Shown one piece after another: positions 1 to 64,000 of a stretch of 64,000 nt of DNA. The stretch comes from Halorarum halophilum. GTDB taxonomy: Archaea > Halobacteriota > Halobacteria > Halobacteriales > Haloferacaceae. Position 1 is the stretch's first letter, and the number at the start of each line of letters is the position of its first letter. The notes under the pieces are model-generated. The model was not told the DNA's origin. It did no database searches and worked only from the letters and a program-made list of their open reading frames with translations. The position numbers and the translations under genes were made by a program. Location: NCBI RefSeq assembly GCF_013401515.1, contig NZ_CP058529.1, positions 2,480,001-2,544,000 of the forward strand, in the 5' to 3' direction.

Positions 1-898
1 GACCTGCCAGGTCGGTATCACCGCCTCCTCCATCGCGGTCGGCATCGTCGCCGAACCGGCGCTGGCGGCCATCTTCGAGCCCTACCTCGCGAACACGTTC
101 TGGGCGTCCGTCGGCGCCGGCGGCATCATCGCGTTCCTCATCATCAACCTCGTCCACCTCACCCACGGGGAGCAGACGCCGACGTACCTCGGCGTCGAGC
201 GGACGAAGTTCGTCTGTCGGTACGGTGCGACGCCGCTGTACTACTTCGCGAAGCTCCTCTACCCCGTGATGTGGGTCGGCGACCACATCGCGAAGTGGAC
301 GCTCGCCCTCTTCGGCGTGGAGATGACCGGCGCGTGGCTCGAGGCGGAGGAGGACCGGGTTGAGAGCCGAGCGCAGCTCCGAAACCGGCTCGACACGCTC
401 CTCGAGAAGGGCGACCTCTCCCGGGAGCGTCACGAGGAGGTGCTGAACGCGCTCACCGCCGGGGAGCGCCCGGTCGTGGACGTGATGGTCGACGTCGACG
501 ACGTGGTGTTCCTCTCGACGACCGCCTCCGCCGAGGAGAACTTCGAGCGGCTGGCGTCCTCGCCGCACACTCGCTACCCGATCGTCGGCGAGGAGCCCGA
601 GGAGTTCGTCGGCATCGTGTACGTCCCGACGGTCCTCGACGCCGTTGACGAACTGCGGGCCGGGGAGACGACCCTGGAGGAGCTCGCCGCGTCGCCGATG
701 ACGCTCTCGCCGGACACGACCGTCAGCGACGCCGTCGATCAGTTCCAGGACGAACGGCAGGAACTCGCGCTCGTGGTCGCCGAGGGTCAGGTGGTCGGCC
801 TGCTCACGGCCACCGACGCGTTCGAGGCGGTGATGGGACAGATGGAGGACCCGCTCGACGACGGGGCGCCGACGAGCGGTCGGGCGACCGGGGCCTGA
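1..898 (+). CDS. CNNM-type transporter-associated CBS-domain protein (5' partial)
   Basis: The reading frame is open from base 2, so the gene begins outside the window. The visible N-terminal part reads TCQVGITASSIAVGIV and then a second hydrophobic stretch, which fits the end of a DUF21/CNNM membrane domain (HlyC/CorC relatives, linked to magnesium or other cation transport). It is followed by an acidic linker and two CBS motifs, seen around VDVMVDVDDVVFLSTT and SPMTLSPDTTVSDAVDQF. CBS pairs bind adenine nucleotides and usually gate the membrane part. No CorC_HlyC C-terminal domain follows; the protein ends soon after the second CBS motif. The ion transported cannot be told from this fragment. 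Confidence 0.85.
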   Translation, partial: TCQVGITASSIAVGIVAEPALAAIFEPYLANTFWASVGAGGIIAFLIINLVHLTHGEQTPTYLGVERTKFVCRYGATPLYYFAKLLYPVMWVGDHIAKWTLALFGVEMTGAWLEAEEDRVESRAQLRNRLDTLLEKGDLSRERHEEVLNALTAGERPVVDVMVDVDDVVFLSTTASAEENFERLASSPHTRYPIVGEEPEEFVGIVYVPTVLDAVDELRAGETTLEELAASPMTLSPDTTVSDAVDQFQDERQELALVVAEGQVVGLLTATDAFEAVMGQMEDPLDDGAPTSGRATGA

Positions 899-997
899 CC
901 CGGGAACCGCGTCGTGGACCGGTCGGAATCAGTGGGGCCGGTGGAGGACGGTGAAGGCCGGTGGGGAACGGTCGGGACTCCCCGGCACGGTCCCTCG

Positions 998-1801
998 TCA
1001 GCTCGTGCGGACGACGTAGCCGTACTTCAGGAGCGCGACGAACACCGCGCCGCCGACGGCGTTGCCGGCGGTCGTCAGGACCATGAACCGGAGGTACTCG
1101 GGGATGCTGACATCCGCTGGGGAGAACACCGCCATCAGTACCTCGACGTTGCCGGCGATCGAGTGAGGGAGGTGTGCGAACCCGATGGCGCCGGTGATGA
1201 CGACGACGGCCGTGAACCGTGCCAGCGAGGAGTCCGCGGCGGCGACGAGCCACGCGACCAGCCCCATCAGCCAGCCGGCCAGGACGGCGCCGCCGAGGAG
1301 CGCCATCGCCGTCTGCTTGATGAACGGCTCGGCGAAGTCCTCGAACGCGGCGACCTCGGCGAGGCCGTACTCGGGCGCGAACCAGACCGCGAAGGCGGCG
1401 AAGGCGGCGCCGCCGATCACGTTCCCCGCGAACACGAGCCCCCAGAGGAGGCCCAGGTCGTCCAGCCCGGCCTCGCCGTCGAGGACGGGAAGCACGGCGA
1501 GCGACGTGTGCTCGGTGAACAGCTGGGTCCCGCCGAGGATGACGAGCACGAACCCGAACGCGTAGGCGAACGAGGTGAGCAGCCGGGTCGTCGGCTCCGC
1601 GTACACGTCCGTCGTGAGCGTGAGCGTCGCGGCTACGAGCAGCGGGCCGAAGCCGATGTCGAGGCCGGCCGAGAGTCCCGAGAGGAACAGCGACGAGTTC
1701 GGACGCTCCATCTCGTGGACGCCGGTCTCGACGAGCCGTCCGACGATGGTCCGATCGGCGACGCGTTCCTCGCTCGCGACGGCCCCTTCCGCGTCGTCCA
1801 T
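998..1801 (-). CDS. Formate/nitrite transporter (FNT) family channel
   Basis: This 267-residue protein has about six hydrophobic segments and the look of the FocA/NirC family: an N-terminal segment with PNSSLFLSGLSAGLDIGFGP, then the repeated Gly/Asn-containing helices GNVIGGAAFA and GNAVGGAVFV. FNT channels pass formate, nitrite or similar small monovalent anions across the cytoplasmic membrane. I chose the ATG at 1801 (MDDAEGAVAS); an in-frame TTG at 1864 would add 21 residues that do not resemble the family. It lies downstream of thpR on the same strand. The substrate is unknown, as no formate or nitrite metabolism gene is nearby. Confidence 0.88.
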   Translation of the reverse strand: MDDAEGAVASEERVADRTIVGRLVETGVHEMERPNSSLFLSGLSAGLDIGFGPLLVAATLTLTTDVYAEPTTRLLTSFAYAFGFVLVILGGTQLFTEHTSLAVLPVLDGEAGLDDLGLLWGLVFAGNVIGGAAFAAFAVWFAPEYGLAEVAAFEDFAEPFIKQTAMALLGGAVLAGWLMGLVAWLVAAADSSLARFTAVVVITGAIGFAHLPHSIAGNVEVLMAVFSPADVSIPEYLRFMVLTTAGNAVGGAVFVALLKYGYVVRTS

Positions 1802-1895
1802 GGCCGCCCGTTCGGACGCGCGAGGGATGAACCCTCGTGGTTCGCGACCGGCGCGTCGCCCCAATTCGATTCGCCCCGGCGGGACCGTCCCCGAC

Positions 1896-2453
1896 TCACA
1901 CCTCGAACCATGCGACGGTCCGGTAGGTCGGCCCCTCCGACGAGAGCTCGCTCGCCTTCAGCCGGAGCTCCGTCGCCTCGAACCACCCCACGTCTGGGTC
2001 GTTCCCGCGGAGGAACCGCTGGACGGCGTCCTTCCCCCGTGCGTCGCTCATCCGCGCTACCGTCAGGTGGGGCGTGAACTCGTGCTCCTCGGGGTCGAAC
2101 CCCAGGGCGGTCGTCTCGCGCTCGACGGCCTCGTGGAGCCGCGTCAGTTCGTCGGCGCCCTCCCGGACCCCGGTCCAGACGACCCGGATGTACTCCTCGC
2201 TCGGGAACGCGCCGAGTCCGCCCACCTCGACCGGGAACGACCCCACGTCGGCGTCGGCGACGGCGCGTTCCAGCGCGTCGAGCAGGTCGTCGAGTTCGTC
2301 CTCGGGGGTGTCGCCGAGGAACTTCACCGTCACGTGCGCGTCGGTCGGGTCGGTGAACGAGAGGCTCGGCGCGTCCGGGGCGTCGTCCCGGAGGGCGGCG
2401 AACTCGTCGGCGAGTCCGTCCGGGAGGTCGAGCGCGACGAACAGCCGTGGCAT
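1896..2453 (-). CDS. thpR: RNA 2',3'-cyclic phosphodiesterase (LigT/ThpR, 2H family)
   Basis: The 185-residue protein carries both catalytic HxTx motifs of the 2H phosphoesterase superfamily: HVTVKF starting at residue 40 and HLTVAR starting near residue 129. The N-terminus MPRLFVALDLPD is characteristic of ThpR/LigT, which hydrolyses 2',3'-cyclic phosphate ends on RNA and can show 2'-5' ligase activity in vitro. The ATG at 2453 is the start that gives the family N-terminus; an upstream in-frame start at 2495 adds 14 unrelated residues. A second, divergent 2H protein lies at 33.5-34.0 kb. Confidence 0.93.
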   Translation of the reverse strand: MPRLFVALDLPDGLADEFAALRDDAPDAPSLSFTDPTDAHVTVKFLGDTPEDELDDLLDALERAVADADVGSFPVEVGGLGAFPSEEYIRVVWTGVREGADELTRLHEAVERETTALGFDPEEHEFTPHLTVARMSDARGKDAVQRFLRGNDPDVGWFEATELRLKASELSSEGPTYRTVAWFEV

Positions 2454-2527
2454 ACGAGGGCTGGGGAGCCGAACGGTGAAAAGCCCGACGCGCAAGCCTT
2501 ACCCGCACGGTTCGCCAATCCGATAGT

Positions 2528-3274
2528 ATGACCGACGAGGAGCGAGACCACGAGTTCTCGTCCGGACAGGGGCTCGACGAGGACTACGAGGAGTTCACCC
2601 TCGATCCGGAGGAGTTGAACGCCGACCCCTCCCAGGTGGACCCCGTCGACACCCGGGTCCTCACCGACCTCCTCGACGAGCGGAACATCGCGAAGGACCA
2701 GGTCGAGGTGGAGAGCCTCATCGACGTCGGGCTCTCCTACATGGGCATCAACCGGTTCGAGGAGGCGACCGAGACGTTCGCGCGGGCCGCCCAGTTCGCC
2801 GAGGACGACAGCCTCGACGAGCAGGAGGCGTGGGTGAATAAGGGCGTCGCGCACGCCCAGCTCGAGGAGTACGACGAGGCCATCGGCGCCTACCGGGAGG
2901 CGCTGCGCATCGACGACGACTCCGAGCACGCCGCCAGCGCGGAGACGAACCTGGCGTACGCGCTCTGGGAGTTCGGCGAGAGCGCCGAGGCGCTCGAACA
3001 CGCCGAGCGCGCCGTCGAGATCGACCCGCGGTTCGCCCAGGCGTGGTACAACCGCGGCTTCTTCCTCGTCGAGCGCGGCCTGCTGGAGGACGCCGTCAAC
3101 GCGTTCGACAACGCCATCCGGCTCGGCATGCGCAACGCCGAGGTGCTCGAGGAGAAGGCCCGTGCGCTCGACGAACTCGGCGAGGAGGAGGAGGCCGAGG
3201 CGGTCGCCGAGCGCGCCGAGGAGCTCCGCCAGCAGGCCGAACAGGAACTGGTCGAGGAGTACGAGGACCGCTGA
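2528..3274 (+). CDS. Tetratricopeptide repeat (TPR) protein
   Basis: A very acidic protein of 248 residues. After about 60 residues of Asp/Glu-rich sequence come roughly four TPR units (for example LSYMGINRFEEATETFARAA, then WVNKGVAHAQLEEYDEAI, then WYNRGFFLVERGLLEDAVNA). TPR arrays bind other proteins, so a scaffold or chaperone-like role is likely, but no partner is shown. No signal peptide or membrane helix is seen, so it should be cytoplasmic. Its stop codon overlaps the start of the following DUF424 gene (TGATG arrangement), implying translational coupling of the two. Confidence 0.85.
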   Translation: MTDEERDHEFSSGQGLDEDYEEFTLDPEELNADPSQVDPVDTRVLTDLLDERNIAKDQVEVESLIDVGLSYMGINRFEEATETFARAAQFAEDDSLDEQEAWVNKGVAHAQLEEYDEAIGAYREALRIDDDSEHAASAETNLAYALWEFGESAEALEHAERAVEIDPRFAQAWYNRGFFLVERGLLEDAVNAFDNAIRLGMRNAEVLEEKARALDELGEEEEAEAVAERAEELRQQAEQELVEEYEDR

Positions 3275-3576
3275 TGCTGCTGAAGGAGCGTGACACGCCC
3301 GAGGGGACGCTGGTGTCGGTCTGCGACCCGGACTGCCTCGGCGAGACGTACGAGAACGGCGCGGTCACCCTGGAGGTGACGGAGGAGTTCTACGGCGGCA
3401 ACGACGCGGAGCCAGCCGACGAGGACCGGGTCGTCGAGAGCCTGCTGGCCGCGAGCACGGCGAACCTGGTCGGCGAGGAGTGCGTCTCCGTGGCCATCGA
3501 CGCCGGCATCATCGACGAGGACCGCGTGCTGGAGGTCGGCGACACGGTCCACGCGCAGCTGCTCTGGCTCAGGTAG
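3274..3576 (+). CDS. DUF424 family protein
   Basis: A 100-residue protein starting MLLKERDTPEGTLVSVCDPD and matching the small archaeal DUF424 family, recognised by the pattern ...LGETYENGAVTLEV..., then CVSVAIDAGIIDEDRVLEV near the C-terminus. The function of the family is unknown; in many archaea it sits near translation genes. The ATG overlaps the TGA of the TPR gene by one base, so the pair is almost certainly one operon. Confidence 0.85.
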   Translation: MLLKERDTPEGTLVSVCDPDCLGETYENGAVTLEVTEEFYGGNDAEPADEDRVVESLLAASTANLVGEECVSVAIDAGIIDEDRVLEVGDTVHAQLLWLR

Positions 3577-3630
3577 GGACTCGGCGGTCTCTCCCCGCCC
3601 TTTTTGGGCCGTTGCGGTGTCGGCCGAGGT

Positions 3631-3882
3631 ATGGTGACCACCGACCTCCTCGTCCGCATCGACACCCTCCTGGGGATGTTCGCACTGCTCCTCCTGCTCG
3701 CGACGTTCTACCTCGTCGCCCTGGACCCGATCGTGGGGCTCGGCGCGCTCGTCGTCGTCGGGCTCGGCCTGTACGCGCTGCTGTCGTACGTCCTCGGCTT
3801 CCTCGTGGGCGTCGGCGACGAGGATTTCCGGACGGACGAGGGGCTCCGGGACGACGACGTGCGGGAGGGGAGCGAAACCTGA
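3631..3882 (+). CDS. Small two-helix membrane protein, haloarchaeal, unknown function
   Basis: An 83-residue protein with two strongly hydrophobic helices (roughly residues 13-31 and 34-58) followed by an acidic, charged tail DEDFRTDEGLRDDDVREGSE. I do not recognise a named function. The chosen start, MVTTDLLVRID, removes nine Gly/Arg-rich codons of an upstream in-frame extension and puts a T-rich stretch (3600-3606) about 25-30 bases before the ATG. It follows DUF424 by about 55 bases and may or may not share its transcript. Confidence 0.7.
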   Translation: MVTTDLLVRIDTLLGMFALLLLLATFYLVALDPIVGLGALVVVGLGLYALLSYVLGFLVGVGDEDFRTDEGLRDDDVREGSET

Positions 3883-3976
3883 TCTCGGCCGCTCCGGCCG
3901 GCGCGTAAGGGGGAACGGTTTCATAACGCCGCGAGGACCGAAGGGATGTTACCCCTCCGACCCCTCGTTTCGGGTA

Positions 3977-5257
3977 ATGGAACCAGCACAGGAACCGTAT
4001 CCCCTGGACGTCGAGGCGATCAGGGCGGACTTCCCCATCCTTGACCGGAAGGTCGGCGGCGACGCGACCGTCCCCGGCGAGGACGAGGACGACACGACGC
4101 CGCTCGTCTACCTCGACAACGCGGCGACGAGCCAGACGCCCGACCAGGTCGTCGACACCATCGCCGACTACTACCGCTCGTACAACTCGAACGTCCACCG
4201 CGGCATCCACCAGTTGAGCCAGGAGGCCAGCGTGGCCTACGAAGAGGCCCACGACAGGGTCGCCGAGTTCGTCGGCGCGGCGGGGCGCGAGGAGATCGTC
4301 TTCACGAAGAACGCGACCGAGGCGGAGAACCTCGTCGCGTACGCGTGGGGGCTGAACGAGATCGGACCGGGCGACAATGTCGTGCTCACCCAGATGGAGC
4401 ACCACGCCTCGCTCGTCACCTGGCAGCAGACGGCGAGGAAGACCGGCGCGGAGGCGCGCTTCATCCGGGTCACCGACGACGGGCGGCTCGACATGGACCA
4501 CGCCCGCGAGCTGATCGACGAGGACACGGCGATGGTGAGCGCCGTCCACGTCTCGAACACGCTCGGAACGGTCAACCCCGTCGCGGAACTGGCGGACCTC
4601 GCGCACGACCACGACGCGCTGATCTTCGTCGACGGCGCCCAGTCGGTCCCGCACATGCCGGTCGACGTGCGCGAGTTCGATCCTGACTTCTTCGCCTTCT
4701 CGGGCCACAAGATGTGCGGCCCGACCGGTATCGGCGTGCTGTACGGGAAGGAGCGCCTCCTCGAGGAGATGGAACCGTACCTCTACGGCGGCTCGATGAT
4801 CCGCAAGGTGACCTTCGAGGAGACCCAGTGGGAGGACCTCCCCTGGAAGTTCGAGGCCGGCACGCCGGTCATCGAGCAGGGCATCGCGCTCCACGCCGCC
4901 ATCGACTACCTCGAGGACGTCGGGATGGAACGGGTCCACGAACACGAGTCGCTGCTGGCGCGGTACGCGTACGACCGGCTCTCGGAGTTCGACGACATCG
5001 AGATCTACGGCCCGCCGGGCGACGAGCGCGCCGGTCTCGTCTCGTTCAACGTCGACGGCGTCCACGCCCACGACCTCTCCAGCATCCTCAACGAGCACGG
5101 CGTCGCCATCCGCGCCGGCGACCACTGCACCCAGCCGCTGCACGACGTCCTCGGCGCGGCCGCCTCGGCCCGCGCGAGCTTCTACGTGTACAACACCCGC
5201 GAGGAGATCGACGCGCTCGTGGAGGGTGTCGACGACGCCCGACAGCTCTTCGCGTAA
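3977..5257 (+). CDS. sufS: Cysteine desulfurase SufS
   Basis: A 426-residue class V aminotransferase-fold enzyme using PLP. The Schiff-base lysine is Lys245 in FSGHKMCGPTGIGVLYG, and the persulfide-forming cysteine is Cys384 in RAGDHCTQPLH, both as in SufS. It takes sulfur from L-cysteine and hands it to the Fe-S assembly machinery; the SufU-type protein lies 234 bases downstream on the same strand. Its start gives the usual N-terminal LDVEAIRADFPIL segment. A short insertion (GGDATVPGEDEDDTT, about residues 33-47) lengthens it relative to many bacterial homologues. Confidence 0.95.
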   Translation: MEPAQEPYPLDVEAIRADFPILDRKVGGDATVPGEDEDDTTPLVYLDNAATSQTPDQVVDTIADYYRSYNSNVHRGIHQLSQEASVAYEEAHDRVAEFVGAAGREEIVFTKNATEAENLVAYAWGLNEIGPGDNVVLTQMEHHASLVTWQQTARKTGAEARFIRVTDDGRLDMDHARELIDEDTAMVSAVHVSNTLGTVNPVAELADLAHDHDALIFVDGAQSVPHMPVDVREFDPDFFAFSGHKMCGPTGIGVLYGKERLLEEMEPYLYGGSMIRKVTFEETQWEDLPWKFEAGTPVIEQGIALHAAIDYLEDVGMERVHEHESLLARYAYDRLSEFDDIEIYGPPGDERAGLVSFNVDGVHAHDLSSILNEHGVAIRAGDHCTQPLHDVLGAAASARASFYVYNTREEIDALVEGVDDARQLFA

Positions 5258-5373
5258 ATTTCTCTTCGTCGGGTTTCTCCGATCGCTCGCTACGCTCGCT
5301 CCCTCCGCGAACCATCCTCGAAAAAGTCACATAAAAAGAGCCGCTCGCTCGGGTCGGCTCCGCTGACCCTCGT

Positions 5374-5420
5374 TCGCGGTGGATTGCGGAGTGCCGAAAG
5401 CACCAGCACGCCCACCGCGA
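5374..5420. other. Two-tier hairpin between sufS and sufU
   Basis: A perfect 9-bp inverted repeat TCGCGGTGG / CCACCGCGA (5374-5382 and 5412-5420) encloses an inner hairpin GTGC-CGAAA-GCAC (5391-5403) with symmetric 8-base internal loops. An A-rich stretch (CATAAAAAG, 5331-5339) lies about 40 bases upstream and could serve as a TATA element for a short transcript. It could be an sRNA, a processing or attenuation structure between the two Fe-S genes, or chance in GC-rich DNA. Confidence 0.35.
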
Positions 5421-5491
5421 GGGAGCCGCCCGTGCAGCGTAACAGGTAGGGCGGTAGCCTTTTCGGGCCGACTCGCCTATATCTCCCAACA

Positions 5492-5920
5492 ATGGGAATC
5501 GGTGGCGGCTCCGATATGTATCGCCAGCAGATCCTGGACCACTACAAGAACCCCCGGAACTACGGCGAGATGGACGACCCCACGTTCTCACACGTCGGGG
5601 AGAACCCCTCCTGTGGCGACACCATCCGCGTGGACGTCCGGCTGGAGGACGACGGGGAGACCATCGAGTACGTCTCGTTCTCGGGCGACGGCTGCGCCAT
5701 CTCGCAGGCGTCGGCGTCGATGCTCTCCGAGCGCCTCCGCGGGATGACCCTCGACGAACTGGAGGAACTCGACGTCGAGGACGTGACCGAGATGCTCGGC
5801 GTCGACATCTCCCCGATGCGCATCAAGTGCGCCGTGCTCGCCCGGCAGGTCGCCCAGGACGGCGCGAAGCTCCACGAGGGCGAGATCGAGGACCTCGACG
5901 TCACGAAGACCGAGGAGTAG
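5492..5920 (+). CDS. sufU: SufU-type Fe-S cluster assembly protein
   Basis: A 142-residue IscU/SufU-fold protein with three conserved cysteines: Cys41 in NPSCGD (with Asp43), Cys68 in SGDGCAISQASASML, and Cys113 in IKCAVLARQ. The insertion and spacing before the third cysteine fit the SufU branch, which accepts sulfur from SufS in a zinc-dependent way. Start choice: MGIGGGSDMYRQQIL matches the short Gly-rich leader I recall in haloarchaeal homologues; the internal MYRQQIL at 5516 is an alternative, and the TATATC element at 5479-5484 would favour that shorter form. It follows sufS and most likely works with it. Confidence 0.92.
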   Translation: MGIGGGSDMYRQQILDHYKNPRNYGEMDDPTFSHVGENPSCGDTIRVDVRLEDDGETIEYVSFSGDGCAISQASASMLSERLRGMTLDELEELDVEDVTEMLGVDISPMRIKCAVLARQVAQDGAKLHEGEIEDLDVTKTEE

Positions 5921-6059
5921 CGCCGGCCGCGGGTTCCAGGTTTTTCGCTCCCGTCGTTTCGATCACGCTTGCGCTCCGTCGAGCGGCGCGGCTACTCGGG
6001 ATCTCGGTCGAACCGATAGCGAGTTGGAGGGACGCGTGTGTCGGGGGGACTCGGCCCGG

Positions 6060-7091
6060 CTACTCCGGCTTCAGGCCCGCGTCCTGGACGCGCATGACGG
6101 ACTCGCCGTCGGCCAGGTTCGGGGCGTCGACCAGCCGAACGATGCGCTTGTCGCCCTTCGACTTGCGGAGGTACATCCGGAACGTGGAGGTGTGGCCCAG
6201 GATGTTCCCGCCGATGGGCTGGGTCGGGTCGCCGAAGTAGGAGTCGGGGTTGGAGGCGACCTGGTTCGTCACGAGCACGACCGAGTTGTACAGGTTGCCC
6301 ACGCGCATCAGGTCGTGGAGGTGCTTGTTCAGCTTCTGCTGGCGGTCGGCGAGCTGGCCGCGGCCGACGTACTCGGCGCGGAAGTGAGCTGTGAGCGAGT
6401 CGACGCACAGCAGGCGGACCGGGAACTCGTCGTCCTCGTGCTCGCTCGCGACCTCCTTGGCCTTCTCGGCGAGGAGGATCTGGTGGTTGGAGTTGAACGC
6501 CTTCGCGACGTGGATCTTGTCGAGCACGTCCTCCAGCAGCGCCTCCATCGCCGCGTCGTCGCCGGGGTTCCCCTCGATCTCGCGCTCCTCGAGGAGCGCC
6601 TCGAGGATCTCGTCGTCCAGCCCGCGCACCATGTCGTCGATGCGCTCGGGGCGGAACGTGTCCTCGGAGTCGATGAATATACAGCTACCCTCCAGCCCGC
6701 CGTACTCCGCGGGGAGCTGGACGTTCACCGCCATCTGGTGGGTCACCTGCGACTTGCCGGCGCCGAACTCGCCGTACACCTCGGTGATGGACTGCGTCTC
6801 GAGCCCGCCGTCGAGCATCTCGTCCACCTCGGGGATGAGCCACGAGAGCTTCCCGATCTGCTTGCGGCGTTCGAGCACCTGTGCGCCGGACTCGAACCCG
6901 CCGACGTCGGCGGCCTTCCGCGCGCCCTGGATGATGTCGTTCGCCGTCGAGTCGCCGATGTCCGCGGTGTTGCCGAGCTCGCTGGGACTGGCGACCGCGA
7001 TGCTCTGGTAGCTTTCGAAACCCGCTTCCACTAGTTTGTCGGCCGTCGCCGGCCCGACGCCGGGGAGGCTTTCGAGGTCGTCCTCTGCCAT
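6060..7091 (-). CDS. radA: DNA repair and recombination protein RadA
   Basis: A 343-residue archaeal RecA/Rad51 recombinase, catalysing ATP-dependent strand exchange in homologous recombination. It shows an N-terminal helix-hairpin-helix domain ([17 protein letters not shown]), Walker A GEFGAGKS at residues 107-114, a Walker B region [15 protein letters not shown], and the L2-like segment [16 protein letters not shown]. No intein is present in the Walker A region. The ATG at 7091 is preferred because a TATA-like TTTATG (minus strand, 7119-7124) lies about 28 bases upstream, giving an almost leaderless mRNA; an in-frame start at 7121 would lie in the promoter. Confidence 0.97.
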
Positions 7092-7118
7092 CGTACTCCC
7101 GGCTTGTGCGGCTCCGCA

Positions 7119-7155
7119 CATAAACCCTCGTTAACACCAAAGTGAAAGTGAAAAC
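7119..7155 (-). promoter_or_regulatory. radA promoter with TTTCAC direct repeats
   Basis: On the minus strand a TATA-like TTTATG (7119-7124) sits about 28 bases before the radA ATG. Upstream of it, at 7139-7155, is GTTTTCACTTTCACTTT, a tandem repeat of TTTCAC with T-rich flanks. Its position just before the TATA and BRE region suggests an activator or repressor site. That it controls radA is inference. Confidence 0.5.
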
Positions 7156-7291
7156 GCGGTGCCTCGGAGGGGTCACGTCGGTGCGTCTCCGAGGGTTCAG
7201 ACGTGAAGAGGGGCGGCAGGACGAGACGGACCGCGTCGACGCTCGGGAAGTAGAACCGTGTCGTCCAGAGACTCGGCCGGCGGACCGTGAG

Positions 7292-8053
7292 TCAGTTGTA
7301 GGCGATCCGGAGTTCGAGCTCGTTCGCGACGCCGAGGAGGAGCGAGGGCAGTTCGCGTTCGAACCGCTCGTTGCGGAACCGGTTGATGGGACCGGCGACG
7401 CTGAGGCCGCCGAGCACCCCGCCGTCGCCGTCCGAGATCGGCACGCCCACGGCCCGGAGGCCGTCGACGAACCCCTGGTCGTTGATGCTGTACCCCCGTT
7501 CGCGGACGCGGTCGAGCTCCTCGTACAGTGCCGTCCGGTCGGTGATGGTCCGGTCGGTCAACGGCTCCAGCCCGTGACGCTCCACGATGGCGTCGACCTG
7601 CTCCTCGGGGAGTTCCGAGAGGATGGCGTGGCCCGCCGCGCTCGCGTGGATGGGTACCCGCTTTCCCAGGTGCGTGTTGACGTCGACCGCTTTCTCCCCG
7701 GTCGCGCGGTGGACGTAGACCCCGCGACCGTGCTCCTCGACGATGAACTGGGCCCGCTCGTTGGTCTCGGCGGCGACCTCCTCGACCTTCGTGGCGGCGA
7801 GTTCGTACGCCGGTTCGCGCACGCGGGCGAGTTCGCCGTGCTCCAGGAACTTCAGGCTGAGCGCGTATTCGTTCCCCTCGCGGACCACGTACTCGGCGCG
7901 TTCGAGGGTCTCCAGGTGTCGATGGATCGTGCTCTTCGCGCAGTCGAACTCGGCGGTGATCTCGGCGAGGTCGGTCCAGCCGACCTCCTGCAGGTGGTCG
8001 ACGACGTCGAGCGAGCGTTCGACCGCGCCGATCGTCCCGTGCTGGGCGGCCAT
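7292..8053 (-). CDS. IclR family transcriptional regulator
   Basis: A 253-residue regulator with an N-terminal winged helix (ERSLDVVDHLQEVGWTDLAEI, then CAKSTIHRHLETLERAEYV) and a C-terminal IclR effector-binding domain (HASAAGHAILSELPEEQVD, then GYSINDQGFVDGLRAVGVPI). IclR proteins sense small metabolites and usually control an adjacent catabolic operon. It is transcribed away from the sugar ABC importer and thiolase cluster that starts 455 bases upstream, making that cluster the likely target. The ATG at 8053 is preferred over an in-frame start at 8068 because a TATA-like element (TTTATCC on the minus strand, about 8076-8082) lies some 25 bases upstream. Confidence 0.93.
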   Translation of the reverse strand: MAAQHGTIGAVERSLDVVDHLQEVGWTDLAEITAEFDCAKSTIHRHLETLERAEYVVREGNEYALSLKFLEHGELARVREPAYELAATKVEEVAAETNERAQFIVEEHGRGVYVHRATGEKAVDVNTHLGKRVPIHASAAGHAILSELPEEQVDAIVERHGLEPLTDRTITDRTALYEELDRVRERGYSINDQGFVDGLRAVGVPISDGDGGVLGGLSVAGPINRFRNERFERELPSLLLGVANELELRIAYN

Positions 8054-8167
8054 GGTCCCTGTTCGCACGCATCACGGATAAATATCCCACATTACGGAAT
8101 ATAGTTTCACGCGGACCGCACGGTGTATTTGCGGTTTCGGGGTCAGTTGACCCCTGTTCCCCGGTCG

Positions 8168-8189
8168 GTTCCGTTTCACGTGACGGAAC
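8168..8189. promoter_or_regulatory. Inverted repeat, candidate operator in the iclR / ABC gap
   Basis: GTTCCGT-N8-ACGGAAC is a perfect 7-bp inverted repeat whose centre contains the palindrome TCACGTGA offset by one base. A related half-site, ACGGAATATAGTTTCACG, lies at 8094-8111 beside the iclR promoter. Paired sites of this kind suit an IclR dimer or tetramer, but binding is inferred only from position and symmetry. Confidence 0.4.
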
Positions 8190-8386
8190 GGCAGAGGGGT
8201 CCTCACTGGTCGATCGATGTGGGACAGGACCGTCACGCGGCCGTGCCTGGGGACTTCGAAGCGATTCTTCGATGTAGAACGCACGTTCCACCGGTCATCG
8301 GGCGATCCTGGAGGGCTCCCCTCCCCAGGGAGGCGATCCCCGCCCTCTTCTCCCATTGCATCATAAAAAATACAATCACCTAATCT

Positions 8387-8405
8387 CCCTATCGGCAGGA
8401 TAGGG
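8387..8405. promoter_or_regulatory. Inverted repeat upstream of the ABC operon TATA box
   Basis: CCCTATC-GGCAG-GATAGGG is a perfect 7-bp inverted repeat with a 5-base centre, ending 36 bases before the TATA element of the ABC importer operon. The location suits an activator or repressor site. Its arms differ from the site at 8168-8189, so two different factors may act in this gap. Confidence 0.4.
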
Positions 8406-8441
8406 CGCGTGAAAGTGCCTGTATCGAATATTAAAGAAATC

Positions 8442-8449
8442 ATATATAA
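8442..8449 (+). promoter_or_regulatory. TATA box of the ABC importer operon
   Basis: ATATATAA stands in an AT-rich island (about 8430-8475) that contrasts with the GC-rich surroundings. A transcript would start near 8472, leaving a leader of roughly 35 bases before the ATG of the substrate-binding protein. The rest of the 455-base gap from 8054 holds the iclR promoter, the two inverted repeats listed separately, and no gene that I can see. Confidence 0.65.
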
Positions 8450-8508
8450 CAAATCATTAGTAACGAATTTATGCGGTGTATCCATACCGTTCCCTGTGGT
8501 AGCATACC

Positions 8509-9936
8509 ATGGCAAAGAGAGACACGCGCCGGCGCTTCCTGAAGCGGACGGGAGCCGCCGGGGTACTGACGGCTGGACTGGCGGGTTGTACCGGAAACTC
8601 GGACGGCGGTCCCGGCGGCGGCGGTAACGGCGGCGACGGCGGAACGCCGGCCGGCGAACAGAAGACGATCTCGGGCGACAAGGGCGAGGTCCACTTCCTC
8701 TCGGCCGAGAACAGTTCTGCGTTCAAGCAGTACTACCAGAAGTGGGCCGAGCGGTTCAGCGAGGAGACGGGCTACGGCGTCAAACTGGAGTTCGTCGGCG
8801 TCGGGTCGAGCCAGTCGGCCCGCATCTCGAAGCTCCTCCAGGCGGGGAACCCGCCGGAACTGACGACCACGGCCCCCGAGAAGGGCGGCGGGATGGCGCT
8901 CCAGGGGGTCCTCGCGGACCTCAGCGACGAGGCGTCGTGGATGGAGGACAAGTACGGCTACTCGTTCAACGAGGACTTCCTCTTCCAGCTCGACGGCAGC
9001 CAGTACGTCGTCCCCATCTGGGTCAACATGACGATGGACTGGTACCGGGTGAGCGCCTGGCAGGACGGCGCCGGATTCGCGCCCCGGAACCCCAACTGGC
9101 AGGAGTTCCTCGAGGGCGTGAAGGCCACCGACGGCGTGGAGGACCGCCGCGGCACGGTCGTCCCGGCCGCGCAGAGCCTGATGAGCACCGAGTACTACAT
9201 CGACCACATGTTCCAGAACGGGGGGCGGATCTTCGCCCGGAACGGCGGGAACGTCGAGGTGGTGATGAACAAGGGACAGGACCGCACGAAGACCAAGGAG
9301 GTGCTCGAGTACATCGAGAAACTGAACCAGTACTCCGTCGACGGGTCGGGCTACGCCTACAGCGAGCAGATCGAGTCCTTCTGGTCCGAACAGGTGAACG
9401 AGGTGAAGTACTTCGGCGCCCGGCCGCTCCAGCAGGCCGTCGAGAACAACGAGGCGGTCGCCGAGGACACGGGGCTGATGCGCCCGCCGCACAAGGAGGA
9501 GCAGACCCACCAGGCGTTCTCGGAGGGCTGGGTGATGTTCGAGCCGGCCGAGAACAAGGACGGCGCGCGGGAGTTCATCAAGTTCATGTCCCGTCCCGAA
9601 CCCCTCTACGAACTCCTCCACATCGCGCCGCTGCACAACCTCCCGCCGTTCCCGGCCGCCGTCGACGACGAGGAGTTCCTCGACAACGAGTTCATCGACG
9701 AGTGGGTGCGGCCCAACGACCACATCCGCATCGACGACGTCGTCACCATGGTCGAGAACGCGAAGACCCTCGTCGGCGAGACGGACCCGAACAACGCGCT
9801 CGCGTCGCCGGTGTTCTCGGAGAACGTCTTCGGCAACATGATCTACAACGTCCTCTACGGCGACACCTCGATCGACCAGGCCATCGACCAGGCCGGCGAG
9901 CAGGCGACGAGCATCATGGACGGATTCGACAAATGA
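8509..9936 (+). CDS. Sugar-type ABC transporter substrate-binding lipoprotein (Tat, CUT1-like)
   Basis: A 475-residue extracellular solute-binding protein of family 1. The N-terminus carries a twin-arginine motif (RRRFLKRTG) and a lipobox LAGC with Cys27, followed by a Gly/Asp/Asn-rich linker, as in haloarchaeal Tat-exported lipoproteins held to the outer face of the membrane. The body resembles CUT1 sugar-binding proteins (KLLQAGNPPELTTTAPEKGG, then FSEGWVMFEPAENKDGAREF). It is the first gene of the importer operon, followed by two permeases and an ATPase. The sugar or sugar-like solute is unknown. Confidence 0.92.
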   Translation: MAKRDTRRRFLKRTGAAGVLTAGLAGCTGNSDGGPGGGGNGGDGGTPAGEQKTISGDKGEVHFLSAENSSAFKQYYQKWAERFSEETGYGVKLEFVGVGSSQSARISKLLQAGNPPELTTTAPEKGGGMALQGVLADLSDEASWMEDKYGYSFNEDFLFQLDGSQYVVPIWVNMTMDWYRVSAWQDGAGFAPRNPNWQEFLEGVKATDGVEDRRGTVVPAAQSLMSTEYYIDHMFQNGGRIFARNGGNVEVVMNKGQDRTKTKEVLEYIEKLNQYSVDGSGYAYSEQIESFWSEQVNEVKYFGARPLQQAVENNEAVAEDTGLMRPPHKEEQTHQAFSEGWVMFEPAENKDGAREFIKFMSRPEPLYELLHIAPLHNLPPFPAAVDDEEFLDNEFIDEWVRPNDHIRIDDVVTMVENAKTLVGETDPNNALASPVFSENVFGNMIYNVLYGDTSIDQAIDQAGEQATSIMDGFDK

Positions 9937-9993
9937 ACGCCGGCCGCCCTCACCGACGTCATCGGTGGCCGGTGTGGCCGGGGGAATCCGACG

Positions 9994-10956
9994 ATGGATG
10001 AGGCGACGAGCACGGGCGGGCTCGACGCCACGCACGAGGAGGACACCCGACAGGACCGTCTGGCGGCGCTCCTCGACAACGAGGTCTTCCTCGGCTACGG
10101 GAGCCTCTCGCCGGTCATGGTGCTGTTCCTCTTCGTGGCCGTCCTGCCGATCGGCTGGGCGCTCGCGGGGAGCTTCTTCGAGATCAACGCCTTCAACCCG
10201 GTGTGGAACTGGACGGGGCTCTCGAACTACGAGCACATCTTCCTCCAGGACAGCTTCTACTGGACCGCCGCCGGCAAGTCCGTGGTGTTCGGCTTCGGGT
10301 CGGTCGCGCTCCAGATCGTGCTCGGGGTGGCGTTCGCGCTCATCCTGCAGCGATCGTTCCGCGGCAACGCGTTCGCGCGGGCGGTCGTCCTGCTCCCGTA
10401 CCTGGTGCCGGTCATCGTGGTCGGGCTCGTCTTCCAGTGGATGATGAACCCGAACTACGGGGTGTTCAACCTCCTCGGGACGCGCTTCGGCGTCCTGAGC
10501 GGCCCCATCAACTTCCTGGGGAACTCCGACATCGCGATGTACGCCATCATCGTCGCCGCGAGCTGGAAGTGGTCCATCTTCGTCGTGATGATGACGCTGG
10601 CCCGCCTGGAGGCGATCCCCTCCGGCTACTACGACGCCGCCCGCGTCAACGGCGCCAACGCGTGGCAGCGGTTCCGTGACATTACGCTCCCGAACCTGAA
10701 GGGGATGATCGTCCTCGTCGTCCTGCTGCGGGGCATCTGGATGTTCAACAAGTTCGACATCGTCTGGATCATGACCCGCGGCGGCCCGAGCGGCGCGACG
10801 ACGACGCTGCCGGTGTACGCCTACAAGGTGGCGTTCAACCAGTGGCACCTCGGCGAGTCGCTGGCCATCGCGTCGACGCTGTTCCTGACGCTGGTCATCG
10901 GTGCCGCCGTCTACTTCGGCAAGTTCAACCCCGAACAGGAGGTGCGCGTCGAATGA
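9994..10956 (+). CDS. ABC sugar permease, MalF/UgpA-like
   Basis: A 320-residue membrane protein with about six helices after a charged N-terminus. The EAA loop that docks on the ATPase is visible as EAIPSGYYDAARVNGANAWQ (near residues 206-225) followed by RFRDITLPNLKG. It pairs with the next permease to form the channel of the importer. Its stop overlaps the start of the next gene (ATGA at 10953-10956), showing tight coupling. Confidence 0.93.
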   Translation: MDEATSTGGLDATHEEDTRQDRLAALLDNEVFLGYGSLSPVMVLFLFVAVLPIGWALAGSFFEINAFNPVWNWTGLSNYEHIFLQDSFYWTAAGKSVVFGFGSVALQIVLGVAFALILQRSFRGNAFARAVVLLPYLVPVIVVGLVFQWMMNPNYGVFNLLGTRFGVLSGPINFLGNSDIAMYAIIVAASWKWSIFVVMMTLARLEAIPSGYYDAARVNGANAWQRFRDITLPNLKGMIVLVVLLRGIWMFNKFDIVWIMTRGGPSGATTTLPVYAYKVAFNQWHLGESLAIASTLFLTLVIGAAVYFGKFNPEQEVRVE

Positions 10957-11849
10957 GCTACTCCACGTCGAAGTCGCCGATGGAGCGGCTCATCGACTAC
11001 TACGTCCGTCGGGTCCCCTACGACCTCCAGAAGCGCCTGTCGAAGTGGTTCTTCAGGCTGCTCATCCTGGTGACGGTCGTCGTCGTCGGCTTCCCGACGT
11101 ACGTGATGCTGAAGGCGTCGATCCAGCCCGAACTGGAGCTGTTCTCGAACACGTTCCTGTTCGTCCCGCGGAACCCGACCCTGGAGAACTTCGAGGGGCT
11201 GTTCACGGAGACGAACTTCGTGCGGTTCTACGCGAACAGCATCGTCGCGGCGCTGGGGACGATGCTCATCAGCGTCGTCGCCAGCACCCTCGCGGGCTAC
11301 TCGCTGACCCGGTTCAGCTTCCCGGGGAAGAAGCGGCTCGCCCAGTCGGTGCTGTTCTCCTACATGTTCCCGCCGCTGCTGCTCGGACTGCCGATGTTCA
11401 TGATCTGGCGGGACCTCGCGATGCTGAACAGCTACCCTGGCATCGTCCTGGCCCACACGGCCCACGCGCTGCCGTTCGACATCTGGCTGATGTGGAAGTT
11501 CTTCCAGACCGTCCCCATCAGCTACGAGGAGAGCGCGTGGATCTACGGCGCCAGCCGCCTGCGCGCCCTCCGGGACGTCGCCGTCCCGATGGCCCTGCCG
11601 GGCATCATCGCCGTCTCCATCTTCTCGTTCGCCATCTCCTGGAGCGACTTCACGTTCGCCAACCTCCTGCTGACCCAGGAGTCGATGAAGACGCTCCCTA
11701 TCGGGATGATCGGCTTCATCGAACAGCAGGCGGTCCACTGGGGGCTCATCATGAGCGCCTCGGTGATGATGGCGCTGCCGGCGTTCCTGCTGGTGTACTT
11801 CCTCCAGAGCTACCTGCTCCGGGGGTTCAGCGTGGGTGGTCTCGGATGA
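10953..11849 (+). CDS. ABC sugar permease, MalG/UgpE-like
   Basis: The 298-residue partner permease has a charged amphipathic N-terminus, six predicted helices and an EAA loop (ISYEESAWIYGASRLRALRD, followed by VAVPMALPG). It forms the heterodimeric membrane channel with the preceding gene. The start ATG overlaps the preceding TGA; longer in-frame extensions upstream lie inside the first permease and are not used. The gap to the ATPase (11850-11972) contains repeated CGGTCGAA-type motifs and no convincing gene. Confidence 0.93.
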   Translation: MSYSTSKSPMERLIDYYVRRVPYDLQKRLSKWFFRLLILVTVVVVGFPTYVMLKASIQPELELFSNTFLFVPRNPTLENFEGLFTETNFVRFYANSIVAALGTMLISVVASTLAGYSLTRFSFPGKKRLAQSVLFSYMFPPLLLGLPMFMIWRDLAMLNSYPGIVLAHTAHALPFDIWLMWKFFQTVPISYEESAWIYGASRLRALRDVAVPMALPGIIAVSIFSFAISWSDFTFANLLLTQESMKTLPIGMIGFIEQQAVHWGLIMSASVMMALPAFLLVYFLQSYLLRGFSVGGLG

Positions 11850-11972
11850 CCGCCCTCGCGCGCCGCGGTCGCGGTCGAACTGGCAACCGAATCGGCAGTC
11901 GGTTCGGCCGCCGGACTGACGGTCGAATCGACGGTCGAACCGACGAACGATCGAGCGACGAGGTGAACTAAC

Positions 11973-13160
<1,188 letters not shown>

Positions 13161-13214
13161 TCCCGCCATGTCCCGCTCGAACACGGTTCCAACACCGCGG
13201 CGGCGACGGGTCCG

Positions 13215-14363
13215 ATGGCCGTGAGCGACGCCGCCCCGACCGTCGCCGGCGTGGGGATGACGCCCTTCGAGAGCGAGACCGACGACCGGTTGCTCGACCT
13301 CGTCGAACGCGCCGCGCTCGCCGCGCTCGCCGACGCGGACGTGACCCCGACCGAACTCGACGCGGTCGTCGTCGGCAACATGGCCGCGGAGGCGTTCACG
13401 GACCGCTCCGGGCTGGCGAACGCTCTCGTCGACAGCGTCGGCGCGACGGGCGCGAGCGCGGACCGCGTCGAGAACACCAGCGCGTCCGGCGCCAGCGCGT
13501 TCAAGCGGGGCGTCGAGGCCGTCACCGCCGGACACGCGGAGCGCGTCCTCGTCGTCGGCGGCGAGCACATGTCCGCGGTGGACCGGGAACGGTCGACCGA
13601 GATCGTCGGGAGCATCGTCCACGGGACCGAGCGACGGCACGGCGTCACCCTGCCGTCGCTCGCGGGCGTGGCCACCGACGCCTACCTTCGGGAGCACGAC
13701 GCCGACCGCGCCGCGCTCTCCGAGGTGGCCGTGAAGAACCACGGCAACGCGGCTGCCAACCCCTACGCCCAGTTCCGGACGCCGGTCACCCGCGAGGAGG
13801 TGGAGTCCTCGCCCGCCGTGGCGGACCCGCTCCGCCTCTACGACTGCTGTCCCACGAGCGACGGGGCCGCCGCGGTCGTGCTCGCCCCAGAGGGCGACGT
13901 CCGCGTCACGGGAGTCGCGGGGGCGACCGGCACCCACGCCGTCCCGGAGCGGCAGAGCGTCCTCAGGGTCGAGAGCGTCGCGAAGGCCGGCACGCGGGCG
14001 CTGTCCGCGGCGGGCATCTCGCCCGCCGACGTGGACGTCGCCTGCGTCCACGACGCGTTCACGGTGCTGGAGCTGCTCGAACTGGAGGAGTTGGGTTTCT
14101 ACGGGCCGGGGGCGGCCTGGAAGGCGGTGCTCGACGGCGAGACCGCCGTCGACGGGACGCTGCCGGTCAACCCCGGCGGGGGGCTGAAGGCCCGCGGTCA
14201 CCCCCTGGGTGCGACGGGCGTGGCCCAGCTGGTCGAACTGGTCTGGCAACTCCGCGGCGAGGCGGTCGGCCGGCAGGCCACCCCGGCGTACACGGGGCTG
14301 GCGGTCAACGTCGCGGGGTTCGGGAACAACAGCATCTGTACGATACTGGAGGCCGACACGTGA
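13215..14363 (+). CDS. Thiolase-fold protein (SCP2/archaeal type) with Ser in place of the nucleophilic Cys
   Basis: A 382-residue thiolase-superfamily protein. The motif that normally reads CASG, holding the acyl-accepting cysteine, reads NTSASGASAF here, with Ser89 (codon AGC) at the Cys position. The other thiolase signatures are present: HDAFT (His279), GGGLKARGHPLGATG (His329), and a C-terminal NNSICTIL. It is followed, with a 4-base overlap, by a DUF35 zinc-ribbon partner. Archaeal thiolases often act in complexes with DUF35 proteins, and some DUF35-partnered members (the Ltp2 type) act as retro-aldolases. A thiolase, acyltransferase or aldolase role is therefore possible; the substrate is unknown. 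Membership in the sugar-importer operon is inferred from strand and a 54-base gap. Confidence 0.85.
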   Translation: MAVSDAAPTVAGVGMTPFESETDDRLLDLVERAALAALADADVTPTELDAVVVGNMAAEAFTDRSGLANALVDSVGATGASADRVENTSASGASAFKRGVEAVTAGHAERVLVVGGEHMSAVDRERSTEIVGSIVHGTERRHGVTLPSLAGVATDAYLREHDADRAALSEVAVKNHGNAAANPYAQFRTPVTREEVESSPAVADPLRLYDCCPTSDGAAAVVLAPEGDVRVTGVAGATGTHAVPERQSVLRVESVAKAGTRALSAAGISPADVDVACVHDAFTVLELLELEELGFYGPGAAWKAVLDGETAVDGTLPVNPGGGLKARGHPLGATGVAQLVELVWQLRGEAVGRQATPAYTGLAVNVAGFGNNSICTILEADT

Positions 14364-14914
14364 CAGACGAACCATACGATCGAACCGACGAGACTGACGA
14401 GACTGACGAGACGGACGAGAGGCGCGCGCACACCGACGGGACCGCCAACCCACCCGGCAACAAGGACGGGGCCAACACGGACGAGGCCGACGCGGACGCG
14501 TATGGCGAGTACGATATGCACGCTCACGACGCGCCCGACGCAGCCTACGTCTGCACTGACTGCGACGAACGGTGGTTCTACGCCCGGGCGCGGTGTCCCG
14601 ACTGCGGCGGCGGGGACCACGCGACGTACGAACTCGGGGTCGGCACGCTCCGCGCCGCCACGACGGCCCGGGTGACGCCGGCCGACGTGCGCGACGAGAA
14701 CCCCCTCGGCCTCGCCGAGTTCGGCGGCGGCGTGGCTGTCCTCGCCCAGCTACCGACCGGCGAGCGCCGGCCCGAGGTGGGCGACGCGGTGGAGCTGACC
14801 GGATCATCGGCGCTCCGCGACGGCATCTACGGCGCCAGACTGCGCGGCGTCGGGGAGGACGCCCCCACGGGGACCGGGGACGAACGGGCACGCAGGGAGG
14901 TGCGCGAGTCGTGA
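14360..14914 (+). CDS. Zn-ribbon/OB-fold DUF35 protein, thiolase partner
   Basis: A 184-residue protein. The first 50 or so residues are acidic and repetitive, with DETDETDETDE followed by Asp/Ala/Gly-rich sequence; then comes a rubredoxin-like zinc ribbon (CTDCDERWFYARARCPDC) and an OB fold (LRAATTARVTPADV, then AVLAQLPTGERRPEVGDAVEL). This is the standard DUF35 layout; the fold can bridge acyl-CoA to partner thiolases. The GTG start overlaps the thiolase TGA (GTGA), and its own stop overlaps the start of the next gene the same way, so all three are translated together. The long repeat-bearing N-terminal extension is unusual for the family. Confidence 0.87.
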   Translation: MTDEPYDRTDETDETDETDERRAHTDGTANPPGNKDGANTDEADADAYGEYDMHAHDAPDAAYVCTDCDERWFYARARCPDCGGGDHATYELGVGTLRAATTARVTPADVRDENPLGLAEFGGGVAVLAQLPTGERRPEVGDAVELTGSSALRDGIYGARLRGVGEDAPTGTGDERARREVRES

Positions 14915-15900
14915 CGGTCCCCGACCGGATGCGCGCGGTCCGAATCGACGACCACGGCGGCCCGGACATCCTCGCGGAGGCCGAGGTCGCAACGCCCGAA
15001 CCCGGACACGGCGAGGTGCTGGTCCGGACAGTGGCCGCGTCGGTCAACCCGATCGACACGTACGTGCGCGAGGGGGCCGCGGAGCCGGCGGACGGCCTGC
15101 CCCACGTCGTCGGCTCAGACGTGGCCGGCGTCGTCGTCGCCGCCGGCGCCGGGGTCGACGAGTTCGCACCCGGCGACCGGGCGTTCGCGACGGGTCTCGG
15201 TCTGTTCGAACAGGGGAGCTACGCTGAGTACGTCCCGGTGCCCGCGGACCGCCTCGCACACCTCCCGGAGGCCGTCCCGTTCCGGACGGGCGCCGCGGCG
15301 GCGATGGTGTACCCGACCGCCTGGCGCGCGCTGGTCGACCGCGGCGGTCTCACGGTCGGCGACGCCTGCCTGATCCAGGGCGGCGCCGGCGGCGTCGGTA
15401 ACGCGGCGGTCCAGATCGCCCGCCACGCAGGCACCGAGGTGGTCGCGACCGCGCGTCCGGACGACGCCGAACTCGTCGAGGACGCCGGCGCCGACGCCGT
15501 CGTCGACTACCGGGCCGACGACATGGCCGGGGCGGTACGAGCGGCCGGCGTCGACGCGGTCGACGTCGTCCTCGAAACCCACGCCGACCGCAACCTCGCG
15601 GGGGACCTCGACCTCCTCTCGCGCGGCGGACGCGTCGTCGTCATCGGCGAGGAGGCGCCGATCGAACTGTCGCCGTCGCTGTCGATGGACGCCAAGATCG
15701 CCGACGCCGACCTCCGGTTCATGTCCATCGTCGCCTCGGCCGAGGACCAGAAGCGACTGCTCGAACGGACGGCGCCGCGACTGGCCGACGGGACGTTCGA
15801 CGTTCGCGTGGCCGACGTCTACCCCTTCCCGGAGGCCGCGGAGGCACACCGCGCGGTGGAGTCCACGGGAACAGGCGGCAAGGTGCTGCTGGAACCCTGA
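14911..15900 (+). CDS. Quinone oxidoreductase-like MDR family dehydrogenase
   Basis: A 329-residue medium-chain dehydrogenase/reductase of the NADPH:quinone reductase (QOR) type. The N-terminal GroES-like half has HVVGSDVAGVVVAAGAGVDE, and the Rossmann half has the nucleotide motif GGAGGVGNAAVQIARHAG. The cysteines and histidines of zinc alcohol dehydrogenases are absent, which fits the zinc-free QOR branch. The GTG start overlaps the DUF35 TGA; MRAVRIDDHGG six codons later is an alternative. As the last gene of the run it probably reduces or oxidises an intermediate of the same pathway. Confidence 0.87.
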   Translation: MTVPDRMRAVRIDDHGGPDILAEAEVATPEPGHGEVLVRTVAASVNPIDTYVREGAAEPADGLPHVVGSDVAGVVVAAGAGVDEFAPGDRAFATGLGLFEQGSYAEYVPVPADRLAHLPEAVPFRTGAAAAMVYPTAWRALVDRGGLTVGDACLIQGGAGGVGNAAVQIARHAGTEVVATARPDDAELVEDAGADAVVDYRADDMAGAVRAAGVDAVDVVLETHADRNLAGDLDLLSRGGRVVVIGEEAPIELSPSLSMDAKIADADLRFMSIVASAEDQKRLLERTAPRLADGTFDVRVADVYPFPEAAEAHRAVESTGTGGKVLLEP

Positions 15901-16047
15901 TCCGCCCGGGTCGGTCTCGGGCTTCGTCGCAACCAGTCTCCTCGGACGCGAATCGACGTGACACCGCCGCTCGGTAGTGCGCGGCTATCGTTCGGTCGTA
16001 CCGCGATTGTCGGAAAATCCTTTGCCCCGGTCTGTCGTACTCCGTCC

Positions 16048-16527
16048 ATGTCTACGGACCCACTCGACGAACTCGACTTCGGGATCCTCCATCTGCTTCA
16101 GGAAGACGCGCGCCACATCTCGCCGGTCGACATGGAGGACGAACTCCCGGTCTCCGACACGACGATCCGCAACCGCATCGAGAAACTGGAGGACCGAGGG
16201 ATCATCGAGGGTTACGTCCCGCTCATCGACTACGAGAAGGCGGGGTTCCCGTTGCGGGTCAAGTTCGTCTGCACGGCTCCCGTGAAGGAACGTGCGAAAC
16301 TCGCCGAGGAGGCGCTCGAACTCCACAACGTCGTGGACGTAGAGGAGATGCTGAGCGCCCGCGAGAACGTTCGGATCATGGTCGTGACGAACCACTCCGA
16401 AGACCTTCACGAGGTCACCGAGCGGATCGACGATCTGGGCCTCACGATCGAGCGTGAGGGCCTCGTCCGACGAATTCACCGACGCCCGTTCAACCACTTC
16501 GGCGAACACATGGTTTCCTGGAAGTAG
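16048..16527 (+). CDS. Lrp/AsnC family transcriptional regulator
   Basis: A 159-residue protein with an N-terminal winged helix (LDELDFGILHLLQEDARHIS, then VSDTTIRNRIEKLEDRGII) and a following ferredoxin-like domain typical of Lrp/AsnC regulators. The start at MSTDPLDELD has T-rich sequence (AAAATCCTTTG, 16014-16024) about 28 bases before it; an in-frame start at 15958 would add a 30-residue basic extension not seen in the family. Its position just after the ABC-thiolase operon on the same strand suggests that it may control those genes or itself, but this is inference. Confidence 0.88.
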   Translation: MSTDPLDELDFGILHLLQEDARHISPVDMEDELPVSDTTIRNRIEKLEDRGIIEGYVPLIDYEKAGFPLRVKFVCTAPVKERAKLAEEALELHNVVDVEEMLSARENVRIMVVTNHSEDLHEVTERIDDLGLTIEREGLVRRIHRRPFNHFGEHMVSWK

Positions 16528-16572
16528 GAAACTCGGCTCCTGTATTCGAGCCCGCGGGTTAGAAATAAGAAG

Positions 16573-16580
16573 GATATATA
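16573..16580 (+). promoter_or_regulatory. TATA box of the HalOD1 gene
   Basis: GATATATA stands in an AT-rich segment 23-30 bases before the ATG of the following gene, so the transcript is expected to be leaderless. The surrounding bases 16555-16602 are clearly richer in A and T than the flanking genes. Confidence 0.6.
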
Positions 16581-16602
16581 TCGAATTGCTTACTCAGAAA
16601 TC

Positions 16603-16911
16603 ATGTTTGGACAAATGCTTTGGTCACGGCCAACTTCGGTGGACGTGATGCGAACGCAAGCGAGATTTTCGACTGAGGGCCATCCGGACGAGATCCTACA
16701 CACTGTTCTCACTGCTCTCTCGGCGGCCGAAAACGTGGGCGTAGCCAGCCTCGACCTACCGCTGTTCGACGTGATCGACTCCGGGGCCCTCGAACAGCTA
16801 CTCGGGAACGCCGACCGACGGATCAGCGTGACGTTCCCGTACGAGCAGTGGGTGGTGAAGGCCCACGGTGACGGCGCGGTTGAGGTGCGTGAAAACACGG
16901 AGACGCGGTAG
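16603..16911 (+). CDS. HalOD1 output-domain protein
   Basis: A 102-residue protein consisting essentially of one HalOD1 domain, an output module common in haloarchaeal signalling proteins. Typical features are PDEILHTVLTALSAAENVG, then LPLFDVIDSGALEQLLGN, and the C-terminal VTFPYEQWVVKAHGDGAVEV. The function of the domain is not established. There is no attached sensor or receiver domain, so it is probably a stand-alone partner. The next gene starts directly after its stop codon (TAGATG). Confidence 0.85.
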   Translation: MFGQMLWSRPTSVDVMRTQARFSTEGHPDEILHTVLTALSAAENVGVASLDLPLFDVIDSGALEQLLGNADRRISVTFPYEQWVVKAHGDGAVEVRENTETR

Positions 16912-17148
16912 ATGTTTCAGTGTCTCTGTGACACCTGTGAAGAACGGGAGCTGATCGAGGAACTCGAGCAGGCACAGGAGTACTTCAACGAACACGCGGA
17001 TCGTGGATGTGAAGTCGAGATCATCAACGTCGAGCTGGCGGCTGATCAACTGAACACTGGGCCGACCCAACCTGCGTCCTGCACGGAGGAACCGCGGACT
17101 GCGAACGAGATCAGTTCGCGAGAGGGGCAGCAGTCAGCCGACAGATGA
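16912..17148 (+). CDS. Small cysteine-containing haloarchaeal protein
   Basis: A 78-residue protein starting MFQCLCDTCEERELIEELEQ. The CLCDTC cluster plus two later cysteines (DRGCEVEI and PASCTEEP) could bind a metal; a short helical stretch follows (ELEQAQEYFNEHADRG). I recognise it only as a haloarchaeal type often found beside HalOD1 proteins. It begins immediately after the HalOD1 stop codon and is certainly co-transcribed with it. The last 30 residues are polar and probably disordered. Confidence 0.75.
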   Translation: MFQCLCDTCEERELIEELEQAQEYFNEHADRGCEVEIINVELAADQLNTGPTQPASCTEEPRTANEISSREGQQSADR

Positions 17149-17243
17149 GTCATTCGACGTTCGGGAACTGCCGGAACACGATCGGTCCCTAGAGTGCCTG
17201 GACACGTGGTGAGCAGCGCTTCGTCCGCCCGTACGAAGATTAT

Positions 17244-17714
17244 ATGATGGCTCTCGATGACTTCCGGATACGAATGTCCCCGTCGCTCCTCCGCACCGCC
17301 CCGTCGACGTGGCGATTCGCGCTCATCGGCGCGCTGGCCTCGCTGCCCGTCGCCGCCATCGTGAACTGGCTGCCGAACTCGGAGGCGACCGTCGGTGGCG
17401 GTATCATGGTGATCGGAGCGTTCATCGCGGGAGCTATCGCCGCAGTCCGATCGACGGACCCGGACGATGCCGGACTCCGCGCCGGTTTCCTCGGTGGCGT
17501 CCTCGCAGTGCTCACGCTCGTTGTGACAGTAGTCAGTGCCGCGGTCGGTGGTACGGCGGCGGCGTGGCCGCCGTCCAGAGTCCTCTTCTGGGTCCTTGCT
17601 ATCGGGCTGGTCCTGTGCGTCTCCCCCGTATTCGGTCTGGCATGCGGTCGTGTCGGCGGGTGGGTGGCGGACACCGTCGCCTCACGACGGAAGACCGGCG
17701 CGAACGCGCCGTAA
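17244..17714 (+). CDS. DUF5518-type membrane protein
   Basis: A 156-residue protein with four hydrophobic helices (starting near FALIGALASLPVAAIVNW, GGGIMVIGAFIAGAIAAV, AGFLGGVLAVLTLVVTVV and FWVLAIGLVLCVSPVFGL). The pattern fits the haloarchaeal DUF5518 family of unknown function. Two adjacent ATGs (17244 and 17247) can serve as start; TATATG immediately upstream makes the exact start uncertain. It follows the HalOD1 pair after about 95 bases. Confidence 0.75.
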   Translation: MMALDDFRIRMSPSLLRTAPSTWRFALIGALASLPVAAIVNWLPNSEATVGGGIMVIGAFIAGAIAAVRSTDPDDAGLRAGFLGGVLAVLTLVVTVVSAAVGGTAAAWPPSRVLFWVLAIGLVLCVSPVFGLACGRVGGWVADTVASRRKTGANAP

Positions 17715-17805
17715 CGATCCTACGACGGGTTGTTGGACGGACGCTCCGTAATGAGAGTTCTTCCGGAAAGAAGTAGTGGTGAGGTGGTCCGCGGTCGTGC
17801 GCGGT

Positions 17806-18183
17806 CTAGTCGGACGTATAGAGGTAGAGCGTGACGAGTGCGACGACGGCTTCGGCGACTTTCGAGGCGATAGAGAGCGGGTTGACCTGCTCGCCCATGT
17901 CGAAGAAGGCGAGGATCGTTACGATCGCGTATCCGGCGGCGACGGGATAGAGCTCACGCCGCCAGTAGCGGCTGAGGCACACGAGAACTCCCCCGATCCA
18001 GCCGAGGCCGTTCAGATAGAAGAGGACGCCCGTCGTCCGATCGAACGCCATCACTCGTGGTGCCAGCAGCAGGTGGATCGCGGCCGAGGCGAGTGCCGCG
18101 AGGACGACGACGTAGCCCAGATAGTGCGACGGGGGACTCACCACCGATCGGGACTCCTGCGAGGTAGCCGGTTGACCAGCCAT
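17806..18183 (-). CDS. Four-helix haloarchaeal membrane protein, unknown function
   Basis: A 125-residue integral membrane protein with four hydrophobic helices (YLGYVVVLAALASAAIHLLL, GVLFYLNGLGWIGGVLVCL, LYPVAAGYAIVTILAFF and SKVAEAVVALVTLYLY). I recognise it as a type widespread in haloarchaea (DUF7475-like) without known function. It is convergent with the DUF5518 gene. A short inverted repeat GGTAGT-CGA-ACTACC at 18239-18253 lies upstream of its start. Confidence 0.75.
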   Translation of the reverse strand: MAGQPATSQESRSVVSPPSHYLGYVVVLAALASAAIHLLLAPRVMAFDRTTGVLFYLNGLGWIGGVLVCLSRYWRRELYPVAAGYAIVTILAFFDMGEQVNPLSIASKVAEAVVALVTLYLYTSD

Positions 18184-18401
18184 GGAACTGGTCGTTCTCG
18201 GTGGACGGAAGGTATCGTGACCAGGTTCGCGACGATTGGGTAGTCGAACTACCGACGGCCGAGTGACGCCAGGTCACGGATCTCGACGACGGATCGCTCC
18301 CCCGTACTGGGCGAACAGCGCGACACCTGTCCTCCCACACGCCACTGTTCGTCTGTCGTCGATCCGTCGAAGAGAGTCGCTTCGAGATTCCAAACCGGCC
18401 C

Positions 18402-19595
18402 TCAGTCGTCGCCGAACGCGCCCGCCTCGGCCATCTCGTCGAGTCGGTCCTCGTCGTAGCCCAGGTCGGCGAACACCTCGCGAGTGTGTTCGCCGAGGTC
18501 CGGTGGCGGCGACTCGAAGCCGCTGTCGCTGTGCGCGAAGTTCAGCGGGTGCTCGATGACCGGCACCTCGGTGCCGCCCTTCTCCAGCGTGCGCATGACC
18601 CCCCGCGACTCGGTCTGTTCGTTGTAGAGGGCGTCCTCGACGTCCCGGACCGGGCCGGCGGGGATGCCCGCCTCGACGAAGACGTCCATCCACTCGTCGG
18701 TGGACCGGTCGGCGAGCCGCGACTCGATCTCGCGTTCGAGCTCGTCCATGTGTCCGACCCGGTCGGCGTTCGTCTCGAACCGCTCGTCCTCGGGGAGGTC
18801 CCCGCGGTCGATCGCCTCGCAGAAGCCCCGCCAGAGCTTCTGGTTCAGGCAGGCGACGTTGATGTGGCCGTCGGCGGTCTCGAACGACTGGTACGGCGCG
18901 AGCACGGGGTCCTTCGTCCCCATCCGCCCGGGCTCCTCGCCGGCGAACACCTTGCCGGCCTGTTTCGTGAGCCACGGGAGCGTGGCGTCCAGCATCCCGA
19001 GGTCGATGTACTCGCCCTCGCCGGTGCGCTCGCGTCGGTACAGCGCCGAGGAGATGCCGAACGCCGCCCACATCCCGGTGATGAGGTCTGTCTGCGGGAG
19101 CCCGACCTTCACGGGGCCGCCGTTGGCCTCGCCGGTGACCGACATGATGCCGGACATGCCCTGGACGAGGAGGTCGTAGCCGGGTCGCTGGCTCCACGGG
19201 CCGGTCTGGCCGAACGCCGAGATGGCACAGTAGATCACGTCCTCGTTCTCCTCGCGGATGCGATCGTAGTCGACGCCGAGTTTCTCGGCCGTGCCGGGGC
19301 GGAAGTTCTGCACGAACACGTCGGCCTCGGCCGCCAGGTCGTAGAGGGCGGCGAGCCCCTCAGCGGACTTAAGGTCGAGTTCCACGGAGCGCTTGTCGTA
19401 GTTGACCGTCCAGTAGTACGGCGAGTCGCCGTCGACGAACGGCGGCCCGGAGTGTCGGATGTCGTCGCCGACGCCCGGGCGCTCCACCTTCACCACGTCG
19501 GCGCCCTGGTTCGCCAGCATCAGCGAGCAGAACCCGCCCGTCACGAACGTCGAGAGGTCGACGACGAGCAGGTCCTCGAAGATCCGGTTGTCCAT
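18402..19595 (-). CDS. Class III CoA-transferase (CaiB/BaiF family)
   Basis: A 397-residue family III CoA-transferase, moving CoA between carboxylic acids through a mixed anhydride on an aspartate. The family N-terminus is seen in FEDLLVVDLSTFVTGGFCS, then ANQGADVVKVERPGVGDD, and the catalytic aspartate is Asp203 in YIDLGMLDATLPW. Substrates range from carnitine and oxalate to aromatic acids and cannot be told here. The start at MDNRIFEDLL is preferred over one 17 codons upstream. It is not adjacent to other CoA genes; the acyl-CoA-type cluster at 13.2-15.9 kb is the nearest. Confidence 0.9.
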   Translation of the reverse strand: MDNRIFEDLLVVDLSTFVTGGFCSLMLANQGADVVKVERPGVGDDIRHSGPPFVDGDSPYYWTVNYDKRSVELDLKSAEGLAALYDLAAEADVFVQNFRPGTAEKLGVDYDRIREENEDVIYCAISAFGQTGPWSQRPGYDLLVQGMSGIMSVTGEANGGPVKVGLPQTDLITGMWAAFGISSALYRRERTGEGEYIDLGMLDATLPWLTKQAGKVFAGEEPGRMGTKDPVLAPYQSFETADGHINVACLNQKLWRGFCEAIDRGDLPEDERFETNADRVGHMDELEREIESRLADRSTDEWMDVFVEAGIPAGPVRDVEDALYNEQTESRGVMRTLEKGGTEVPVIEHPLNFAHSDSGFESPPPDLGEHTREVFADLGYDEDRLDEMAEAGAFGDD

Positions 19596-19757
19596 ACGGG
19601 ACGGCCGTCTGCCGCTGAAAAAAGCATTGCCCCGCTTCGCGTTCACGTCGCCGCAGTCGGGCGGACTCGGCGGGTCAATCGACCCTCCGGATGGACTCGA
19701 GACGTTACCAGACCCTTCGGACGGCCCCGGTTCCGGTTCGGGTTCGGGGTGGCCGAC

Positions 19758-20369
19758 CTACTCCCAGGGGTGGCCGCCGCGGCGGCCGGGCCAGAGGGGG
19801 TACCAGTACTCCTTCTCGGGTTCGAGGTCGAGTTCCCCGTCGAGCACCGACTCGAGTTTGCCCTCGATCCGCTTGTCGTGCTCGCCGTCCTTCGGGGCGA
19901 ACGGGTAGTAGGCGCCGCGGCGGAACGAGTACACCCAGTAGGCTCGGTCGCTCGAATCGCTCGTCCGCTCGAACCCGAAGACCGCCGCGAGCAGCCGCGA
20001 GCCGTATCCGCGCTCGACGAACGTATCCGCCGCGAAGTGGACCGAGGTGACCAGGTCCTCGGGGTCGTCGTCGGCGAGCACGACCCAGTGGTAGCCGTGG
20101 TCGTCCTCGTGCCGGCGGAACTCGGTGCCCGTCTCCTCGCTCCCGGCGTGGAGGATGTCCTCGACCTCCTCGACGGTCGAGGCGAAGTCGGTGGAGTCGA
20201 CCGAGGAGAAGCAGAGCGCGGCCTCGCCGACCGGGGCGAAGCCGAGGTCGGCCTCCATCGTCACGTAGGCGGTGCTCATCCCGAACAGGTCGTCGGGGTC
20301 CGCGTCGCGCGTGGCGTCGCTCTCGGCGCTGATGCCGAGCGCCGCCTTGACGGAGTCGAACAGCCCCAT
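19758..20369 (-). CDS. pspAB: PspA-associated protein PspAB
   Basis: A 203-residue soluble protein beginning MGLFDSVKAALGISAESDAT, with the conserved middle TAYVTMEADLGFAPVGEAAL and a C-terminal EKEYWYPLWPG. This matches the PspAB family described in comparative studies of the PspA envelope-stress system; its biochemical role is not known. It overlaps the stop of rmuC by one base and is therefore co-transcribed with it. HtpX, a membrane protease often linked to the same stress response, lies 640 bases beyond rmuC on the same strand. Confidence 0.8.
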   Translation of the reverse strand: MGLFDSVKAALGISAESDATRDADPDDLFGMSTAYVTMEADLGFAPVGEAALCFSSVDSTDFASTVEEVEDILHAGSEETGTEFRRHEDDHGYHWVVLADDDPEDLVTSVHFAADTFVERGYGSRLLAAVFGFERTSDSSDRAYWVYSFRRGAYYPFAPKDGEHDKRIEGKLESVLDGELDLEPEKEYWYPLWPGRRGGHPWE

Positions 20370-21361
20370 CAGCTCCCCTCCCCGTCGGCAGCGCCCTGCC
20401 CGTCGGCGGCGAGTTCCCCGTCGGCCGCGAGCGACGGCCCGTCGATCCGGTCGAACTCACCGCGGAGCCGCTGGTACTGCCGGTCAACGTCCTCGGCCTT
20501 GTTCGCCGCGTTCCGGACGTGCGTCTGCAGGACGCCCCACTCGTCCTCGACCGAGGCGAACGCGTCCCGGAGCGAGTCGAGTTCGGCGGCGACCTCCTCG
20601 GCCTGCTCGGAGAGCTGTCGCGCCTGCACGTCGGCCTTGATGAGTTCGAGCTTGTGGCCGAAGGTGAGCGGCGAGACCACCTGCACGCCGCGGCGCGTGT
20701 ACTCGCGGAGCAGGTCGTACTCCTCGGTGACGAGGTGGTAGTAGACGCTCTCGGAGGGGATGAACGCGAACGCGAAGTCGGTCGTGCCCGCCGCGGGACG
20801 GACGTAGTCGGTCGCGATCTTCTCGAGCTGCGACTCCACGTCGCGCGCGAACGCGTCGCGGTAGCGGGCGGCCTCGTCCTCGTCGTCGGTCCCGACGGCG
20901 CGCTCGTAGTTGTCCAGCGGGAACTTCGCATCAACGCAGACGAGCCCCGACGAGGTGCGGATGTGGGCGTCGGGCGTCTTCCCGTCGACGACGCGCTCGC
21001 GGAGGCCGTACATCTCGGGCGGCAGGTGGTCCGAGAGCAGCACGTCGAGCTGCTCCTCGCCGAAGGCGCCGCGCTTCCGGGGGTCCCGGAGCATGCTGTC
21101 GAGGTCCGAGTGGAGGCTCCGCATCTTCCCCGCGTGCTGCTCGATGCGGTCCACCTTCTCGGCGAACTCGAGGTCGGTGAACGTCCGGCTCACGGCCGTG
21201 GTGAGCGCGTCCGAGTCGACCTCGACGTCGGTGTCCTGGGCACTGAGCGACCGGACGGAGAGCCAGAGTTGTAGCAGGAGAAACGCCACGACGAGCAGCA
21301 GCGTCACGGCGGCCACGAGCAGCACCGTCGACGTGGTGCCGCCCGACTGGAGCGGGAGCAT
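20369..21361 (-). CDS. rmuC: RmuC-like protein (DNA recombination limiting factor family)
   Basis: A 330-residue protein with an N-terminal membrane helix (STVLLVAAVTLLLVVAFLLL), a coiled-coil region, and the RmuC core: KRGAFGEEQLDVLLSDHLP, then VCVDAKFPLDNYERAVG, then FAFIPSESVYYHL. The VDAKFP region belongs to a PD-(D/E)xK-like nuclease fold; in bacteria RmuC limits certain recombination events. The C-terminus is coiled-coil and ends in low-complexity DGELAADGQGAADGE. It is upstream of, and overlaps, pspAB. The structured repeat locus lies immediately upstream, between this gene and htpX. Confidence 0.87.
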   Translation of the reverse strand: MLPLQSGGTTSTVLLVAAVTLLLVVAFLLLQLWLSVRSLSAQDTDVEVDSDALTTAVSRTFTDLEFAEKVDRIEQHAGKMRSLHSDLDSMLRDPRKRGAFGEEQLDVLLSDHLPPEMYGLRERVVDGKTPDAHIRTSSGLVCVDAKFPLDNYERAVGTDDEDEAARYRDAFARDVESQLEKIATDYVRPAAGTTDFAFAFIPSESVYYHLVTEEYDLLREYTRRGVQVVSPLTFGHKLELIKADVQARQLSEQAEEVAAELDSLRDAFASVEDEWGVLQTHVRNAANKAEDVDRQYQRLRGEFDRIDGPSLAADGELAADGQGAADGEGS

Positions 21362-21480
21362 ACACCGGCGTACGGAAACTCTCCGTAAAAGGATTCGTTC
21401 GTATTCGTCGGGTGACTTCGTGTGATCGTCGTTGCAAGTGCTCCACGTGTGACTGGCTCTACTGGACTCGACACGATTAC

Positions 21481-21610
21481 GAAAGCCCCCGCGGGTCTCG
21501 GCTCCCGCGAGACGCTCTGCGCTCCTCGTCGGTCGGCCTGCGGCCTCCCTCCTGCGGGTGCTTGAGGCCTCGGGATTCGCCGAGATCCGCGGCCCCTTTC
21601 AGTCCCACCC
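21481..21610 (+). repeat. Structured repeat, module 1, copy A1
   Basis: 130 bp starting GAAAGCCCCCGCGG and ending GGCCCCTTTCAGTCCCACCC. The 13-base segment CGCGGGTCTCGGC near the start pairs fully, with one G-U, with GCCGAGATCCGCG near the end; the outermost GAAA also pairs with TTTC. The centre contains CTGCGCTCCTC and a GCGGGTGCTTG box shared with copies A2 and B1. No reading frame is conserved between copies. Confidence 0.8.
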
Positions 21611-21639
21611 GCTGGACGTTCGACCGAGCGACGGAGCCC

Positions 21640-21669
21640 GACTACCGAGTGTGCACGCCGTCGGTAGTC
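21640..21669 (+). repeat. Structured repeat, module 2 hairpin (copy A)
   Basis: GACTACCGA - 12-base loop GTGTGCACGCCG - TCGGTAGTC, a perfect 9-bp stem, 30 bases after module 1. The equivalent hairpin in locus B has the same spacing and loop length and related loop sequence, with its two inner pairs replaced by G-U wobbles. Confidence 0.75.
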
Positions 21670-21700
21670 TCCTCCATCGTTTGTCGGCCGACGGTCGATA

Positions 21701-21770
21701 GGATGCGTGCGGGCGCACCGCGAGCGACCGGAGTGAGCGAGCCGCGCCCGCCGGGGAGGCCTGGGGACAG
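21701..21770 (+). repeat. Structured repeat, module 3 (copy A)
   Basis: The inverted repeat GCGGGCGC / GCGCCCGC (21709-21716 and 21744-21751) encloses GAGCGACCGGAGTGAGCGAG and is followed by CGGGGAGGC and TGGGGA. The same arms and tail occur at 50.82-50.96 kb around a longer insert; the GGGGAGG ending is also found in copies B and D. Confidence 0.7.
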
Positions 21771-21796
21771 CACATAATGGCGGCTGACCGTCCAAC

Positions 21797-21927
21797 GGGG
21801 CGGGACTGAAAGGGGCCGGCTTCTGTGCGAAGCACGGCGCCTCAAGCACCGCAGCGCGAAGGAGTGGAGCGACTGAGCGCGAGGAGCGCAGAGCGTGCCG
21901 CGCGAGCGCAGAAGTCGGGGGGCTTTC
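21797..21927 (-). repeat. Structured repeat, module 1, copy A2 (inverted)
   Basis: 131 bp, read on the minus strand from GAAAGCCCCCCGACTTCTG to GGCCCCTTTCAGTCCCGCCC. The stem CCGACTTCTG pairs with CAGAAGCCGG with a single A-C mismatch, although its sequence is unrelated to the stems of A1 and B1. The centre CTCTGCGCTCCTCGCGCTCA and the GCGGTGCTTGAGGC box are conserved. It faces A1 across 186 bases containing modules 2 and 3. Confidence 0.8.
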
Positions 21928-22007
21928 GAGCCGTTCCCGTTCGTCGAAACGCTCATTCGAGAAACCGAACCTCACGCCCATCCGGAAACGTCGAAACGGA
22001 AGAAGAA

Positions 22008-22874
22008 TCAGACCGTTTCGAGTTCCCGCTCCAGGTTCCGAAGGCGCTCCACGCGCTTCTCGGTGCTCGGGTGCGTCGAGAACAGCTTCCCGACGACCCC
22101 GCTCTTCAGCGGGATGATGAAGAACGCGTTCATCTCCGAGGTCTCGCGGAGGTCGTCGTCGGGCACCTTGTCCATCCGGCCGTCGATGGTGAGCAGCGCG
22201 GACGCGAGCGCGCCCGGCTTGCCCGTGATGGCCGCCCCGCCGCGGTCCGCCGAGTACTCGCGGTAGCGCGAGAGCGCCCGGATCAGGAAGAACGAGACGA
22301 TCCAGACGGCCAGCGAGGCGACGATGGCGACGAGCATGCCGCCGTTGTTGCGGTTGCGCCCGCCGCCGAACAGCCAGCCCCAGCGGACGACCATGAACGC
22401 GATTGTCGAGAGGAACGAGGCGATGGTCATCACCATCACGTCGCGGTTCTTCACGTGGGCCAGTTCGTGGGCGAGCACGCCCTCCAGCTCCTCGTCGTCG
22501 AGGGTGCGAAGGAGACCCGTCGTGACGCAGACGGCCGAACTCTTCTGCGAGCGCCCCGTCGCGAACGCGTTCGGGACGCGCGAGTCGGCCACCGCGACCT
22601 TCGGCTTGGGCAGGTCGGCCTGCTGGCTCAGCCGAGTGATTTTCGCGTGCAGTCCCGGATACTCCTCCTCGCTCACCTTCTTGGCGCCCATCGAGTACAG
22701 CGCCAGCTTGTCGCTGAAGAAGAACTGGACGAACAGGAACGGTACCATGAGGATCAGGAAACCGGCGTAGCTCGTCTGTGAGATCACCGCCGCGAAGACG
22801 ATGTAGAGGGCGAACAGGAGGAACATCGTGAAGATCATGCGGCCGCGGAGGCCCCAGTCCGTTTTCCACTCCAT
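22008..22874 (-). CDS. htpX: HtpX-type membrane zinc metalloprotease
   Basis: A 288-residue M48 family protease of the cytoplasmic membrane. Two hydrophobic helices lie near the N-terminus (IFTMFLLFALYIVFAAVIS and GFLILMVPFLFVQFFF); the zinc site is HELAH in EGVLAHELAHVKNRD; two more helices follow, then a C-terminal TDPS-like FSTHPSTEKRVERLRNLE. HtpX degrades damaged membrane proteins and is tied to envelope stress, in keeping with PspAB two genes away. The start at MEWKTDWGLRGRM is the family start; an in-frame ATG seven codons upstream is less likely. Confidence 0.94.
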   Translation of the reverse strand: MEWKTDWGLRGRMIFTMFLLFALYIVFAAVISQTSYAGFLILMVPFLFVQFFFSDKLALYSMGAKKVSEEEYPGLHAKITRLSQQADLPKPKVAVADSRVPNAFATGRSQKSSAVCVTTGLLRTLDDEELEGVLAHELAHVKNRDVMVMTIASFLSTIAFMVVRWGWLFGGGRNRNNGGMLVAIVASLAVWIVSFFLIRALSRYREYSADRGGAAITGKPGALASALLTIDGRMDKVPDDDLRETSEMNAFFIIPLKSGVVGKLFSTHPSTEKRVERLRNLERELETV

Positions 22875-22988
22875 ACCCCATCGTAATCGCTTCACGGCTT
22901 AAACGCTGTCGTGGAGGCCCGTCCCCACTATCAGGGCGCGATATTCGGGGCGACGGCGTTTTACTGCGGACCGCTGGAGACGAATCCC

Positions 22989-23756
22989 GTGTCCGGGCGC
23001 GCACAGACCGAGGCCATCGGCGTGGTGACGGTCACCGCCGTCGTTCTCCTGCTCGCCTTCACCGTCGGGTTCGCCGTCGTCGAGTCGATGTCGAACGCCG
23101 AGTCCACCGCGCCCGCGCTCGGCGACTACCGCTTCGACGCCGACGGAACCGCCGTCTCCGTCACGCACGCCGGCGGCGACGCCGCCCCCCTCTCCGACCT
23201 CTCGCTGGTCGTTCGCGGCCCGAACGGGAGCACGACCCGCCCGTTCACCGCCGGAACGCTCGCGGGCGGCGGGGCCGTCTTCCGGCCGGGATCGACGTGG
23301 CGCTACGGCGCTATCCCGTTCCCGTTCGACCGAGCGGTCGAGCTCGACCTCCTCGTCGTCCACGGCCCCTCCGGGGCGGTCGTCGACCGGACGACGGTCC
23401 GGGTCGGATCGGGGCCGACCGCGACGCCGACGGACTCCCCCACGCCGACGGCGACATCGACCGCCACCCCGACCGACAAGCCCACGGCCACGTCTACGCC
23501 GGTGCCGACCCCGCCCGAAGTACAGTTCTTCGAGGCGACGAATCCCGACCACAAGAACGTCCGCGTGGAGCTCCGGACCGACGAACGGTTCTCGGACCTC
23601 CGCGTCGTCCTCTACCGCGGCGACGGGCGGACCCGGCGGGTCGACGTGGACGACGACGACGGCGGTTGGTGGGACGACTGGTGGGGCGGTGACGACGACG
23701 GCCAGGAGGACCCCGACGACCGGGGCGACGGCGGCTGGAACTGGTGGCCCTGGTAG
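22989..23756 (+). CDS. Type IV pilin-like protein with Thr/Pro linker and Trp-rich tail
   Basis: A 255-residue protein. Its N-terminus, MSGRAQTEAIGVVTVTAVVL, shows a short charged leader followed by a long hydrophobic helix, as in archaeal class III signal peptides cleaved by PibD/EppA; cleavage would fall at GRAQ or AQTE. A beta-rich domain follows, then a TPT/TAT repeat linker (about residues 143-173, likely O-glycosylated or extended), a second small domain, and a tail dense in Asp, Gly and Trp (GGWWDDWWGGDDDGQ to WNWWPW at the very end). I chose the GTG at 22989 because it gives a proper leader. It is probably a surface pilin or adhesin; no pilus operon adjoins it, but the prepilin peptidase gene lies 1.9 kb downstream. 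Confidence 0.75.
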   Translation: MSGRAQTEAIGVVTVTAVVLLLAFTVGFAVVESMSNAESTAPALGDYRFDADGTAVSVTHAGGDAAPLSDLSLVVRGPNGSTTRPFTAGTLAGGGAVFRPGSTWRYGAIPFPFDRAVELDLLVVHGPSGAVVDRTTVRVGSGPTATPTDSPTPTATSTATPTDKPTATSTPVPTPPEVQFFEATNPDHKNVRVELRTDERFSDLRVVLYRGDGRTRRVDVDDDDGGWWDDWWGGDDDGQEDPDDRGDGGWNWWPW

Positions 23757-23850
23757 CTCCCCCAACGTCCGAGCAGCCCGGTCTGTCACCTCGTCCTAGC
23801 GGGCGTGCTCCGGACGTGGGACTTATCTCGCATCGGCCGCTCTGGTCGCT

Positions 23851-25020
23851 GTGGTCGAACTCCTCCTCCTCGTCGGGCTCGCGGTCGCCGTCTTCGTCGG
23901 CTTCAACATCGGCGGTTCCTCCACCGGCGTCGCGTTCGGCCCCGCGGTCGGCAGCGGACTCGTCTCGAAACTCACCGCGGCGGGGTTGATGACCGGGTTC
24001 GCGCTCGCGGGCGCGTGGACGGTCGGCCGTGGCGTCATCGCCACGATGGGGGGTCGAATCGTCCCCTCCGGCCAGTTCACGCTCGTCGCGAGCGTCGCCG
24101 TCCTCTTCTTCGTCGGCCTCGCGCTGCTCATCTCCAACACGTTCGGCGTCCCCGCCTCGACCTCGATGACCGCCGTCGGCGCCATCGCGGGCCTGGGCGC
24201 GGCGACGAACACCCTGAACTCGGACGTGATGGTCCGCATCGTCGGCTGGTGGCTCGTCTCGCCCGTCATCGCCTTCTGGCTGTGCGCGGTCATCGGCCGC
24301 TACCTCTACCCGTACCTCGACGCCAAGTTCGCCATCGACCGCTCCGACGGTCCGATCGTCGAGTTCGCCGTCGGCGGGGGCGTCCCGCGGGTCCGGCGCG
24401 CGCCCGGGACGACGACCCGCGAACTGGTCGGAACTGTGGTCGTCGTCGTCATCGCCTGCTACATGGCGTTCTCCGCCGGGGCGTCGAACGCCGCCAACGC
24501 CGTCGCGCCGCTCGTCGGGAGCCCCGAGGCGAACCTCTCGATCGAGGCGGGCATCCTCGTCGCCGGCGGCGCCATCGGCCTCGGCGCGTTCACCATCGCG
24601 AGGCGGACGCTCGACACCGTCGGCAACGACCTCACCGACCTGCCGCTGCTCGCGGCGCTCATCGTCGAGGTCGTCTCCGCGAGCCTCATCACGTTCCTCT
24701 CGTACATCGACATCCCCGCGTCGCTGGCCGTCTCGGCGACGATGTGCATCGTCGGACTCGGCTGGGGCCGGGCCACCAGGACGACGAGCGTCGGTGACGC
24801 GGTCCGCGGCGAGCGCCCGGAGGTGTCGGTGAACGCGCTCACCGCCGAGAGCGAGGGCGAGCGGGAGGTCCCGCGCGTCGGCGAGGAGACGGGCGAGGAA
24901 CTGCTCGCGGACGACCTGTTCAACCCCGGGACGACCGGCAGGGTCATCTTCTTCTGGATCCTCACGCCGTCGCTCTCGTTCGCGGCGTCGTTCGTCCTGT
25001 TCACCGTCGCCCCCGTGTGA
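23851..25020 (+). CDS. Inorganic phosphate transporter, Pit family
   Basis: A 389-residue membrane protein with about ten helices and the duplicated PD001131-like signature of PiT permeases: VGFNIGGSSTGVAFGPAVGS in the first half and AFSAGASNAANAVAPLVGS in the second. These proteins take up phosphate with sodium or proton, or as a metal-phosphate complex. A cytoplasmic hydrophilic loop of about 60 residues precedes the last helix. The GTG start at 23851 has TTATC about 27 bases upstream, giving a leaderless mRNA. No phosphate regulator (PhoU-like) gene adjoins it. Confidence 0.92.
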   Translation: MVELLLLVGLAVAVFVGFNIGGSSTGVAFGPAVGSGLVSKLTAAGLMTGFALAGAWTVGRGVIATMGGRIVPSGQFTLVASVAVLFFVGLALLISNTFGVPASTSMTAVGAIAGLGAATNTLNSDVMVRIVGWWLVSPVIAFWLCAVIGRYLYPYLDAKFAIDRSDGPIVEFAVGGGVPRVRRAPGTTTRELVGTVVVVVIACYMAFSAGASNAANAVAPLVGSPEANLSIEAGILVAGGAIGLGAFTIARRTLDTVGNDLTDLPLLAALIVEVVSASLITFLSYIDIPASLAVSATMCIVGLGWGRATRTTSVGDAVRGERPEVSVNALTAESEGEREVPRVGEETGEELLADDLFNPGTTGRVIFFWILTPSLSFAASFVLFTVAPV

Positions 25021-25174
25021 CTCCCGATCCCGGGTGGGCGGTCGATCAGCTCCGGGCAGTCCGGGTGAGTACCGACCGCGATCCGGCCTTTTGGCTGGCC
25101 TAAACCCTTCTATCCGCTGAATTCGGGCCGCGAGATAGCAACATCTAATTGGGCGGCGACCGAAGCCGTCCATG

Positions 25175-25564
25175 ATGCCCACGGTCGAATACCTCAACTA
25201 CGAAGTGCTGGATGACCACGGCTGGGAAATGGACGACGACGACCTCTTCGACGAGGCCGCCGATGCAGGCCTCGACGCGGAGGATTACGGCGAACTCGAG
25301 GTCAACGAGGGCGAGTACATCCTCGAGGCCGCGGAGGCACAGGGGTACGATTGGCCGTTCTCGTGCCGCGCCGGCGCCTGCGCGAACTGCGCGGCGATCG
25401 TGACGGAGGGCGAGATCGAAATGGACATGCAGCAGATCCTCTCCGACGAGGAGGTCGAGGAGAAGAACGTCCGGCTCACCTGCATCGGGTCGCCGGCGAC
25501 CGACGAGATCCAGATCGTCTACAACGCGAAGCACCTCGACTACCTGCAGAACCGCGTCATCTAG
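25175..25564 (+). CDS. fer: Halophilic 2Fe-2S ferredoxin
   Basis: A 129-residue plant-type ferredoxin with the haloarchaeal hallmark, an acidic N-terminal insertion ([20 protein letters not shown]). The cluster ligands are Cys64, Cys69, Cys72 ([11 protein letters not shown]) and Cys103 (RLTCIGSP). It closely resembles the well-known Halobacterium and Haloarcula ferredoxins, which carry electrons from 2-oxoacid oxidoreductases. I start at [10 protein letters not shown] because the mature Halobacterium protein begins PTVEYLN; an ATG one codon upstream is also present. Confidence 0.97.
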
Positions 25565-25664
25565 CCCGGGCCGATCCGTTCACTTCCGTTTTCGTTCTCC
25601 GGACTGCCTAGCCGCCGCACCCGCTTTCCCAACGGCTAACTCCCCCCGGTTCCCGTTGCCCCCA

Positions 25665-26741
25665 ATGACCGTGCTCGGTATCGCCACGCTGGCCGACCTG
25701 CTCCGCCTCCTGGTCGTGCCGGCGTTCGCGTGGGCGGCCTACCGCGACGTCCGCACCCGTCGGCTGCCCAACCGGCTCTGGCCGCCGCTGCTCGCGATCG
25801 GCCTCCTCGCGCTGGCGCTCGACGTCGCCGCCGCGTACCCATTCGCCGGCTTCGAGGGACGGCTGTTCCTCGTCCGCACCGGCTTCTCGCTGCTGTTCCT
25901 CGTCCCGTTCTCCGTGCTCGCCTACCGGCTGGCGGCGTTCGGCGGCGCGGACATGAAGGCGCTCGTCGTGCTCGCGGTTGCCTTCCCCGCGACGCCCGAG
26001 TACATCGTCCCGACGGCGGTGCTCCCCGGGGTCGCCTGGATCCACAATGCCGTCTTCCCGCTGTACCCCTCCACGCTCGGCGTGACGGCGATGTCGGCGC
26101 TGACGAACGGCGTCCTGCTCGGCGCGGCCTTCGTCCTCTCGCTCGGGGTCAGGAACGCGCTCGCCGGTCGGATCTCGCCGGCGATGTTCGTCGGCGAGTG
26201 GACCGACGTGAGGGACCTGCCCGACCGGCACGGCTCGCTGCTCGACGCGGACGGCCCGCTCCCCTCCCGCGGGCTCGACCTCGACGCGCTCCGGATGTAC
26301 CTCCGCTGGCGACGGTCGACGCTCGAGGACCTCCGCGCCGACCCCGCCCGCCACCGCGACCCCGTCAGCGTCACCGGGACCGGCGAACCGACCGACGGCG
26401 CGGTCCACGTCGGCCCGCGGACCGACGGCGGCGTCCCGGCGGAGGGGGACGTGTCCAATCCGCCGGGGACGGCCGATTCCGACGGGCCCGCGACGGCCAC
26501 CGAGACGGCCGAGTTCGACGACCCGTGGGCGGCCGAGCGGTTCCTCGACTCCATCGAGGGGACCGCGTACGGCACCGACCCCGAGACGCTCCGCGAGGGC
26601 CTGGAGACCGTCTCGGAGGCGGACGCCGTCTGGGTGTCACCCGGGCTCCCGTTCGTCGTGCCGCTGTTCCTCGGGCTGGTCGTGTCGCTCACCTTCGGCG
26701 ACGTGCTGACGCTCATTCTCGCGGCCGGAGGACTGCTGTAG
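25665..26741 (+). CDS. pibD: Prepilin/preflagellin peptidase (A24 family, PibD-like)
   Basis: A 358-residue aspartic membrane protease. The two catalytic aspartates are visible in YRDVRTRRLPN (first cytoplasmic loop) and in the GxGD-type motif FGGADMKALV. About six membrane helices are seen, with one at the very C-terminus after a long hydrophilic region (about residues 180-330) that is larger than in bacterial TadV-like enzymes but usual for haloarchaeal PibD. It cleaves class III signal peptides of archaellins and pilins. The start at MTVLGIATLADLL removes three spurious upstream codons. Confidence 0.9.
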   Translation: MTVLGIATLADLLRLLVVPAFAWAAYRDVRTRRLPNRLWPPLLAIGLLALALDVAAAYPFAGFEGRLFLVRTGFSLLFLVPFSVLAYRLAAFGGADMKALVVLAVAFPATPEYIVPTAVLPGVAWIHNAVFPLYPSTLGVTAMSALTNGVLLGAAFVLSLGVRNALAGRISPAMFVGEWTDVRDLPDRHGSLLDADGPLPSRGLDLDALRMYLRWRRSTLEDLRADPARHRDPVSVTGTGEPTDGAVHVGPRTDGGVPAEGDVSNPPGTADSDGPATATETAEFDDPWAAERFLDSIEGTAYGTDPETLREGLETVSEADAVWVSPGLPFVVPLFLGLVVSLTFGDVLTLILAAGGLL

Positions 26742-26864
26742 ACGAGTGTGGGGGGATGTCGAGAGAGGTGATGGGAGGATGTTGGACAACGATAGCCTGG
26801 AACGCCCCACCCCCCGACGAACTGACGCACAAGACATATCGGCCCGTCGCACCTCCCCCCGCGT

Positions 26865-27242
26865 ATGAGTTCGACCGCCGAGGGCGTCGAGGTTGACTTC
26901 GGCGACGACGGGCTGGTCCCCGCCGTCGCCCAGGACGCCGACACCGGCGAGGTGCTGATGCTCGCGTACGCCGACGAGGCCGCGCTCGCCCGCACCCGCG
27001 AGACGGGTCGTGCGCACTACTACTCCCGGTCGCGCGATGAACTGTGGGAGAAGGGCGCCACCAGCGGCCACACCCAGGAGGTCGAGGAGGTCCGCGTCGA
27101 CTGCGACGCAGACGCGCTCCTCTACCTCGTCGACCAGGCCGGCGGCGCCTGCCACACCGGCTTCCGGTCGTGTTTCCACCGCACCGTCGACGGCGAGGAG
27201 GTCGGCGAACGCGTCTTCGACCCCGACGATGTCTACGAGTGA
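26865..27242 (+). CDS. hisI: Phosphoribosyl-AMP cyclohydrolase
   Basis: A 125-residue HisI enzyme opening the purine ring of phosphoribosyl-AMP in histidine synthesis (third step). The metal and active-site signature is complete: [40 protein letters not shown], and the CFHR motif. It is the monofunctional archaeal form, without the HisE domain. No other histidine gene is in the window. It overlaps the next gene by 14 bases. Confidence 0.95.
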
Positions 27243-28413
27243 GACGGGGGCGGACGCGGGGACCGCGCTCCGGGAGGCGCGCCGGCGCCTCGCGGACGCC
27301 GAGTCGGCGGTCGCCGAACACGGCGAGGCTGACCTCGAACGGGTCCGGGACGCGCTGACACGCGCCGAGGGGCTGCTCGACCGGTACGAGGACTCGGCGA
27401 CCGGGACGGGCGACTTCCAGGCGTACGTCGAGTTCCAGGGCGAGTTCGCCGACCTCGTGGAGGGGCTCCCCGACGACCTCCCGGCGCGGGACGCCTTCGA
27501 GGCCGCCAACGGGACGATCGACCAGCGCCGCCTCTCGGAGTCGGACTTCGCGGCGGCGCGCGAACACCTCGCTCCCGCCCGGGAGCTCACCGATCTGCTG
27601 TCCGACCGCGAGCAGGCCGGGAGGGCGGTCCGCGAGGCCGAACGGGACGTCGAGCGCCGGATCGCGGTCCTCGACGACCGGATCGCCGACCGCGAGCGCG
27701 TGCTGGAACTGGGCGACGCGTTCGACGCGGCCTCCGAACACGCCGGCGCGGACGGGAACGGCGGGGCAGACGTCGACCAACGGGTCGCCGACCTCCGCGA
27801 GACGGTCGAGACGTACGACGGGTCCGTCCGGGACGCGTTCGCCGACTTCCGGCGCGAGGCGAGCGCCCGCGAGTTGCTCGGCTTCGTCGACGACACCGCC
27901 CACTACCCGCTGGTCGAGTTCGAGACGCCGCCCGACGAACTCCTCGCCTACGTCGAGGACCACGAGGTCGGCACCGAGCCGCTGCCCGACCTGCTTGAGT
28001 ACGCCGACTACTCCGCCTCGAAGCTCGGCCACTACGTCGACGACCCCGGCGCGTTCCGGACGCGGGTCCCGGTCCATCGGACCTACCTCGACCGGCTCTC
28101 GGCCGACCCGCTGACGGTCGGCTGGCCCGCCCCGCCGGCGGGCGAACTCCGCGCGCTGGCCGGCGAACTCGTCTCGGTGGTCGCGAAGTTCGCGGACGAG
28201 TCGGTCGTCGCCGACGCCAGGGAGCTCCGGCGGGCGGTCACGCGGGACGACTACGACCGGCTCCGCCGGGTCGCCGTCGCGGAGGCGGATCTCACCGACG
28301 AGGAGCGCGGGAAACTGGAGTCGGGTGCGATCGCCGAGGAACTGGAGGCGGCGCGGGCCGAGCGCGAGCGGCTTCGCGAGGCGCTCGAGGACGCCGACAC
28401 CGACGGCACCTGA
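27229..28413 (+). CDS. Haloarchaeal coiled-coil protein, unknown function (DUF7118-like)
   Basis: A 394-residue acidic protein rich in Arg, Glu and Ala, with long helical, coiled-coil-prone stretches ([40 protein letters not shown], and [20 protein letters not shown] at the end). No membrane helix or catalytic motif is seen. I recognise it as a haloarchaeal protein commonly encoded after hisI (DUF7118 in recent annotation). The ATG at 27229 lies inside hisI in another frame, so the two are translationally coupled. A structural or chromosome-associated role is possible but not shown. Confidence 0.8.
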
Positions 28414-28427
28414 GGCACCTGCACGCC

Positions 28428-28976
28428 TCAGACCGGCTTCTCGTACACGACGGTCGGGTACTGCTCCTCGCCGACCTCGAAGCTGTTCTCCCCCCGCCGA
28501 TCGAACCCCCGGGACTCGTAGAACTCCCGTACGTCGTCGTTCTCGCGGAACACTTCGAGCGCGACGGCGTCGGTGTCGGACGGGAGGCGGTCGAACCCGG
28601 AACCGAGCAACTCGCTCCCGACGCCCTCGCCCTGCTCGTCGGGTTCGACGTAGAGCGCGCGAAGGCCGGTCTCCTCGTCGCCGACGAACGGCTTGCTGAG
28701 CCTGGGATGGTGGACGAACTGGGCGAAGCCGACGACGTCGGTGGCGCCCGAGTCGCCGCGTCCCGTGTCCGGCCCGCCGTCGAGGGCGACGAGGAAGTGC
28801 TGTCCCTCCGCGCACGCGTCGGCGTACAGTTCGCGCAACGCGTCGCCCTCGGGTACGTCGAGCCCGTCGAGGACCTCCGCGGGCAGGATGTCGTCGTACG
28901 CGTCGCGCCACGCCGCACGGTTCACCGCCATCGCGTCGCGGAACTCCTCGATCGAGTCGACCGGACGGATCTCCAT
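28428..28976 (-). CDS. GNAT family N-acetyltransferase
   Basis: A 182-residue GCN5-related acetyltransferase. The acetyl-CoA-binding motif A is seen in LRALYVEPDEQGEGVGSELL (a variant of the Q/RxxGxG/A motif), and motif B in VFRENDDVREFYESRGFDR. The N-terminus MEIRPVDSIEEFRDAMAVN is typical. The acceptor substrate cannot be deduced. Its coding end faces the preceding coiled-coil gene with only 14 bases between stop codons. Confidence 0.88.
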   Translation of the reverse strand: MEIRPVDSIEEFRDAMAVNRAAWRDAYDDILPAEVLDGLDVPEGDALRELYADACAEGQHFLVALDGGPDTGRGDSGATDVVGFAQFVHHPRLSKPFVGDEETGLRALYVEPDEQGEGVGSELLGSGFDRLPSDTDAVALEVFRENDDVREFYESRGFDRRGENSFEVGEEQYPTVVYEKPV

Positions 28977-29041
28977 ATCGGGCGCTCTCACGCCGACGTG
29001 AAAAATCGGGGGGCGGAATCCGGGTGCGGCGGAACGTCGCC

Positions 29042-30403
29042 TCAGCGGGCGTCGTCGAGCGCCTCGTGGACCTCGGCGGCGAGTCCGGCGGCGCGGTCGC
29101 GGTCGCGGGCCTCGGCGTAGATGCGGACCTTCGGCTCGGTGCCGGAGGGGCGCACGAGCACCCAGGCGTCGCCGTAGTCGAGGCGGTGGCCGTCGATGGT
29201 CGTCGGCGTCGCGTCGGCGGCGGCGGCGTACTCCTCGGCCGCCGCGAGCATCGCGTCGAGTTCGCGCTCGTCGTCGTACACGAGGTTCAACCGGACGTTG
29301 TGGTAGTCGCCGTACGGCGCGACGATCTCGCTGACCGACTCGCGGCGCTCGGCGAGCAGTTCGAGGAACTTCGCGCCGATGAACGCGCCGTCGCGCACCA
29401 GCCGGTAGTCCGGGAAGAAGACCCCGCCGTTGCCCTCGCCGGCGATGGGAACCGACTCGTCGGCGGCCCACAGCTGCCGGATCCGCGTGATGATGTTCGT
29501 CGAGCCGATCGGGGTGAGTTCCAGCGTCGCGCCGGCCGCCTCGCAGACGTCGACGAGCCGCTGGGAGACGTTCACCGCGGCGACCGTGGTGTCGCCGGCC
29601 GAGAGCGTGTGGGCGGCCAGCGCGGCCAGCGAGGCATCGCCCTCGACGTATCGGCCGCGCTCGTCGAAGAAGATGGCGCGGTCGGCGTCCCCGTCGTGTG
29701 CGATGCCCACGTCGGCGTCCGCGGCGCGGACGAGGCGGCCGAGGTCGCCGAGGTTCGCCTCGACGGGTTCGGGATCGCGACCGGGGAAGTGGCCGTCCGG
29801 CTGGGCGTTGACCGTGACGACCTCACAGCCCAGCTCGTGGAAGAAGTCGGGCGAGGTGAGCGCCCCGGCGCCGTGGCCGGGGTCCAGCGCGACCGTCAGG
29901 TCCGCGTCGGCGATGGCCTCCCGGCCCACGGTCGCGAGCATCTCCGCGACGTAGTCCTCGTTCGCGTCGGTGACGTGGGTCGTCCCGCCGACCTCGTCCC
30001 AGGGGGCGGCGTCGAACGTCTCGGCGACCAGCGCCCCCTCGATGCGCTCGAGCCGGTCGACGGGGAGTTCGATGCCGTCGTCGCCGACGAGCTTCACGCC
30101 GTTGTACTCCGGGGGGTTGTGCGACGCGGTGATGAGCACCCCGGGGATCGATTCGTCCTCGCAGTAGCGGACCGTCGCGGGCGTCGGGGTCACGCCGAGC
30201 CGGGCGACGTCCACCCCGGCGCTCGCGATCCCCGCCGCGGCGGCGTCGGAGAACATCGCCCCCGTCGTCCGCGTGTCGCGACCGAGCGCGACCCGATCGG
30301 CGTCCCAGACGCTCGCGGCCGCCTTCGCGACCCGCAGGACGAACTCCGGGGTGAGCTCCTCGCCCGCGACGCCGCGGGTCCCGCTGGAGCCGAAGATCTT
30401 CAT
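29042..30403 (-). CDS. glmM: Phosphoglucosamine mutase / phosphomannomutase-like phosphohexomutase
   Basis: A 453-residue alpha-D-phosphohexomutase. The N-terminus KIFGSSGTRG, the phosphoserine loop VLITASHNPPEYNGVKL, the metal loop HDGDADRAIF, and the C-terminal phosphate-binding RPSGTEPKVRIY are all present. Archaeal members interconvert glucosamine-6- and 1-phosphate or mannose phosphates for sugar-nucleotide synthesis; which sugar is used here cannot be told from sequence, and the gene symbol is tentative. It is divergent from lpdA with a 278-base gap. Confidence 0.9.
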   Translation of the reverse strand: MKIFGSSGTRGVAGEELTPEFVLRVAKAAASVWDADRVALGRDTRTTGAMFSDAAAAGIASAGVDVARLGVTPTPATVRYCEDESIPGVLITASHNPPEYNGVKLVGDDGIELPVDRLERIEGALVAETFDAAPWDEVGGTTHVTDANEDYVAEMLATVGREAIADADLTVALDPGHGAGALTSPDFFHELGCEVVTVNAQPDGHFPGRDPEPVEANLGDLGRLVRAADADVGIAHDGDADRAIFFDERGRYVEGDASLAALAAHTLSAGDTTVAAVNVSQRLVDVCEAAGATLELTPIGSTNIITRIRQLWAADESVPIAGEGNGGVFFPDYRLVRDGAFIGAKFLELLAERRESVSEIVAPYGDYHNVRLNLVYDDERELDAMLAAAEEYAAAADATPTTIDGHRLDYGDAWVLVRPSGTEPKVRIYAEARDRDRAAGLAAEVHEALDDAR

Positions 30404-30681
30404 TCGGGAAGGTGTGGGGTCGGTGTCGGGATAGTGGTTCCGAAGGTACTTTCCGGTTTAGTGACGGTTGCCTGTTCAATTACGTCGGTCTGATACCTGG
30501 GTCCGGTTCGTTGCTCCGAGAGTGCCGACTGTTCCCCCGGGGGGTGGCGTCGTTCATGCGTCTCGCGGGGAACTGTCTCCCTCGTCGACCCGGAACCGCT
30601 CCCGGGACGCCGTGGCTCGACCACTTCACCTTGTAGCAATTCCTGCCAGTTTATCACTCCGGAGCGAAAGGGGGAGACAAG

Positions 30682-32106
30682 ATGGTCGTCGGAGACATCT
30701 CGACCGGCACGGACGTGGCTGTCATCGGCGCTGGACCCGGCGGGTACGTCGCCGCCATCCGCGCCGCCCAGGAGGGGCTCGACACCACCCTCATCGAGCG
30801 GGACGCCTACGGCGGGGTCTGCCTGAACCACGGCTGCATCCCCTCGAAGGCGTTCATCCACGGCGCGGACGTCGCCCACGAGGCGGGCAACGCCGAGGAA
30901 CTCGGCATCCACGCCGACCCGGCGGTCGACGTGGCCCAGATGCAGGAGTGGAAGTCGGGCGTCGTCGACCGGCTCACGGGCGGGGTCGAGAAGCTCTGCA
31001 AGGCCAACGGCGTCAACCTGATCGAGGGCACCGCCACCTTCGCCGACGAGAACAAGCTCAGGGTCGCCCACGGCGGCGAGGGACAGGGCAGCGAGTCCAT
31101 CGAGTTCGAGCACGCCATCGTCGCGACCGGCTCGCGACCGATGCAGATCCCGGGCTTCGACTTCGCCGACGACCCGGTCCTCTCCTCGCGCGACCTGCTC
31201 GGGATGGAGGCCGTCCCGGACCGCCTCGTCGTCGTCGGCGCGGGCTACATCGGGATGGAGCTCTCGACGATGCTCGCGAAGCTCGGCACCGACGTGACCG
31301 TCGTCGAGATGCTGGAGGACGTCCTCCCGGGCTACGAGGACGACGTGAAGCGCATCGTCCGCAAGCGCGCGGAGGAACTCGGCATCGAGTTCCACTTCGG
31401 CGAGGGCGCGAGCGCGTGGCGCGAGTCGCCCAACGGCGTCGTCGTCACCACCGAGACCGAGGACGGGATGGAGACGGAGTACGCCGGCGACGCGGTGCTC
31501 GTCGCGGTCGGCCGCGAGCCCGTCACCGACACGCTCGAATTGGGCGCGGTCGGCCTCGAACCGGACGACCGGGGCTTCATCGAGACGGACCACCAGGCCC
31601 GGACCGACGTCGACAGCATCTTCGCGGTCGGCGACGTCGCCGGCGAGCCGATGCTCGCGCACAAGGCGAGCAAGGAGGGCATCGTCGCCGCCGAGGTCGC
31701 CGCGGGCGAACCCGCCGCGCTGGACTACCAGGCCGTCCCGGCCGCGGTGTTCACCGAACCCGAGATCGGCACCGTAGGGATGACCGAGGCGGAAGCCGAG
31801 GAGGCGGGCTTCGACCCCGTCGTCGGCCAGATGCCGTTCAACGCCTCCGGCCGGGCGCTCACGATGGGCGAGTCGGACGGCTTCGTGCGGGTCGTCGCCG
31901 ACGAGGAGACGGGCTTCGTGCTCGGCGGGCAGATCGTCGGTCCCGAGGCCTCCGAACTCGTCGCCGAACTCGCGCTCGCCATCGAGATGGGCGCGACGCT
32001 GGAGGACGTCGCCGCGACCATCCACACCCACCCGACGCTCGCGGAGGCCGTGATGGAGGCCGCGGAGAACGCGATGGGGACGGCGATCCACACGCTGAAC
32101 CGGTAG
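30682..32106 (+). CDS. lpdA: Dihydrolipoyl dehydrogenase (E3)
   Basis: A 474-residue flavoprotein disulfide reductase. The FAD site GAGPGGYVAAIRAAQ, redox pair Cys47 and Cys52 in GGVCLNHGCIPSKAF, NAD site VVVGAGYIGMELSTM and the His-Glu pair IHTHPTLAEAV mark it as lipoamide dehydrogenase, the E3 subunit of 2-oxoacid dehydrogenase-type complexes. No E1 or E2 genes adjoin it here, so it works with complexes encoded elsewhere. A TTTAT element at 30651-30655 and a purine-rich GGGGGAGA just before the ATG set the start. Confidence 0.96.
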   Translation: MVVGDISTGTDVAVIGAGPGGYVAAIRAAQEGLDTTLIERDAYGGVCLNHGCIPSKAFIHGADVAHEAGNAEELGIHADPAVDVAQMQEWKSGVVDRLTGGVEKLCKANGVNLIEGTATFADENKLRVAHGGEGQGSESIEFEHAIVATGSRPMQIPGFDFADDPVLSSRDLLGMEAVPDRLVVVGAGYIGMELSTMLAKLGTDVTVVEMLEDVLPGYEDDVKRIVRKRAEELGIEFHFGEGASAWRESPNGVVVTTETEDGMETEYAGDAVLVAVGREPVTDTLELGAVGLEPDDRGFIETDHQARTDVDSIFAVGDVAGEPMLAHKASKEGIVAAEVAAGEPAALDYQAVPAAVFTEPEIGTVGMTEAEAEEAGFDPVVGQMPFNASGRALTMGESDGFVRVVADEETGFVLGGQIVGPEASELVAELALAIEMGATLEDVAATIHTHPTLAEAVMEAAENAMGTAIHTLNR

Positions 32107-32184
32107 ACGGGCCGGCCGGTCGCGGACGACCTCCGACTCGGCGTACGGCTGTTCTTCAGAACTCGTGGACGGTGACTCGGCCGG

Positions 32185-32334
32185 TCAGTGGGCCCTCTGG
32201 CGAACCATCCGAAACTCGAGGATGTGCCGTTCGCCGAGGTCGGCCCGGTGTTCGTCCTGGAAATCGAGGACGTCCTCCACGTCCTCCATCTCGTACTCGA
32301 AAGCGCATTCGGGGCAGGTTACGACGTACGTCAT
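32185..32334 (-). CDS. Small zinc-finger-like protein (49 residues, one CPEC motif)
   Basis: A short gene encoding MTYVVTCPECAFEYEMEDVE, then an acidic helix and the basic end RMVRQRAH. The CPEC pair would supply half of a zinc knuckle, so a dimer or partner is likely if zinc is bound. The ATG at 32334 is preceded, on the minus strand, by AT-rich sequence including GTTAAAAAC at 32400-32408, though that is rather far for a TATA box. It lies downstream of and opposite to lpdA. Small CPxC proteins of this kind are numerous in haloarchaea and mostly uncharacterised. Confidence 0.7.
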   Translation of the reverse strand: MTYVVTCPECAFEYEMEDVEDVLDFQDEHRADLGERHILEFRMVRQRAH

Positions 32335-32471
32335 GACGATCAGTTTCGCGTCCCAGTTCGGAACTCGTTCACGTCAGCACGCTCCCTGCATCCGCGGACT
32401 GTTTTTAACCCCGGCGGCCGCTGAAGCAGCCGTCTGAATCCACGACCGAACGCTACGGGGGACGGCGGATG

Positions 32472-32792
32472 CTACTGGGACGCGTGCTGAATGCCGTCCA
32501 GCATCGCCTCCAGTTCCGAGTGCCCCCGGTACTGGGCCGTGTTCGTCTTCGTGTCGTAGTTCACGACACCGGAATCCGCCAGTCGAGGGAGGATCGAGTG
32601 GTGTAACTGGACCGCGATCCGGTCCGCTTCGCTCTGATCCTCCTCGCAGAGTTCGTCCGCGATGTCCTCGAGGGAGGACACGCTCTCCGACGAATCCCGG
32701 AAGTAGGCGATGGTAGCGCGGCGGTACTCGTCGGAGAGGAGCGTCAGTAGCTCGTTCGTCGTGTCAGGGTTGGTCTGTTGCTGGTGGTCCAT
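32472..32792 (-). CDS. Winged-helix protein of the haloarchaeal DUF7344 type
   Basis: A 106-residue protein: NELLTLLSDEYRRATIAYFR is the typical start of a haloarchaeal winged helix, and HHSILPRLADSGVVNYDTKT is the recognition and wing region. This matches the DUF7344 class of small predicted regulators. I use the internal ATG MDHQQQTNPDT because the in-frame sequence above it is basic and unlike the family. A related protein lies at 39.4-39.7 kb; both may regulate local genes, but no target is shown. Confidence 0.78.
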   Translation of the reverse strand: MDHQQQTNPDTTNELLTLLSDEYRRATIAYFRDSSESVSSLEDIADELCEEDQSEADRIAVQLHHSILPRLADSGVVNYDTKTNTAQYRGHSELEAMLDGIQHASQ

Positions 32793-33150
32793 TGGTGTGG
32801 TCCGCTCGGCACAGTGATCGGGTGAACTGTGTATGCGCACCACGTGGGGCCTCCACGGGAATGGACGGCGGAACGCCGTCAGTACGTCGTCCACTGCTCG
32901 GGTAAGTAGACGCATACTGTGTTCTCGGTTGCTGTAGCTAGTCGGACGCACGTCAGACGAATAAGGGCGTCAGTCACCCGCATCGTCACAGGCCGAACTC
33001 GATAGGAGGTGGTTACCTTCGTGTAGTACGCCTCGACCTCACTTTGTGGGATTCCACGGGATATGGGTGCAGATACGTTCGGGTTTCCGGCCGGTATCGG
33101 GTGCCTGTCGACCCCGAGCGATTCTTCACGACCGCCACACATCACGGTCC
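32793..33150. other. Gap of 358 bases without recognised gene
   Basis: I see no convincing gene or repeat here. It is somewhat richer in A and T than its surroundings and must hold the divergent promoters of the winged-helix gene and of the small acidic protein at 33.15 kb. Minus-strand open frames in it have an unusual composition and no family resemblance. Confidence 0.5.
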
Positions 33151-33453
33151 ATGGGTCTCTTCGACCGGAACACCGACATGAGCGCCGACGAGCCCTCCAC
33201 CGACGACGGCCCGCGGTTCGAGCCCGTGGAGGGGACCGCACCGGGAGACGGGGACGACGACTCCGGGTCCGCCGGTTCGTCACCGGTCTCGAAACTGGTC
33301 CCCGTCCGCTTCCGCGACGACGACTTCAACGGCACCCTCAAGCGCGCCGTGGACGAGGAGGCCGGCGTCGTGCTGTACGCCTACGGCAACGGCAACGCGG
33401 GCGGGCTCGCGGCGGTTCCGCTGGCGGACACGGACCTCGTCGGGGACGAGTAG
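33151..33453 (+). CDS. Small acidic haloarchaeal protein, unknown function
   Basis: A 100-residue protein starting MGLFDRNTDMSADEPSTDDG. The first 45 residues are acidic and disordered; the second half (KLVPVRFRDDDFNGTLKRAV, then GVVLYAYGNGNAGGLAAVPL) looks like a small folded domain. I do not recognise a family. The ATG at 33151 gives the most plausible N-terminus; upstream in-frame sequence is not haloarchaeal in composition. Confidence 0.65.
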   Translation: MGLFDRNTDMSADEPSTDDGPRFEPVEGTAPGDGDDDSGSAGSSPVSKLVPVRFRDDDFNGTLKRAVDEEAGVVLYAYGNGNAGGLAAVPLADTDLVGDE

Positions 33454-33487
33454 CCGTCCCCACCGCCCGGTCCCGTGGTCGGTCCCG

Positions 33488-34012
33488 CTATCCCAGCCGG
33501 AACCGCGCCGCGATCTCCTTGTACTCCCGCGTCCAGATTCCGAGTTCGTTCACGGTCCACTGCACCGGCTCGAGTTCGCGCTCCCGCAGTCGCTCGACGG
33601 CCGCCTCCGCCTCGGCGCGGTCGCCGCCGACCCCGCGCGCGAGCGTGACGTGCGGGTCGTACTCGTCCCCCTCCAGCCCCTCGACGGCGCCGAACTCCCG
33701 GACGAGTCGCCGATGGAGGCTCCAGAGCCCCTCGCCGCCGATGACGAGGTAGACGACCGGCGCGTCTCCCATCGGCGGGTTGTCGAACGTGTCGATCCCG
33801 GCGACGTGGGCCTCGAACGGTCGGACGTCGGCGAGGACGGGTCGCAGTCGCTCGCGGAGGTGCGGGAGTGACTGACCCGCCCCGTCGGAGTCGAACCGCT
33901 TCACGACGAGCGTCTTCCGGTCCCGGAGCGTCCGGAACGGGGCCAGTTCGGGCGACAGGTCGTCCGCGAGCCGCTTCACCGTCGGCGGCACCGGGACGTT
34001 CAGGCTGTACAC
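33488..34012 (-). CDS. 2'-5' RNA ligase-like 2H phosphoesterase with Lys at the first catalytic site
   Basis: A 174-residue member of the 2H superfamily. The second catalytic motif is intact (DPHVTLARG, His near residue 121), but the first, expected as HTLV, reads DRKTLVVKRF, with Lys33 (codon AAG) instead of His. Both histidines are needed in classic 2H phosphodiesterases, so this copy may have lost or changed its activity. Alternatively, the family may use another residue. ThpR at 1.9-2.5 kb has both motifs. Confidence 0.78.
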   Translation of the reverse strand: MYSLNVPVPPTVKRLADDLSPELAPFRTLRDRKTLVVKRFDSDGAGQSLPHLRERLRPVLADVRPFEAHVAGIDTFDNPPMGDAPVVYLVIGGEGLWSLHRRLVREFGAVEGLEGDEYDPHVTLARGVGGDRAEAEAAVERLRERELEPVQWTVNELGIWTREYKEIAARFRLG

Positions 34013-34020
34013 GGCGATGG

Positions 34021-34194
34021 TTAAATCCTGTCCAGGAGCCAGAGGACGATAAGGACCACGACTACGACTCCCAGGATCGACGGCAGCGCGGACAGGATGC
34101 CGACGAACAGGCCCAGCACCCCCTCGACGATCTCGAGGACGAGCCAGACGAGCACCAGCACGAGTACGATCTTCAGCAGATTATCCACGTCCAT
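34021..34194 (-). CDS. Small hydrophobic membrane protein (57 residues)
   Basis: MDVDNLLKIVLVLVLVWLVL opens a protein that is almost wholly two membrane helices joined by a short Gly-containing turn (GLFVGILSALPSILGVV), ending in LLDRI. This type is common in haloarchaea (DUF7554-like) and its function is unknown. The internal ATG at 34194 is used because the upstream in-frame residues lack family character. Its stop is 8 bases from the 2H phosphoesterase start, so the two may form an operon. Confidence 0.75.
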   Translation of the reverse strand: MDVDNLLKIVLVLVLVWLVLEIVEGVLGLFVGILSALPSILGVVVVVLIVLWLLDRI

Positions 34195-34293
34195 GGACGG
34201 CCAAATCACCGCGGGGGGCAAAAGCGCGACGGCGTGCCGGCGCGCCAGCGTACACGGCAACCGTTATTGCCCAGGCCGGTGGCACGTCGGACG

Positions 34294-35445
34294 ATGCGAC
34301 GCGTCCTCGCCGTCGTCCTCGCGTTGGTGCTCCTGGTCCCGGTCGGACAGCCGGCCGTCGGCGTCCAGGACGACGGCGAGGGCTTCGCCTCCCTCCTCCA
34401 GACCGGCGACGTCGACCCCGACCGCGTCTCGCTTCGCGCCGCCGTCTCGCCCGACGGGAGCGCCGAGTGGCGCATCGCCTACCGCGTCCGGCTGGACGAC
34501 GAGAACGCCACCGAGGCGTTCGAGAGCCTGCGGCGGGACGTCGAGGCCAACGAGAGCGCCTACGCCGACCAGTTCGCCGCGCGGATGCGCTCGACCGTGG
34601 CGACCGCCGAGAACGCGACCGGCCGCGAGATGGCCGTCCGGAACGTCTCCGTGACGGCCCAGCGCGACCCGTTCCAGGACTTCGGCGTGGTCGCCTACAC
34701 GTTCACCTGGGACGGTTTCGCGGCGACGGACGGCGATCGCCTCGTCGTCGGCGACGCGCTCGCCGGCCTGTTCCTCGACCAGGGGACCAGCCTCACGGTG
34801 TCGTGGCCCGCGGAGTACGAGACGCGCGCCGTGGACCCGTCGCCGGACGAGCGGACCGAGACATCGGTGACGTGGCAGGGGGACCGGAGCTTCGGCCCGG
34901 ACCAGCCCTTCATGACCGTCGCGCCCGCCTCCGCGCTCTCCATGCGGCCCATGTACCTCGCGGTCGCCGGCCTCGCGCTGATCGCCGTCCTCGGCGCCGC
35001 GTGGTTCGGGCGACAGGGGACGGACCTGTCGTCCGTGCCGCTCCTCGGCGATTCGGGGGCCGGGTCGGCCGGACCGACTGCCGATGAGACCGAACCGGAG
35101 CCGCCCCGCCAGCCAGCCACCGAAGCCGGCGGGGCGACCGCCGCAGGCGGGGAGGTCGGTTCGGGTGGCGAGACGGGCACTGGGACGGGAACCGACGCCG
35201 ACGACGGCCCGCCGGAGGAGCTGTTGAGCCCCCGCGAGCGCGTGCTCCGTCTCGTCGAGGGGAACGGCGGCCGGATGAAACAGGCGGCCGTCACCGACGC
35301 GCTGGGCTGGAGCGCCGCCCGGACGAGCCAGGTCGTCGGCGACCTCCGCGACGCGGGCGACCTGGAGAGCTTCCGGCTCGGGCGCGAGAACGTCCTCCGG
35401 CTCCCCGAGGGGGTCGACGACGCCGACGACGGCCCGTCCACGTAA
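34294..35445 (+). CDS. Exported, membrane-anchored protein with cytoplasmic winged helix
   Basis: A 383-residue protein with an N-terminal signal peptide (RRVLAVVLALVLLVPVGQPA), a 220-residue external domain, one membrane helix (MYLAVAGLALIAVLGAAWF), a Gly/Thr/Glu-rich linker, and a C-terminal winged helix (LSPRERVLRLVEGNGGRMKQ, then ALGWSAARTSQVVGDL, then FRLGRENVLRLPEG). This layout, DUF7345 outside with DUF7343-like DNA-binding inside, is a haloarchaeal family thought to link the cell surface to transcription. Signal and regulon are unknown. It heads a run of envelope-related genes (secreted protein, SPFH protein). Confidence 0.85.
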   Translation: MRRVLAVVLALVLLVPVGQPAVGVQDDGEGFASLLQTGDVDPDRVSLRAAVSPDGSAEWRIAYRVRLDDENATEAFESLRRDVEANESAYADQFAARMRSTVATAENATGREMAVRNVSVTAQRDPFQDFGVVAYTFTWDGFAATDGDRLVVGDALAGLFLDQGTSLTVSWPAEYETRAVDPSPDERTETSVTWQGDRSFGPDQPFMTVAPASALSMRPMYLAVAGLALIAVLGAAWFGRQGTDLSSVPLLGDSGAGSAGPTADETEPEPPRQPATEAGGATAAGGEVGSGGETGTGTGTDADDGPPEELLSPRERVLRLVEGNGGRMKQAAVTDALGWSAARTSQVVGDLRDAGDLESFRLGRENVLRLPEGVDDADDGPST

Positions 35446-35539
35446 CCCCCCGACCGCGACGCCTTAACGTCGCTTAACCGCGGTGAAGGCGGCTTACGTG
35501 AGTGGACGGTATATGAGGGAGGAGCCCGAGGGTGCTGGC

Positions 35540-36541
35540 ATGAAGCGACTGACCGCGCTGCTGGCTGCCGCGATGCTGGTGACCGCCGGCCTCCCGGCGG
35601 CGGCCGCGGTCGCGGGCCAGCCCTCGGACTCGGGCGTCCAGCCGGGCGCGCAGTTCGCGGGCGCCGTCGGCGTCCAGGGTGCCGAGGTGGAGGGAGAGGT
35701 CGAGGAGCGCGCGCTCGACCGGCGGTTCGCGGCGGCGGACTCGAACGATTCGCGGGCGAGGGTCGTCGCGGCGGAGTCCGAACAAGCGAGCGAACGACTC
35801 GAAGCGCTCCGGGAGCGGCGCTCGGACCTCCGCGAGCGCCACGAGAACGGCAGCGTCTCCGAGTCCGAGTACCGGGCCAGGCTCGCGAACATCGCTGCCG
35901 AGGCGCGGACGCTCGAACGCCGGCTGAACGGGACCGCCGCGGCAGCCCGCTCGCTGCCGCCGGAGGCGGCCCGCGAGCGCGGCGTGAACGCCTCGGCGAT
36001 CGCCGGGCTCCGCGATGAGGCCGACGACCTCGACGACGACGAGGCCGCGGAGGCCGCGCGGGGCGTCGCCGGCAACGGCGTCGGTAACGGGCTCGGCCCG
36101 CCCGAGGACGCCGGCCCGCCCACGGACGGGAACGAAGGGGACGACAACGAACGGAGCAGCGACGACCGCGGGAACGGCGGCGACGGCGGTCCCCCGGACG
36201 ACGCCGGTCCCGACGAGCGACGCGGGGGCGGCGCGAACGACCGCGCGAACGGAAACGGGACGGCCGACGGCAACGCCTCGGACGACGACGCCGGCGCAGA
36301 TCAGGGCGCCGACGACCCCGGCGAGAACGCGAGTCGGCCCGACGACCGCGGGAACGGAGCCGGCGGCGCCGACGCCGAAAACGGTTCGGGCGGCGGCCCC
36401 GGCGAGAACCGGGGGAACAGCGCGGACGACCGGGGTAACGACGAGGGGATAGCTGACGACGACGCGGCCGAGGGCGACGACTCCACCGACGACCCCACCG
36501 CTGACGACGCGACCCTCACCCCCACCCCGACTGAGGGGTGA
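35540..36541 (+). CDS. Secreted low-complexity protein, haloarchaeal (DUF7096-like)
   Basis: A 333-residue protein with a signal peptide (MKRLTALLAAAMLVTAGLPA), a helical domain (about residues 55-170; SEQASERLEALRERRSDLRE and SEYRARLANIAAEARTLERR) and a long C-terminal part made of Gly, Asn, Asp, Glu and Pro repeats such as DDRGNGG and DDRGNGAGG, ending TPTPTEG. The helical part resembles the haloarchaeal DUF7096 family, of unknown function. It follows the membrane-anchored winged-helix gene and precedes the SPFH gene, suggesting an envelope role. Confidence 0.75.
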   Translation: MKRLTALLAAAMLVTAGLPAAAAVAGQPSDSGVQPGAQFAGAVGVQGAEVEGEVEERALDRRFAAADSNDSRARVVAAESEQASERLEALRERRSDLRERHENGSVSESEYRARLANIAAEARTLERRLNGTAAAARSLPPEAARERGVNASAIAGLRDEADDLDDDEAAEAARGVAGNGVGNGLGPPEDAGPPTDGNEGDDNERSSDDRGNGGDGGPPDDAGPDERRGGGANDRANGNGTADGNASDDDAGADQGADDPGENASRPDDRGNGAGGADAENGSGGGPGENRGNSADDRGNDEGIADDDAAEGDDSTDDPTADDATLTPTPTEG

Positions 36542-36583
36542 CCTCGCGAAATCGGTAAGTGCCCCGGCGTGCCAACGTACGGC

Positions 36584-37732
36584 ATGGACCAACCCGGCCG
36601 GGCGTTCTTCCGCGAACTCGGACGGTTGAGCGCCGCCCCCGCGGCCATCACCCGCCCGGACGCCGGCCCGTCCCGCCTGGCGTTCGCGGCCCTCGTCGCG
36701 GTCGTCGCCCTCCTCCTCGGCGTCGTCTCGCCCGTCTACGCCGTCGGATTCCTCCTCGCGGCGCTCGTCCTGGCGACCGCCGTCTCCGCGGTCGAGATCG
36801 TCCAGGCGTACGAGCGCCGTGCGCTCACCGTGTTCGGCGGCTACCGCGGCCTGCTCGACCCGGGGCTCCACATCGTCCCGCCGTTCGTCTCCCGGACGTA
36901 CCGCTTCGACCTCCGGACGATCACGATCGACGTGCCCCGACAGGAGGCGATCACCCGCGACAACTCGCCGGTGACCGCCGACGCGGTCGTGTACGTCCGG
37001 GTCGTCGACGCGAAACGGGCGTTCCTCCAGGTGGACGACTACCGGAACGCGACCGCGCTGCTCGCCCAGACGACCCTCCGTGCCGTGCTCGGCGACATGG
37101 AACTCGACGACACGCTCTCGCGCCGGAGCGAGATCAACGCCCGAATCCGGGAGGGGCTCCAGGGGCCGACCGACGACTGGGGTGTCGAGGTGGAGATGGT
37201 CGAGGTGCGCGAGGTGCTCCCCACGCCGGTCGTCCGCGGCGCGATGGAGGAGCAGACCTCCGCCGAGCGCCGCCGCCGTGCGATGATTCTCGAGGCGCAG
37301 GGCGAACGCCGCGCGGCCGTCGAGTCCGCCGAGGGCGACCGGGTCTCCAACGTCCTCACGGCGCAGGGGGAGAAGCAGGCGTCCGTGCTGGAGGCGCAGG
37401 GCGACGCCGTCGCGACGGTGCTCCGCGCCCGCGCCGCCGAGTCGATGGGCGAGCGCGCCATCGTCGACAAGGGGCTGGACGCGCTCGTCGACGTCGGGCG
37501 GGGCGAGTCCACGACGTTCGTCCTCCCGCAGGAGCTCACCTCGCTCGTCGGTCGCTACGGCCGGCGGCTCTCGGGGAGCGACGTGGCCACGGGCCGGGCG
37601 CTCGAGGGCCGCGACTTCGACGACGAGGAGCGCGAGCTACTGGGACTGGACGACATCGGAAGCATCGTCGGTAACGGCGAGGTGGAGACGACCACCGTCG
37701 TCGAGGGCGACGACGCGTCCCGCGGTCGGTGA
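36584..37732 (+). CDS. SPFH/Band 7 (stomatin/prohibitin-like) membrane protein
   Basis: A 382-residue protein with two N-terminal membrane helices (LAFAALVAVVALLLGVVSPV and FLLAALVLATAVSAVEIV) followed by an SPFH domain: VFGGYRGLLDPGLHIVPPF, then ITIDVPRQEAITRDNSPVTA, then VVRGAMEEQTSAERRRRAMI. A long Ala/Glu-rich coiled coil and an acidic tail complete it. Such proteins form large rings in the membrane and often support membrane proteases or membrane stability. The start at MDQPGRAF is the best ATG. No NfeD partner is adjacent. Confidence 0.9.
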   Translation: MDQPGRAFFRELGRLSAAPAAITRPDAGPSRLAFAALVAVVALLLGVVSPVYAVGFLLAALVLATAVSAVEIVQAYERRALTVFGGYRGLLDPGLHIVPPFVSRTYRFDLRTITIDVPRQEAITRDNSPVTADAVVYVRVVDAKRAFLQVDDYRNATALLAQTTLRAVLGDMELDDTLSRRSEINARIREGLQGPTDDWGVEVEMVEVREVLPTPVVRGAMEEQTSAERRRRAMILEAQGERRAAVESAEGDRVSNVLTAQGEKQASVLEAQGDAVATVLRARAAESMGERAIVDKGLDALVDVGRGESTTFVLPQELTSLVGRYGRRLSGSDVATGRALEGRDFDDEERELLGLDDIGSIVGNGEVETTTVVEGDDASRGR

Positions 37733-37824
37733 GGGCCGGCGTTCGGTAACGTGGCCGTGGACCCCTCACCGGTTCCTCCACATCGACCGCGTCCGGACCC
37801 ATTACTCGCAGTCCACTCGGGCCG

Positions 37825-38088
37825 CTACCCGTAGTGCCGTTCCACGTACTCCACGATGTCGTCGCTCCCGTAGAGCGACTCCTCCCGATCCGTGTCCACG
37901 AGGAATGGGATCTGGTCCTCCCCGCCGAACTCGGTCAGCTCCCGGTGGGTCAGTTCGTTGCGCACGTCGCCGCCCTCGTCGCCCGGCAGTCGGGGGTTGT
38001 GGATGACGTAGGAGACGCCGAGCTCCGTGAGCGCCTCGCGGACCTCCGTGCTGTGCGGACAGCCCTCCGCCTGGTACAGTTCGAGCAT
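37825..38088 (-). CDS. Glutaredoxin-like protein with CPHS motif
   Basis: An 87-residue thioredoxin-fold protein starting MLELYQAEGCPHSTEVREAL. The active site is CPHS, a single-cysteine form near the N-terminus; the cis-Pro region is EDQIPFLVDTD and the C-terminus carries the GST/glutaredoxin pattern ESLYGSDDIVEYVERHYG. With a single cysteine it would act by a monothiol mechanism or in Fe-S handling. It is divergent from nmd3. Haloarchaea lack glutathione (they use gamma-glutamylcysteine), so the physiological thiol partner is unknown. Confidence 0.85.
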   Translation of the reverse strand: MLELYQAEGCPHSTEVREALTELGVSYVIHNPRLPGDEGGDVRNELTHRELTEFGGEDQIPFLVDTDREESLYGSDDIVEYVERHYG

Positions 38089-38186
38089 TCCGCCTCGTCC
38101 GTGGGCGTCCACGTCCGTCAACGTTGTCCGGTATCGGCGCCGGGTCGGGCCGCTTAAACCCCCGACCGGCCTACGTCGGGCAACGA

Positions 38187-39308
38187 ATGAGCGACGCACG
38201 CGGGTCCGAGTTCTGTCCGCGCTGTGGCGACCCCGTCCCCGAGCGGGACGAGCCGCTCCCCGGCGAGCCGCGCGACCGCGACCGGGTGCTCTGTGACGCC
38301 TGCTACTTCGAGGACTTCGAACTCGTCGACGCGCCCGAACGCGTCGAGGTGCTCGTCTGCGCCAGCTGCGGGGCGATCCGCCGCGGGAACCGCTGGATCG
38401 ACGTCGGCGCCCGCGACTACACCGACGTCGCCGTCGAGGAGGTGTCCGAGTCGCTGGGCGTCCACGTGAAGGCGGAGGACGTCCGCTGGGGCGTCGAACC
38501 CGAGCAGGTCGACCCGACGACCATCCGGATGCACTGCACCTTCTCTGGCGTCGTCCGCGGCATCCCGGTCGAGGAGGCGTTCACCGTGCCAGTGCGGATC
38601 TCGCGGGGCACCTGCGAGCGCTGCGGTCGCATCGCCGGCGGATCCTACGCCGCGACGGTGCAGGTCCGCGGGGTCGATCGCGTCCCCGACCCGGCCGAGC
38701 AGCGGGAGGCCGTCGAGATCGCCGAGTCGATGGTGGCGAGCCGGGAGGCCGACGGCGACCGCGAGGCGTTCATCACCGAGATCACCGACCAGCCCGAGGG
38801 GAAGGACGTCAAGCTCTCGACGAACAAGCTCGGGAAGGCCGTTGCGACCCGGATCACCGAGCAGCTAGGGGGCAGCTACTCCGAGGCGCCGACGCTCGTC
38901 ACGGAGGACCGCGACGGCAACGAGGTGTACCGGGTCACCTTCGCGGTCCGCCTCCCGAAGTTCCGCCCCGGCGACGTCATCGACCCCGACGACGGCGACG
39001 GCCCGGTGCTCGTCAGGTCGGTACGGGGGAACCTGAAGGGCGTCCGGCTCCGGACGGGCGAGCGCTACGAGGCGGAGTTCGAGGAGGGCGAGACGCCCGA
39101 CGCCGAGAAGGTCGGCGAGGCGGCCGAGGCCGCGGAGACGACCGTCGTCACCGTCGAGGACGAGAACGCTGTGCAGGTGCTCGACCCGGAGACGTACGAG
39201 GCGGTCACCGTCCCGAACCCCGACTTCTACGGCGGGGACGAGACGGTCCGGTCCCTGAAGACCGACGCGGGACTGTTCGTGCTCCCGGAGGACGAGACGG
39301 AGGAGTGA
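38187..39308 (+). CDS. NMD3-related ribosomal subunit protein
   Basis: A 373-residue archaeal homologue of eukaryotic NMD3, the large-subunit export adaptor. It has the N-terminal zinc fingers (FCPRCGDPVP then CDACYF, and CASCGAIRR then CERCGRI) and the NMD3 core (KDVKLSTNKLGKAVATRITE, RVTFAVRLPKFRPGDVI). In archaea, which have no nucleus, it presumably helps a late step of large-subunit assembly. The start at MSDARGSEFCPRCG places the first zinc finger at its usual position. The C-terminus is acidic. Confidence 0.9.
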   Translation: MSDARGSEFCPRCGDPVPERDEPLPGEPRDRDRVLCDACYFEDFELVDAPERVEVLVCASCGAIRRGNRWIDVGARDYTDVAVEEVSESLGVHVKAEDVRWGVEPEQVDPTTIRMHCTFSGVVRGIPVEEAFTVPVRISRGTCERCGRIAGGSYAATVQVRGVDRVPDPAEQREAVEIAESMVASREADGDREAFITEITDQPEGKDVKLSTNKLGKAVATRITEQLGGSYSEAPTLVTEDRDGNEVYRVTFAVRLPKFRPGDVIDPDDGDGPVLVRSVRGNLKGVRLRTGERYEAEFEEGETPDAEKVGEAAEAAETTVVTVEDENAVQVLDPETYEAVTVPNPDFYGGDETVRSLKTDAGLFVLPEDETEE

Positions 39309-39350
39309 ACGACCGTCCCCGTGGGGGGAACGCGCGGGATCGCTCGTTCG

Positions 39351-39722
39351 CTACCGCTCGAACTCGCCGTCCAGGTCCGTGTCGGGGGCGTACTCGAGGG
39401 GTTCGACCGCTCGGAGGAGGTCGAGCGCGATGGGGAACGCCATGCCGGTTCGAACCTCCCCGCTGTCGGGCGTGTACTCGACGACGGCCGCCTCGTCGAG
39501 CTTCGGCAGGTGGACGTGGTAGAGTCCGGCCCGGACGTTCGTCAGGGACCCCGTTTCGGCGGCTGGTGGGGAGGACTCGCGTCGTTCGCCCGGATCGATC
39601 GCCGCCGCCAGTTCCTCGAGCGTCACGACGGAGTCACCGGTACGTGCCATGTGCCAGCAGATCCGTCGACGCCGGGGGTCGGCTAACGCGCCGAAGAGCG
39701 AATCGGAATCTCGGTCCTCCAT
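39351..39722 (-). CDS. Winged-helix regulator of the DUF7344 type
   Basis: A 123-residue protein: SLFGALADPRRRRICWHMAR is the N-terminal helix pair, LEELAAAIDPGERRESSPPA lies in the middle, and LYHVHLPKLDEAAVVEYTPD is the recognition helix and wing. This is the small haloarchaeal DUF7344-type regulator, a relative of the one at 32.5 kb. It lies 71 bases from the stop of the HTH_10 regulator on the same strand. No target is evident. Confidence 0.82.
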   Translation of the reverse strand: MEDRDSDSLFGALADPRRRRICWHMARTGDSVVTLEELAAAIDPGERRESSPPAAETGSLTNVRAGLYHVHLPKLDEAAVVEYTPDSGEVRTGMAFPIALDLLRAVEPLEYAPDTDLDGEFER

Positions 39723-39793
39723 GGCCGGAACGACGGATTCCCGGCGGTTCGCCTCTCACCCTGAATCGTCAGGCACCTAAGTACGCAGGCGGC

Positions 39794-40429
39794 TCACGTC
39801 AGCGTCGACTCGACCAGCGCGGCGGTCCCCCGCCGGAGCCGTTCCGAGAGCGACTGCGAGGAGATCCCCAGCGACGCCGCGACGTCGGTCTGGCGCGCGG
39901 TCCGCGGGACGTCGTAGTAGCCCGCCTCGTAGGCCGCGAGCAGCGCCTCGCGCTGGGACTCCGTCACCCCCGACTCCCCGACGCTGTCCGCGGCCGACTC
40001 GCGGTAGATCGCCCGCAGTCGGAAGGGGAGGTCGCGCTCCCGGTGGGCACACCGGTAGCGGTCGAGCGTCTCCCGGGTCGGAAAGCGCATTCGGACCGTC
40101 CAGCCCTCGTGCGTACCCTCGGCCTCGAGGAGGACGACGTCGAGGTCGCTCCACACGGGCATCGTCGTGTTCTCGATCGCCTCCACGGTGGCCGTCGCCC
40201 GATACAGCCGTCGCGTGTCCGTCTCGGTCATCTGCTTCGGGTCGGTCACGGTCGGGTCGGCCTCGAGGCCCGCCTCGAACGCCTCGAAGTCGCCACCCTC
40301 CGCCCAGAAGATGAAGTCGCCGCCGCCGCCGTGGATGTACTCCTCCTCGTTCCGGATCACCATCCCGGGCGCTCGCTTCAGGGCGTGCTTTCCGAGGGCC
40401 ATGTCGGTCGAGAACTCCACGATGAGCAT
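39794..40429 (-). CDS. Bacterio-opsin activator-type HTH_10 regulator
   Basis: A 211-residue protein. The C-terminal HTH_10 domain is clear: LTESQREALLAAYEAGYYDV-like GVTESQREALLAAYEAGYYD followed by VPRTARQTDVAASLGISSQS and LSERLRRGTAALV. The N-terminal part is a BAT-type sensor-like domain. Such regulators are numerous in haloarchaea and few have known signals. The ATG at 40429 (MLIVEFSTDMALG) is the family start. The upstream region has an AT-rich TATGTCATGATAATT (40444-40458, plus strand) that can hold the TATA box. Confidence 0.88.
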   Translation of the reverse strand: MLIVEFSTDMALGKHALKRAPGMVIRNEEEYIHGGGGDFIFWAEGGDFEAFEAGLEADPTVTDPKQMTETDTRRLYRATATVEAIENTTMPVWSDLDVVLLEAEGTHEGWTVRMRFPTRETLDRYRCAHRERDLPFRLRAIYRESAADSVGESGVTESQREALLAAYEAGYYDVPRTARQTDVAASLGISSQSLSERLRRGTAALVESTLT

Positions 40430-40580
40430 ACGGCCTGTTGAACGTATGTCATGATAATTGGTGGGGTTCCGATGGGCCTCGGAGAGCACTCAAAGCATAT
40501 ACCGCAGCGCGCGGGCAGGCGACGCTACCGGTACTCACCGTGGAGAAACGACGAAGTGACGGAAATGCTCTCGAACCGAT

Positions 40581-40766
40581 TCAGTCGGCGCTCGCGGGAC
40601 AGGGCGAGTCGGCGGCCACGTCCGACTCGGTCGTCCCCACGCCGAAGCGCTCGCAGAGCGCCGCGAACCGCTCGGGGGTGACCCCGGCGCGCGAGGCGGC
40701 CTGCTCTTTCGTGAGCGTTCCAGCGCCGTACAGCGTCAGCGCCGTCTGGACCGACTGCAGCGTCAT
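40581..40766 (-). CDS. Small helix-turn-helix protein (61 residues)
   Basis: MTLQSVQTALTLYGAGTLTK followed by EQAASRAGVTPERFAALCER is a compact helix-turn-helix protein of a haloarchaeal type (DUF7317-like) with unknown targets. A purine tract GAGGAGGT directly abuts the ATG on the minus strand (40767-40774), so it has no room to work as a normal Shine-Dalgarno site for that start. A TATA-like TTATGTA is at about 40791-40797. It lies in the gap between the helicase and the HTH_10 gene. Confidence 0.72.
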   Translation of the reverse strand: MTLQSVQTALTLYGAGTLTKEQAASRAGVTPERFAALCERFGVGTTESDVAADSPCPASAD

Positions 40767-40869
40767 ACCTCCTCGATTGTGCAAGGCAATACATAATCCT
40801 TCGTGAGATAATATGCCACTAAGGTCGCTGTACGCCCGCGTCGGCTCTGGATATCGATACGAGGGCGCC

Positions 40870-42753
40870 CTACTCGCCCCACACGTCCGAGAGCGGGTGG
40901 CCCGCCATCGGGTCGTCGTCGCCGCCGCTCCCCGCGCTGGAGCCACTCCCGCCCGATCCGGCGGCGCCTCCGGCGGACCCGCTACTCGCGGGCCCGGACG
41001 CGGCGTTCCCGACGGACCGCGACGTCGACCCGCCACGGGATTCACCGCGGCCGCCTCGCCCGCCCCGCCCGCTCGACGGCCCCGGTTCGGCGTCCATGCC
41101 GGCGAGCGCGGCCGCCGGGTCGAACTCCGGCAGGTCGGGTTCGGTCATCCGGTCGACCTGCTCGCGGAACCACGGCGGCGTGTCGTGCTCGGCGCGCTCG
41201 AACAGGTCGAGCAGGCTGGAGTCGGCGAGGTAGGTGGCGCCGTAGTCGTCCGGGGCGCGGACGACGCGGCCGCAGCCCTGGATGACCGTCCGGAGGGCGG
41301 CGCGGTGGTACCACGCCCACTGGCCCTCCTCCAGGCGGCGGGCGACCCGCGAGTCGCCCGTGTTGAGGTACGGCGCCTTGCACAGCACCTGCCACCGGCA
41401 GAGGTCGCCCTTCAGGTCCAGCGCCTCCTCCATCTTCACGGAGACGAACACCTCCGGGTCCGAACTGGCCTTCCACTCCTCCAGTTGCATGTCGCGGTCC
41501 TCGCGCTCGTGGGTCCGAACGCGGGCCCGCACGCCGAACTCGCCGAACTTCTCGGCCAGCTGGCCGGCGATGGCGTAGCTGTGGGCGTGGACGAGCCCCT
41601 TCTCGTCGGGGTGTTTCGCCATCAGGCGGAGGCAGAGCCGGGCGATCTTGGGCACCGTCTCGCTCCGGTGCTCGAACGTCATCTTCCCCTGGGTCGCGTC
41701 GTATAGCGGCCGGTTCTCGACCGGGAACGTGTGCTCGACGTCGACGAGCGCGACGCGGTCCGATTTCAGCCCGACCTGCCGGCAGAACGCGTCCTTGTTG
41801 AGGATGGTCGCCGAGAGCAGACAGAACTTGTTCCCGCGGTCCCAGACGGTGTGTTTCAGGTACTTCTCGGGGTCGAGGGGCTTGATCGCTAGCTCGCCGC
41901 CCTCGCCGTCGGGCTGGTCGACGACCCAGGTCGTCGCCGAGTCGCGGTCGCGGTAGTCCTCGAGGAACCACTTCAGCTCCGAGCGGAGCTCCTGGAGCCG
42001 GTCCCGCCGGGCGGCCTCCTCGGGGGTCAGGTCCCCCTTCGCGAGCAGGTCGTCCTTCGCGCGCTCGCAGACGCCGACGAGCTGGTCGGCGAACCTCGCG
42101 GTGCGCTCGACCGGCCCGACCTCGTGGTTGTCCACGTCGGGCACCGTGATGTCGTCCCAGACGGGCACGGTGCGGGGCTTCAGTTCGATGGTCGCGTACA
42201 TCTCTGCCCACTCGGCGAGCCCGTGGGCCTCGTCGACGACGACCACGTCGCGCTTGCGGAACACCTCGGAGCCGGCGGTCTGCATGAAGTACGCCAGCGT
42301 CATCGCCGCGATGGGGCGGTTGGAGGCGATGGCGCGGTCGGAGTAGTACGGACAGCGGTGCTTCACCGAGCAGTCGTAGCCGCGCTGGCGGGCGCAGGGC
42401 GCCCGGTTGACCGGCGTCGTCTCCTCGTGGGGGAGGATGCAGGTGTAGTTCGATTTCCCGCGGATGACGTTGAGGTCCTCCAGCAGGTCGTCCTCGGCGA
42501 CGTCGTCGAGCTGGGACACCTGCGGCGTCGTGTAGTAGGCGCCGGTCGGCTGCGAGGGGCTGGCCTCCTCGACGGTCCGGGCCGCGCCGGCGACCGAGCG
42601 CGCGAGGAGCGACTTCCCGCTCCCGGTCGGCGCGCGTACCAAGACGACGTCGTTGCCGGCGGCGAAGGCGTCGCGGATGTCCTCCAGGGCGGCCTGCTGG
42701 GCGCCGCGGAAGGAGGGCGCGGGGAACGACGCGAGGATTCGCTCGGGGTCCAC
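40870..42753 (-). CDS. ATP-dependent DNA helicase, XPD/Rad3/DinG-like, with RGG-rich tail
   Basis: A 627-residue superfamily 2 helicase. Walker A is APTGSGKS, the DEAH box is VVVDEAHGL, and motif VI is VIQGCGRVVRAPDDYG. Between the first motifs lie cysteines YTCIL, APCARQRGYDC and HRCPYY, the spacing of the 4Fe-4S domain of XPD/DinG enzymes. It unwinds DNA 5' to 3', probably in repair. The last 75 residues are Gly/Ser-rich, with GRGGRGGRGESRGG, and end DDDPMAGHPLSDVWGE; an RGG tail may add nucleic-acid binding or phase behaviour. Confidence 0.92.
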   Translation of the reverse strand: MDPERILASFPAPSFRGAQQAALEDIRDAFAAGNDVVLVRAPTGSGKSLLARSVAGAARTVEEASPSQPTGAYYTTPQVSQLDDVAEDDLLEDLNVIRGKSNYTCILPHEETTPVNRAPCARQRGYDCSVKHRCPYYSDRAIASNRPIAAMTLAYFMQTAGSEVFRKRDVVVVDEAHGLAEWAEMYATIELKPRTVPVWDDITVPDVDNHEVGPVERTARFADQLVGVCERAKDDLLAKGDLTPEEAARRDRLQELRSELKWFLEDYRDRDSATTWVVDQPDGEGGELAIKPLDPEKYLKHTVWDRGNKFCLLSATILNKDAFCRQVGLKSDRVALVDVEHTFPVENRPLYDATQGKMTFEHRSETVPKIARLCLRLMAKHPDEKGLVHAHSYAIAGQLAEKFGEFGVRARVRTHEREDRDMQLEEWKASSDPEVFVSVKMEEALDLKGDLCRWQVLCKAPYLNTGDSRVARRLEEGQWAWYHRAALRTVIQGCGRVVRAPDDYGATYLADSSLLDLFERAEHDTPPWFREQVDRMTEPDLPEFDPAAALAGMDAEPGPSSGRGGRGGRGESRGGSTSRSVGNAASGPASSGSAGGAAGSGGSGSSAGSGGDDDPMAGHPLSDVWGE

Positions 42754-42913
42754 TTCTGATACTAATGGACCGTCGGCGTCGGTGTAAGGGTGTCGGATGG
42801 ATTCGTCTTCCCGTGGTTTTGTTGACTGACTGTGTTCTTCGTTCGTGTCAGTGCGGATCGTATCCGTTCGCGGATTTTCGGTAGCGCATTCGGGGGAAAC
42901 GTAGTGACGACCG

Positions 42914-43041
42914 CGAAAGCCCCCGCGGCTCTCGACTCGGGCGTCTCGCTGCGCTCCTCAGTCGCTCGCCTCCGGCTCGCTCCTTGCGGTGCTTGCGTCG
43001 TCGTCCTTCGCCGAGAGCCGCGGCCCCTTTCAGTCCCACCC
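42914..43041 (+). repeat. Structured repeat, module 1, copy B1
   Basis: 128 bp from GAAAGCCCCCGCGGCTCTCG to GCGGCCCCTTTCAGTCCCAC. The segment CGCGGCTCTCG pairs perfectly with CGAGAGCCGCG; the pair that is G-U in copy A1 is C-G here, a compensatory difference. The centre CTGCGCTCCTCAGTCGCTC and the box GCGGTGCTTG match copies A1 and A2. Confidence 0.8.
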
Positions 43042-43071
43042 GCCGGAGGTCTGGCCGAGCGGCGTAGTCCT

Positions 43072-43101
43072 GACTACCGGACGTACACGCCGTTGGTAGT
43101 C
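43072..43101 (+). repeat. Structured repeat, module 2 hairpin (copy B)
   Basis: GACTACCGG - loop ACGTACACGCCG - TTGGTAGTC: seven Watson-Crick pairs plus two G-U wobbles, at 31 bases from module 1. The 12-base loop shares CACGCCG with copy A. Confidence 0.75.
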
Positions 43102-43159
43102 CTTCTTGACGTTCGCCTGTCCGACCACGGGAGTGTCGGCTATGGCGAGCGGTAGAGCG

Positions 43160-43300
43160 CGCTCTGGCGGTTGGCGCGCGTGACGCGAGCGCCATCGGGC
43201 GCGAGCAAACGCGCGCGAGGGATGAACGAGCCGGCGCGCCCCTGTGGCGCGCCAAAAGCGAGTGAATCGGCTGGGGAGGCCGGTGGTGTCTCGTCACGCC
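43160..43300 (+). repeat. Structured repeat, module 3 (copy B)
   Basis: Two hairpins: TGGCGC / GCGCCA (43172-43177 and 43189-43194) and GGCGCGCC - CCTGT - GGCGCGCC (43233-43253), separated by CGCGCGCGAGGGATGAACGAG-type sequence. The block ends with ATCGGCTGGGGAGGC. Its closest relative is the inverted copy at 52.17-52.28 kb, with altered but still paired arms. Confidence 0.75.
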
Positions 43301-43410
43301 AAGCAGCAGTGGTCCACGCGATCGAGCAAGAAATTCCGCTCTGACCCGTTTCTCCCTCAACCTCGACGGATTTCGAACCTCCGACTGATACCCGAACCCG
43401 AAAACGGACC

Positions 43411-43629
43411 CTACTCCCCGCCCTCACCCAGCGCCGCGATGTCCCCCGCCGTGACCTCCTCGTCGTCCGGCAACCGGTCGATGCAGTCGTAACAGAGGAA
43501 GTGTTCGGTCCCGTCCGCCAGCTCCAGCGTCAGGCCGTCGGTGCTCCCCGTCTCGAACGACCAGAGGTCGCCGATGCCGCCGCCGACCCGAACCCGCCGG
43601 CCGCAGCCGTCACAGGACCGTTTCGCCAT
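43411..43629 (-). CDS. Small four-cysteine zinc-finger protein (DUF7561-like)
   Basis: A 72-residue protein: MAKRSCDGCGRRVRVGGGIG and, later, HFLCYDCIDRLPDDEEV provide two CxxC pairs that could bind one zinc ion. It matches a haloarchaeal family of small zinc-finger proteins of unknown function (DUF7561-like). It faces the YkgJ-type gene divergently with 77 bases between starts. The acidic C-terminus ends in LGEGGE. Confidence 0.82.
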   Translation of the reverse strand: MAKRSCDGCGRRVRVGGGIGDLWSFETGSTDGLTLELADGTEHFLCYDCIDRLPDDEEVTAGDIAALGEGGE

Positions 43630-43706
43630 ACACTCCCTCGAGCGAGGGGGTACAAAAGCGTCCGGACAAGGTTCTTGCCTCGCGGGACCCGATACTCCCC
43701 GATCAC

Positions 43707-44603
43707 GTGGAACTGAACTGCGAGGGCTGCGCGGGCTGCTGTGTCGACTGGCGTCCGCTCGGTGGCGCCCCGGACCACGAGCGGCAGGGCCGGTACCGCG
43801 CGCTCGACGCCACCTACAACCTCGTCCCGATCACCCGCGACGAGGTCTGGGACTTCCTCGACGCCGGCTACGGCGACGCGCTCGCCCCGCGACTGTTCTC
43901 CGCGGACGACCCCGAGCGCGCCGTCACGGTCGACGGCCACGCGGTCGCCGCGATGGGCGACCGACCCCTCTTCCTCGTCGGCCTCCGCAAACCTCCGAAA
44001 CCGGTCGCGCCGTTCGACGGCGACCGGATGTGGCTCGACACCTGCGCCTTCCTCGACCCCGAGACGCTCCAGTGCCGCATCCACGAGGACGACCTCTACC
44101 CGGAGGCGTGCGGCACCTACCCCGGCCAGAACCTCGCGCTCGACCAGGACACTGAGTGCGAACGGGTCGAGCGCGCCCACGGCGAACCCGGCGAGCGGCT
44201 CCGCGACCGCTCGGTTCCCGAGGACCTCCCGCCGCCGGCGTTCGGCCCGCAGGCGCTCGGCTCGACCGTGTTCGCCTACCCCGACCCCGCGGACCTCGAC
44301 GGCGTCGTCGCCCGCCTCGAAGCCGGCGAGTCGACCCCCGAGGACCGGGCGCTGTTCGTCGGCGCCGCCGCCGGCTCCGCGCCGGGGATGCCAGAGGTGA
44401 ACGAGGCCCGGGCCGAACGAGCCCACGAGCGGGCGCTCGAGGCTGATTCCTGGGTCGGCAGGGCGGCGGAAGAGTGGACACAGGCGGCCCGTGCGGCGGG
44501 CGACCGCGGCGCCCCGGCGACCGACGCGCCCGACCCGGAGCAGGTGGAGGAGGCCCGCGGCGCCCCGCCGACGCCGGGCTGGGACGCCCTGCGCGAGGAC
44601 TGA
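43707..44603 (+). CDS. YkgJ family cysteine-cluster protein
   Basis: A 298-residue protein starting with GTG: MELNCEGCAGCCVDWRPLGG. The N-terminal CxxCxxCC cluster and the later CAFLDP and IHEDDLYPEACGTYPGQ match the YkgJ family, which uses these cysteines to bind zinc or an Fe-S cluster. The second half has no recognisable domain and ends in a Pro/Ala-rich segment. Function is unknown. Confidence 0.87.
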   Translation: MELNCEGCAGCCVDWRPLGGAPDHERQGRYRALDATYNLVPITRDEVWDFLDAGYGDALAPRLFSADDPERAVTVDGHAVAAMGDRPLFLVGLRKPPKPVAPFDGDRMWLDTCAFLDPETLQCRIHEDDLYPEACGTYPGQNLALDQDTECERVERAHGEPGERLRDRSVPEDLPPPAFGPQALGSTVFAYPDPADLDGVVARLEAGESTPEDRALFVGAAAGSAPGMPEVNEARAERAHERALEADSWVGRAAEEWTQAARAAGDRGAPATDAPDPEQVEEARGAPPTPGWDALRED

Positions 44604-44696
44604 CCGGGGCACCCTCCGACCGCCTCGACGACCGACTCACTACACGCTTGATAATCGGGTACCAAGGGTTAATCAGGGTGCCCGCGTGGGGCGGGT

Positions 44697-45680
44697 ATGC
44701 GCGTCCTCGTCACCGGCGCGACCGGCTTCGTCGGGAGCCGGCTCGTGCCCCAACTGCTCGCGGCGGGCCACGAGATCACGGTCCTCGTCCGCGACGCCGC
44801 CGACTACGACGCCCCGGAGGGCGTCAGGGTCCTCGAGGGCGACCTGCTCGAACCCGGCTCGGTCCGCCTCCTCGCCGGTCCCGGCGAGACGTCCGGCCAG
44901 CCGCTCGGTCGCCTGCTCGCCGCGCTCGACGTCGAGGCGGCCTACTACCTCGTCCACTCGATGCGGGCCGGCGCGGACGTCGCCGAACGGGACCGGGACG
45001 CCGCCCGCACGTTCGCCGCCGCGGCGGACGAGGCCGGCGTCGACCGCGTCGTCTACCTCGGCGGCCTCGGCGAGGCGGGCGAGGAGAGTGAACTCCCCCG
45101 GAGCCTCGCCGCCCGCCGCGAGGTCGAGTCCGCCCTCGCGGACGGGGAGTACGACCTCACGACGCTCCGGACGGGCCTCGTCGTCGGCGAGGGGGGCGCC
45201 GGTTTCGAGATGCTCCGCCAGCTCGCAGCCCGCCACTCGCTGATCGTCGCCCCGCGCTGGGTCCGCACGGAGTGTCGGCCCATCGCCATCGACGACGTGG
45301 TCGCCTACCTCGTCGGGGTGCTCGACGCCGCCGACACCGCCGGCGGGAGCTACGAGATCGGCGGCCCCGAGACGGCGAGCTACGGGGAGATCCTGCGCCG
45401 CACGAGGGAGGAACTCGGCGGCCGGCTGTACGCGATCCCGGTCCCGGTCTTCTCCCCGCGGCTCTCCTCCTCCTGGGTCGCGCTCGCCACCGACGTCGAC
45501 GCGTCGGTCGTCCGGCCCCTCGTCGACGGGTTACGCGCGCCGATGGTCGTCACGGACGACGACATCCGCGAGCACGTCCCGGTGCCGCTGACGCCGGTCG
45601 ACGAGGCGCTCCGCGAGGCGCTCGGCGGGACCAGGGAAGGGGATCCCGTCGAGGCACCCACCGCTGTAGCGGAGGACTGA
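44697..45680 (+). CDS. Atypical SDR, NAD(P)-binding protein (NDUFA9-like)
   Basis: A 327-residue Rossmann-fold protein. The dinucleotide motif is VTGATGFVGSRLVPQLLAAG at the N-terminus, followed by the NmrA/NDUFA9-like sequence AAYYLVHSMRAG and VYLGGLGEAGEES. The catalytic YxxxK of classic SDR enzymes is not in place, as usual for the atypical group, which may sense or use NAD(P)H or act on quinones or lipids. The ATG is the only good start. It follows the YkgJ gene by about 95 bases on the same strand. Confidence 0.86.
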   Translation: MRVLVTGATGFVGSRLVPQLLAAGHEITVLVRDAADYDAPEGVRVLEGDLLEPGSVRLLAGPGETSGQPLGRLLAALDVEAAYYLVHSMRAGADVAERDRDAARTFAAAADEAGVDRVVYLGGLGEAGEESELPRSLAARREVESALADGEYDLTTLRTGLVVGEGGAGFEMLRQLAARHSLIVAPRWVRTECRPIAIDDVVAYLVGVLDAADTAGGSYEIGGPETASYGEILRRTREELGGRLYAIPVPVFSPRLSSSWVALATDVDASVVRPLVDGLRAPMVVTDDDIREHVPVPLTPVDEALREALGGTREGDPVEAPTAVAED

Positions 45681-45883
45681 ACGTGGGCGGTCGGGCCGGT
45701 CGCTCCGCCGTGCTATCTCGGTTGCAGTCGGTCGATCGGTCGCTGTCGTGATCGTCCGGCGGGAGCTATCGGGCGACGCCGTCGCCGGTCGGCGACGACC
45801 GGCGCTACTCGTCGCGGTCGTCGGCGACGTGCTCGCAGTAATCGTCGCGTCGGCGGTCGCGGTCCCCGAAAACCGTTCCCGAT

Positions 45884-46054
45884 CTACTCGCCCTTCATCT
45901 TCCGGAACTGGTCGAGGAGCGCCTCCGCGGACTCGCCGGAGTCGTAGGAGAGTTCGCCGCGATACTCGCTGCGCTCCTCGGCGAACTCGGTGTCCACTTG
46001 CGCTTTCTGCTCGCGTCGCTCGTGTTCGTCCTCGTCGTAAGCACCCATCGACAT
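45884..46054 (-). CDS. DUF5786 family small acidic protein (56 residues)
   Basis: MSMGAYDEDEHERREQKAQV, then ERSEYRGELSYDSGESAEAL, ending LLDQFRKMKGE, matches the haloarchaeal DUF5786 family of unknown function. On the minus strand a TATA-like ATACGGATATTG centred near 46080 is about 26 bases upstream of the ATG, so the mRNA is probably leaderless. It is divergent from the DUF5784 gene and shares its promoter region. Confidence 0.85.
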   Translation of the reverse strand: MSMGAYDEDEHERREQKAQVDTEFAEERSEYRGELSYDSGESAEALLDQFRKMKGE

Positions 46055-46172
46055 GGTACGCCATCACTTAGCAATATCCGTATATGAATGTAACGGTCGT
46101 TCACGTTCCGTTGATAATCGAAACGAACCCGCGAGGCGGAGGGTTCAAACGGAACGACGCGGAATCGGGACT

Positions 46173-47216
46173 GTGGCTCGCCCCCTTCGGTTCCGGTACG
46201 CCCCCGGCTCGTGGACCCGTGCGCGCGTCGAGTCGGACATCTACCGCCCGCTCGACTCCAACCTCGGGGCGACGATGGACGGCCCGTGGTTCAAACCGCC
46301 GTCGGGCTACGAGGCGGTCCGATTCGACATGGACGACGGGAGCCTCGCGCTGTTCTGCTGGACCGACGACGACGAGGGGCCGGAAGGCGCCGACGGCGGC
46401 GGTCCGGCCGCCTACTGGCTCGGCAACACCGAGACGCCGTCGAGCCTGTGGCGGACCGACAAGTACGCGTTCGAGGCCGCGCCGTACCCCGTTCGCCGGT
46501 GGGCCGAGAAGGAACTGCTCGCCGGCCTCCACGAGGAGGAGCCGTGGCTGGCCGACTACCCGCACGTCTCGTGGTACTTCCTCACCGTGTTCTGCTCGAA
46601 GGACGGCGCGGGGACGACCCGGCGGTTCTTCCGCGACCACGCGTCCGGGTTCCCGGACGCGACCCGCGACGACGCGCTCGCCTTCTACGAGGAGTTCCTC
46701 TCGACGGGCGTGCTCGACGACTACCGCGAGGAGATGGCCGGCAAGCTCGGCACCTCGGAGTACTTCGACGAGACGCGGATGACCGCGACGATGGGCGAGT
46801 TCGACGTGGCCCGCCTGCTGACCCTCGCGGACTACGACATCGTCCCCGAGATCGAGGTGACGACGGACCACGTCATCGACTACCGGGCCGAGCGCCCCGA
46901 CGGCACCTCGACGCTCGTCGAGGTGACCCGGCCGGTCGCGCCGAACCGCCGGAGCACGAGCAACCCGGCGGCCGCCGTCCGCGACACGGTCGAGACGAAG
47001 ACCTCCGGCCAGCTGGAGGCTCACGGCGGCGGGATCACGCTGTTCGTGGACTGCTCGTCGTTCCCGGACGACGACTGGGCGGCGGTGCGGGGCGAGCGCC
47101 CCGACGTCGGGCACCGGCCGGCAGTCGTGTTCCGGAGCCGTCCGGACGGTCGGACGGAGGCGTACAGCAAAGGGAGCGTCCCGCTGGAACTCGACGACGC
47201 GCTCGAGTGGGTGTAA
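46173..47216 (+). CDS. DUF5784 family protein
   Basis: A 347-residue soluble protein resembling the haloarchaeal DUF5784 family: start MARPLRFRYAPGSWTRARVE, middle WFKPPSGYEAVRFDMDDGSL, and later DYDIVPEIEVTTDHVIDYRA and SLVEVTRP-like TLVEVTRPVAPNRRSTSNPA. The C-terminal part looks like a restriction-endonuclease-like fold (strand-rich, ending in VDCSSF), but no catalytic site is assigned. I chose the GTG at 46173; the in-frame ATGs upstream fall in the promoter area. Confidence 0.78.
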   Translation: MARPLRFRYAPGSWTRARVESDIYRPLDSNLGATMDGPWFKPPSGYEAVRFDMDDGSLALFCWTDDDEGPEGADGGGPAAYWLGNTETPSSLWRTDKYAFEAAPYPVRRWAEKELLAGLHEEEPWLADYPHVSWYFLTVFCSKDGAGTTRRFFRDHASGFPDATRDDALAFYEEFLSTGVLDDYREEMAGKLGTSEYFDETRMTATMGEFDVARLLTLADYDIVPEIEVTTDHVIDYRAERPDGTSTLVEVTRPVAPNRRSTSNPAAAVRDTVETKTSGQLEAHGGGITLFVDCSSFPDDDWAAVRGERPDVGHRPAVVFRSRPDGRTEAYSKGSVPLELDDALEWV

Positions 47217-47363
47217 GGCGAAGCCGAACCCGGTTCCACGGGTTCCCTAACTCGCTTCTGTTCGGATCCGATTCGACGTCGACTGGTCAGTACCGTGTCC
47301 GCGCTCGTAGGTTTGCCGTCGGATAGCGGCACGTAAGGGACCGATAACAAAACGTGAACGCTC

Positions 47364-47380
47364 GGACGTTCGGAACGTCC
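47364..47380. promoter_or_regulatory. 17-bp palindrome upstream of the glycosyltransferase gene
   Basis: GGACGTTC-G-GAACGTCC is a perfect 8-bp inverted repeat around a single base, ending 49 bases before the ATG of the glycosyltransferase. A TATA-like GATAACAAAA (47343-47352) lies just upstream, so the palindrome covers the likely transcription start, the usual place for a repressor. Confidence 0.5.
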
Positions 47381-47429
47381 TCTGTCACCGATGGTGGCGC
47401 GAGCACCGGCCGACAGGTGGATTCCCACC

Positions 47430-48419
47430 ATGCAGGTACTCAACCTCGTCACGAGCCCGGACGCGGAGTTCTACCGACTGCAGGTGAGGGCTCTCGAACG
47501 GCAGGGCATCGATGAGACGACGCTCGGGGTCCCTGGCGAACAGCGGTTCACGGACGACGGGGTCGATGACCGGTCGGTGCTCGACTACCTTCGGTACTAC
47601 CCACAGGTGCTGCGGGAATCGTTCGACTCCTACGACCTCGTCCACGCCAACTACGGGCTGACGGCGCCGGCAGCGATCGGACAGCCGAACCTGCCGGTGG
47701 TGCTCACGCTCTGGGGGACGGACCTGATGGGGAAGTACGGCCGACTCGGTCGCCTCTGTGCCCGCCGCGCCGACGCGGTCATCGTGATGAGCGAGCGGAT
47801 GGCCGAGACGCTCCCGATCGACTGTCACGTCATCCCCCATGGGGTCGACCTGGAGCAGTTCCGGCCGTTTCCCCAGCGACCGGCACGCGAGGCGATCGGC
47901 TGGCGCCACGACGCGAGCCACGTCCTGTTCCCCTACCCGGAGCAGCGACCGGTGAAGGACTACCCCCGTGCCGAGCGCGTCGTCGAGGCGGCCCGCGAGC
48001 GGTACGGGGGCGATATCGACCTGCAGACCCTGTACGGCGTCCCCCACGAGCGGATGCCGCTGTACATGAACGCCGCCGACGCGCTCCTGTTAACCTCCAG
48101 GCGTGAGGGGTCGCCCAACTCGGTGAAGGAGGCGATGGCGTGCGACCTCCCGGTCGTCGCGACCGACGTCGGCGACGTGCGCACGCGTCTGGCGGGAGTC
48201 GACGGCTCCCACGTCTGCCGGGCCGACGGGGAACTCGTCGACGGACTCGTCGACGTTCTGGAACGAGGGGAACCGTCCACCGGCCGCGAGGCGATCGCCC
48301 CGCTCGGGTTGGAGCAGATGGGCGAGCGAATCCGGGCGGTGTACGAGTCCGTGCTCGACACCCGTGCGGAACCGCAGACGGGAGCGGCCCCTACACGGAA
48401 TCCGGTGTCCAGTCGCTAG
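47430..48419 (+). CDS. Glycosyltransferase, GT-B fold, family 4-like
   Basis: A 329-residue glycosyltransferase group 1 protein. Markers are HGVDLEQFRPFPQRPAREAI after the linker, and EGSPNSVKEAMACDLPVVAT, the E-x7-E nucleotide-sugar motif. The N-terminal half (MQVLNLVTSPDAEFYRLQV) fits a GT-B acceptor domain. There is no membrane segment. Surface polysaccharide, glycolipid or trehalose-like products are all possible. It stands alone, with a palindromic site upstream, and the flanking DNA is slightly richer in A and T than the average of the window. Confidence 0.88.
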   Translation: MQVLNLVTSPDAEFYRLQVRALERQGIDETTLGVPGEQRFTDDGVDDRSVLDYLRYYPQVLRESFDSYDLVHANYGLTAPAAIGQPNLPVVLTLWGTDLMGKYGRLGRLCARRADAVIVMSERMAETLPIDCHVIPHGVDLEQFRPFPQRPAREAIGWRHDASHVLFPYPEQRPVKDYPRAERVVEAARERYGGDIDLQTLYGVPHERMPLYMNAADALLLTSRREGSPNSVKEAMACDLPVVATDVGDVRTRLAGVDGSHVCRADGELVDGLVDVLERGEPSTGREAIAPLGLEQMGERIRAVYESVLDTRAEPQTGAAPTRNPVSSR

Positions 48420-48497
48420 GCGTTTCTTCGTCCGGAAAAACGGTCGCGGCGGGGCCGCGGCGTGGCAGACGTCGCCGCGGTGGCGGTGCCGCGGATG

Positions 48498-48782
48498 CTA
48501 GAACGAGACCGGGTCGGGACCGTTCTCCCCGACCGACGGGGCGTCGCGGTCGCTGTAGTACCGACGGCCGACCGCCTCGTGGCCGACGCCAGCCTGGAGC
48601 GTCTCGTACGCCTCGTTCGCCGAGTCGAACGTCTCGGCCCCCGTGCGGCCGAGCACCGCGCCGAGCGACTCCGAGCCGTCCTGGTGTTCGATTAGGGTGT
48701 CGCCGTACGCGTCGATGAGTTCGCCGCTCGTTGCGGGGTACTCGTGGCCGCTCAGGAGTTCTCCGGTTCCGTTCAGGCGCAT
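48498..48782 (-). CDS. DUF5789 family protein
   Basis: A 94-residue protein starting MRLNGTGELLSGHEYPATSG and ending RRYYSDRDAPSVGENGPDPV followed by SF, matching the haloarchaeal DUF5789 family, of unknown function. A TATA-like TTATATTC (minus strand, near 48812-48819) is about 33 bases upstream of the ATG. It is convergent with the glycosyltransferase and divergent from the PHP-domain gene. Confidence 0.86.
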   Translation of the reverse strand: MRLNGTGELLSGHEYPATSGELIDAYGDTLIEHQDGSESLGAVLGRTGAETFDSANEAYETLQAGVGHEAVGRRYYSDRDAPSVGENGPDPVSF

Positions 48783-48973
48783 CGAGTGGACGAAGCCGAG
48801 GGGAGAATATAACGATTGTCCATGTACGACCTTCGAGGCTCCGGCATTCCTTAATGGTCCTTAATGGTGCGTCGGTAACACGCGTCCCGGACGTCCGTCG
48901 CGGGCGGTCGACGGGTCGACGGTCGCCCACGGCCCATCGCAAGCGCTTTTCGCCGGGGCGGTGCAGGCCCGGT

Positions 48974-49768
48974 ATGGTCGTCGCGGACCTCCACGCGCAC
49001 ACGACGGTGTCGGACGGGACCCTGACGCTCGGGACGCTCCCCGCCGCCGCGCGGGCGGCCGGGGTCGAGGTCGTCGCCGTGACGGACCACGACCGGTTCC
49101 ATCCGGGCCTCAACGCTCCCGTCACCGACCTGGCGGGAATCACGGTCGTCCGAGGCATCGAACTCCGCGTCGACGCCGGCTTCGAGGAGGTGGACCTCCT
49201 CGGCTACGGCCTCGAGGAGACCGAGGCGCTCCGCGCCGAGTGCGAGCGCCTCCAGCGGAACCGGATCGAGCGGGGTCGACGGATCGTCGAGTGCGTCGAG
49301 ACGGAGACGGACGTCGACCTCAGCCTCGAACCCCGCGTGGGACTCGGTCGCCCGCACATCGCCCGCGCCATCGCGGAGAGCGAGGCGCCGTACGACTTCG
49401 AGGGCGCCTTCGAGCACCTCATCGGCGACGACCGCCCATGCTACGTCGGCAGGGACGTGACGCCGCTCGACGAGGGGATCGACCTGCTCTCGGACGCCTG
49501 CGCCGTCGTCGGACTCGCCCACCCGTTCCGGTACGACGACCCCGACGCGGCGCTGGCGCTGTGTGAACGCCTGGACGCGGTCGAGCGCTTCTACCCCTAC
49601 GGCGACCGCGGCACCGACGACCCAGGGCGCGTCGAGGCGATCGCGGCGGAGCACGACCTGCTCCTCACGGGGGGGAGCGACGCGCACGGCGAGGAACTCG
49701 GCGCGGCGGGCCTCGACCGTTCGGGGTGGGAGCGCGTCGAGCGCCGGTTGTCGGAGGGGCGGGCTTAA
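48974..49768 (+). CDS. PHP-domain metal-dependent phosphoesterase
   Basis: A 264-residue protein with all PHP motifs: DLHAHTTVSDG (His7, His9), VAVTDHDRFHPG, GLAHPFRYD and GGSDAHGEELG. The PHP fold binds two or three metal ions and cleaves phosphoesters (for example nucleotide or sugar phosphates, or histidinol phosphate); members close to this one include YciV/RnaseAM-like and unspecified phosphatases. The substrate is unknown. The next gene starts 27 bases after its stop, probably in the same operon. Confidence 0.9.
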   Translation: MVVADLHAHTTVSDGTLTLGTLPAAARAAGVEVVAVTDHDRFHPGLNAPVTDLAGITVVRGIELRVDAGFEEVDLLGYGLEETEALRAECERLQRNRIERGRRIVECVETETDVDLSLEPRVGLGRPHIARAIAESEAPYDFEGAFEHLIGDDRPCYVGRDVTPLDEGIDLLSDACAVVGLAHPFRYDDPDAALALCERLDAVERFYPYGDRGTDDPGRVEAIAAEHDLLLTGGSDAHGEELGAAGLDRSGWERVERRLSEGRA

Positions 49769-49795
49769 CTACGAGGGCGCCGTTGTTTCGAACAC

Positions 49796-49966
49796 ATGCA
49801 GTGTCACTACTGCGATCGCGAGGCCGCGTTCACCGCCGAACAGGACGGACTGCGGGTGGGCCTCTGCGAGCGGCACTTCCGCGAACGCGTCGAGGAGCTC
49901 GCGGAGCGCGAGGGACTCGAGGCGCTCCGCGAGCAGGTCGACGTGACCCAGACCGAGCAGGAATAG
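49796..49966 (+). CDS. Small zinc-finger protein (56 residues, DUF6757-like)
   Basis: MQCHYCDREAAFTAEQDGLR, then VGLCERHFRERVEELAEREG: the pairs CHYC and CERH form a C2-CH type zinc site. The rest is a charged helix. This small protein is conserved in haloarchaea (DUF6757-like) and its function is unknown. It sits 27 bases downstream of the PHP gene on the same strand. Confidence 0.8.
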   Translation: MQCHYCDREAAFTAEQDGLRVGLCERHFRERVEELAEREGLEALREQVDVTQTEQE

Positions 49967-50162
49967 GTCCGCCGCTCCGTCGCTCGCCACCGTCCGCCGT
50001 CTCACCCGCCCCTCTCGCCCTCCCGATCCGCCCGCCACTCGTGCGCCAGCAACCCGTAGCGTAGCGTGTTGCGACGCACCCGCTCGCTGCCCCAGACGTC
50101 GTCTTCCCGGGGGCGGCAACGAGCGGGGAAGGGTGACTGACGGGAACTCCCGGTCAGATGGC

Positions 50163-50699
50163 TCACCAGAGCAGGTCGACGCCGAACAGGTAGAGGCCGG
50201 CGAGCGCGGCCTCGAAGCAGAGCGTCCCGACGGCCGAGAGGAGGACGAACTTCCGGTCGTCCATCTCCGCGAGCCCGGCGGGGACGGTGAGCATCCCGCG
50301 GGTGAACAGCAGCGAGTTCGAGACGGGGACGACGACGGGGCCCCAGCGGTCGAACCAGCCGTCGAAGCGGTCGAGCGTGTCCTCGCTCACGCGGAACCAG
50401 CGCTTCTTGAGGAGCCACTCCCGGCCGCCGCGCTCGGCCAGTTTGAACAGCGCGTACTGGCCGACCGTGGCGCCGAGCACGGCGACGCCGATGATGGCGA
50501 CGACGCGGTCGGGCCCGTGGCCCAGGAGGACGAGCGACCCCGGGACGATGAGTTCGCTCGGCACGAAGTACATCAGCATCGCGCCCTCGAGGACGAACAC
50601 GCCGAACAGGAACAGGTAGGCGTACTCCGAGCCGACGAGGTCCTGGAACCACGGGGGGAACTCGCCGACGATGTTCTGCAGGGGGACCGGCACGCCCAT
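50163..50699 (-). CDS. DedA family membrane protein
   Basis: A 178-residue protein of the DedA/VTT family. Seen are the hydrophobic re-entrant segment [20 protein letters not shown] and the conserved loop [20 protein letters not shown], with the conserved Arg before [12 protein letters not shown]. The family is thought to handle lipid carriers or scramble lipids across membranes. The ATG at 50699 is used; a GATATATC element (50716-50723) lies only 17 bases before it, which is closer than usual, so the true start might be slightly downstream. Confidence 0.87.
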
Positions 50700-50823
50700 C
50701 GATTGCCCTCCGGCCGATATATCGTTTTTGTCCTGGCCTGCGTAGTGCTTTCCTCCCGACTGGTGCCCCGTTTGCCAGAACCACGGTTCCATCTGGATTC
50801 GCCGACCCGAGGTCGACGGGATG

Positions 50824-50960
50824 CGGCGGGCGCACAGCGAGCGGCCTCGAAGTTCTCGTGAGCGACCGGGGGGAGCGAACGAGAGCACGCGAGTCGAACG
50901 AAGTGAGTCTCGCGGAGGGCCGCGAGCCGCGCCCGCCGGGGAGGCGTGGGGAGCCACCGC
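50824..50960 (+). repeat. Structured repeat, module 3 (copy C)
   Basis: A 9-bp inverted repeat GGCGGGCGC / GCGCCCGCC (50825-50833 and 50929-50937) encloses 95 bases that form smaller hairpins (for example CGCGAG / CTCGCG), and is followed by GGGGAGGC and TGGGGA as in copy A. It fills most of the 410-base gap between dedA and hemB (50700-51109), where no gene is seen. A GGGGCTTTCGAG box at 50983-50994 resembles the inverted start of module 1, but no full copy follows. Confidence 0.7.
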
Positions 50961-51109
50961 GATGCGGCCCGACCTCCCACAGGGGCTTTCGAGGTCCGCA
51001 CCTCGGCAACAAGAACCGCCCCGATTCGACAAACGGCCCTCAGATCACCACCCGAAACCAACGGATAGTACCCGACGGCGTTTTTAGGACGCCCCCGCTC
51101 ACCCCCGGT

Positions 51110-52090
51110 ATGGACCTCACGGACCGGCCGCGCCGCCTCCGAACCGACGGCGTCAGGCCGCTCGTCTCGGAGACGGAGCTCGACGCCTCGGACCTCATCG
51201 CGCCGGTGTTCGTCGACGCGACGACCGACGAGCGCGTCGAGATCGAGTCGATGCCGGGCCACGAGCGCGTCCCCGTCGAGCAGGCCGCCGCCCGCGTCGC
51301 CGAGGTGCGCGAGACGGGCGTCGAGGCCGTCATCGTCTTCGGCATCCCCGAGTCGAAGGACGAGGTCGGCTCGCGGGCCTACGCCGAGGACGGCGTCGTC
51401 CAGGAGGCCGTCCGCGAGATCAGCGCCGAGACGGACGCCTACGTCATCACGGACGTCTGCCTCTGCGAGTACACCGACCACGGCCACTGCGGGGTCCTCG
51501 AGGAGGACGCGGCCGAGGACCCAACCCTGACCGTGAAGAACGACGAGACGCTCGACCTCCTCAGAAGAACCGCCGTCTCGCACGCCGAGGCCGGAGCGGA
51601 CATGATCGCACCCTCGTCGATGACCGACGGGATGGTCGGCGCGATCCGGGAGGGGCTGGACGAATCCGGCTTCGCCGAGGTGCCGATCATGAGCTACGCG
51701 GCGAAGTACGAGTCGGCGTTCTACGGCCCGTTCCGGGACGCCGCGGACGGCGCGCCCGCGTTCGGCGACCGCCGGCACTACCAGATGGACCCCGCCAACG
51801 GCCGCGAGGCGCTCCGGGAGACGAGGCTCGACGTCGAGCAGGGCGCGGACGTGCTGATGGTGAAGCCGGCGCTGCCATATCTGGACGTGGTCTCGTCCCT
51901 CCGGCGGGAGTTCGACCACCCCGTCGCCGCTTATAATGTAAGCGGGGAGTACGCGATGCTCCACGCCGCTGCGGATCGGGGGTGGCTGGACCTGGAGGCG
52001 GCGGCCTACGAGTCGCTGCTTTCGATCAAGCGGGCCGGGGCGGATCTGATCCTGACGTACTTCGCCGAGGATCTGGCTGATCAGTTGTAG
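51110..52090 (+). CDS. hemB: Porphobilinogen synthase (delta-aminolevulinate dehydratase)
   Basis: A 326-residue HemB, condensing two molecules of 5-aminolevulinate to porphobilinogen for heme and cobamide synthesis. The zinc-binding cysteine cluster is [15 protein letters not shown], and the Schiff-base lysines are in [16 protein letters not shown] and [20 protein letters not shown] element at 51081-51087 is about 26 bases upstream of the ATG, giving a leaderless mRNA. hemC, the next enzyme of the pathway, begins at 63.5 kb. Confidence 0.96.
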
Positions 52091-52165
52091 AGCCGTGTTC
52101 CCGTTTTGAGCGCTTGCCGGTGGTGTAGCGGAGGAGTGGGTCACTAGCCCCATGCGTCATGAGAA

Positions 52166-52283
52166 CCACACCCTCCCCAGCCGATTCGCTCACGGCCGGC
52201 GCGGCACGGGGCCGCGCCGGCTCGCTCATCCCTCGCGCGCGTCTGCTCGCCTTCGGCACGCAGTCACGCGTGCCACCCGCCAG
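52166..52283 (-). repeat. Structured repeat, module 3 (copy D, inverted)
   Basis: Read on the minus strand this matches copy B: CTGGCGGGTGGCACGCG, CGCGCGCGAGGGATGAGCGA and ATCGGCTGGGGAGGG. It has two perfect hairpins, GGCACGC - AGTCAC - GCGTGCC (52255-52274) and an 11-bp stem at 52195-52205 / 52211-52221. The arms differ from copy B but remain paired. It lies in the convergent gap between hemB and argF (52091-52335), which contains no gene. Confidence 0.75.
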
Positions 52284-52335
52284 AAAACGCTGAGCGAACC
52301 GCTGCTGCTGACGAGTTCGAAAACCAGCGAAATTC

Positions 52336-53271
52336 CTACTCCAGCAGTTCCACAAGTAACGCCTTCTGCGCGTGCATCCGGTTCTCCGCCTGCTCCCACA
52401 CTAGCGTCCGGTCAGACTCCAGCACGTCGTCGGTGATCTCCTCGCCGCGGTGGGCCGGCAGGCAGTGCATCACCTTCGCGTCCGTGTCGGCCAGCAGGTC
52501 CTCGTTCAGCTGGTACCCCTCGAACGCGGGCAGCTTCTCCTCGCGCAGTTTCTCCTGGCCCATGCTCACCCAGACGTCGGTGTAGACGACGTCCGCGTCC
52601 GCGACCGCCTCCTTGGGCGAGTCGGCCAGCGTCGGTTCCCCGCCGGCCTCCGCCGCGCGCTCGATGCAGTCCTCGCCGAGGCCGTAGCCCTCGGGCGTGG
52701 CGACCGTGAGGTCCAGCCCCGCCAGACCGCAGCCCACGGCGAACGACCGGGCGACGTTGTTGCCGTCGCCGACCCACGCGACCGAGACGTCCTCGAACCC
52801 GCCGAACGCCTCCCGTATCGTCTGGAGGTCCGCGAGCGTCTGGCACGGGTGCGCGTCGTCGGTCAGCCCGTTGACCACCGGCACGTCGGCGTACTCCGCG
52901 AGGATCTCGAGGTCCGAGTGGTCGAACAGCCGCGCCATGATGGCGTCGACGTAGCCCGAGAGCGCCCGGGCGGTGTCCTTCAGCGGCTCGCCGTGGCCCA
53001 GTTGGATGTCCTCTGGACCGAGGAACATCGCGTGCCCCCCGAGCTGGGTCATCCCCGTCTCGAAGGACGCCCGCGTGCGGGTCGAGGGCTTCTCGAACAG
53101 CATCGCGAGCGTCGTCCGGGGGAGCCGCGTGAGGTCCCTGCCGGACTTCAGCGCGGTCGCGCGGTCGAGGACCGTCGCGAGCTGGGCGGACGAGAGGTCG
53201 TCCACGTCGAGCATGTCGGTCGGGAACGGTTCGTCGGTGGTCGTGGCGGCGTCGTGAGTTGGTGTGCTCAT
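52336..53271 (-). CDS. argF: Ornithine carbamoyltransferase
   Basis: A 311-residue enzyme making citrulline from ornithine and carbamoyl phosphate. The carbamoyl-phosphate loop FEKPSTRTR, the HPCQTLADLQTI motif and the HCLPAHRGEEI loop are all present, and the N-terminal acidic leader DAATTTDEPFPTDMLDVDDL is typical of halophiles. It is the last gene of the minus-strand arginine cluster, 8 bases after lysK. The start at MSTPTHDAATTTD is the only reasonable ATG. Confidence 0.96.
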   Translation of the reverse strand: MSTPTHDAATTTDEPFPTDMLDVDDLSSAQLATVLDRATALKSGRDLTRLPRTTLAMLFEKPSTRTRASFETGMTQLGGHAMFLGPEDIQLGHGEPLKDTARALSGYVDAIMARLFDHSDLEILAEYADVPVVNGLTDDAHPCQTLADLQTIREAFGGFEDVSVAWVGDGNNVARSFAVGCGLAGLDLTVATPEGYGLGEDCIERAAEAGGEPTLADSPKEAVADADVVYTDVWVSMGQEKLREEKLPAFEGYQLNEDLLADTDAKVMHCLPAHRGEEITDDVLESDRTLVWEQAENRMHAQKALLVELLE

Positions 53272-53279
53272 ACGGGGTC

Positions 53280-54356
53280 TCAGTCGCTGAGGCGCTCGCC
53301 GACCGCACACAGCACGTCGACTGCGCGGTCGAACTCGGCGAGCGCGAGGCGTTCGTTCGGGTCGTGGTCCAGGTCGGAATCGCCGGGGCCGTAGGTCGCC
53401 ATCGGGGCGTCCCAGGCCGCGGCGAACAGGTTCACGTCGGCGGTGCCGGTCTTGCGGAGGAGTCGAGGGTCGCCCCCCGCTCGTCGGATCGCCCCCCTGA
53501 ACGCCGTCGCCACCTCGCTCCGCGGGCTGGTCATCACGGGGGGGATGGGCTCCTCCCAGTGGACCGTCCCCGCGTCGAGTTCGGCGTCGGCCCGCTCGCG
53601 CACGTCGGCCGCCTCCATCTCTGGCGGCACGCGGAACTGCACGTCCATCGTCGCCTCCATCGACAGCCCGTCCTTCGAGAGCCCGCCGTCGAAGCGAACC
53701 GGCTTCGTCGTCACCCCCTCGAACACGGGTTCGTAGTCCTCCGTCTCGAAGGAGTCCTCGACCCGGCGCCACCAGTCCATCGCGTGCTCGACCGCGTTGG
53801 GGTCGGGCCGCGAGGTGTGGCCGGACTCGCTCGTCGCGACGTAGGTGCCGGCGAGAAAGCCGCGGTAGCCCAGCGTCACCCCGTCCCAGCCGGACGGCTC
53901 GCCGTTGACGACCGCGTCGGGTTCCTCGCGGTCCTCCACCAGGAACCGGGCGCCCCGGGAGTCGGTCTCCTCGCCGACGACGCCGGCGAAGGAGACGCCC
54001 GTCTCGACGGCCGCGACGGCCATCGAGGCGAGGGGGCCGGTGGCGTCGACGCTGCCGCGACCCCACAGTACCGCGTCGCCGTCGGGCGAGTACTCGTCCT
54101 CCGCGTCGTGTTCCACGCGGACGGGAATGTCGCCAGGGACCGTGTCGATGTGGGAGGTCAGCAGCACCGAGTCGTCCGCGGGCGCGCGGACGTTCCCGAC
54201 CTCGTCCACGAACACCTCGCGGTCGTGTGCCGCGAAGAACGCCGCCAGGCGCTCGGCGGCCTCGGCCTCCTCGCCCGACGGCGAGGGGATGGAGACGAGG
54301 TCGTACAGCAACTGGCGTCCCTCCGTGTCGAGCGCGTCGTCGACGGCGGCGGCCAT
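53280..54356 (-). CDS. lysK: [LysW]-ornithine/lysine hydrolase (M20 peptidase)
   Basis: A 358-residue M20-type metallopeptidase, releasing the amino acid from the LysW carrier. Metal-site motifs are LLTSHIDTVPG, LWGRGSVDATGPLASM, GVVGEETDSRGARFL and YGPGDSDLDHDPNERL. Position within the LysW cluster decides the assignment over other M20 enzymes. As the cluster contains argF, argG and argH, the released product should be ornithine, fitting arginine synthesis; a second role in lysine synthesis is not excluded. Its start is directly after the argD stop. Confidence 0.9.
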   Translation of the reverse strand: MAAAVDDALDTEGRQLLYDLVSIPSPSGEEAEAAERLAAFFAAHDREVFVDEVGNVRAPADDSVLLTSHIDTVPGDIPVRVEHDAEDEYSPDGDAVLWGRGSVDATGPLASMAVAAVETGVSFAGVVGEETDSRGARFLVEDREEPDAVVNGEPSGWDGVTLGYRGFLAGTYVATSESGHTSRPDPNAVEHAMDWWRRVEDSFETEDYEPVFEGVTTKPVRFDGGLSKDGLSMEATMDVQFRVPPEMEAADVRERADAELDAGTVHWEEPIPPVMTSPRSEVATAFRGAIRRAGGDPRLLRKTGTADVNLFAAAWDAPMATYGPGDSDLDHDPNERLALAEFDRAVDVLCAVGERLSD

Positions 54357-55523
54357 CTACAGCACCTCCGTCAGCGCGTCGACGACCGCGTCGACGTGCT
54401 CCTCCTCGACCACCAGCGGCGGGAGCAGGCGCAGCACCGACCGGCCGGCCGGGAGCGCGAGCACCTCGTGGTTCAGCGCGAGGTCGCGCAGCAGGCGGTT
54501 CGACCCGCGCTTCACCTCGATGCCGACCATGAGCCCCTGCCCGCGCACCTCGCGGACGCCCAGGTCGTGCTCCTCGATGGCGGCCGACAGCTCGTCGTGG
54601 AGGTAGTCGCCGACCGCCTCGGCGTGGCCGGGCAGGTCGTCCCCGACGATGCCGTCGAGCGTCGCGTTCGCGGCGGCGGCGACGAGCGGCCCGCCGGAGA
54701 ACGTCGAGCCGTGGTCGCCCGCCTCGTCGGCGAGCCAGTCGGCACACAGCGTCGCGCCCATCGGCAGGCCCGACGCGAGCCCCTTCGCGGTCGTGAGCGC
54801 GTCGGGGACGACGCCCGCGTGCTCGCAGGCCCACAGCGCGCCCGTCCGGCCGAGACCCGTCTGGATCTCGTCGAACACCAGCGCCGCACCGGCGTCCTCG
54901 GTCAGTTCGCGGGCTGCCTGCAGGTAGTCGGCCGTCGCGGGGTTCACCCCGCCCTCGCCCTGCACGGGTTCGAGGAAGACGGCCGCCGTCTCGTCGTCGA
55001 CGGCGTCGGCGAGTTCGTCCGCGTCGCCGTAGTCGACGAACTCCACGCCGCCGGCCAGCGGCTCGAACGCGGCGCGGTACTTCTTCTTCCAGGTCATCGC
55101 CAGCGCGCCCATCGTCCGGCCGTGGAACCCGCGCTTGGCCGCGACGATCTTCTCCCGGCCGGTCGCCGAGCGGGCGAACTTCATCGCCGCCTCGTTCGCC
55201 TCCGTCCCGGAGTTGCAGAGCCACACCTTCCGGAGGTCGCCGGGCGCGAGCGCGCCGAGTTTCCCGTACAGCTCGGTGCGGGCCTCGACGGGGTACGAGC
55301 CCTGGACGTACAGCAACTCGGCGGCCTGCTCCCGGATCGCATCCACGACCGCGGGCGGGCAGTGCCCGAGCGGCGTGCAGGCGTAGGAGGCGCCGAAGTC
55401 GAGGTACTCCGTGCCGTTCGTGCCCGTGAGGTGGACGCCCTCGCCGGAGTCGATGCCGAGCGGCTTCTCGGAGAAGACGAACCCCTCGCCGAGTTCGTCC
55501 TCGGCGACGTCGAGGGAACTCAC
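54357..55523 (-). CDS. argD: [LysW]-gamma-glutamate/aminoadipate semialdehyde aminotransferase
   Basis: A 388-residue class III PLP aminotransferase (ArgD/LysJ). The Schiff-base lysine is in ALTTAKGLASGLPMGA, with LVFDEIQTGLGRTG before it. It turns the carrier-bound semialdehyde into carrier-bound ornithine (or lysine), with glutamate as amino donor. It starts with GTG overlapping the TGA of the preceding kinase (GTGA), so the two are translated together. Confidence 0.92.
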   Translation of the reverse strand: MSSLDVAEDELGEGFVFSEKPLGIDSGEGVHLTGTNGTEYLDFGASYACTPLGHCPPAVVDAIREQAAELLYVQGSYPVEARTELYGKLGALAPGDLRKVWLCNSGTEANEAAMKFARSATGREKIVAAKRGFHGRTMGALAMTWKKKYRAAFEPLAGGVEFVDYGDADELADAVDDETAAVFLEPVQGEGGVNPATADYLQAARELTEDAGAALVFDEIQTGLGRTGALWACEHAGVVPDALTTAKGLASGLPMGATLCADWLADEAGDHGSTFSGGPLVAAAANATLDGIVGDDLPGHAEAVGDYLHDELSAAIEEHDLGVREVRGQGLMVGIEVKRGSNRLLRDLALNHEVLALPAGRSVLRLLPPLVVEEEHVDAVVDALTEVL

Positions 55524-56461
55524 TGCTCCACCCCCTCAGCGTCGTCGTCGCCGGCGTCGCTGCCGGGTTCGACCACGGCGGCGCGGTCGATCCGCGTGCC
55601 GGCACCGTCGAGCGCGGCGACGATGGGGTCGCGGACGTTCGCGTCCGAGACGTACACCGCCGCGGCACCGCCCTCCAGCGCCTCCTTCGCGGCCATCACC
55701 TTGCGGGTCATGAACCCCTCCGCGGCCGACTCCAGGGCCTCGAAGTCCGCGGGGGTGTCGACGGCGCCGATGAGCGTGTCGGCGTCGTCGGGGTCCTCGT
55801 ACACGCCGGCGACGTCCGTCAGGACGACCAGTTCGCCGCCGAGCGCGCCCGCGACGGCCGCGGCCGCGCGGTCGGCGTCGGTGTTGACCGCCGCGACGTC
55901 GCCGTCGCTCTCCTCTCCGAGCATCGGCGGCGAGAGTACCGGCGTGTAGCCGTCGGCGAGCAACCCGGACAGCAGCCCGTCGTTGACGGCGTCGATGCGG
56001 CCAGAGTGGTCGCCGCGCTTGATCTTCTTCTTGCCGTCCTCCAGCACGCGGACCGCCGACTTGCGGGGGCCGGCCAGGAGGCCGCCGTCGACGCCCGAGA
56101 GGCCGAGCGCGTCGACGCCGGCGTTCCGGAGCCCGACGACGAGTTCGGTGTTGAGCTTGCCGGGCAGCGCCATCTCGAACACCTCCATGGTGTCCTCGTC
56201 GGTGAAGCGTCCGGTGACGCCGCCGGGCGTCTCGACGTACTCGGGCTCGCGACCGAGCGCCTCGAGCTGGTCGTCCACCTCGGTGGAGCCGCCGTGGACG
56301 ACGACGACCCACCGGCCGTTGGCGACGAGGTGGGCCACGTCGCCGACCGCGCCCGCGGGGTCGACAGCGCGGGCGCCGCCGAGCTTCACGACGACTGGCG
56401 GGAGGTCGCCGCCGTCGGTGAGCAGGTTCGGGGTCGCGGAGGCGCAGGGGGTCTCCGTCAT
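55520..56461 (-). CDS. argB: [LysW]-glutamate/aminoadipate kinase (ArgB/LysZ)
   Basis: A 313-residue amino acid kinase of the acetylglutamate kinase family. The ATP-binding motifs VVVKLGGARAVDPAG and VVVVHGGSTEVDDQLEALG and the later ALGLSGVDGGLLAG are seen. It phosphorylates the side chain of the amino acid held on LysW. The C-terminal part ends in acidic DAGDDDAEGVEQ. The start at MTETPCASATPNLL is 4 bases inside the 3' end of argC (coupled). Confidence 0.9.
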   Translation of the reverse strand: MTETPCASATPNLLTDGGDLPPVVVKLGGARAVDPAGAVGDVAHLVANGRWVVVVHGGSTEVDDQLEALGREPEYVETPGGVTGRFTDEDTMEVFEMALPGKLNTELVVGLRNAGVDALGLSGVDGGLLAGPRKSAVRVLEDGKKKIKRGDHSGRIDAVNDGLLSGLLADGYTPVLSPPMLGEESDGDVAAVNTDADRAAAAVAGALGGELVVLTDVAGVYEDPDDADTLIGAVDTPADFEALESAAEGFMTRKVMAAKEALEGGAAAVYVSDANVRDPIVAALDGAGTRIDRAAVVEPGSDAGDDDAEGVEQ

Positions 56462-57498
56462 GGCGACCCCACGGGGTGGAGCCCCAGTTGATCCAGCCCG
56501 GTCGTCTCCTCCAGGCCGAGCGCGACGTTGGCGGCGTGGACCGCCTGGCCGGCCGAGCCCTTCATCATGTTGTCGATGGCGCCGAACGCCACGACGCGCT
56601 TGTTTCCGGGGTCGAGCGCGAAGCCGACCTCCGCGCGGTTCGTCCCCGCGACCGCCTTCGGCTCGGGGTAGCGGTACGTCCCGCCGCCGCCGGCGACGAC
56701 GTCGACGAACGGTTCGTCCTCGTACGCCTCGCGGTAGGCGCCCCAGAGGTCGCCCTTCGTGACGGGGCCGCCGGGGAAGGCGTGACACGTCGCCGAGGCG
56801 CCGCGGACCATCTCCACCGCGTGGACGGTGAACGCGGTCGAGAGGCCGAGGTACGCCTCCAGCTCCGCCTCGTGGCGGTGCCCGGTGGGCGCGTACGGGC
56901 GGACGACGCCCGAGCGCTCGGGGTGCGAGGAGGCCTTTCCGCCACCGGCGCCGCCCTCCGAGGAGCCGACCTTCACGTCCACGACGACCCGATCGCCGTC
57001 GGAGACGAAGCCGGCGTCCACGAGCGGCTTCATCGCCAGCAGCGTCGCCGTCGCGTTACAGCCGCCTGCGGCGATCAGATCCGCGCCGGCGAGGTTCTCG
57101 CGGTTCAGTTCCGGGAGCGCGTACTCCGCGTCGGCGAGGTGTTCGGTCGCCGTGTGGCCGTCGTACCACTCGTCGTAGGCGTCGGCCTCGGGCAGGCGGA
57201 AGTCCGCAGAGAGGTCGACGACGAGCCCCGCGGCGTCGCGGAACGAGTCGATGTGTTGCATGGAGACGCCGTGGGGCGTCGCCGCGAACAGCACGTCCAC
57301 GGACTCCAGCTCCTCCGGCGAGGAGAAGCGGAGGTCGAGCCCCCGCAGGTTCGGGTGGACGTAGCCCACCGTCTTGTTCTCGTACTCGCGCGAGGTCGCC
57401 TGGACCACCTCGAACGCGGGGTGGCCGACGAGCAGGCGCAGCAACTCGCCGCCGGTGAAGCCGGAGCCGCCGACGACCGCGGCGGTGAACCGGCTCAT
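56458..57498 (-). CDS. argC: [LysW]-gamma-glutamyl/aminoadipyl phosphate reductase (ArgC/LysY)
   Basis: A 346-residue reductase forming the carrier-bound semialdehyde with NADPH. The nucleotide motif GGSGFTGGELLRLL and the catalytic cysteine in IAAGGCNATATLLA mark ArgC/LysY, and HAVEMVRGASATCHAF is the C-terminal signature. It overlaps both neighbours: ATGA with lysX upstream, and the kinase start downstream. Confidence 0.93.
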   Translation of the reverse strand: MSRFTAAVVGGSGFTGGELLRLLVGHPAFEVVQATSREYENKTVGYVHPNLRGLDLRFSSPEELESVDVLFAATPHGVSMQHIDSFRDAAGLVVDLSADFRLPEADAYDEWYDGHTATEHLADAEYALPELNRENLAGADLIAAGGCNATATLLAMKPLVDAGFVSDGDRVVVDVKVGSSEGGAGGGKASSHPERSGVVRPYAPTGHRHEAELEAYLGLSTAFTVHAVEMVRGASATCHAFPGGPVTKGDLWGAYREAYEDEPFVDVVAGGGGTYRYPEPKAVAGTNRAEVGFALDPGNKRVVAFGAIDNMMKGSAGQAVHAANVALGLEETTGLDQLGLHPVGSP

Positions 57499-58376
57499 AC
57501 CGCGGCCGCCTCCGCCGCCACGTCGGCCTTGAGTTCGAGCCAGTCGACGACCGCGGCGGGTACGTCGACGTCGACGCAGTCGTTCAGTGCCTTGAACTCG
57601 ACCGTGTGGTTCACCTCGTGGACGGTGTACTCGCCGCTACCGGCGCCGCCGACCTCCATGAGGTCGACGCCGAGCAGGCCGCCGCCGACCGCGTCGCTTG
57701 CTTCGCGCACCAGCGTTCCCGCCTCGTCGTCCAGTTCGAACTCGTTCGTCTCGCCGCCCTTCGCGGCGTTCGTGAGCCAGTGTTCGGAGGTTCGCGTCAT
57801 CGCCGCGACGGGTTCGCCGTCGCAGGCCAGCACGCGCACGTCGCGGCCGGGCTTCTCGACGAACTCCTGGACGTAGAACACCTTGTGCTCGTAGTGGCCG
57901 AGCGTCTCCTTGTGTTCGAGGATGGCCTCGGCGGCCGAGCGGGTGTCGATCTTCGCCATCAGGCGGCCCCACGAGCCGATGACCGGTTTCAGCACGCAGG
58001 GGTAGCCGAACTGCTCGATGGTCTCGAGGGCGGCGTCGACGGTGAACGCGACCTCCGTCGCGGGCGTGGGGACGCCGGCCGAGTCGAGCGCTAGGCTGTT
58101 CTTCACCTTGTTCGCGCACGTCTCTGCCGTCTCCGGCGTGTTGACGACGGGGACGCCGTAGTGGCGCATGAACTTCGTCGCGTACAGCGAGCGCGAGGTG
58201 GCGAGACAGCGGTCCAGCACGAGGTCGCAGCCGGCCGCGTCGGCGTTCATCCCGTCGAGCCCGAACTGGAGCTTCCGCACGTCCAGTTTCTCGACCTCGT
58301 GGCCGCGGTCGCGCAGCTCCGAGAGGAGCAGCTTCTCGTCCCTGCGGATCCTAGAGTAGAGGAGCCCGACCTTCAT
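57495..58376 (-). CDS. lysX: ATP-grasp ligase LysX/ArgX
   Basis: A 293-residue ATP-grasp enzyme of the RimK/LysX family, ligating glutamate (or aminoadipate) to the C-terminal glutamate of LysW. Visible motifs are VVNTPETAETCANKVK, LKPVIGSWGRLMAK, the acidic metal-binding VDLMEVG and EVNHTVEFKALND. The substrate-selecting residues cannot be judged confidently here; context (argF, argG, argH) points to arginine synthesis. It begins one base after the lysW stop. Confidence 0.92.
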   Translation of the reverse strand: MKVGLLYSRIRRDEKLLLSELRDRGHEVEKLDVRKLQFGLDGMNADAAGCDLVLDRCLATSRSLYATKFMRHYGVPVVNTPETAETCANKVKNSLALDSAGVPTPATEVAFTVDAALETIEQFGYPCVLKPVIGSWGRLMAKIDTRSAAEAILEHKETLGHYEHKVFYVQEFVEKPGRDVRVLACDGEPVAAMTRTSEHWLTNAAKGGETNEFELDDEAGTLVREASDAVGGGLLGVDLMEVGGAGSGEYTVHEVNHTVEFKALNDCVDVDVPAAVVDWLELKADVAAEAAAV

Positions 58377-58377
58377 C

Positions 58378-58548
58378 TCACTCCCCCCAGTCCTCTTCGA
58401 GCTCCGGGGCTCGCTCGAGGACCGGCGGGGAGACGTCCACCACTTCCAGCTCCGCACCGCAGGTTCCACAGTCGATGATCTCTCCGACCTCCAGGTCGTC
58501 GTGCAGGGTCACGTCCGCCCCGCACTCGACGCATTCTGCTTCCGTCAT
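58378..58548 (-). CDS. lysW: LysW amino-group carrier protein
   Basis: A 56-residue protein: MTEAECVECGADVTLHDDLE, then IIDCGTCGAELEVVDVSP, ending EEDWGE. The two CxxC pairs bind zinc and the C-terminal EDWGE glutamate is the site to which amino acids are linked. An in-frame ATG at 58560 would add four residues (MEYI), but the TATA-like GGATTAAAGG at 58577-58586 on the minus strand predicts transcription to start near 58554, favouring 58548. It heads the arginine operon. Confidence 0.95.
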   Translation of the reverse strand: MTEAECVECGADVTLHDDLEVGEIIDCGTCGAELEVVDVSPPVLERAPELEEDWGE

Positions 58549-58576
58549 GATGTACTCCATCGTAGCGGCGTCTACA

Positions 58577-58586
58577 CCTTTAATCC
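58577..58586 (-). promoter_or_regulatory. TATA element of the lysW-lysX-arg operon
   Basis: GGATTAAAGG on the minus strand, centred about 33 bases before the preferred lysW start, gives the seven-gene carrier operon its own promoter. AAGTATTTATT-like AT-rich sequence (58603-58615) lies just upstream. The 296-base gap to argH (58561-58856) otherwise holds a GC-rich, Ala/Pro-coding-like repeat stretch discussed in the findings. Confidence 0.6.
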
Positions 58587-58856
58587 GTCGATTCCGTCAG
58601 AGAAAATAAGTATCGGAGTCGTCGCTAATCGGGTCGTGAGGGGCTGCATCCGCCGTGTTCCGTTTCGATGTCGGAATTGTGAGATAGTGGCCCAGGAAGG
58701 GCCGGCGGGATCGGCGCCGGGGTCGGAGCGACGACCGGCGCCGGAGTCGGCGTGGCGGCCGGTGCTCGTCGGGCCTGGGGTCGTCGTCGCGGCGCGGTAC
58801 CGGGGCACCGCGCCGCGAACCGTCGCCCTCGGAGTCGTCGAGCCGCCGTCGTCGCC

Positions 58857-60362
58857 TCAGACATACTCGCTCACCGTCCGTTCCAGGTCGTCGGCCGCGG
58901 CGTCGAGCGCGTCGTGGCGGTCGGCCAGCGCGGCCGCGTGATCGTCGTACGACTCCTCCATGCGTGCGAGGGACTCGGCCAGCGCGTCGGGGGCGGGGCC
59001 GCCGCGCGAATCGCGGGCGGCGACGCTCCCGGCCGGATCGAGCACCGAGTCGAGTTCCTCGCGGCTCACGAACGAGTCGAGGGGTTCCCCCAGTACGTCC
59101 GCAGCGGCCGCGTCAAGATTTGCGGCGAGAGCGTCGGTGTCGGCCCCGTTCGGGGTGTCGGCCGCGGCAGTCGCCACCAGTTCGTGGGCCGTCCGGAACG
59201 GGACCCCCGTCATCGCCAGCGCGTCCGCCACGCCCGTCGCCGTCGAGAACCCGGCGCCCGCGTCCGCGGCGCACGCCTCCGCGTCCCACTCGGCTGTGGC
59301 GACCGCACCGGCGGCGACCTCGGTCGCCTCGGTCACGGAATCGACGGCCTCCCAGGCGTGCGGCGTCGCGCGCTGGAGGTCGCGGTTGTACGCCCGGGGG
59401 AGCCCCTTCAGCGTCGTCAACAGCCCCGTCAGCGACCCGACCGCGTCGCCCGCGGCCGCGCGGACGAGCTCGAGCGTGTCGGGGTTCTTCTTCTGGGGCA
59501 TGATCGACGAGGTGGAGGAGTAGTCGTCCGAGAGGACGAGGTAGCCGTCCTTCGCGCCCTCGATGCCGTCGGTCGCGAGCCCCGAGAGCGTCGTCGCGAG
59601 CGTCGCGAGCGCCGCGCACGTCTCCGCCAGGAAGTCGCGGGCCGACGACGCGTCGGTCGAGTTCTCCACGACGCCGTCGAACCCCAGCATGTCCGCCGTC
59701 CGCTCGCGGTCGACGTCGAACGGCGTGCCCGCGAAGGCGGCGCCGCCCAGAGGTGACTGGTTCGTCCGGTCGTAGACATCGAGCAGGCGCGCGGTGTCGC
59801 GCTCCAGCGCGCCGGCGTAGGAGGCGAGGAAGTGGCCCGCCGTCGTCGGCTGGGCGAACTGCCGGTGGGTGAACCCCGGCATGACCGTCTCGGCCTCGTC
59901 GGCGGCCGCGTCGAGCAGCGCCTCGCGGAGCGCGAGCGTCGCCTCGACGGCGGCCAGTAGGTCCTCGCGCAGGCGGTAGCGGATGCAGGCGGCCACCTCG
60001 TCGTTGCGGGAACGGGCGGTGTGCATCTTCCCGCCGTCCGGGCCGACGCGGTCGACGACCGCCGACTCGACGGCCTCGTGCACGTCCTCGCCGTCGGGGA
60101 GCGCGTCGTGCCCCTCTGCCTCCACGTCGTCGAGGGCGGCGAGGATGTCGGCGGCCTCGTCGTCGCCGATTATCCCCTGCTCCGCGAGCATGACGACGTG
60201 CGCACGGTCGACGGCGAGGTCGGCGGCGAAGATGCGCTCGTCGGCCGCGAGGCTCGACAGGAACGAGCGGGCCGGCCCGCCCGCGAAGCGCTCGCGCCGA
60301 ATGACTCCGGCGCCTTCGCCGCCTTCGTGGCGTCCGTCGGACGCCCTGTCCTCGCCGTCCAT
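58857..60362 (-). CDS. argH: Argininosuccinate lyase
   Basis: A 501-residue fumarase/aspartase-superfamily enzyme splitting argininosuccinate into arginine and fumarate. The signature SSIMPQKKNPD, the TARSRNDEVA and TSADP-like HTARSRN region, and the GFTHRQFAQPT motif are present. It follows argG by 6 bases, so argG and argH form one transcript. Like its relatives it should be a tetramer; the N-terminal EGGEGAGVIRRERFAGGPAR leader is a little longer than usual. Confidence 0.96.
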   Translation of the reverse strand: MDGEDRASDGRHEGGEGAGVIRRERFAGGPARSFLSSLAADERIFAADLAVDRAHVVMLAEQGIIGDDEAADILAALDDVEAEGHDALPDGEDVHEAVESAVVDRVGPDGGKMHTARSRNDEVAACIRYRLREDLLAAVEATLALREALLDAAADEAETVMPGFTHRQFAQPTTAGHFLASYAGALERDTARLLDVYDRTNQSPLGGAAFAGTPFDVDRERTADMLGFDGVVENSTDASSARDFLAETCAALATLATTLSGLATDGIEGAKDGYLVLSDDYSSTSSIMPQKKNPDTLELVRAAAGDAVGSLTGLLTTLKGLPRAYNRDLQRATPHAWEAVDSVTEATEVAAGAVATAEWDAEACAADAGAGFSTATGVADALAMTGVPFRTAHELVATAAADTPNGADTDALAANLDAAAADVLGEPLDSFVSREELDSVLDPAGSVAARDSRGGPAPDALAESLARMEESYDDHAAALADRHDALDAAADDLERTVSEYV

Positions 60363-60368
60363 CCTCCG

Positions 60369-61625
60369 TTACTCCTCGTTGCCGCCGTCGGTCGTCAGCG
60401 TCGCCTTCTCGTCATCGTCCTCGCTCCCCTCGGTCTCCGACTTCTTCGCGTTCGCCAGCACCTCGTTCGCGAGGCGCTCCTGGAAGCCGTGGTACTTCGC
60501 GACGCCCGTCGCGTCGGCCTGCTCGATGCCGTCGACCGTCTCCGTGTTGAACGAGGCGGCGGACTCGGAGTAGACGCCGTACGCGGAGTCGCGGGCGACC
60601 GGGCGGGCCTGCCCGCCCTGGAGCTTCACCGTCACGGTGCCGGTGACCTTCGACTGGCTCGCATCGAGGAAGCCCTCGAGCGAGGCCATCAGCGGCGTGT
60701 CGACGAGCCCCTTGTAGCCCTGCTGGGCCCACTCCTCGTCCGCGGTCGTCTTGAAGTCGCGCTCGCTCTTCGTGAACACGAGCTGTTCGAGCCCCTCGTG
60801 GGCCGTCAGGAGGACGGTCGCGGCCGGGTGCTCGTAGTTCTCGCGCACCTTCAGCCCGAGCATGCGGTCCTCCATCATGTCCGTGCGGCCGACGCCGTGG
60901 GCGCCGGCGAGTTCGTTCAGCTCCTGGATAAGCGACACCGCGTCGAGCTCGTCGCCGTTCAGCGCGACGGGGTAGCCGTCCTCGAACTCGATCTCGACGA
61001 GCTCCTCGTCGGCGCCGGGCGTCTCGGTCCACTCGTAGATGTCCTCCGGCGGGACGTAGGTGGGGTCCTCCAGGTCGTCGCCCTCGACCGAGCGGGACCA
61101 GAGGTTCGTGTCGATGGACCACGCGCCCTCGTTGCCGCCCTCGACGGGCAGGTCCTTCTCGTCGGCGTACTCGATCTCCCACTCGCGGGTGAGCCCGAGT
61201 TCGCGGACGGGCGCGATGACCTCCAGGTCGGAGGCGCGCCAGACGGCCTCGAACCGGAGCTGGTCGTTCCCCTTGCCGGTGCAGCCGTGCGCGACGGCCG
61301 CACAGTCGTGTTCGAGCGCCACGTCGAGGATCTTCTCGGCGATGACCGGGCGCGCGAGCGCGGTGCCGAGCGGGTAGCCCTGGTAGGTCGCGTTCGCGCG
61401 GACGGAGTCGAGACAGAGTTCGGCGAACTCCGCCTTCGCGTCGACGACGTAGTGTTCGAGGTCGAGCGCCTCGGCCGTCTCCTCGGCCTCCGCAAACTCC
61501 TCCTCGGGCTGACCGACGTCCACGGTCACGCCGATCACCTCGTCGTAGCCGTACTCCTCCTCGAGGAGCGGGACGCAAACTGTGGTGTCGAGTCCGCCGC
61601 TGAATGCGAGTGCCACGCGTGTCAT
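60369..61625 (-). CDS. argG: Argininosuccinate synthase
   Basis: A 418-residue ATP-dependent ligase joining citrulline and aspartate. The pyrophosphatase-type P-loop LAFSGGLDTTVCVPLL is at the N-terminus, with HGCTGKGNDQLRFE and GRTDMMEDRMLGLK further on. The C-terminus is acidic and Ser-rich. A TATA-like ATTTAAT (minus strand, 61652-61658) is about 30 bases upstream of the ATG. It heads the argG-argH transcript. Confidence 0.96.
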   Translation of the reverse strand: MTRVALAFSGGLDTTVCVPLLEEEYGYDEVIGVTVDVGQPEEEFAEAEETAEALDLEHYVVDAKAEFAELCLDSVRANATYQGYPLGTALARPVIAEKILDVALEHDCAAVAHGCTGKGNDQLRFEAVWRASDLEVIAPVRELGLTREWEIEYADEKDLPVEGGNEGAWSIDTNLWSRSVEGDDLEDPTYVPPEDIYEWTETPGADEELVEIEFEDGYPVALNGDELDAVSLIQELNELAGAHGVGRTDMMEDRMLGLKVRENYEHPAATVLLTAHEGLEQLVFTKSERDFKTTADEEWAQQGYKGLVDTPLMASLEGFLDASQSKVTGTVTVKLQGGQARPVARDSAYGVYSESAASFNTETVDGIEQADATGVAKYHGFQERLANEVLANAKKSETEGSEDDDEKATLTTDGGNEE

Positions 61626-61981
61626 TACCGATAGCTGTGGCCTTCAGGGTATTAAATTCGGCGCTTTAGAATTTGGAACAAAAGGGCGGAGTGGAGACTC
61701 GGGGAGCCTGGTCGGCTGAGGATGCGGCAGCAAGCGGCGTGGGGAGAGGGGTGATAAGTGGGCTCAAAGGCCCGGTCGTCGCGGCGCTCGCGACGGGACT
61801 CGGACGCGTCGCTCGGTGGAAGAGCGGACGTGAGCGACTGCGTCCACAGTCATGGCTGAAGCCTACTGCTCCAGAGCCTTAAACCATTCTGGAGTGGCGA
61901 GCGTTGCCCGGACGTCTCGTCGCGCACACGAAGTCGCCTCCCGGCCCATCGACTCGGACGCGCGGCGCGGCGCACGTCCGG
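61626..61981. other. 356-base gap with argG promoter and a hairpin
   Basis: The argG TATA element lies in the first 35 bases. A 7-bp inverted repeat CTCCAGA - 12 bases - TCTGGAG at 61869-61894, whose loop contains the AT-rich CCTTAAACC, lies just downstream of the histidine kinase stop, and may be a terminator-like structure or binding site. A plus-strand open frame of 69 codons (61673-61882) has no family resemblance and I do not call it a gene. Confidence 0.5.
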
Positions 61982-63376
61982 TCACCCTCCCGGCGTCGCC
62001 TCGGGCTCGGCGCCGACCGCCGCCCCGTCGTTCGCGACCGGCAGACGCACCGTCACGACGGTGCCGTCCCCGTCGGTTGCGACGTCGACGTCGCCCCCGA
62101 GTTCGGAGACCACCCACGTGACGAACCAGAGTCCGATGCCGCTGGCGTGGTCGAGGTCCGTCTCGCGGGCCCGCTCGAACACCGCTCGCTCGCTCCTCGG
62201 GATGCCGGGCCCGTCGTCGGCGACCGTGAGCCGTGCGCCCCCATCGACGACCGTCAGCGTCACCGTCGCGGTCACGTCGGGGCCGCCGTGCTCCTCGACG
62301 TTCGCGAGCAGCTCGTCGAGGACGGCGTCGATGAGGCCGTTGTCGTGGAACGGGACCGTCTCCCTCGGGAGCTCCCGGCGAACGGCGACGCCGAGCGTCC
62401 CCCGGTCGAGCCGTTCCTCGACGACGTCCCGCAGGTTGACGAGCCGCGAGGGTGTGTCGTCCGACAGGAGGCGATCCAGGGTACGCGCACGTTGGCTCAT
62501 CTCCACGAGGTCGTCGACCCGTCCCTCGATGACGTCGAGGTGTGCCGCGTCCCCGTCCTCGGCGAGCGCCTCCGCGTGGCCGAGCACGACGTTGGCGGCG
62601 CTGCGTACGTCGTGGCGGAGCACCCGGTTCAGCACGGATAGGCGGCGCTCGCGTCGCCGCTCCTCGGTGATATCGACGAGGATCACGTACGCGTGGTCCG
62701 GCGTGCCGGCGGCGGCCGAGGTCGTGACGAACTCCCTCGTTCCGGCCACGCCGACCGTACACCGGAACCGAACGCTCGTGCCGGACTCCAGCGCCTCCGA
62801 TAGCGGTTTCTCCTCGTCGCCGGCCGGCGGGACGCAGTCGTCGATCGGCCGGCCGACGGGGGTCTCGTGGGAGTCGAACAGTTTCCGAAACGCGCCGTTG
62901 ACTTTGGTGACGACCGTCGTTCCCTCCCGGGGTTCGACGTACGCGGCGGGGGTTGGCAGGTTCGAGAACAGCGCCTCGGCGCGGTACCGGTCCCGGCGGG
63001 AGCGGGCGTGGTAGGAGCCGAGCAGCGTCCCGATGGCGACGCCGGCCGTGGCGACGTTCGCGACCACGAACGGGAGGTGATCGACGGTGTGTCCCTGGAG
63101 GAGCCTGTGGCCGACGGTCCAGACGAACATGAGCGCGGCCGTGCCGACCCCGACCCCGACCCCGCGATACACCGTCCACGTCCGGTCGCCCGTCCGGTCA
63201 CCGCGGACGAGCAGCACACCGTAGCTCGCGATCCCCACCGCGACGGCGAACGGCACCCACGCCTCGACGAGGGAGCCGACCAGATCCATCCGCATGGCGT
63301 GGACCACGTGGACGACCGCCAATCCGAACCCGAGCGCCGCGAGCGCGCCGCCGCTGTACGGGGGGGCCCGGACCAT
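61982..63376 (-). CDS. Sensor histidine kinase with four N-terminal helices and PAS domain
   Basis: A 464-residue kinase. Four hydrophobic helices (LAALGFGLAVVHVVHAM, VPFAVAVGIASYGVLLV, VGTAALMFVWTVGHRLL and VVANVATAGVAIGTLLG) are followed by a PAS domain (ALFSNLPTPAAYVEPREGTT), then the HisKA region with phospho-His in LNRVLRHDVRSAANVVLGHA and an HATPase with N box LDELLANVEEHG and G boxes VADDGPGIP and GIGLWFVTWVV. The start at MVRAPPYSGG removes a 45-residue Arg-rich extension. No response regulator adjoins it; haloarchaeal kinases often lack an obvious partner. Confidence 0.92.
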   Translation of the reverse strand: MVRAPPYSGGALAALGFGLAVVHVVHAMRMDLVGSLVEAWVPFAVAVGIASYGVLLVRGDRTGDRTWTVYRGVGVGVGTAALMFVWTVGHRLLQGHTVDHLPFVVANVATAGVAIGTLLGSYHARSRRDRYRAEALFSNLPTPAAYVEPREGTTVVTKVNGAFRKLFDSHETPVGRPIDDCVPPAGDEEKPLSEALESGTSVRFRCTVGVAGTREFVTTSAAAGTPDHAYVILVDITEERRRERRLSVLNRVLRHDVRSAANVVLGHAEALAEDGDAAHLDVIEGRVDDLVEMSQRARTLDRLLSDDTPSRLVNLRDVVEERLDRGTLGVAVRRELPRETVPFHDNGLIDAVLDELLANVEEHGGPDVTATVTLTVVDGGARLTVADDGPGIPRSERAVFERARETDLDHASGIGLWFVTWVVSELGGDVDVATDGDGTVVTVRLPVANDGAAVGAEPEATPGG

Positions 63377-63510
63377 TCGGCTACGCAACTTCGCGCTACT
63401 ACATAAACGTCCCGGCGTCCGGTACGGACCGTCAGCCGGTCGGATGGGCCGATGGGAGCCGTCGCCGTCGAAACGAGCGTGTTTTCCCCGGCCCCGCCGC
63501 ACACCCGACA

Positions 63511-64000
63511 ATGACAGACGGCACGCTGCGACTCGCGACGCGGGGCTCCGCGCTCGCCCGAGTGCAGGCCGAGAGCGTCGCGGACGCGCTCTCGACCCGT
63601 CGGCGCTCGGTCGAACTCGTCCAGGTGGAGACGCGCGGCGACCGCCTCTCCGACGAACTCATCACGCGGCTGGGGAAGACGGGGGCGTTCGTCCGCGCGC
63701 TCGACGAGGAAGTACTCGGGGGCGCGGTCGACGCGGCGGTCCACTCGATGAAGGATATGCCGACCGAGATGCCCGACGACCTCGTCGTCGCCGGCGTGCC
63801 AGAGCGCGCCCCCTCAGGCGACGTGCTCGTCTCGCTGGACGGCGGCGACGTGGCCGACCTCCCGCCCGGCTCGGTGGTCGGCACCTCGTCGCTCCGGCGG
63901 AAGGCGCAGGTGCTCGCCGCCCGCCCGGACCTCGAGGTCGAACCGCTCCGCGGGAACGTCGACACCCGTCTCCAGAAGCTCGTCGCGTCCGCGCTCCAGC
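63511..64000 (+). CDS. hemC: Hydroxymethylbilane synthase (3' partial)
   Basis: The first 163 codons of porphobilinogen deaminase, running off the window. Seen are LRLATRGSALARVQAESVAD, then ETRGDRLSD, VHSMKDMPTEMPDDLVVAGV, and GTSSLRRKAQVLAARPDLEV followed by PLRGNVDTRLQK, all conserved in HemC. It polymerises four porphobilinogen units on a dipyrromethane cofactor; the cofactor cysteine lies beyond the window. HemB is at 51 kb, so two heme genes flank the arginine cluster without being linked to it. Confidence 0.95.
   Translation, partial: MTDGTLRLATRGSALARVQAESVADALSTRRRSVELVQVETRGDRLSDELITRLGKTGAFVRALDEEVLGGAVDAAVHSMKDMPTEMPDDLVVAGVPERAPSGDVLVSLDGGDVADLPPGSVVGTSSLRRKAQVLAARPDLEVEPLRGNVDTRLQKLVASALQ

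Follow-up and report, generated by a model that had tools for sequence, protein, structure and literature searches.

The facing modules A1 and A2

In the window, which is the whole 64,000-nucleotide stretch analysed here (C1:2480001-2544000 of the 4.28-Mb genome G000), an RmuC-family gene (20369-21361, minus strand) and an M48 peptidase/HtpX-like gene (22008-22895, minus strand) are separated by a 646-bp gap that harbors two palindromic modules facing each other. Module A1 (21481-21610, plus strand) is composed of the left box GAAAGCCCC, a hairpin cassette P and the right box CCCCTTTCAGTCCCACCC, and it matched the covariance model described below with an E-value of 3.8e-15. Module A2 (21798-21927, minus strand) faces A1 and was recognized by a covariance-model match (E 3.5e-18) and by the inverted repeats I1 and I2. 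Upon re-reading of the sequence, the coordinates, strands, common ends and common centre of both modules were found to be as given in the initial annotation. The same annotation described the stems as different but each complementary to its own far arm; this pairing is real, although the description is slightly generous for A2, as the A1 outer arms (GCGGGTCTCGGC versus GCCGAGATCCGC) contain one mismatch and the A2 outer arms (CCGACTTCTGCGC versus GCACAGAAGCCGG) contain two.

The A1 left box and outer arm (21481-21502, plus strand) pair with 21579-21600 as inverted repeat I3, and the same helix covaries in 60 modules. The A1 right box (21590-21610, plus strand) and the A2 right box (21798-21818) show 95% complementarity (inverted repeat I2), and pairing between them may join the facing modules by an inner stem. 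The predicted folds of A1 and A2 each revealed a long paired outer stem, with single-sequence z-scores of -1.7 to -3.2, which are modest because the DNA is GC-rich. The spacer between the modules (21611-21797) contains the hairpin GACTACCG..CGGTAGTC (about 21640-21669) and a palindromic GC-rich stretch (about 21706-21753), and full-length BLAST matches revealed that other copies in the window genome have similar spacers (e.g., C1:3444345-3444777, 76% over positions 3-447). A third module, B1 (42915-43037, plus strand; E 5.1e-19), is single and was extended by BLAST into a conserved tail that ends at about 43101.

The window insertion was also found in the relative G391, as a collapsed hairpin that holds different nested hairpins, and the same-genus relative G026 retains the remnant GGAAGCCCCCGCGGCC at this site. 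This sharing makes the window copy an old one, and its inner parts were remodelled after the species diverged. The site itself gives no sign of recent movement, and the copies in the window genome are probably inactive or rarely moved. We also observed that the palindromic element (21481-21927) lies just upstream of the RmuC-family gene. In E. coli, RmuC restricts the inversion of DNA at short inverted repeats, and the adjacency is probably a coincidence.

Distribution and architecture of the module family

A BLAST search with the 447-bp unit revealed about 40 further loci in the window genome. The right-end motif GGCCCCTTYCAKTCCY was present in 56 exact copies and in 71 copies with at most one mismatch, and its reversed control gave none; this repetition greatly exceeds chance. 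The covariance-model search for further copies that the initial annotation had proposed was run on this genome with a model built from 60 modules and gave 70 matches at E<=0.01, including A1, A2 and B1; a few of these matches are one place read on both strands. The window genome contains about 70 copies of one module. The facing arrangement of A1 and A2 is real, yet single modules make up the majority of the copies in this genome.

The right-box 18-mer was found in 130 of 391 Halobacteria genomes and 49 of 86 genera (reversed control, 0), some genomes carry 40-75 copies, and all 80 named loci with the module belong to Halobacteria. The module was absent from 312 genomes of the other classes of the phylum, from the viral contigs scanned and from the phage records searched by BLAST. 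A search of viral contigs with the terminal repeat gave 33 unpaired matches that were mostly unrelated. The plasmid matches were all haloarchaeal and almost all unannotated, and the plasmid copies of G026 occupy positions that match those in the Halobaculum sp. XH14 plasmid NZ_CP134951. Sequence identity among copies was mostly 73-92%; the loci were fetched via the motif, and counts of intact boxes are accordingly biased toward intact boxes. BLAST, motif counts and the covariance model thus bore out the expectation of many intergenic copies, both genome-wide and class-wide. No Rfam family matched the module, and no haloarchaeal paper holding its sequences was found in the open-access literature searched, in agreement with the earlier remark that no named family is known to have these ends.

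None of 56 modules in the window genome and one of 219 overall lay inside a gene, at a coding fraction of 84% and with gene calls that are codon-bias predictions. Relative to genes, modules can be upstream or downstream and in any orientation. The left box was never less than 47 nt from the nearest gene end, except for one slightly overlapping gene prediction (L057), and start codons were otherwise at least 79 nt from it. These distances would fit an element that reaches ~50 nt past the box, together with selection against promoter disruption.

Each module runs from a left box GAAAGCCCC through cassette P to a right box CCCCTTTCAGTCCCACC. The sequence GAAAGCCCC(CGCGG)CCCCTTTCAGTCCCACC, a short inverted repeat, forms the core, the centre of which is usually an 80-100-nt palindromic P with three concentric stems (an outer stem of ~12 bp, a middle stem and an apical stem). 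In the inner part of P, the conserved boxes GCTGCGCTCCTC and TGCGGTGCTTG flank a variable apical hairpin. GAAAG pairs with CTTTC, and the two switch together (GGAAG/CTTCC, CGAAG/CTTCG). Modules with an empty cassette, in which P is only CGCGG, are also present (empty cores GAAAGCCCCCGCGGCCCCTTTCAGTCCC).

Facing modules 26-37 nt apart occur in many genera. The facing-core arrangement was found in the window, Haloarcula and Halonotius, and a single core between short terminal repeats was found in the QS_9/QH_7 lineage; overall, element sizes range from about 125 to 620 bp. In the facing pairs, the inner flanks of the two cores pair, as do the flanks outside GAAAG end to end (AACAGCCA/TGGCTGTT, CTC/GAG, CGT/ACG), and the outer ends of 35 such pairs covary at positions -1, -2 and -4 (0.77, 0.80 and 0.71, compared with 0.34, 0.34 and 0.29 in mismatched pairs). 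Conserved mismatches, CCC/CCC and others, were retained in hundreds of copies; the CCC/CCC mismatch within a module may be explained by pairing with GGGG of the facing module. The whole facing element could then fold as a four-way junction, whereas the computed minimum-energy fold of one facing element paired the two modules along their length instead.

Several further repeats accompany the modules. A second, smaller repeat of 56-70 bp, GTGGTTCGA[hairpin]TCGTCATCACGA[hairpin]TCGNACGAC, was observed across genera (L016, L017, L048, L057, L062, L105, L208, L263 and L264), and its larger versions contain two extra hairpins between its two hairpins. This double-hairpin repeat is also nested inside modules, with stems that differ and are still paired. 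Many single modules carry the repeat CCTCCCCARCCGATTCGCTC..GCTCATCCCTCGCGC to the right of the right box, and in L020, L021, L024, L027, L035 and L044, single modules are followed by this conserved repeat and a GC-rich hairpin. Two loci of the window genome, L040 and L041, contain collapsed elements of ~120 bp, each a fusion of the left half of one module with the right half of a module facing it (GAAAGCCCC..GGGGGCTTTC). Additionally, the element end GGGGCTTTC-TGGCTGT is multiplied in L218 (1503-1683, five left boxes at 45-bp steps) and in L097 (about 1600-1660, two), which suggests repeated use or slippage of one end.

Insertion sites and turnover of paired stems

Filled and empty sites were compared between locus L153 of Halobacteriales archaeon QS_9_67_17 and the QH_7_66_36 genome (G707), the flanks of which are 91-94% identical. 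The first element (L153:5175-5392, ~218 bp) was exactly missing in G707; it is flanked by ACGCCTGAG and ACGGCTGAG, and the empty site contains one ACGCCTGAG. The second element (L153 about 6516-6728, ~213 bp) was also missing in G707, with flanks CGCCGAGCAG and CGCTGAGCAG compared with CGCCGAGCGG in the empty site. The target duplications are 8-10 bp long and match at 8/9 and 9/10 positions, with one mismatch each, in two events within one lineage. About 20 related copies of the QS_9/QH_7 lineage have the ends GGTAGTGTTCARNTAAG and CTTATYTGAACACYACC at nearly fixed distances from the boxes, and the second inserted element has no clear terminal inverted repeat. In this lineage, the module thus rides in a MITE-like element of ~215 bp. 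The small mobile unit suggested by the initial annotation was in this way corroborated in a related genus by two pairs of filled and empty sites. The empty-looking Halobaculum sites (L302 compared with window 26660-26880; L296 compared with L071) were dropped as proof of insertion, as they are ragged with possible remnants, and a comparison of two Halobaculum plasmids gave no informative empty site.

No transposase was found between matching ends in any fetched locus. The sole long end-to-end pair (L205 4371-6141) was rejected as an autonomous parent, as it encloses pyrBI between two separate copies and contains no transposase. The first of these facing copies (L205 4372-4497, ~125 bp) has an empty P and the other lies at 5935-6142; between them are pyrB-pyrI, the aspartate carbamoyltransferase genes as named from translated sequence. 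By this arrangement, the copies could mobilise the operon as a composite.

Stem covariation was strong. Across 26 predicted pairs in 60 modules, 95.4% were paired (75.4% when shuffled), and 20 of the 26 pairs had changed on both sides. The covariation score was 0.468, compared with 0.129 for shuffled and at most 0.075 for slid alignments, and none of 500 shuffles reached the observed value. The stems therefore covary above background, as the initial annotation had anticipated. Pairs such as GC:30/UA:29 showed no intermediates. In 205 modules, we found 149 distinct 11-nt outer arms; the arms paired perfectly in 104 of the modules and matched at 10 or more positions in 153.

As evident from composition-controlled folding of 120 modules, neither strand was preferred; the mean z-scores were -4.84 and -4.59, and 53 of the 120 favoured the bottom strand. 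Raw mismatches included 81 A.C compared with 26 G.T, but C.C and G.G mismatches were skewed likewise (24:1), an excess that at least equals that of A.C over G.T. The A.C excess looks compositional, and selection for wobble pairs on the bottom strand was rejected on the grounds of this parallel skew and of the shuffled-control folding.

Comparison of copies and orthologous sites revealed how the cassettes change. Identical apical segments of 24-28 nt occur in ten pairs of Halobaculum modules, nearly all of them carried by middle and outer stems that are unrelated, and identity of the outer stem was statistically independent of apical identity (1 observed, 0.43 expected). Since one apical hairpin can occur in copies whose outer stems are unrelated, it appears that the exchange involves paired segments as units. 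At orthologous sites, the cassette was full in one genome and empty in another (L195/L210; L294 compared with L015/L271), three nested hairpin inserts of L187 were missing in L194 (flanks 95% identical), both arms had changed in coordination around a retained centre (L201/L216), and the cassette centre was inverted (L039/L285). The great majority of copies have the cassette in one fixed orientation, with four clear inversions, and in the window genome, 14 of 14 cassette centres lay inside the frame. We also observed double-hairpin inserts of ~50-55 bp in L187 and L201 of QH_7_66_36 that are missing from the orthologues L194 and L216. One type of insert (..CTCGCACGGCCCGTGG..) recurs at a matching place in two separate loci, which suggests that its insertion is target-specific.

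The strand equality, the reassortment of stems and the fast change of cassettes are all explained if paired nested segments are exchanged or inserted, and such exchange can mimic compensatory change. The step from differing stems to compensatory change, and from there to proof of selection on a folded RNA or single strand, was not upheld, given the lack of strand preference and the apical hairpins on unrelated outer stems; from the overall reading of the initial annotation, the copies, the covariation and the small mobile unit stand, and selection in the form stated does not. Pairing may be under selection, the conserved mismatches show that certain features of the sequence are maintained too, and the mosaic patterns suggest gene conversion between copies.

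Interpretation and comparison with known repeats

We consider it likely that the 447-bp unit belongs, as an old copy, to a non-autonomous (MITE-like) family of mobile DNA of Halobacteria and that its stems are kept paired mainly by replacement unit by unit. Copy number, host range, intergenic location, covariation, the two insertions with target duplication and the gain, loss and flipping of cassettes at orthologous sites are its observed parts. The insertions would have been made by a DDE-type transposase acting in trans. Each stem level would be replaced as a unit, either by conversion between copies at the conserved boxes or by insertion and deletion of hairpins, and selection or repair that keeps palindromes intact may help the stems to stay paired. 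A bolder version, which we regard as unlikely, is that the module is the substrate of a dedicated, undescribed process of concentric cassette exchange. Acting on extruded or single-stranded hairpins, this process would let copies trade entire paired hairpin segments with both arms moving together, with the stem sequence free and only pairing and a few conserved mismatches required.

A structured RNA made from the module, such as a small RNA or UTR element whose stems are kept paired by selection on the transcript, would account for the very strong covariation, the largely fixed cassette orientation and the exclusively intergenic location, but it is a quite improbable origin. Folding has no strand preference after composition control, the mismatch asymmetry looks compositional, Rfam holds no match, modules lie on both sides of genes in every orientation, and facing copies would be transcribed in opposite senses; wholesale stem turnover at orthologous sites and insertion with target duplication also argue against it. 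We give slightly less credence to long-inherited, functionless intergenic palindromes that never moved and whose arms were homogenised by template switching (quasipalindrome correction) and slippage. Such palindromes would have near-perfect arms whatever their sequence, no preferred strand and sites often common to several species, as found here; however, correction would remove the conserved mismatches that persist in hundreds of copies, and clean filled and empty sites with target duplication, as well as identical boxes in dozens of copies scattered over each genome, speak for movement.

Equally remote, and largely refuted, is the reading of the boxes as PATE-like ends of IS605-type transposons, in which near-terminal palindromes are recognised as single-stranded DNA by the Y1 transposase and P is an SMR-A-like repeat that has entered the palindrome: in its favour, the palindromic core also occurs empty, palindromes enclose nested hairpins and SMR-A repeats of ~110 bp insert into near-terminal palindromes in Haloquadratum walsbyi (PMC3119063), but TnpB (PF07282) and the Y1 transposase TnpA (PF01797) are both missing in the window genome, where the controls were detected, a relative with 41 copies also has no TnpB, the right-box motif lies within ~1.5 kb at only 2 of 30 TnpB loci of copy-rich genomes and does not flank TnpB on both sides, and the module has the target duplications and terminal inverted repeats that PATEs do not have.

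A class-wide, high-copy palindromic repeat family has been identified in Halobacteria; it is unannotated in the records checked, and its copies adjoin many promoters and gene ends. There is direct evidence of its insertion with target duplication at two sites of the QS_9/QH_7 lineage, and the family carries a caution for the search for RNA genes, as textbook covariation can arise in mobile DNA via the exchange of paired hairpins without a functional RNA. The mobilising enzyme and the joint change of both stem arms become testable questions in genetically tractable haloarchaea.

Some features are shared with bacterial repeats of the REP/REPIN, BOX and ERIC types, which are intergenic and palindromic, with facing pairs, modular subunits and mobilisation in trans. 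The module resembles them in these respects by general description; in contrast, the window genome has no RAYT-type Y1 transposase.

PATEs are related to IS605 and have neither terminal inverted repeats nor target duplication (PMC3119063). Palindromes near the termini, variable sequence past the palindrome and internal deletions that leave short forms are common to PATEs or IS605 ends and the module, whereas the module has terminal repeats and target duplication and no IS605 relation. SMR-A of Haloquadratum walsbyi is about 110 bp long, its copies are commonly >95% identical, it makes no target duplication and it targets IS605/PATE palindromes (PMC3119063). The module is likewise haloarchaeal, of ~100 bp scale and built of inverted repeats, with hairpins inside palindromes of other repeats. 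In contrast, its stems are nearly all different, its copies are mostly 73-92% identical, target duplication was seen and there is no IS605 link; double hairpins are nested in modules, and P itself was found only within its frame in the window genome.

The closest systems in behaviour are MITEs, together with the SMR-A and PATE repeats of Haloquadratum. Like MITEs, the module is short, non-coding, multicopy and intergenic, without its own transposase, for which it is too short, and in the QS_9/QH_7 lineage it has terminal inverted repeats and 8-10 bp target duplications, the latter from two events. Unlike MITEs, it has no parent transposon among the fetched loci, its distribution spans the whole class, and its internal hairpins vary freely, stay paired and are nested in several levels. 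The family is best placed with the MITEs, the parent transposon excepted, and what sets it apart are hairpins that vary freely and appear to be exchanged concentrically.
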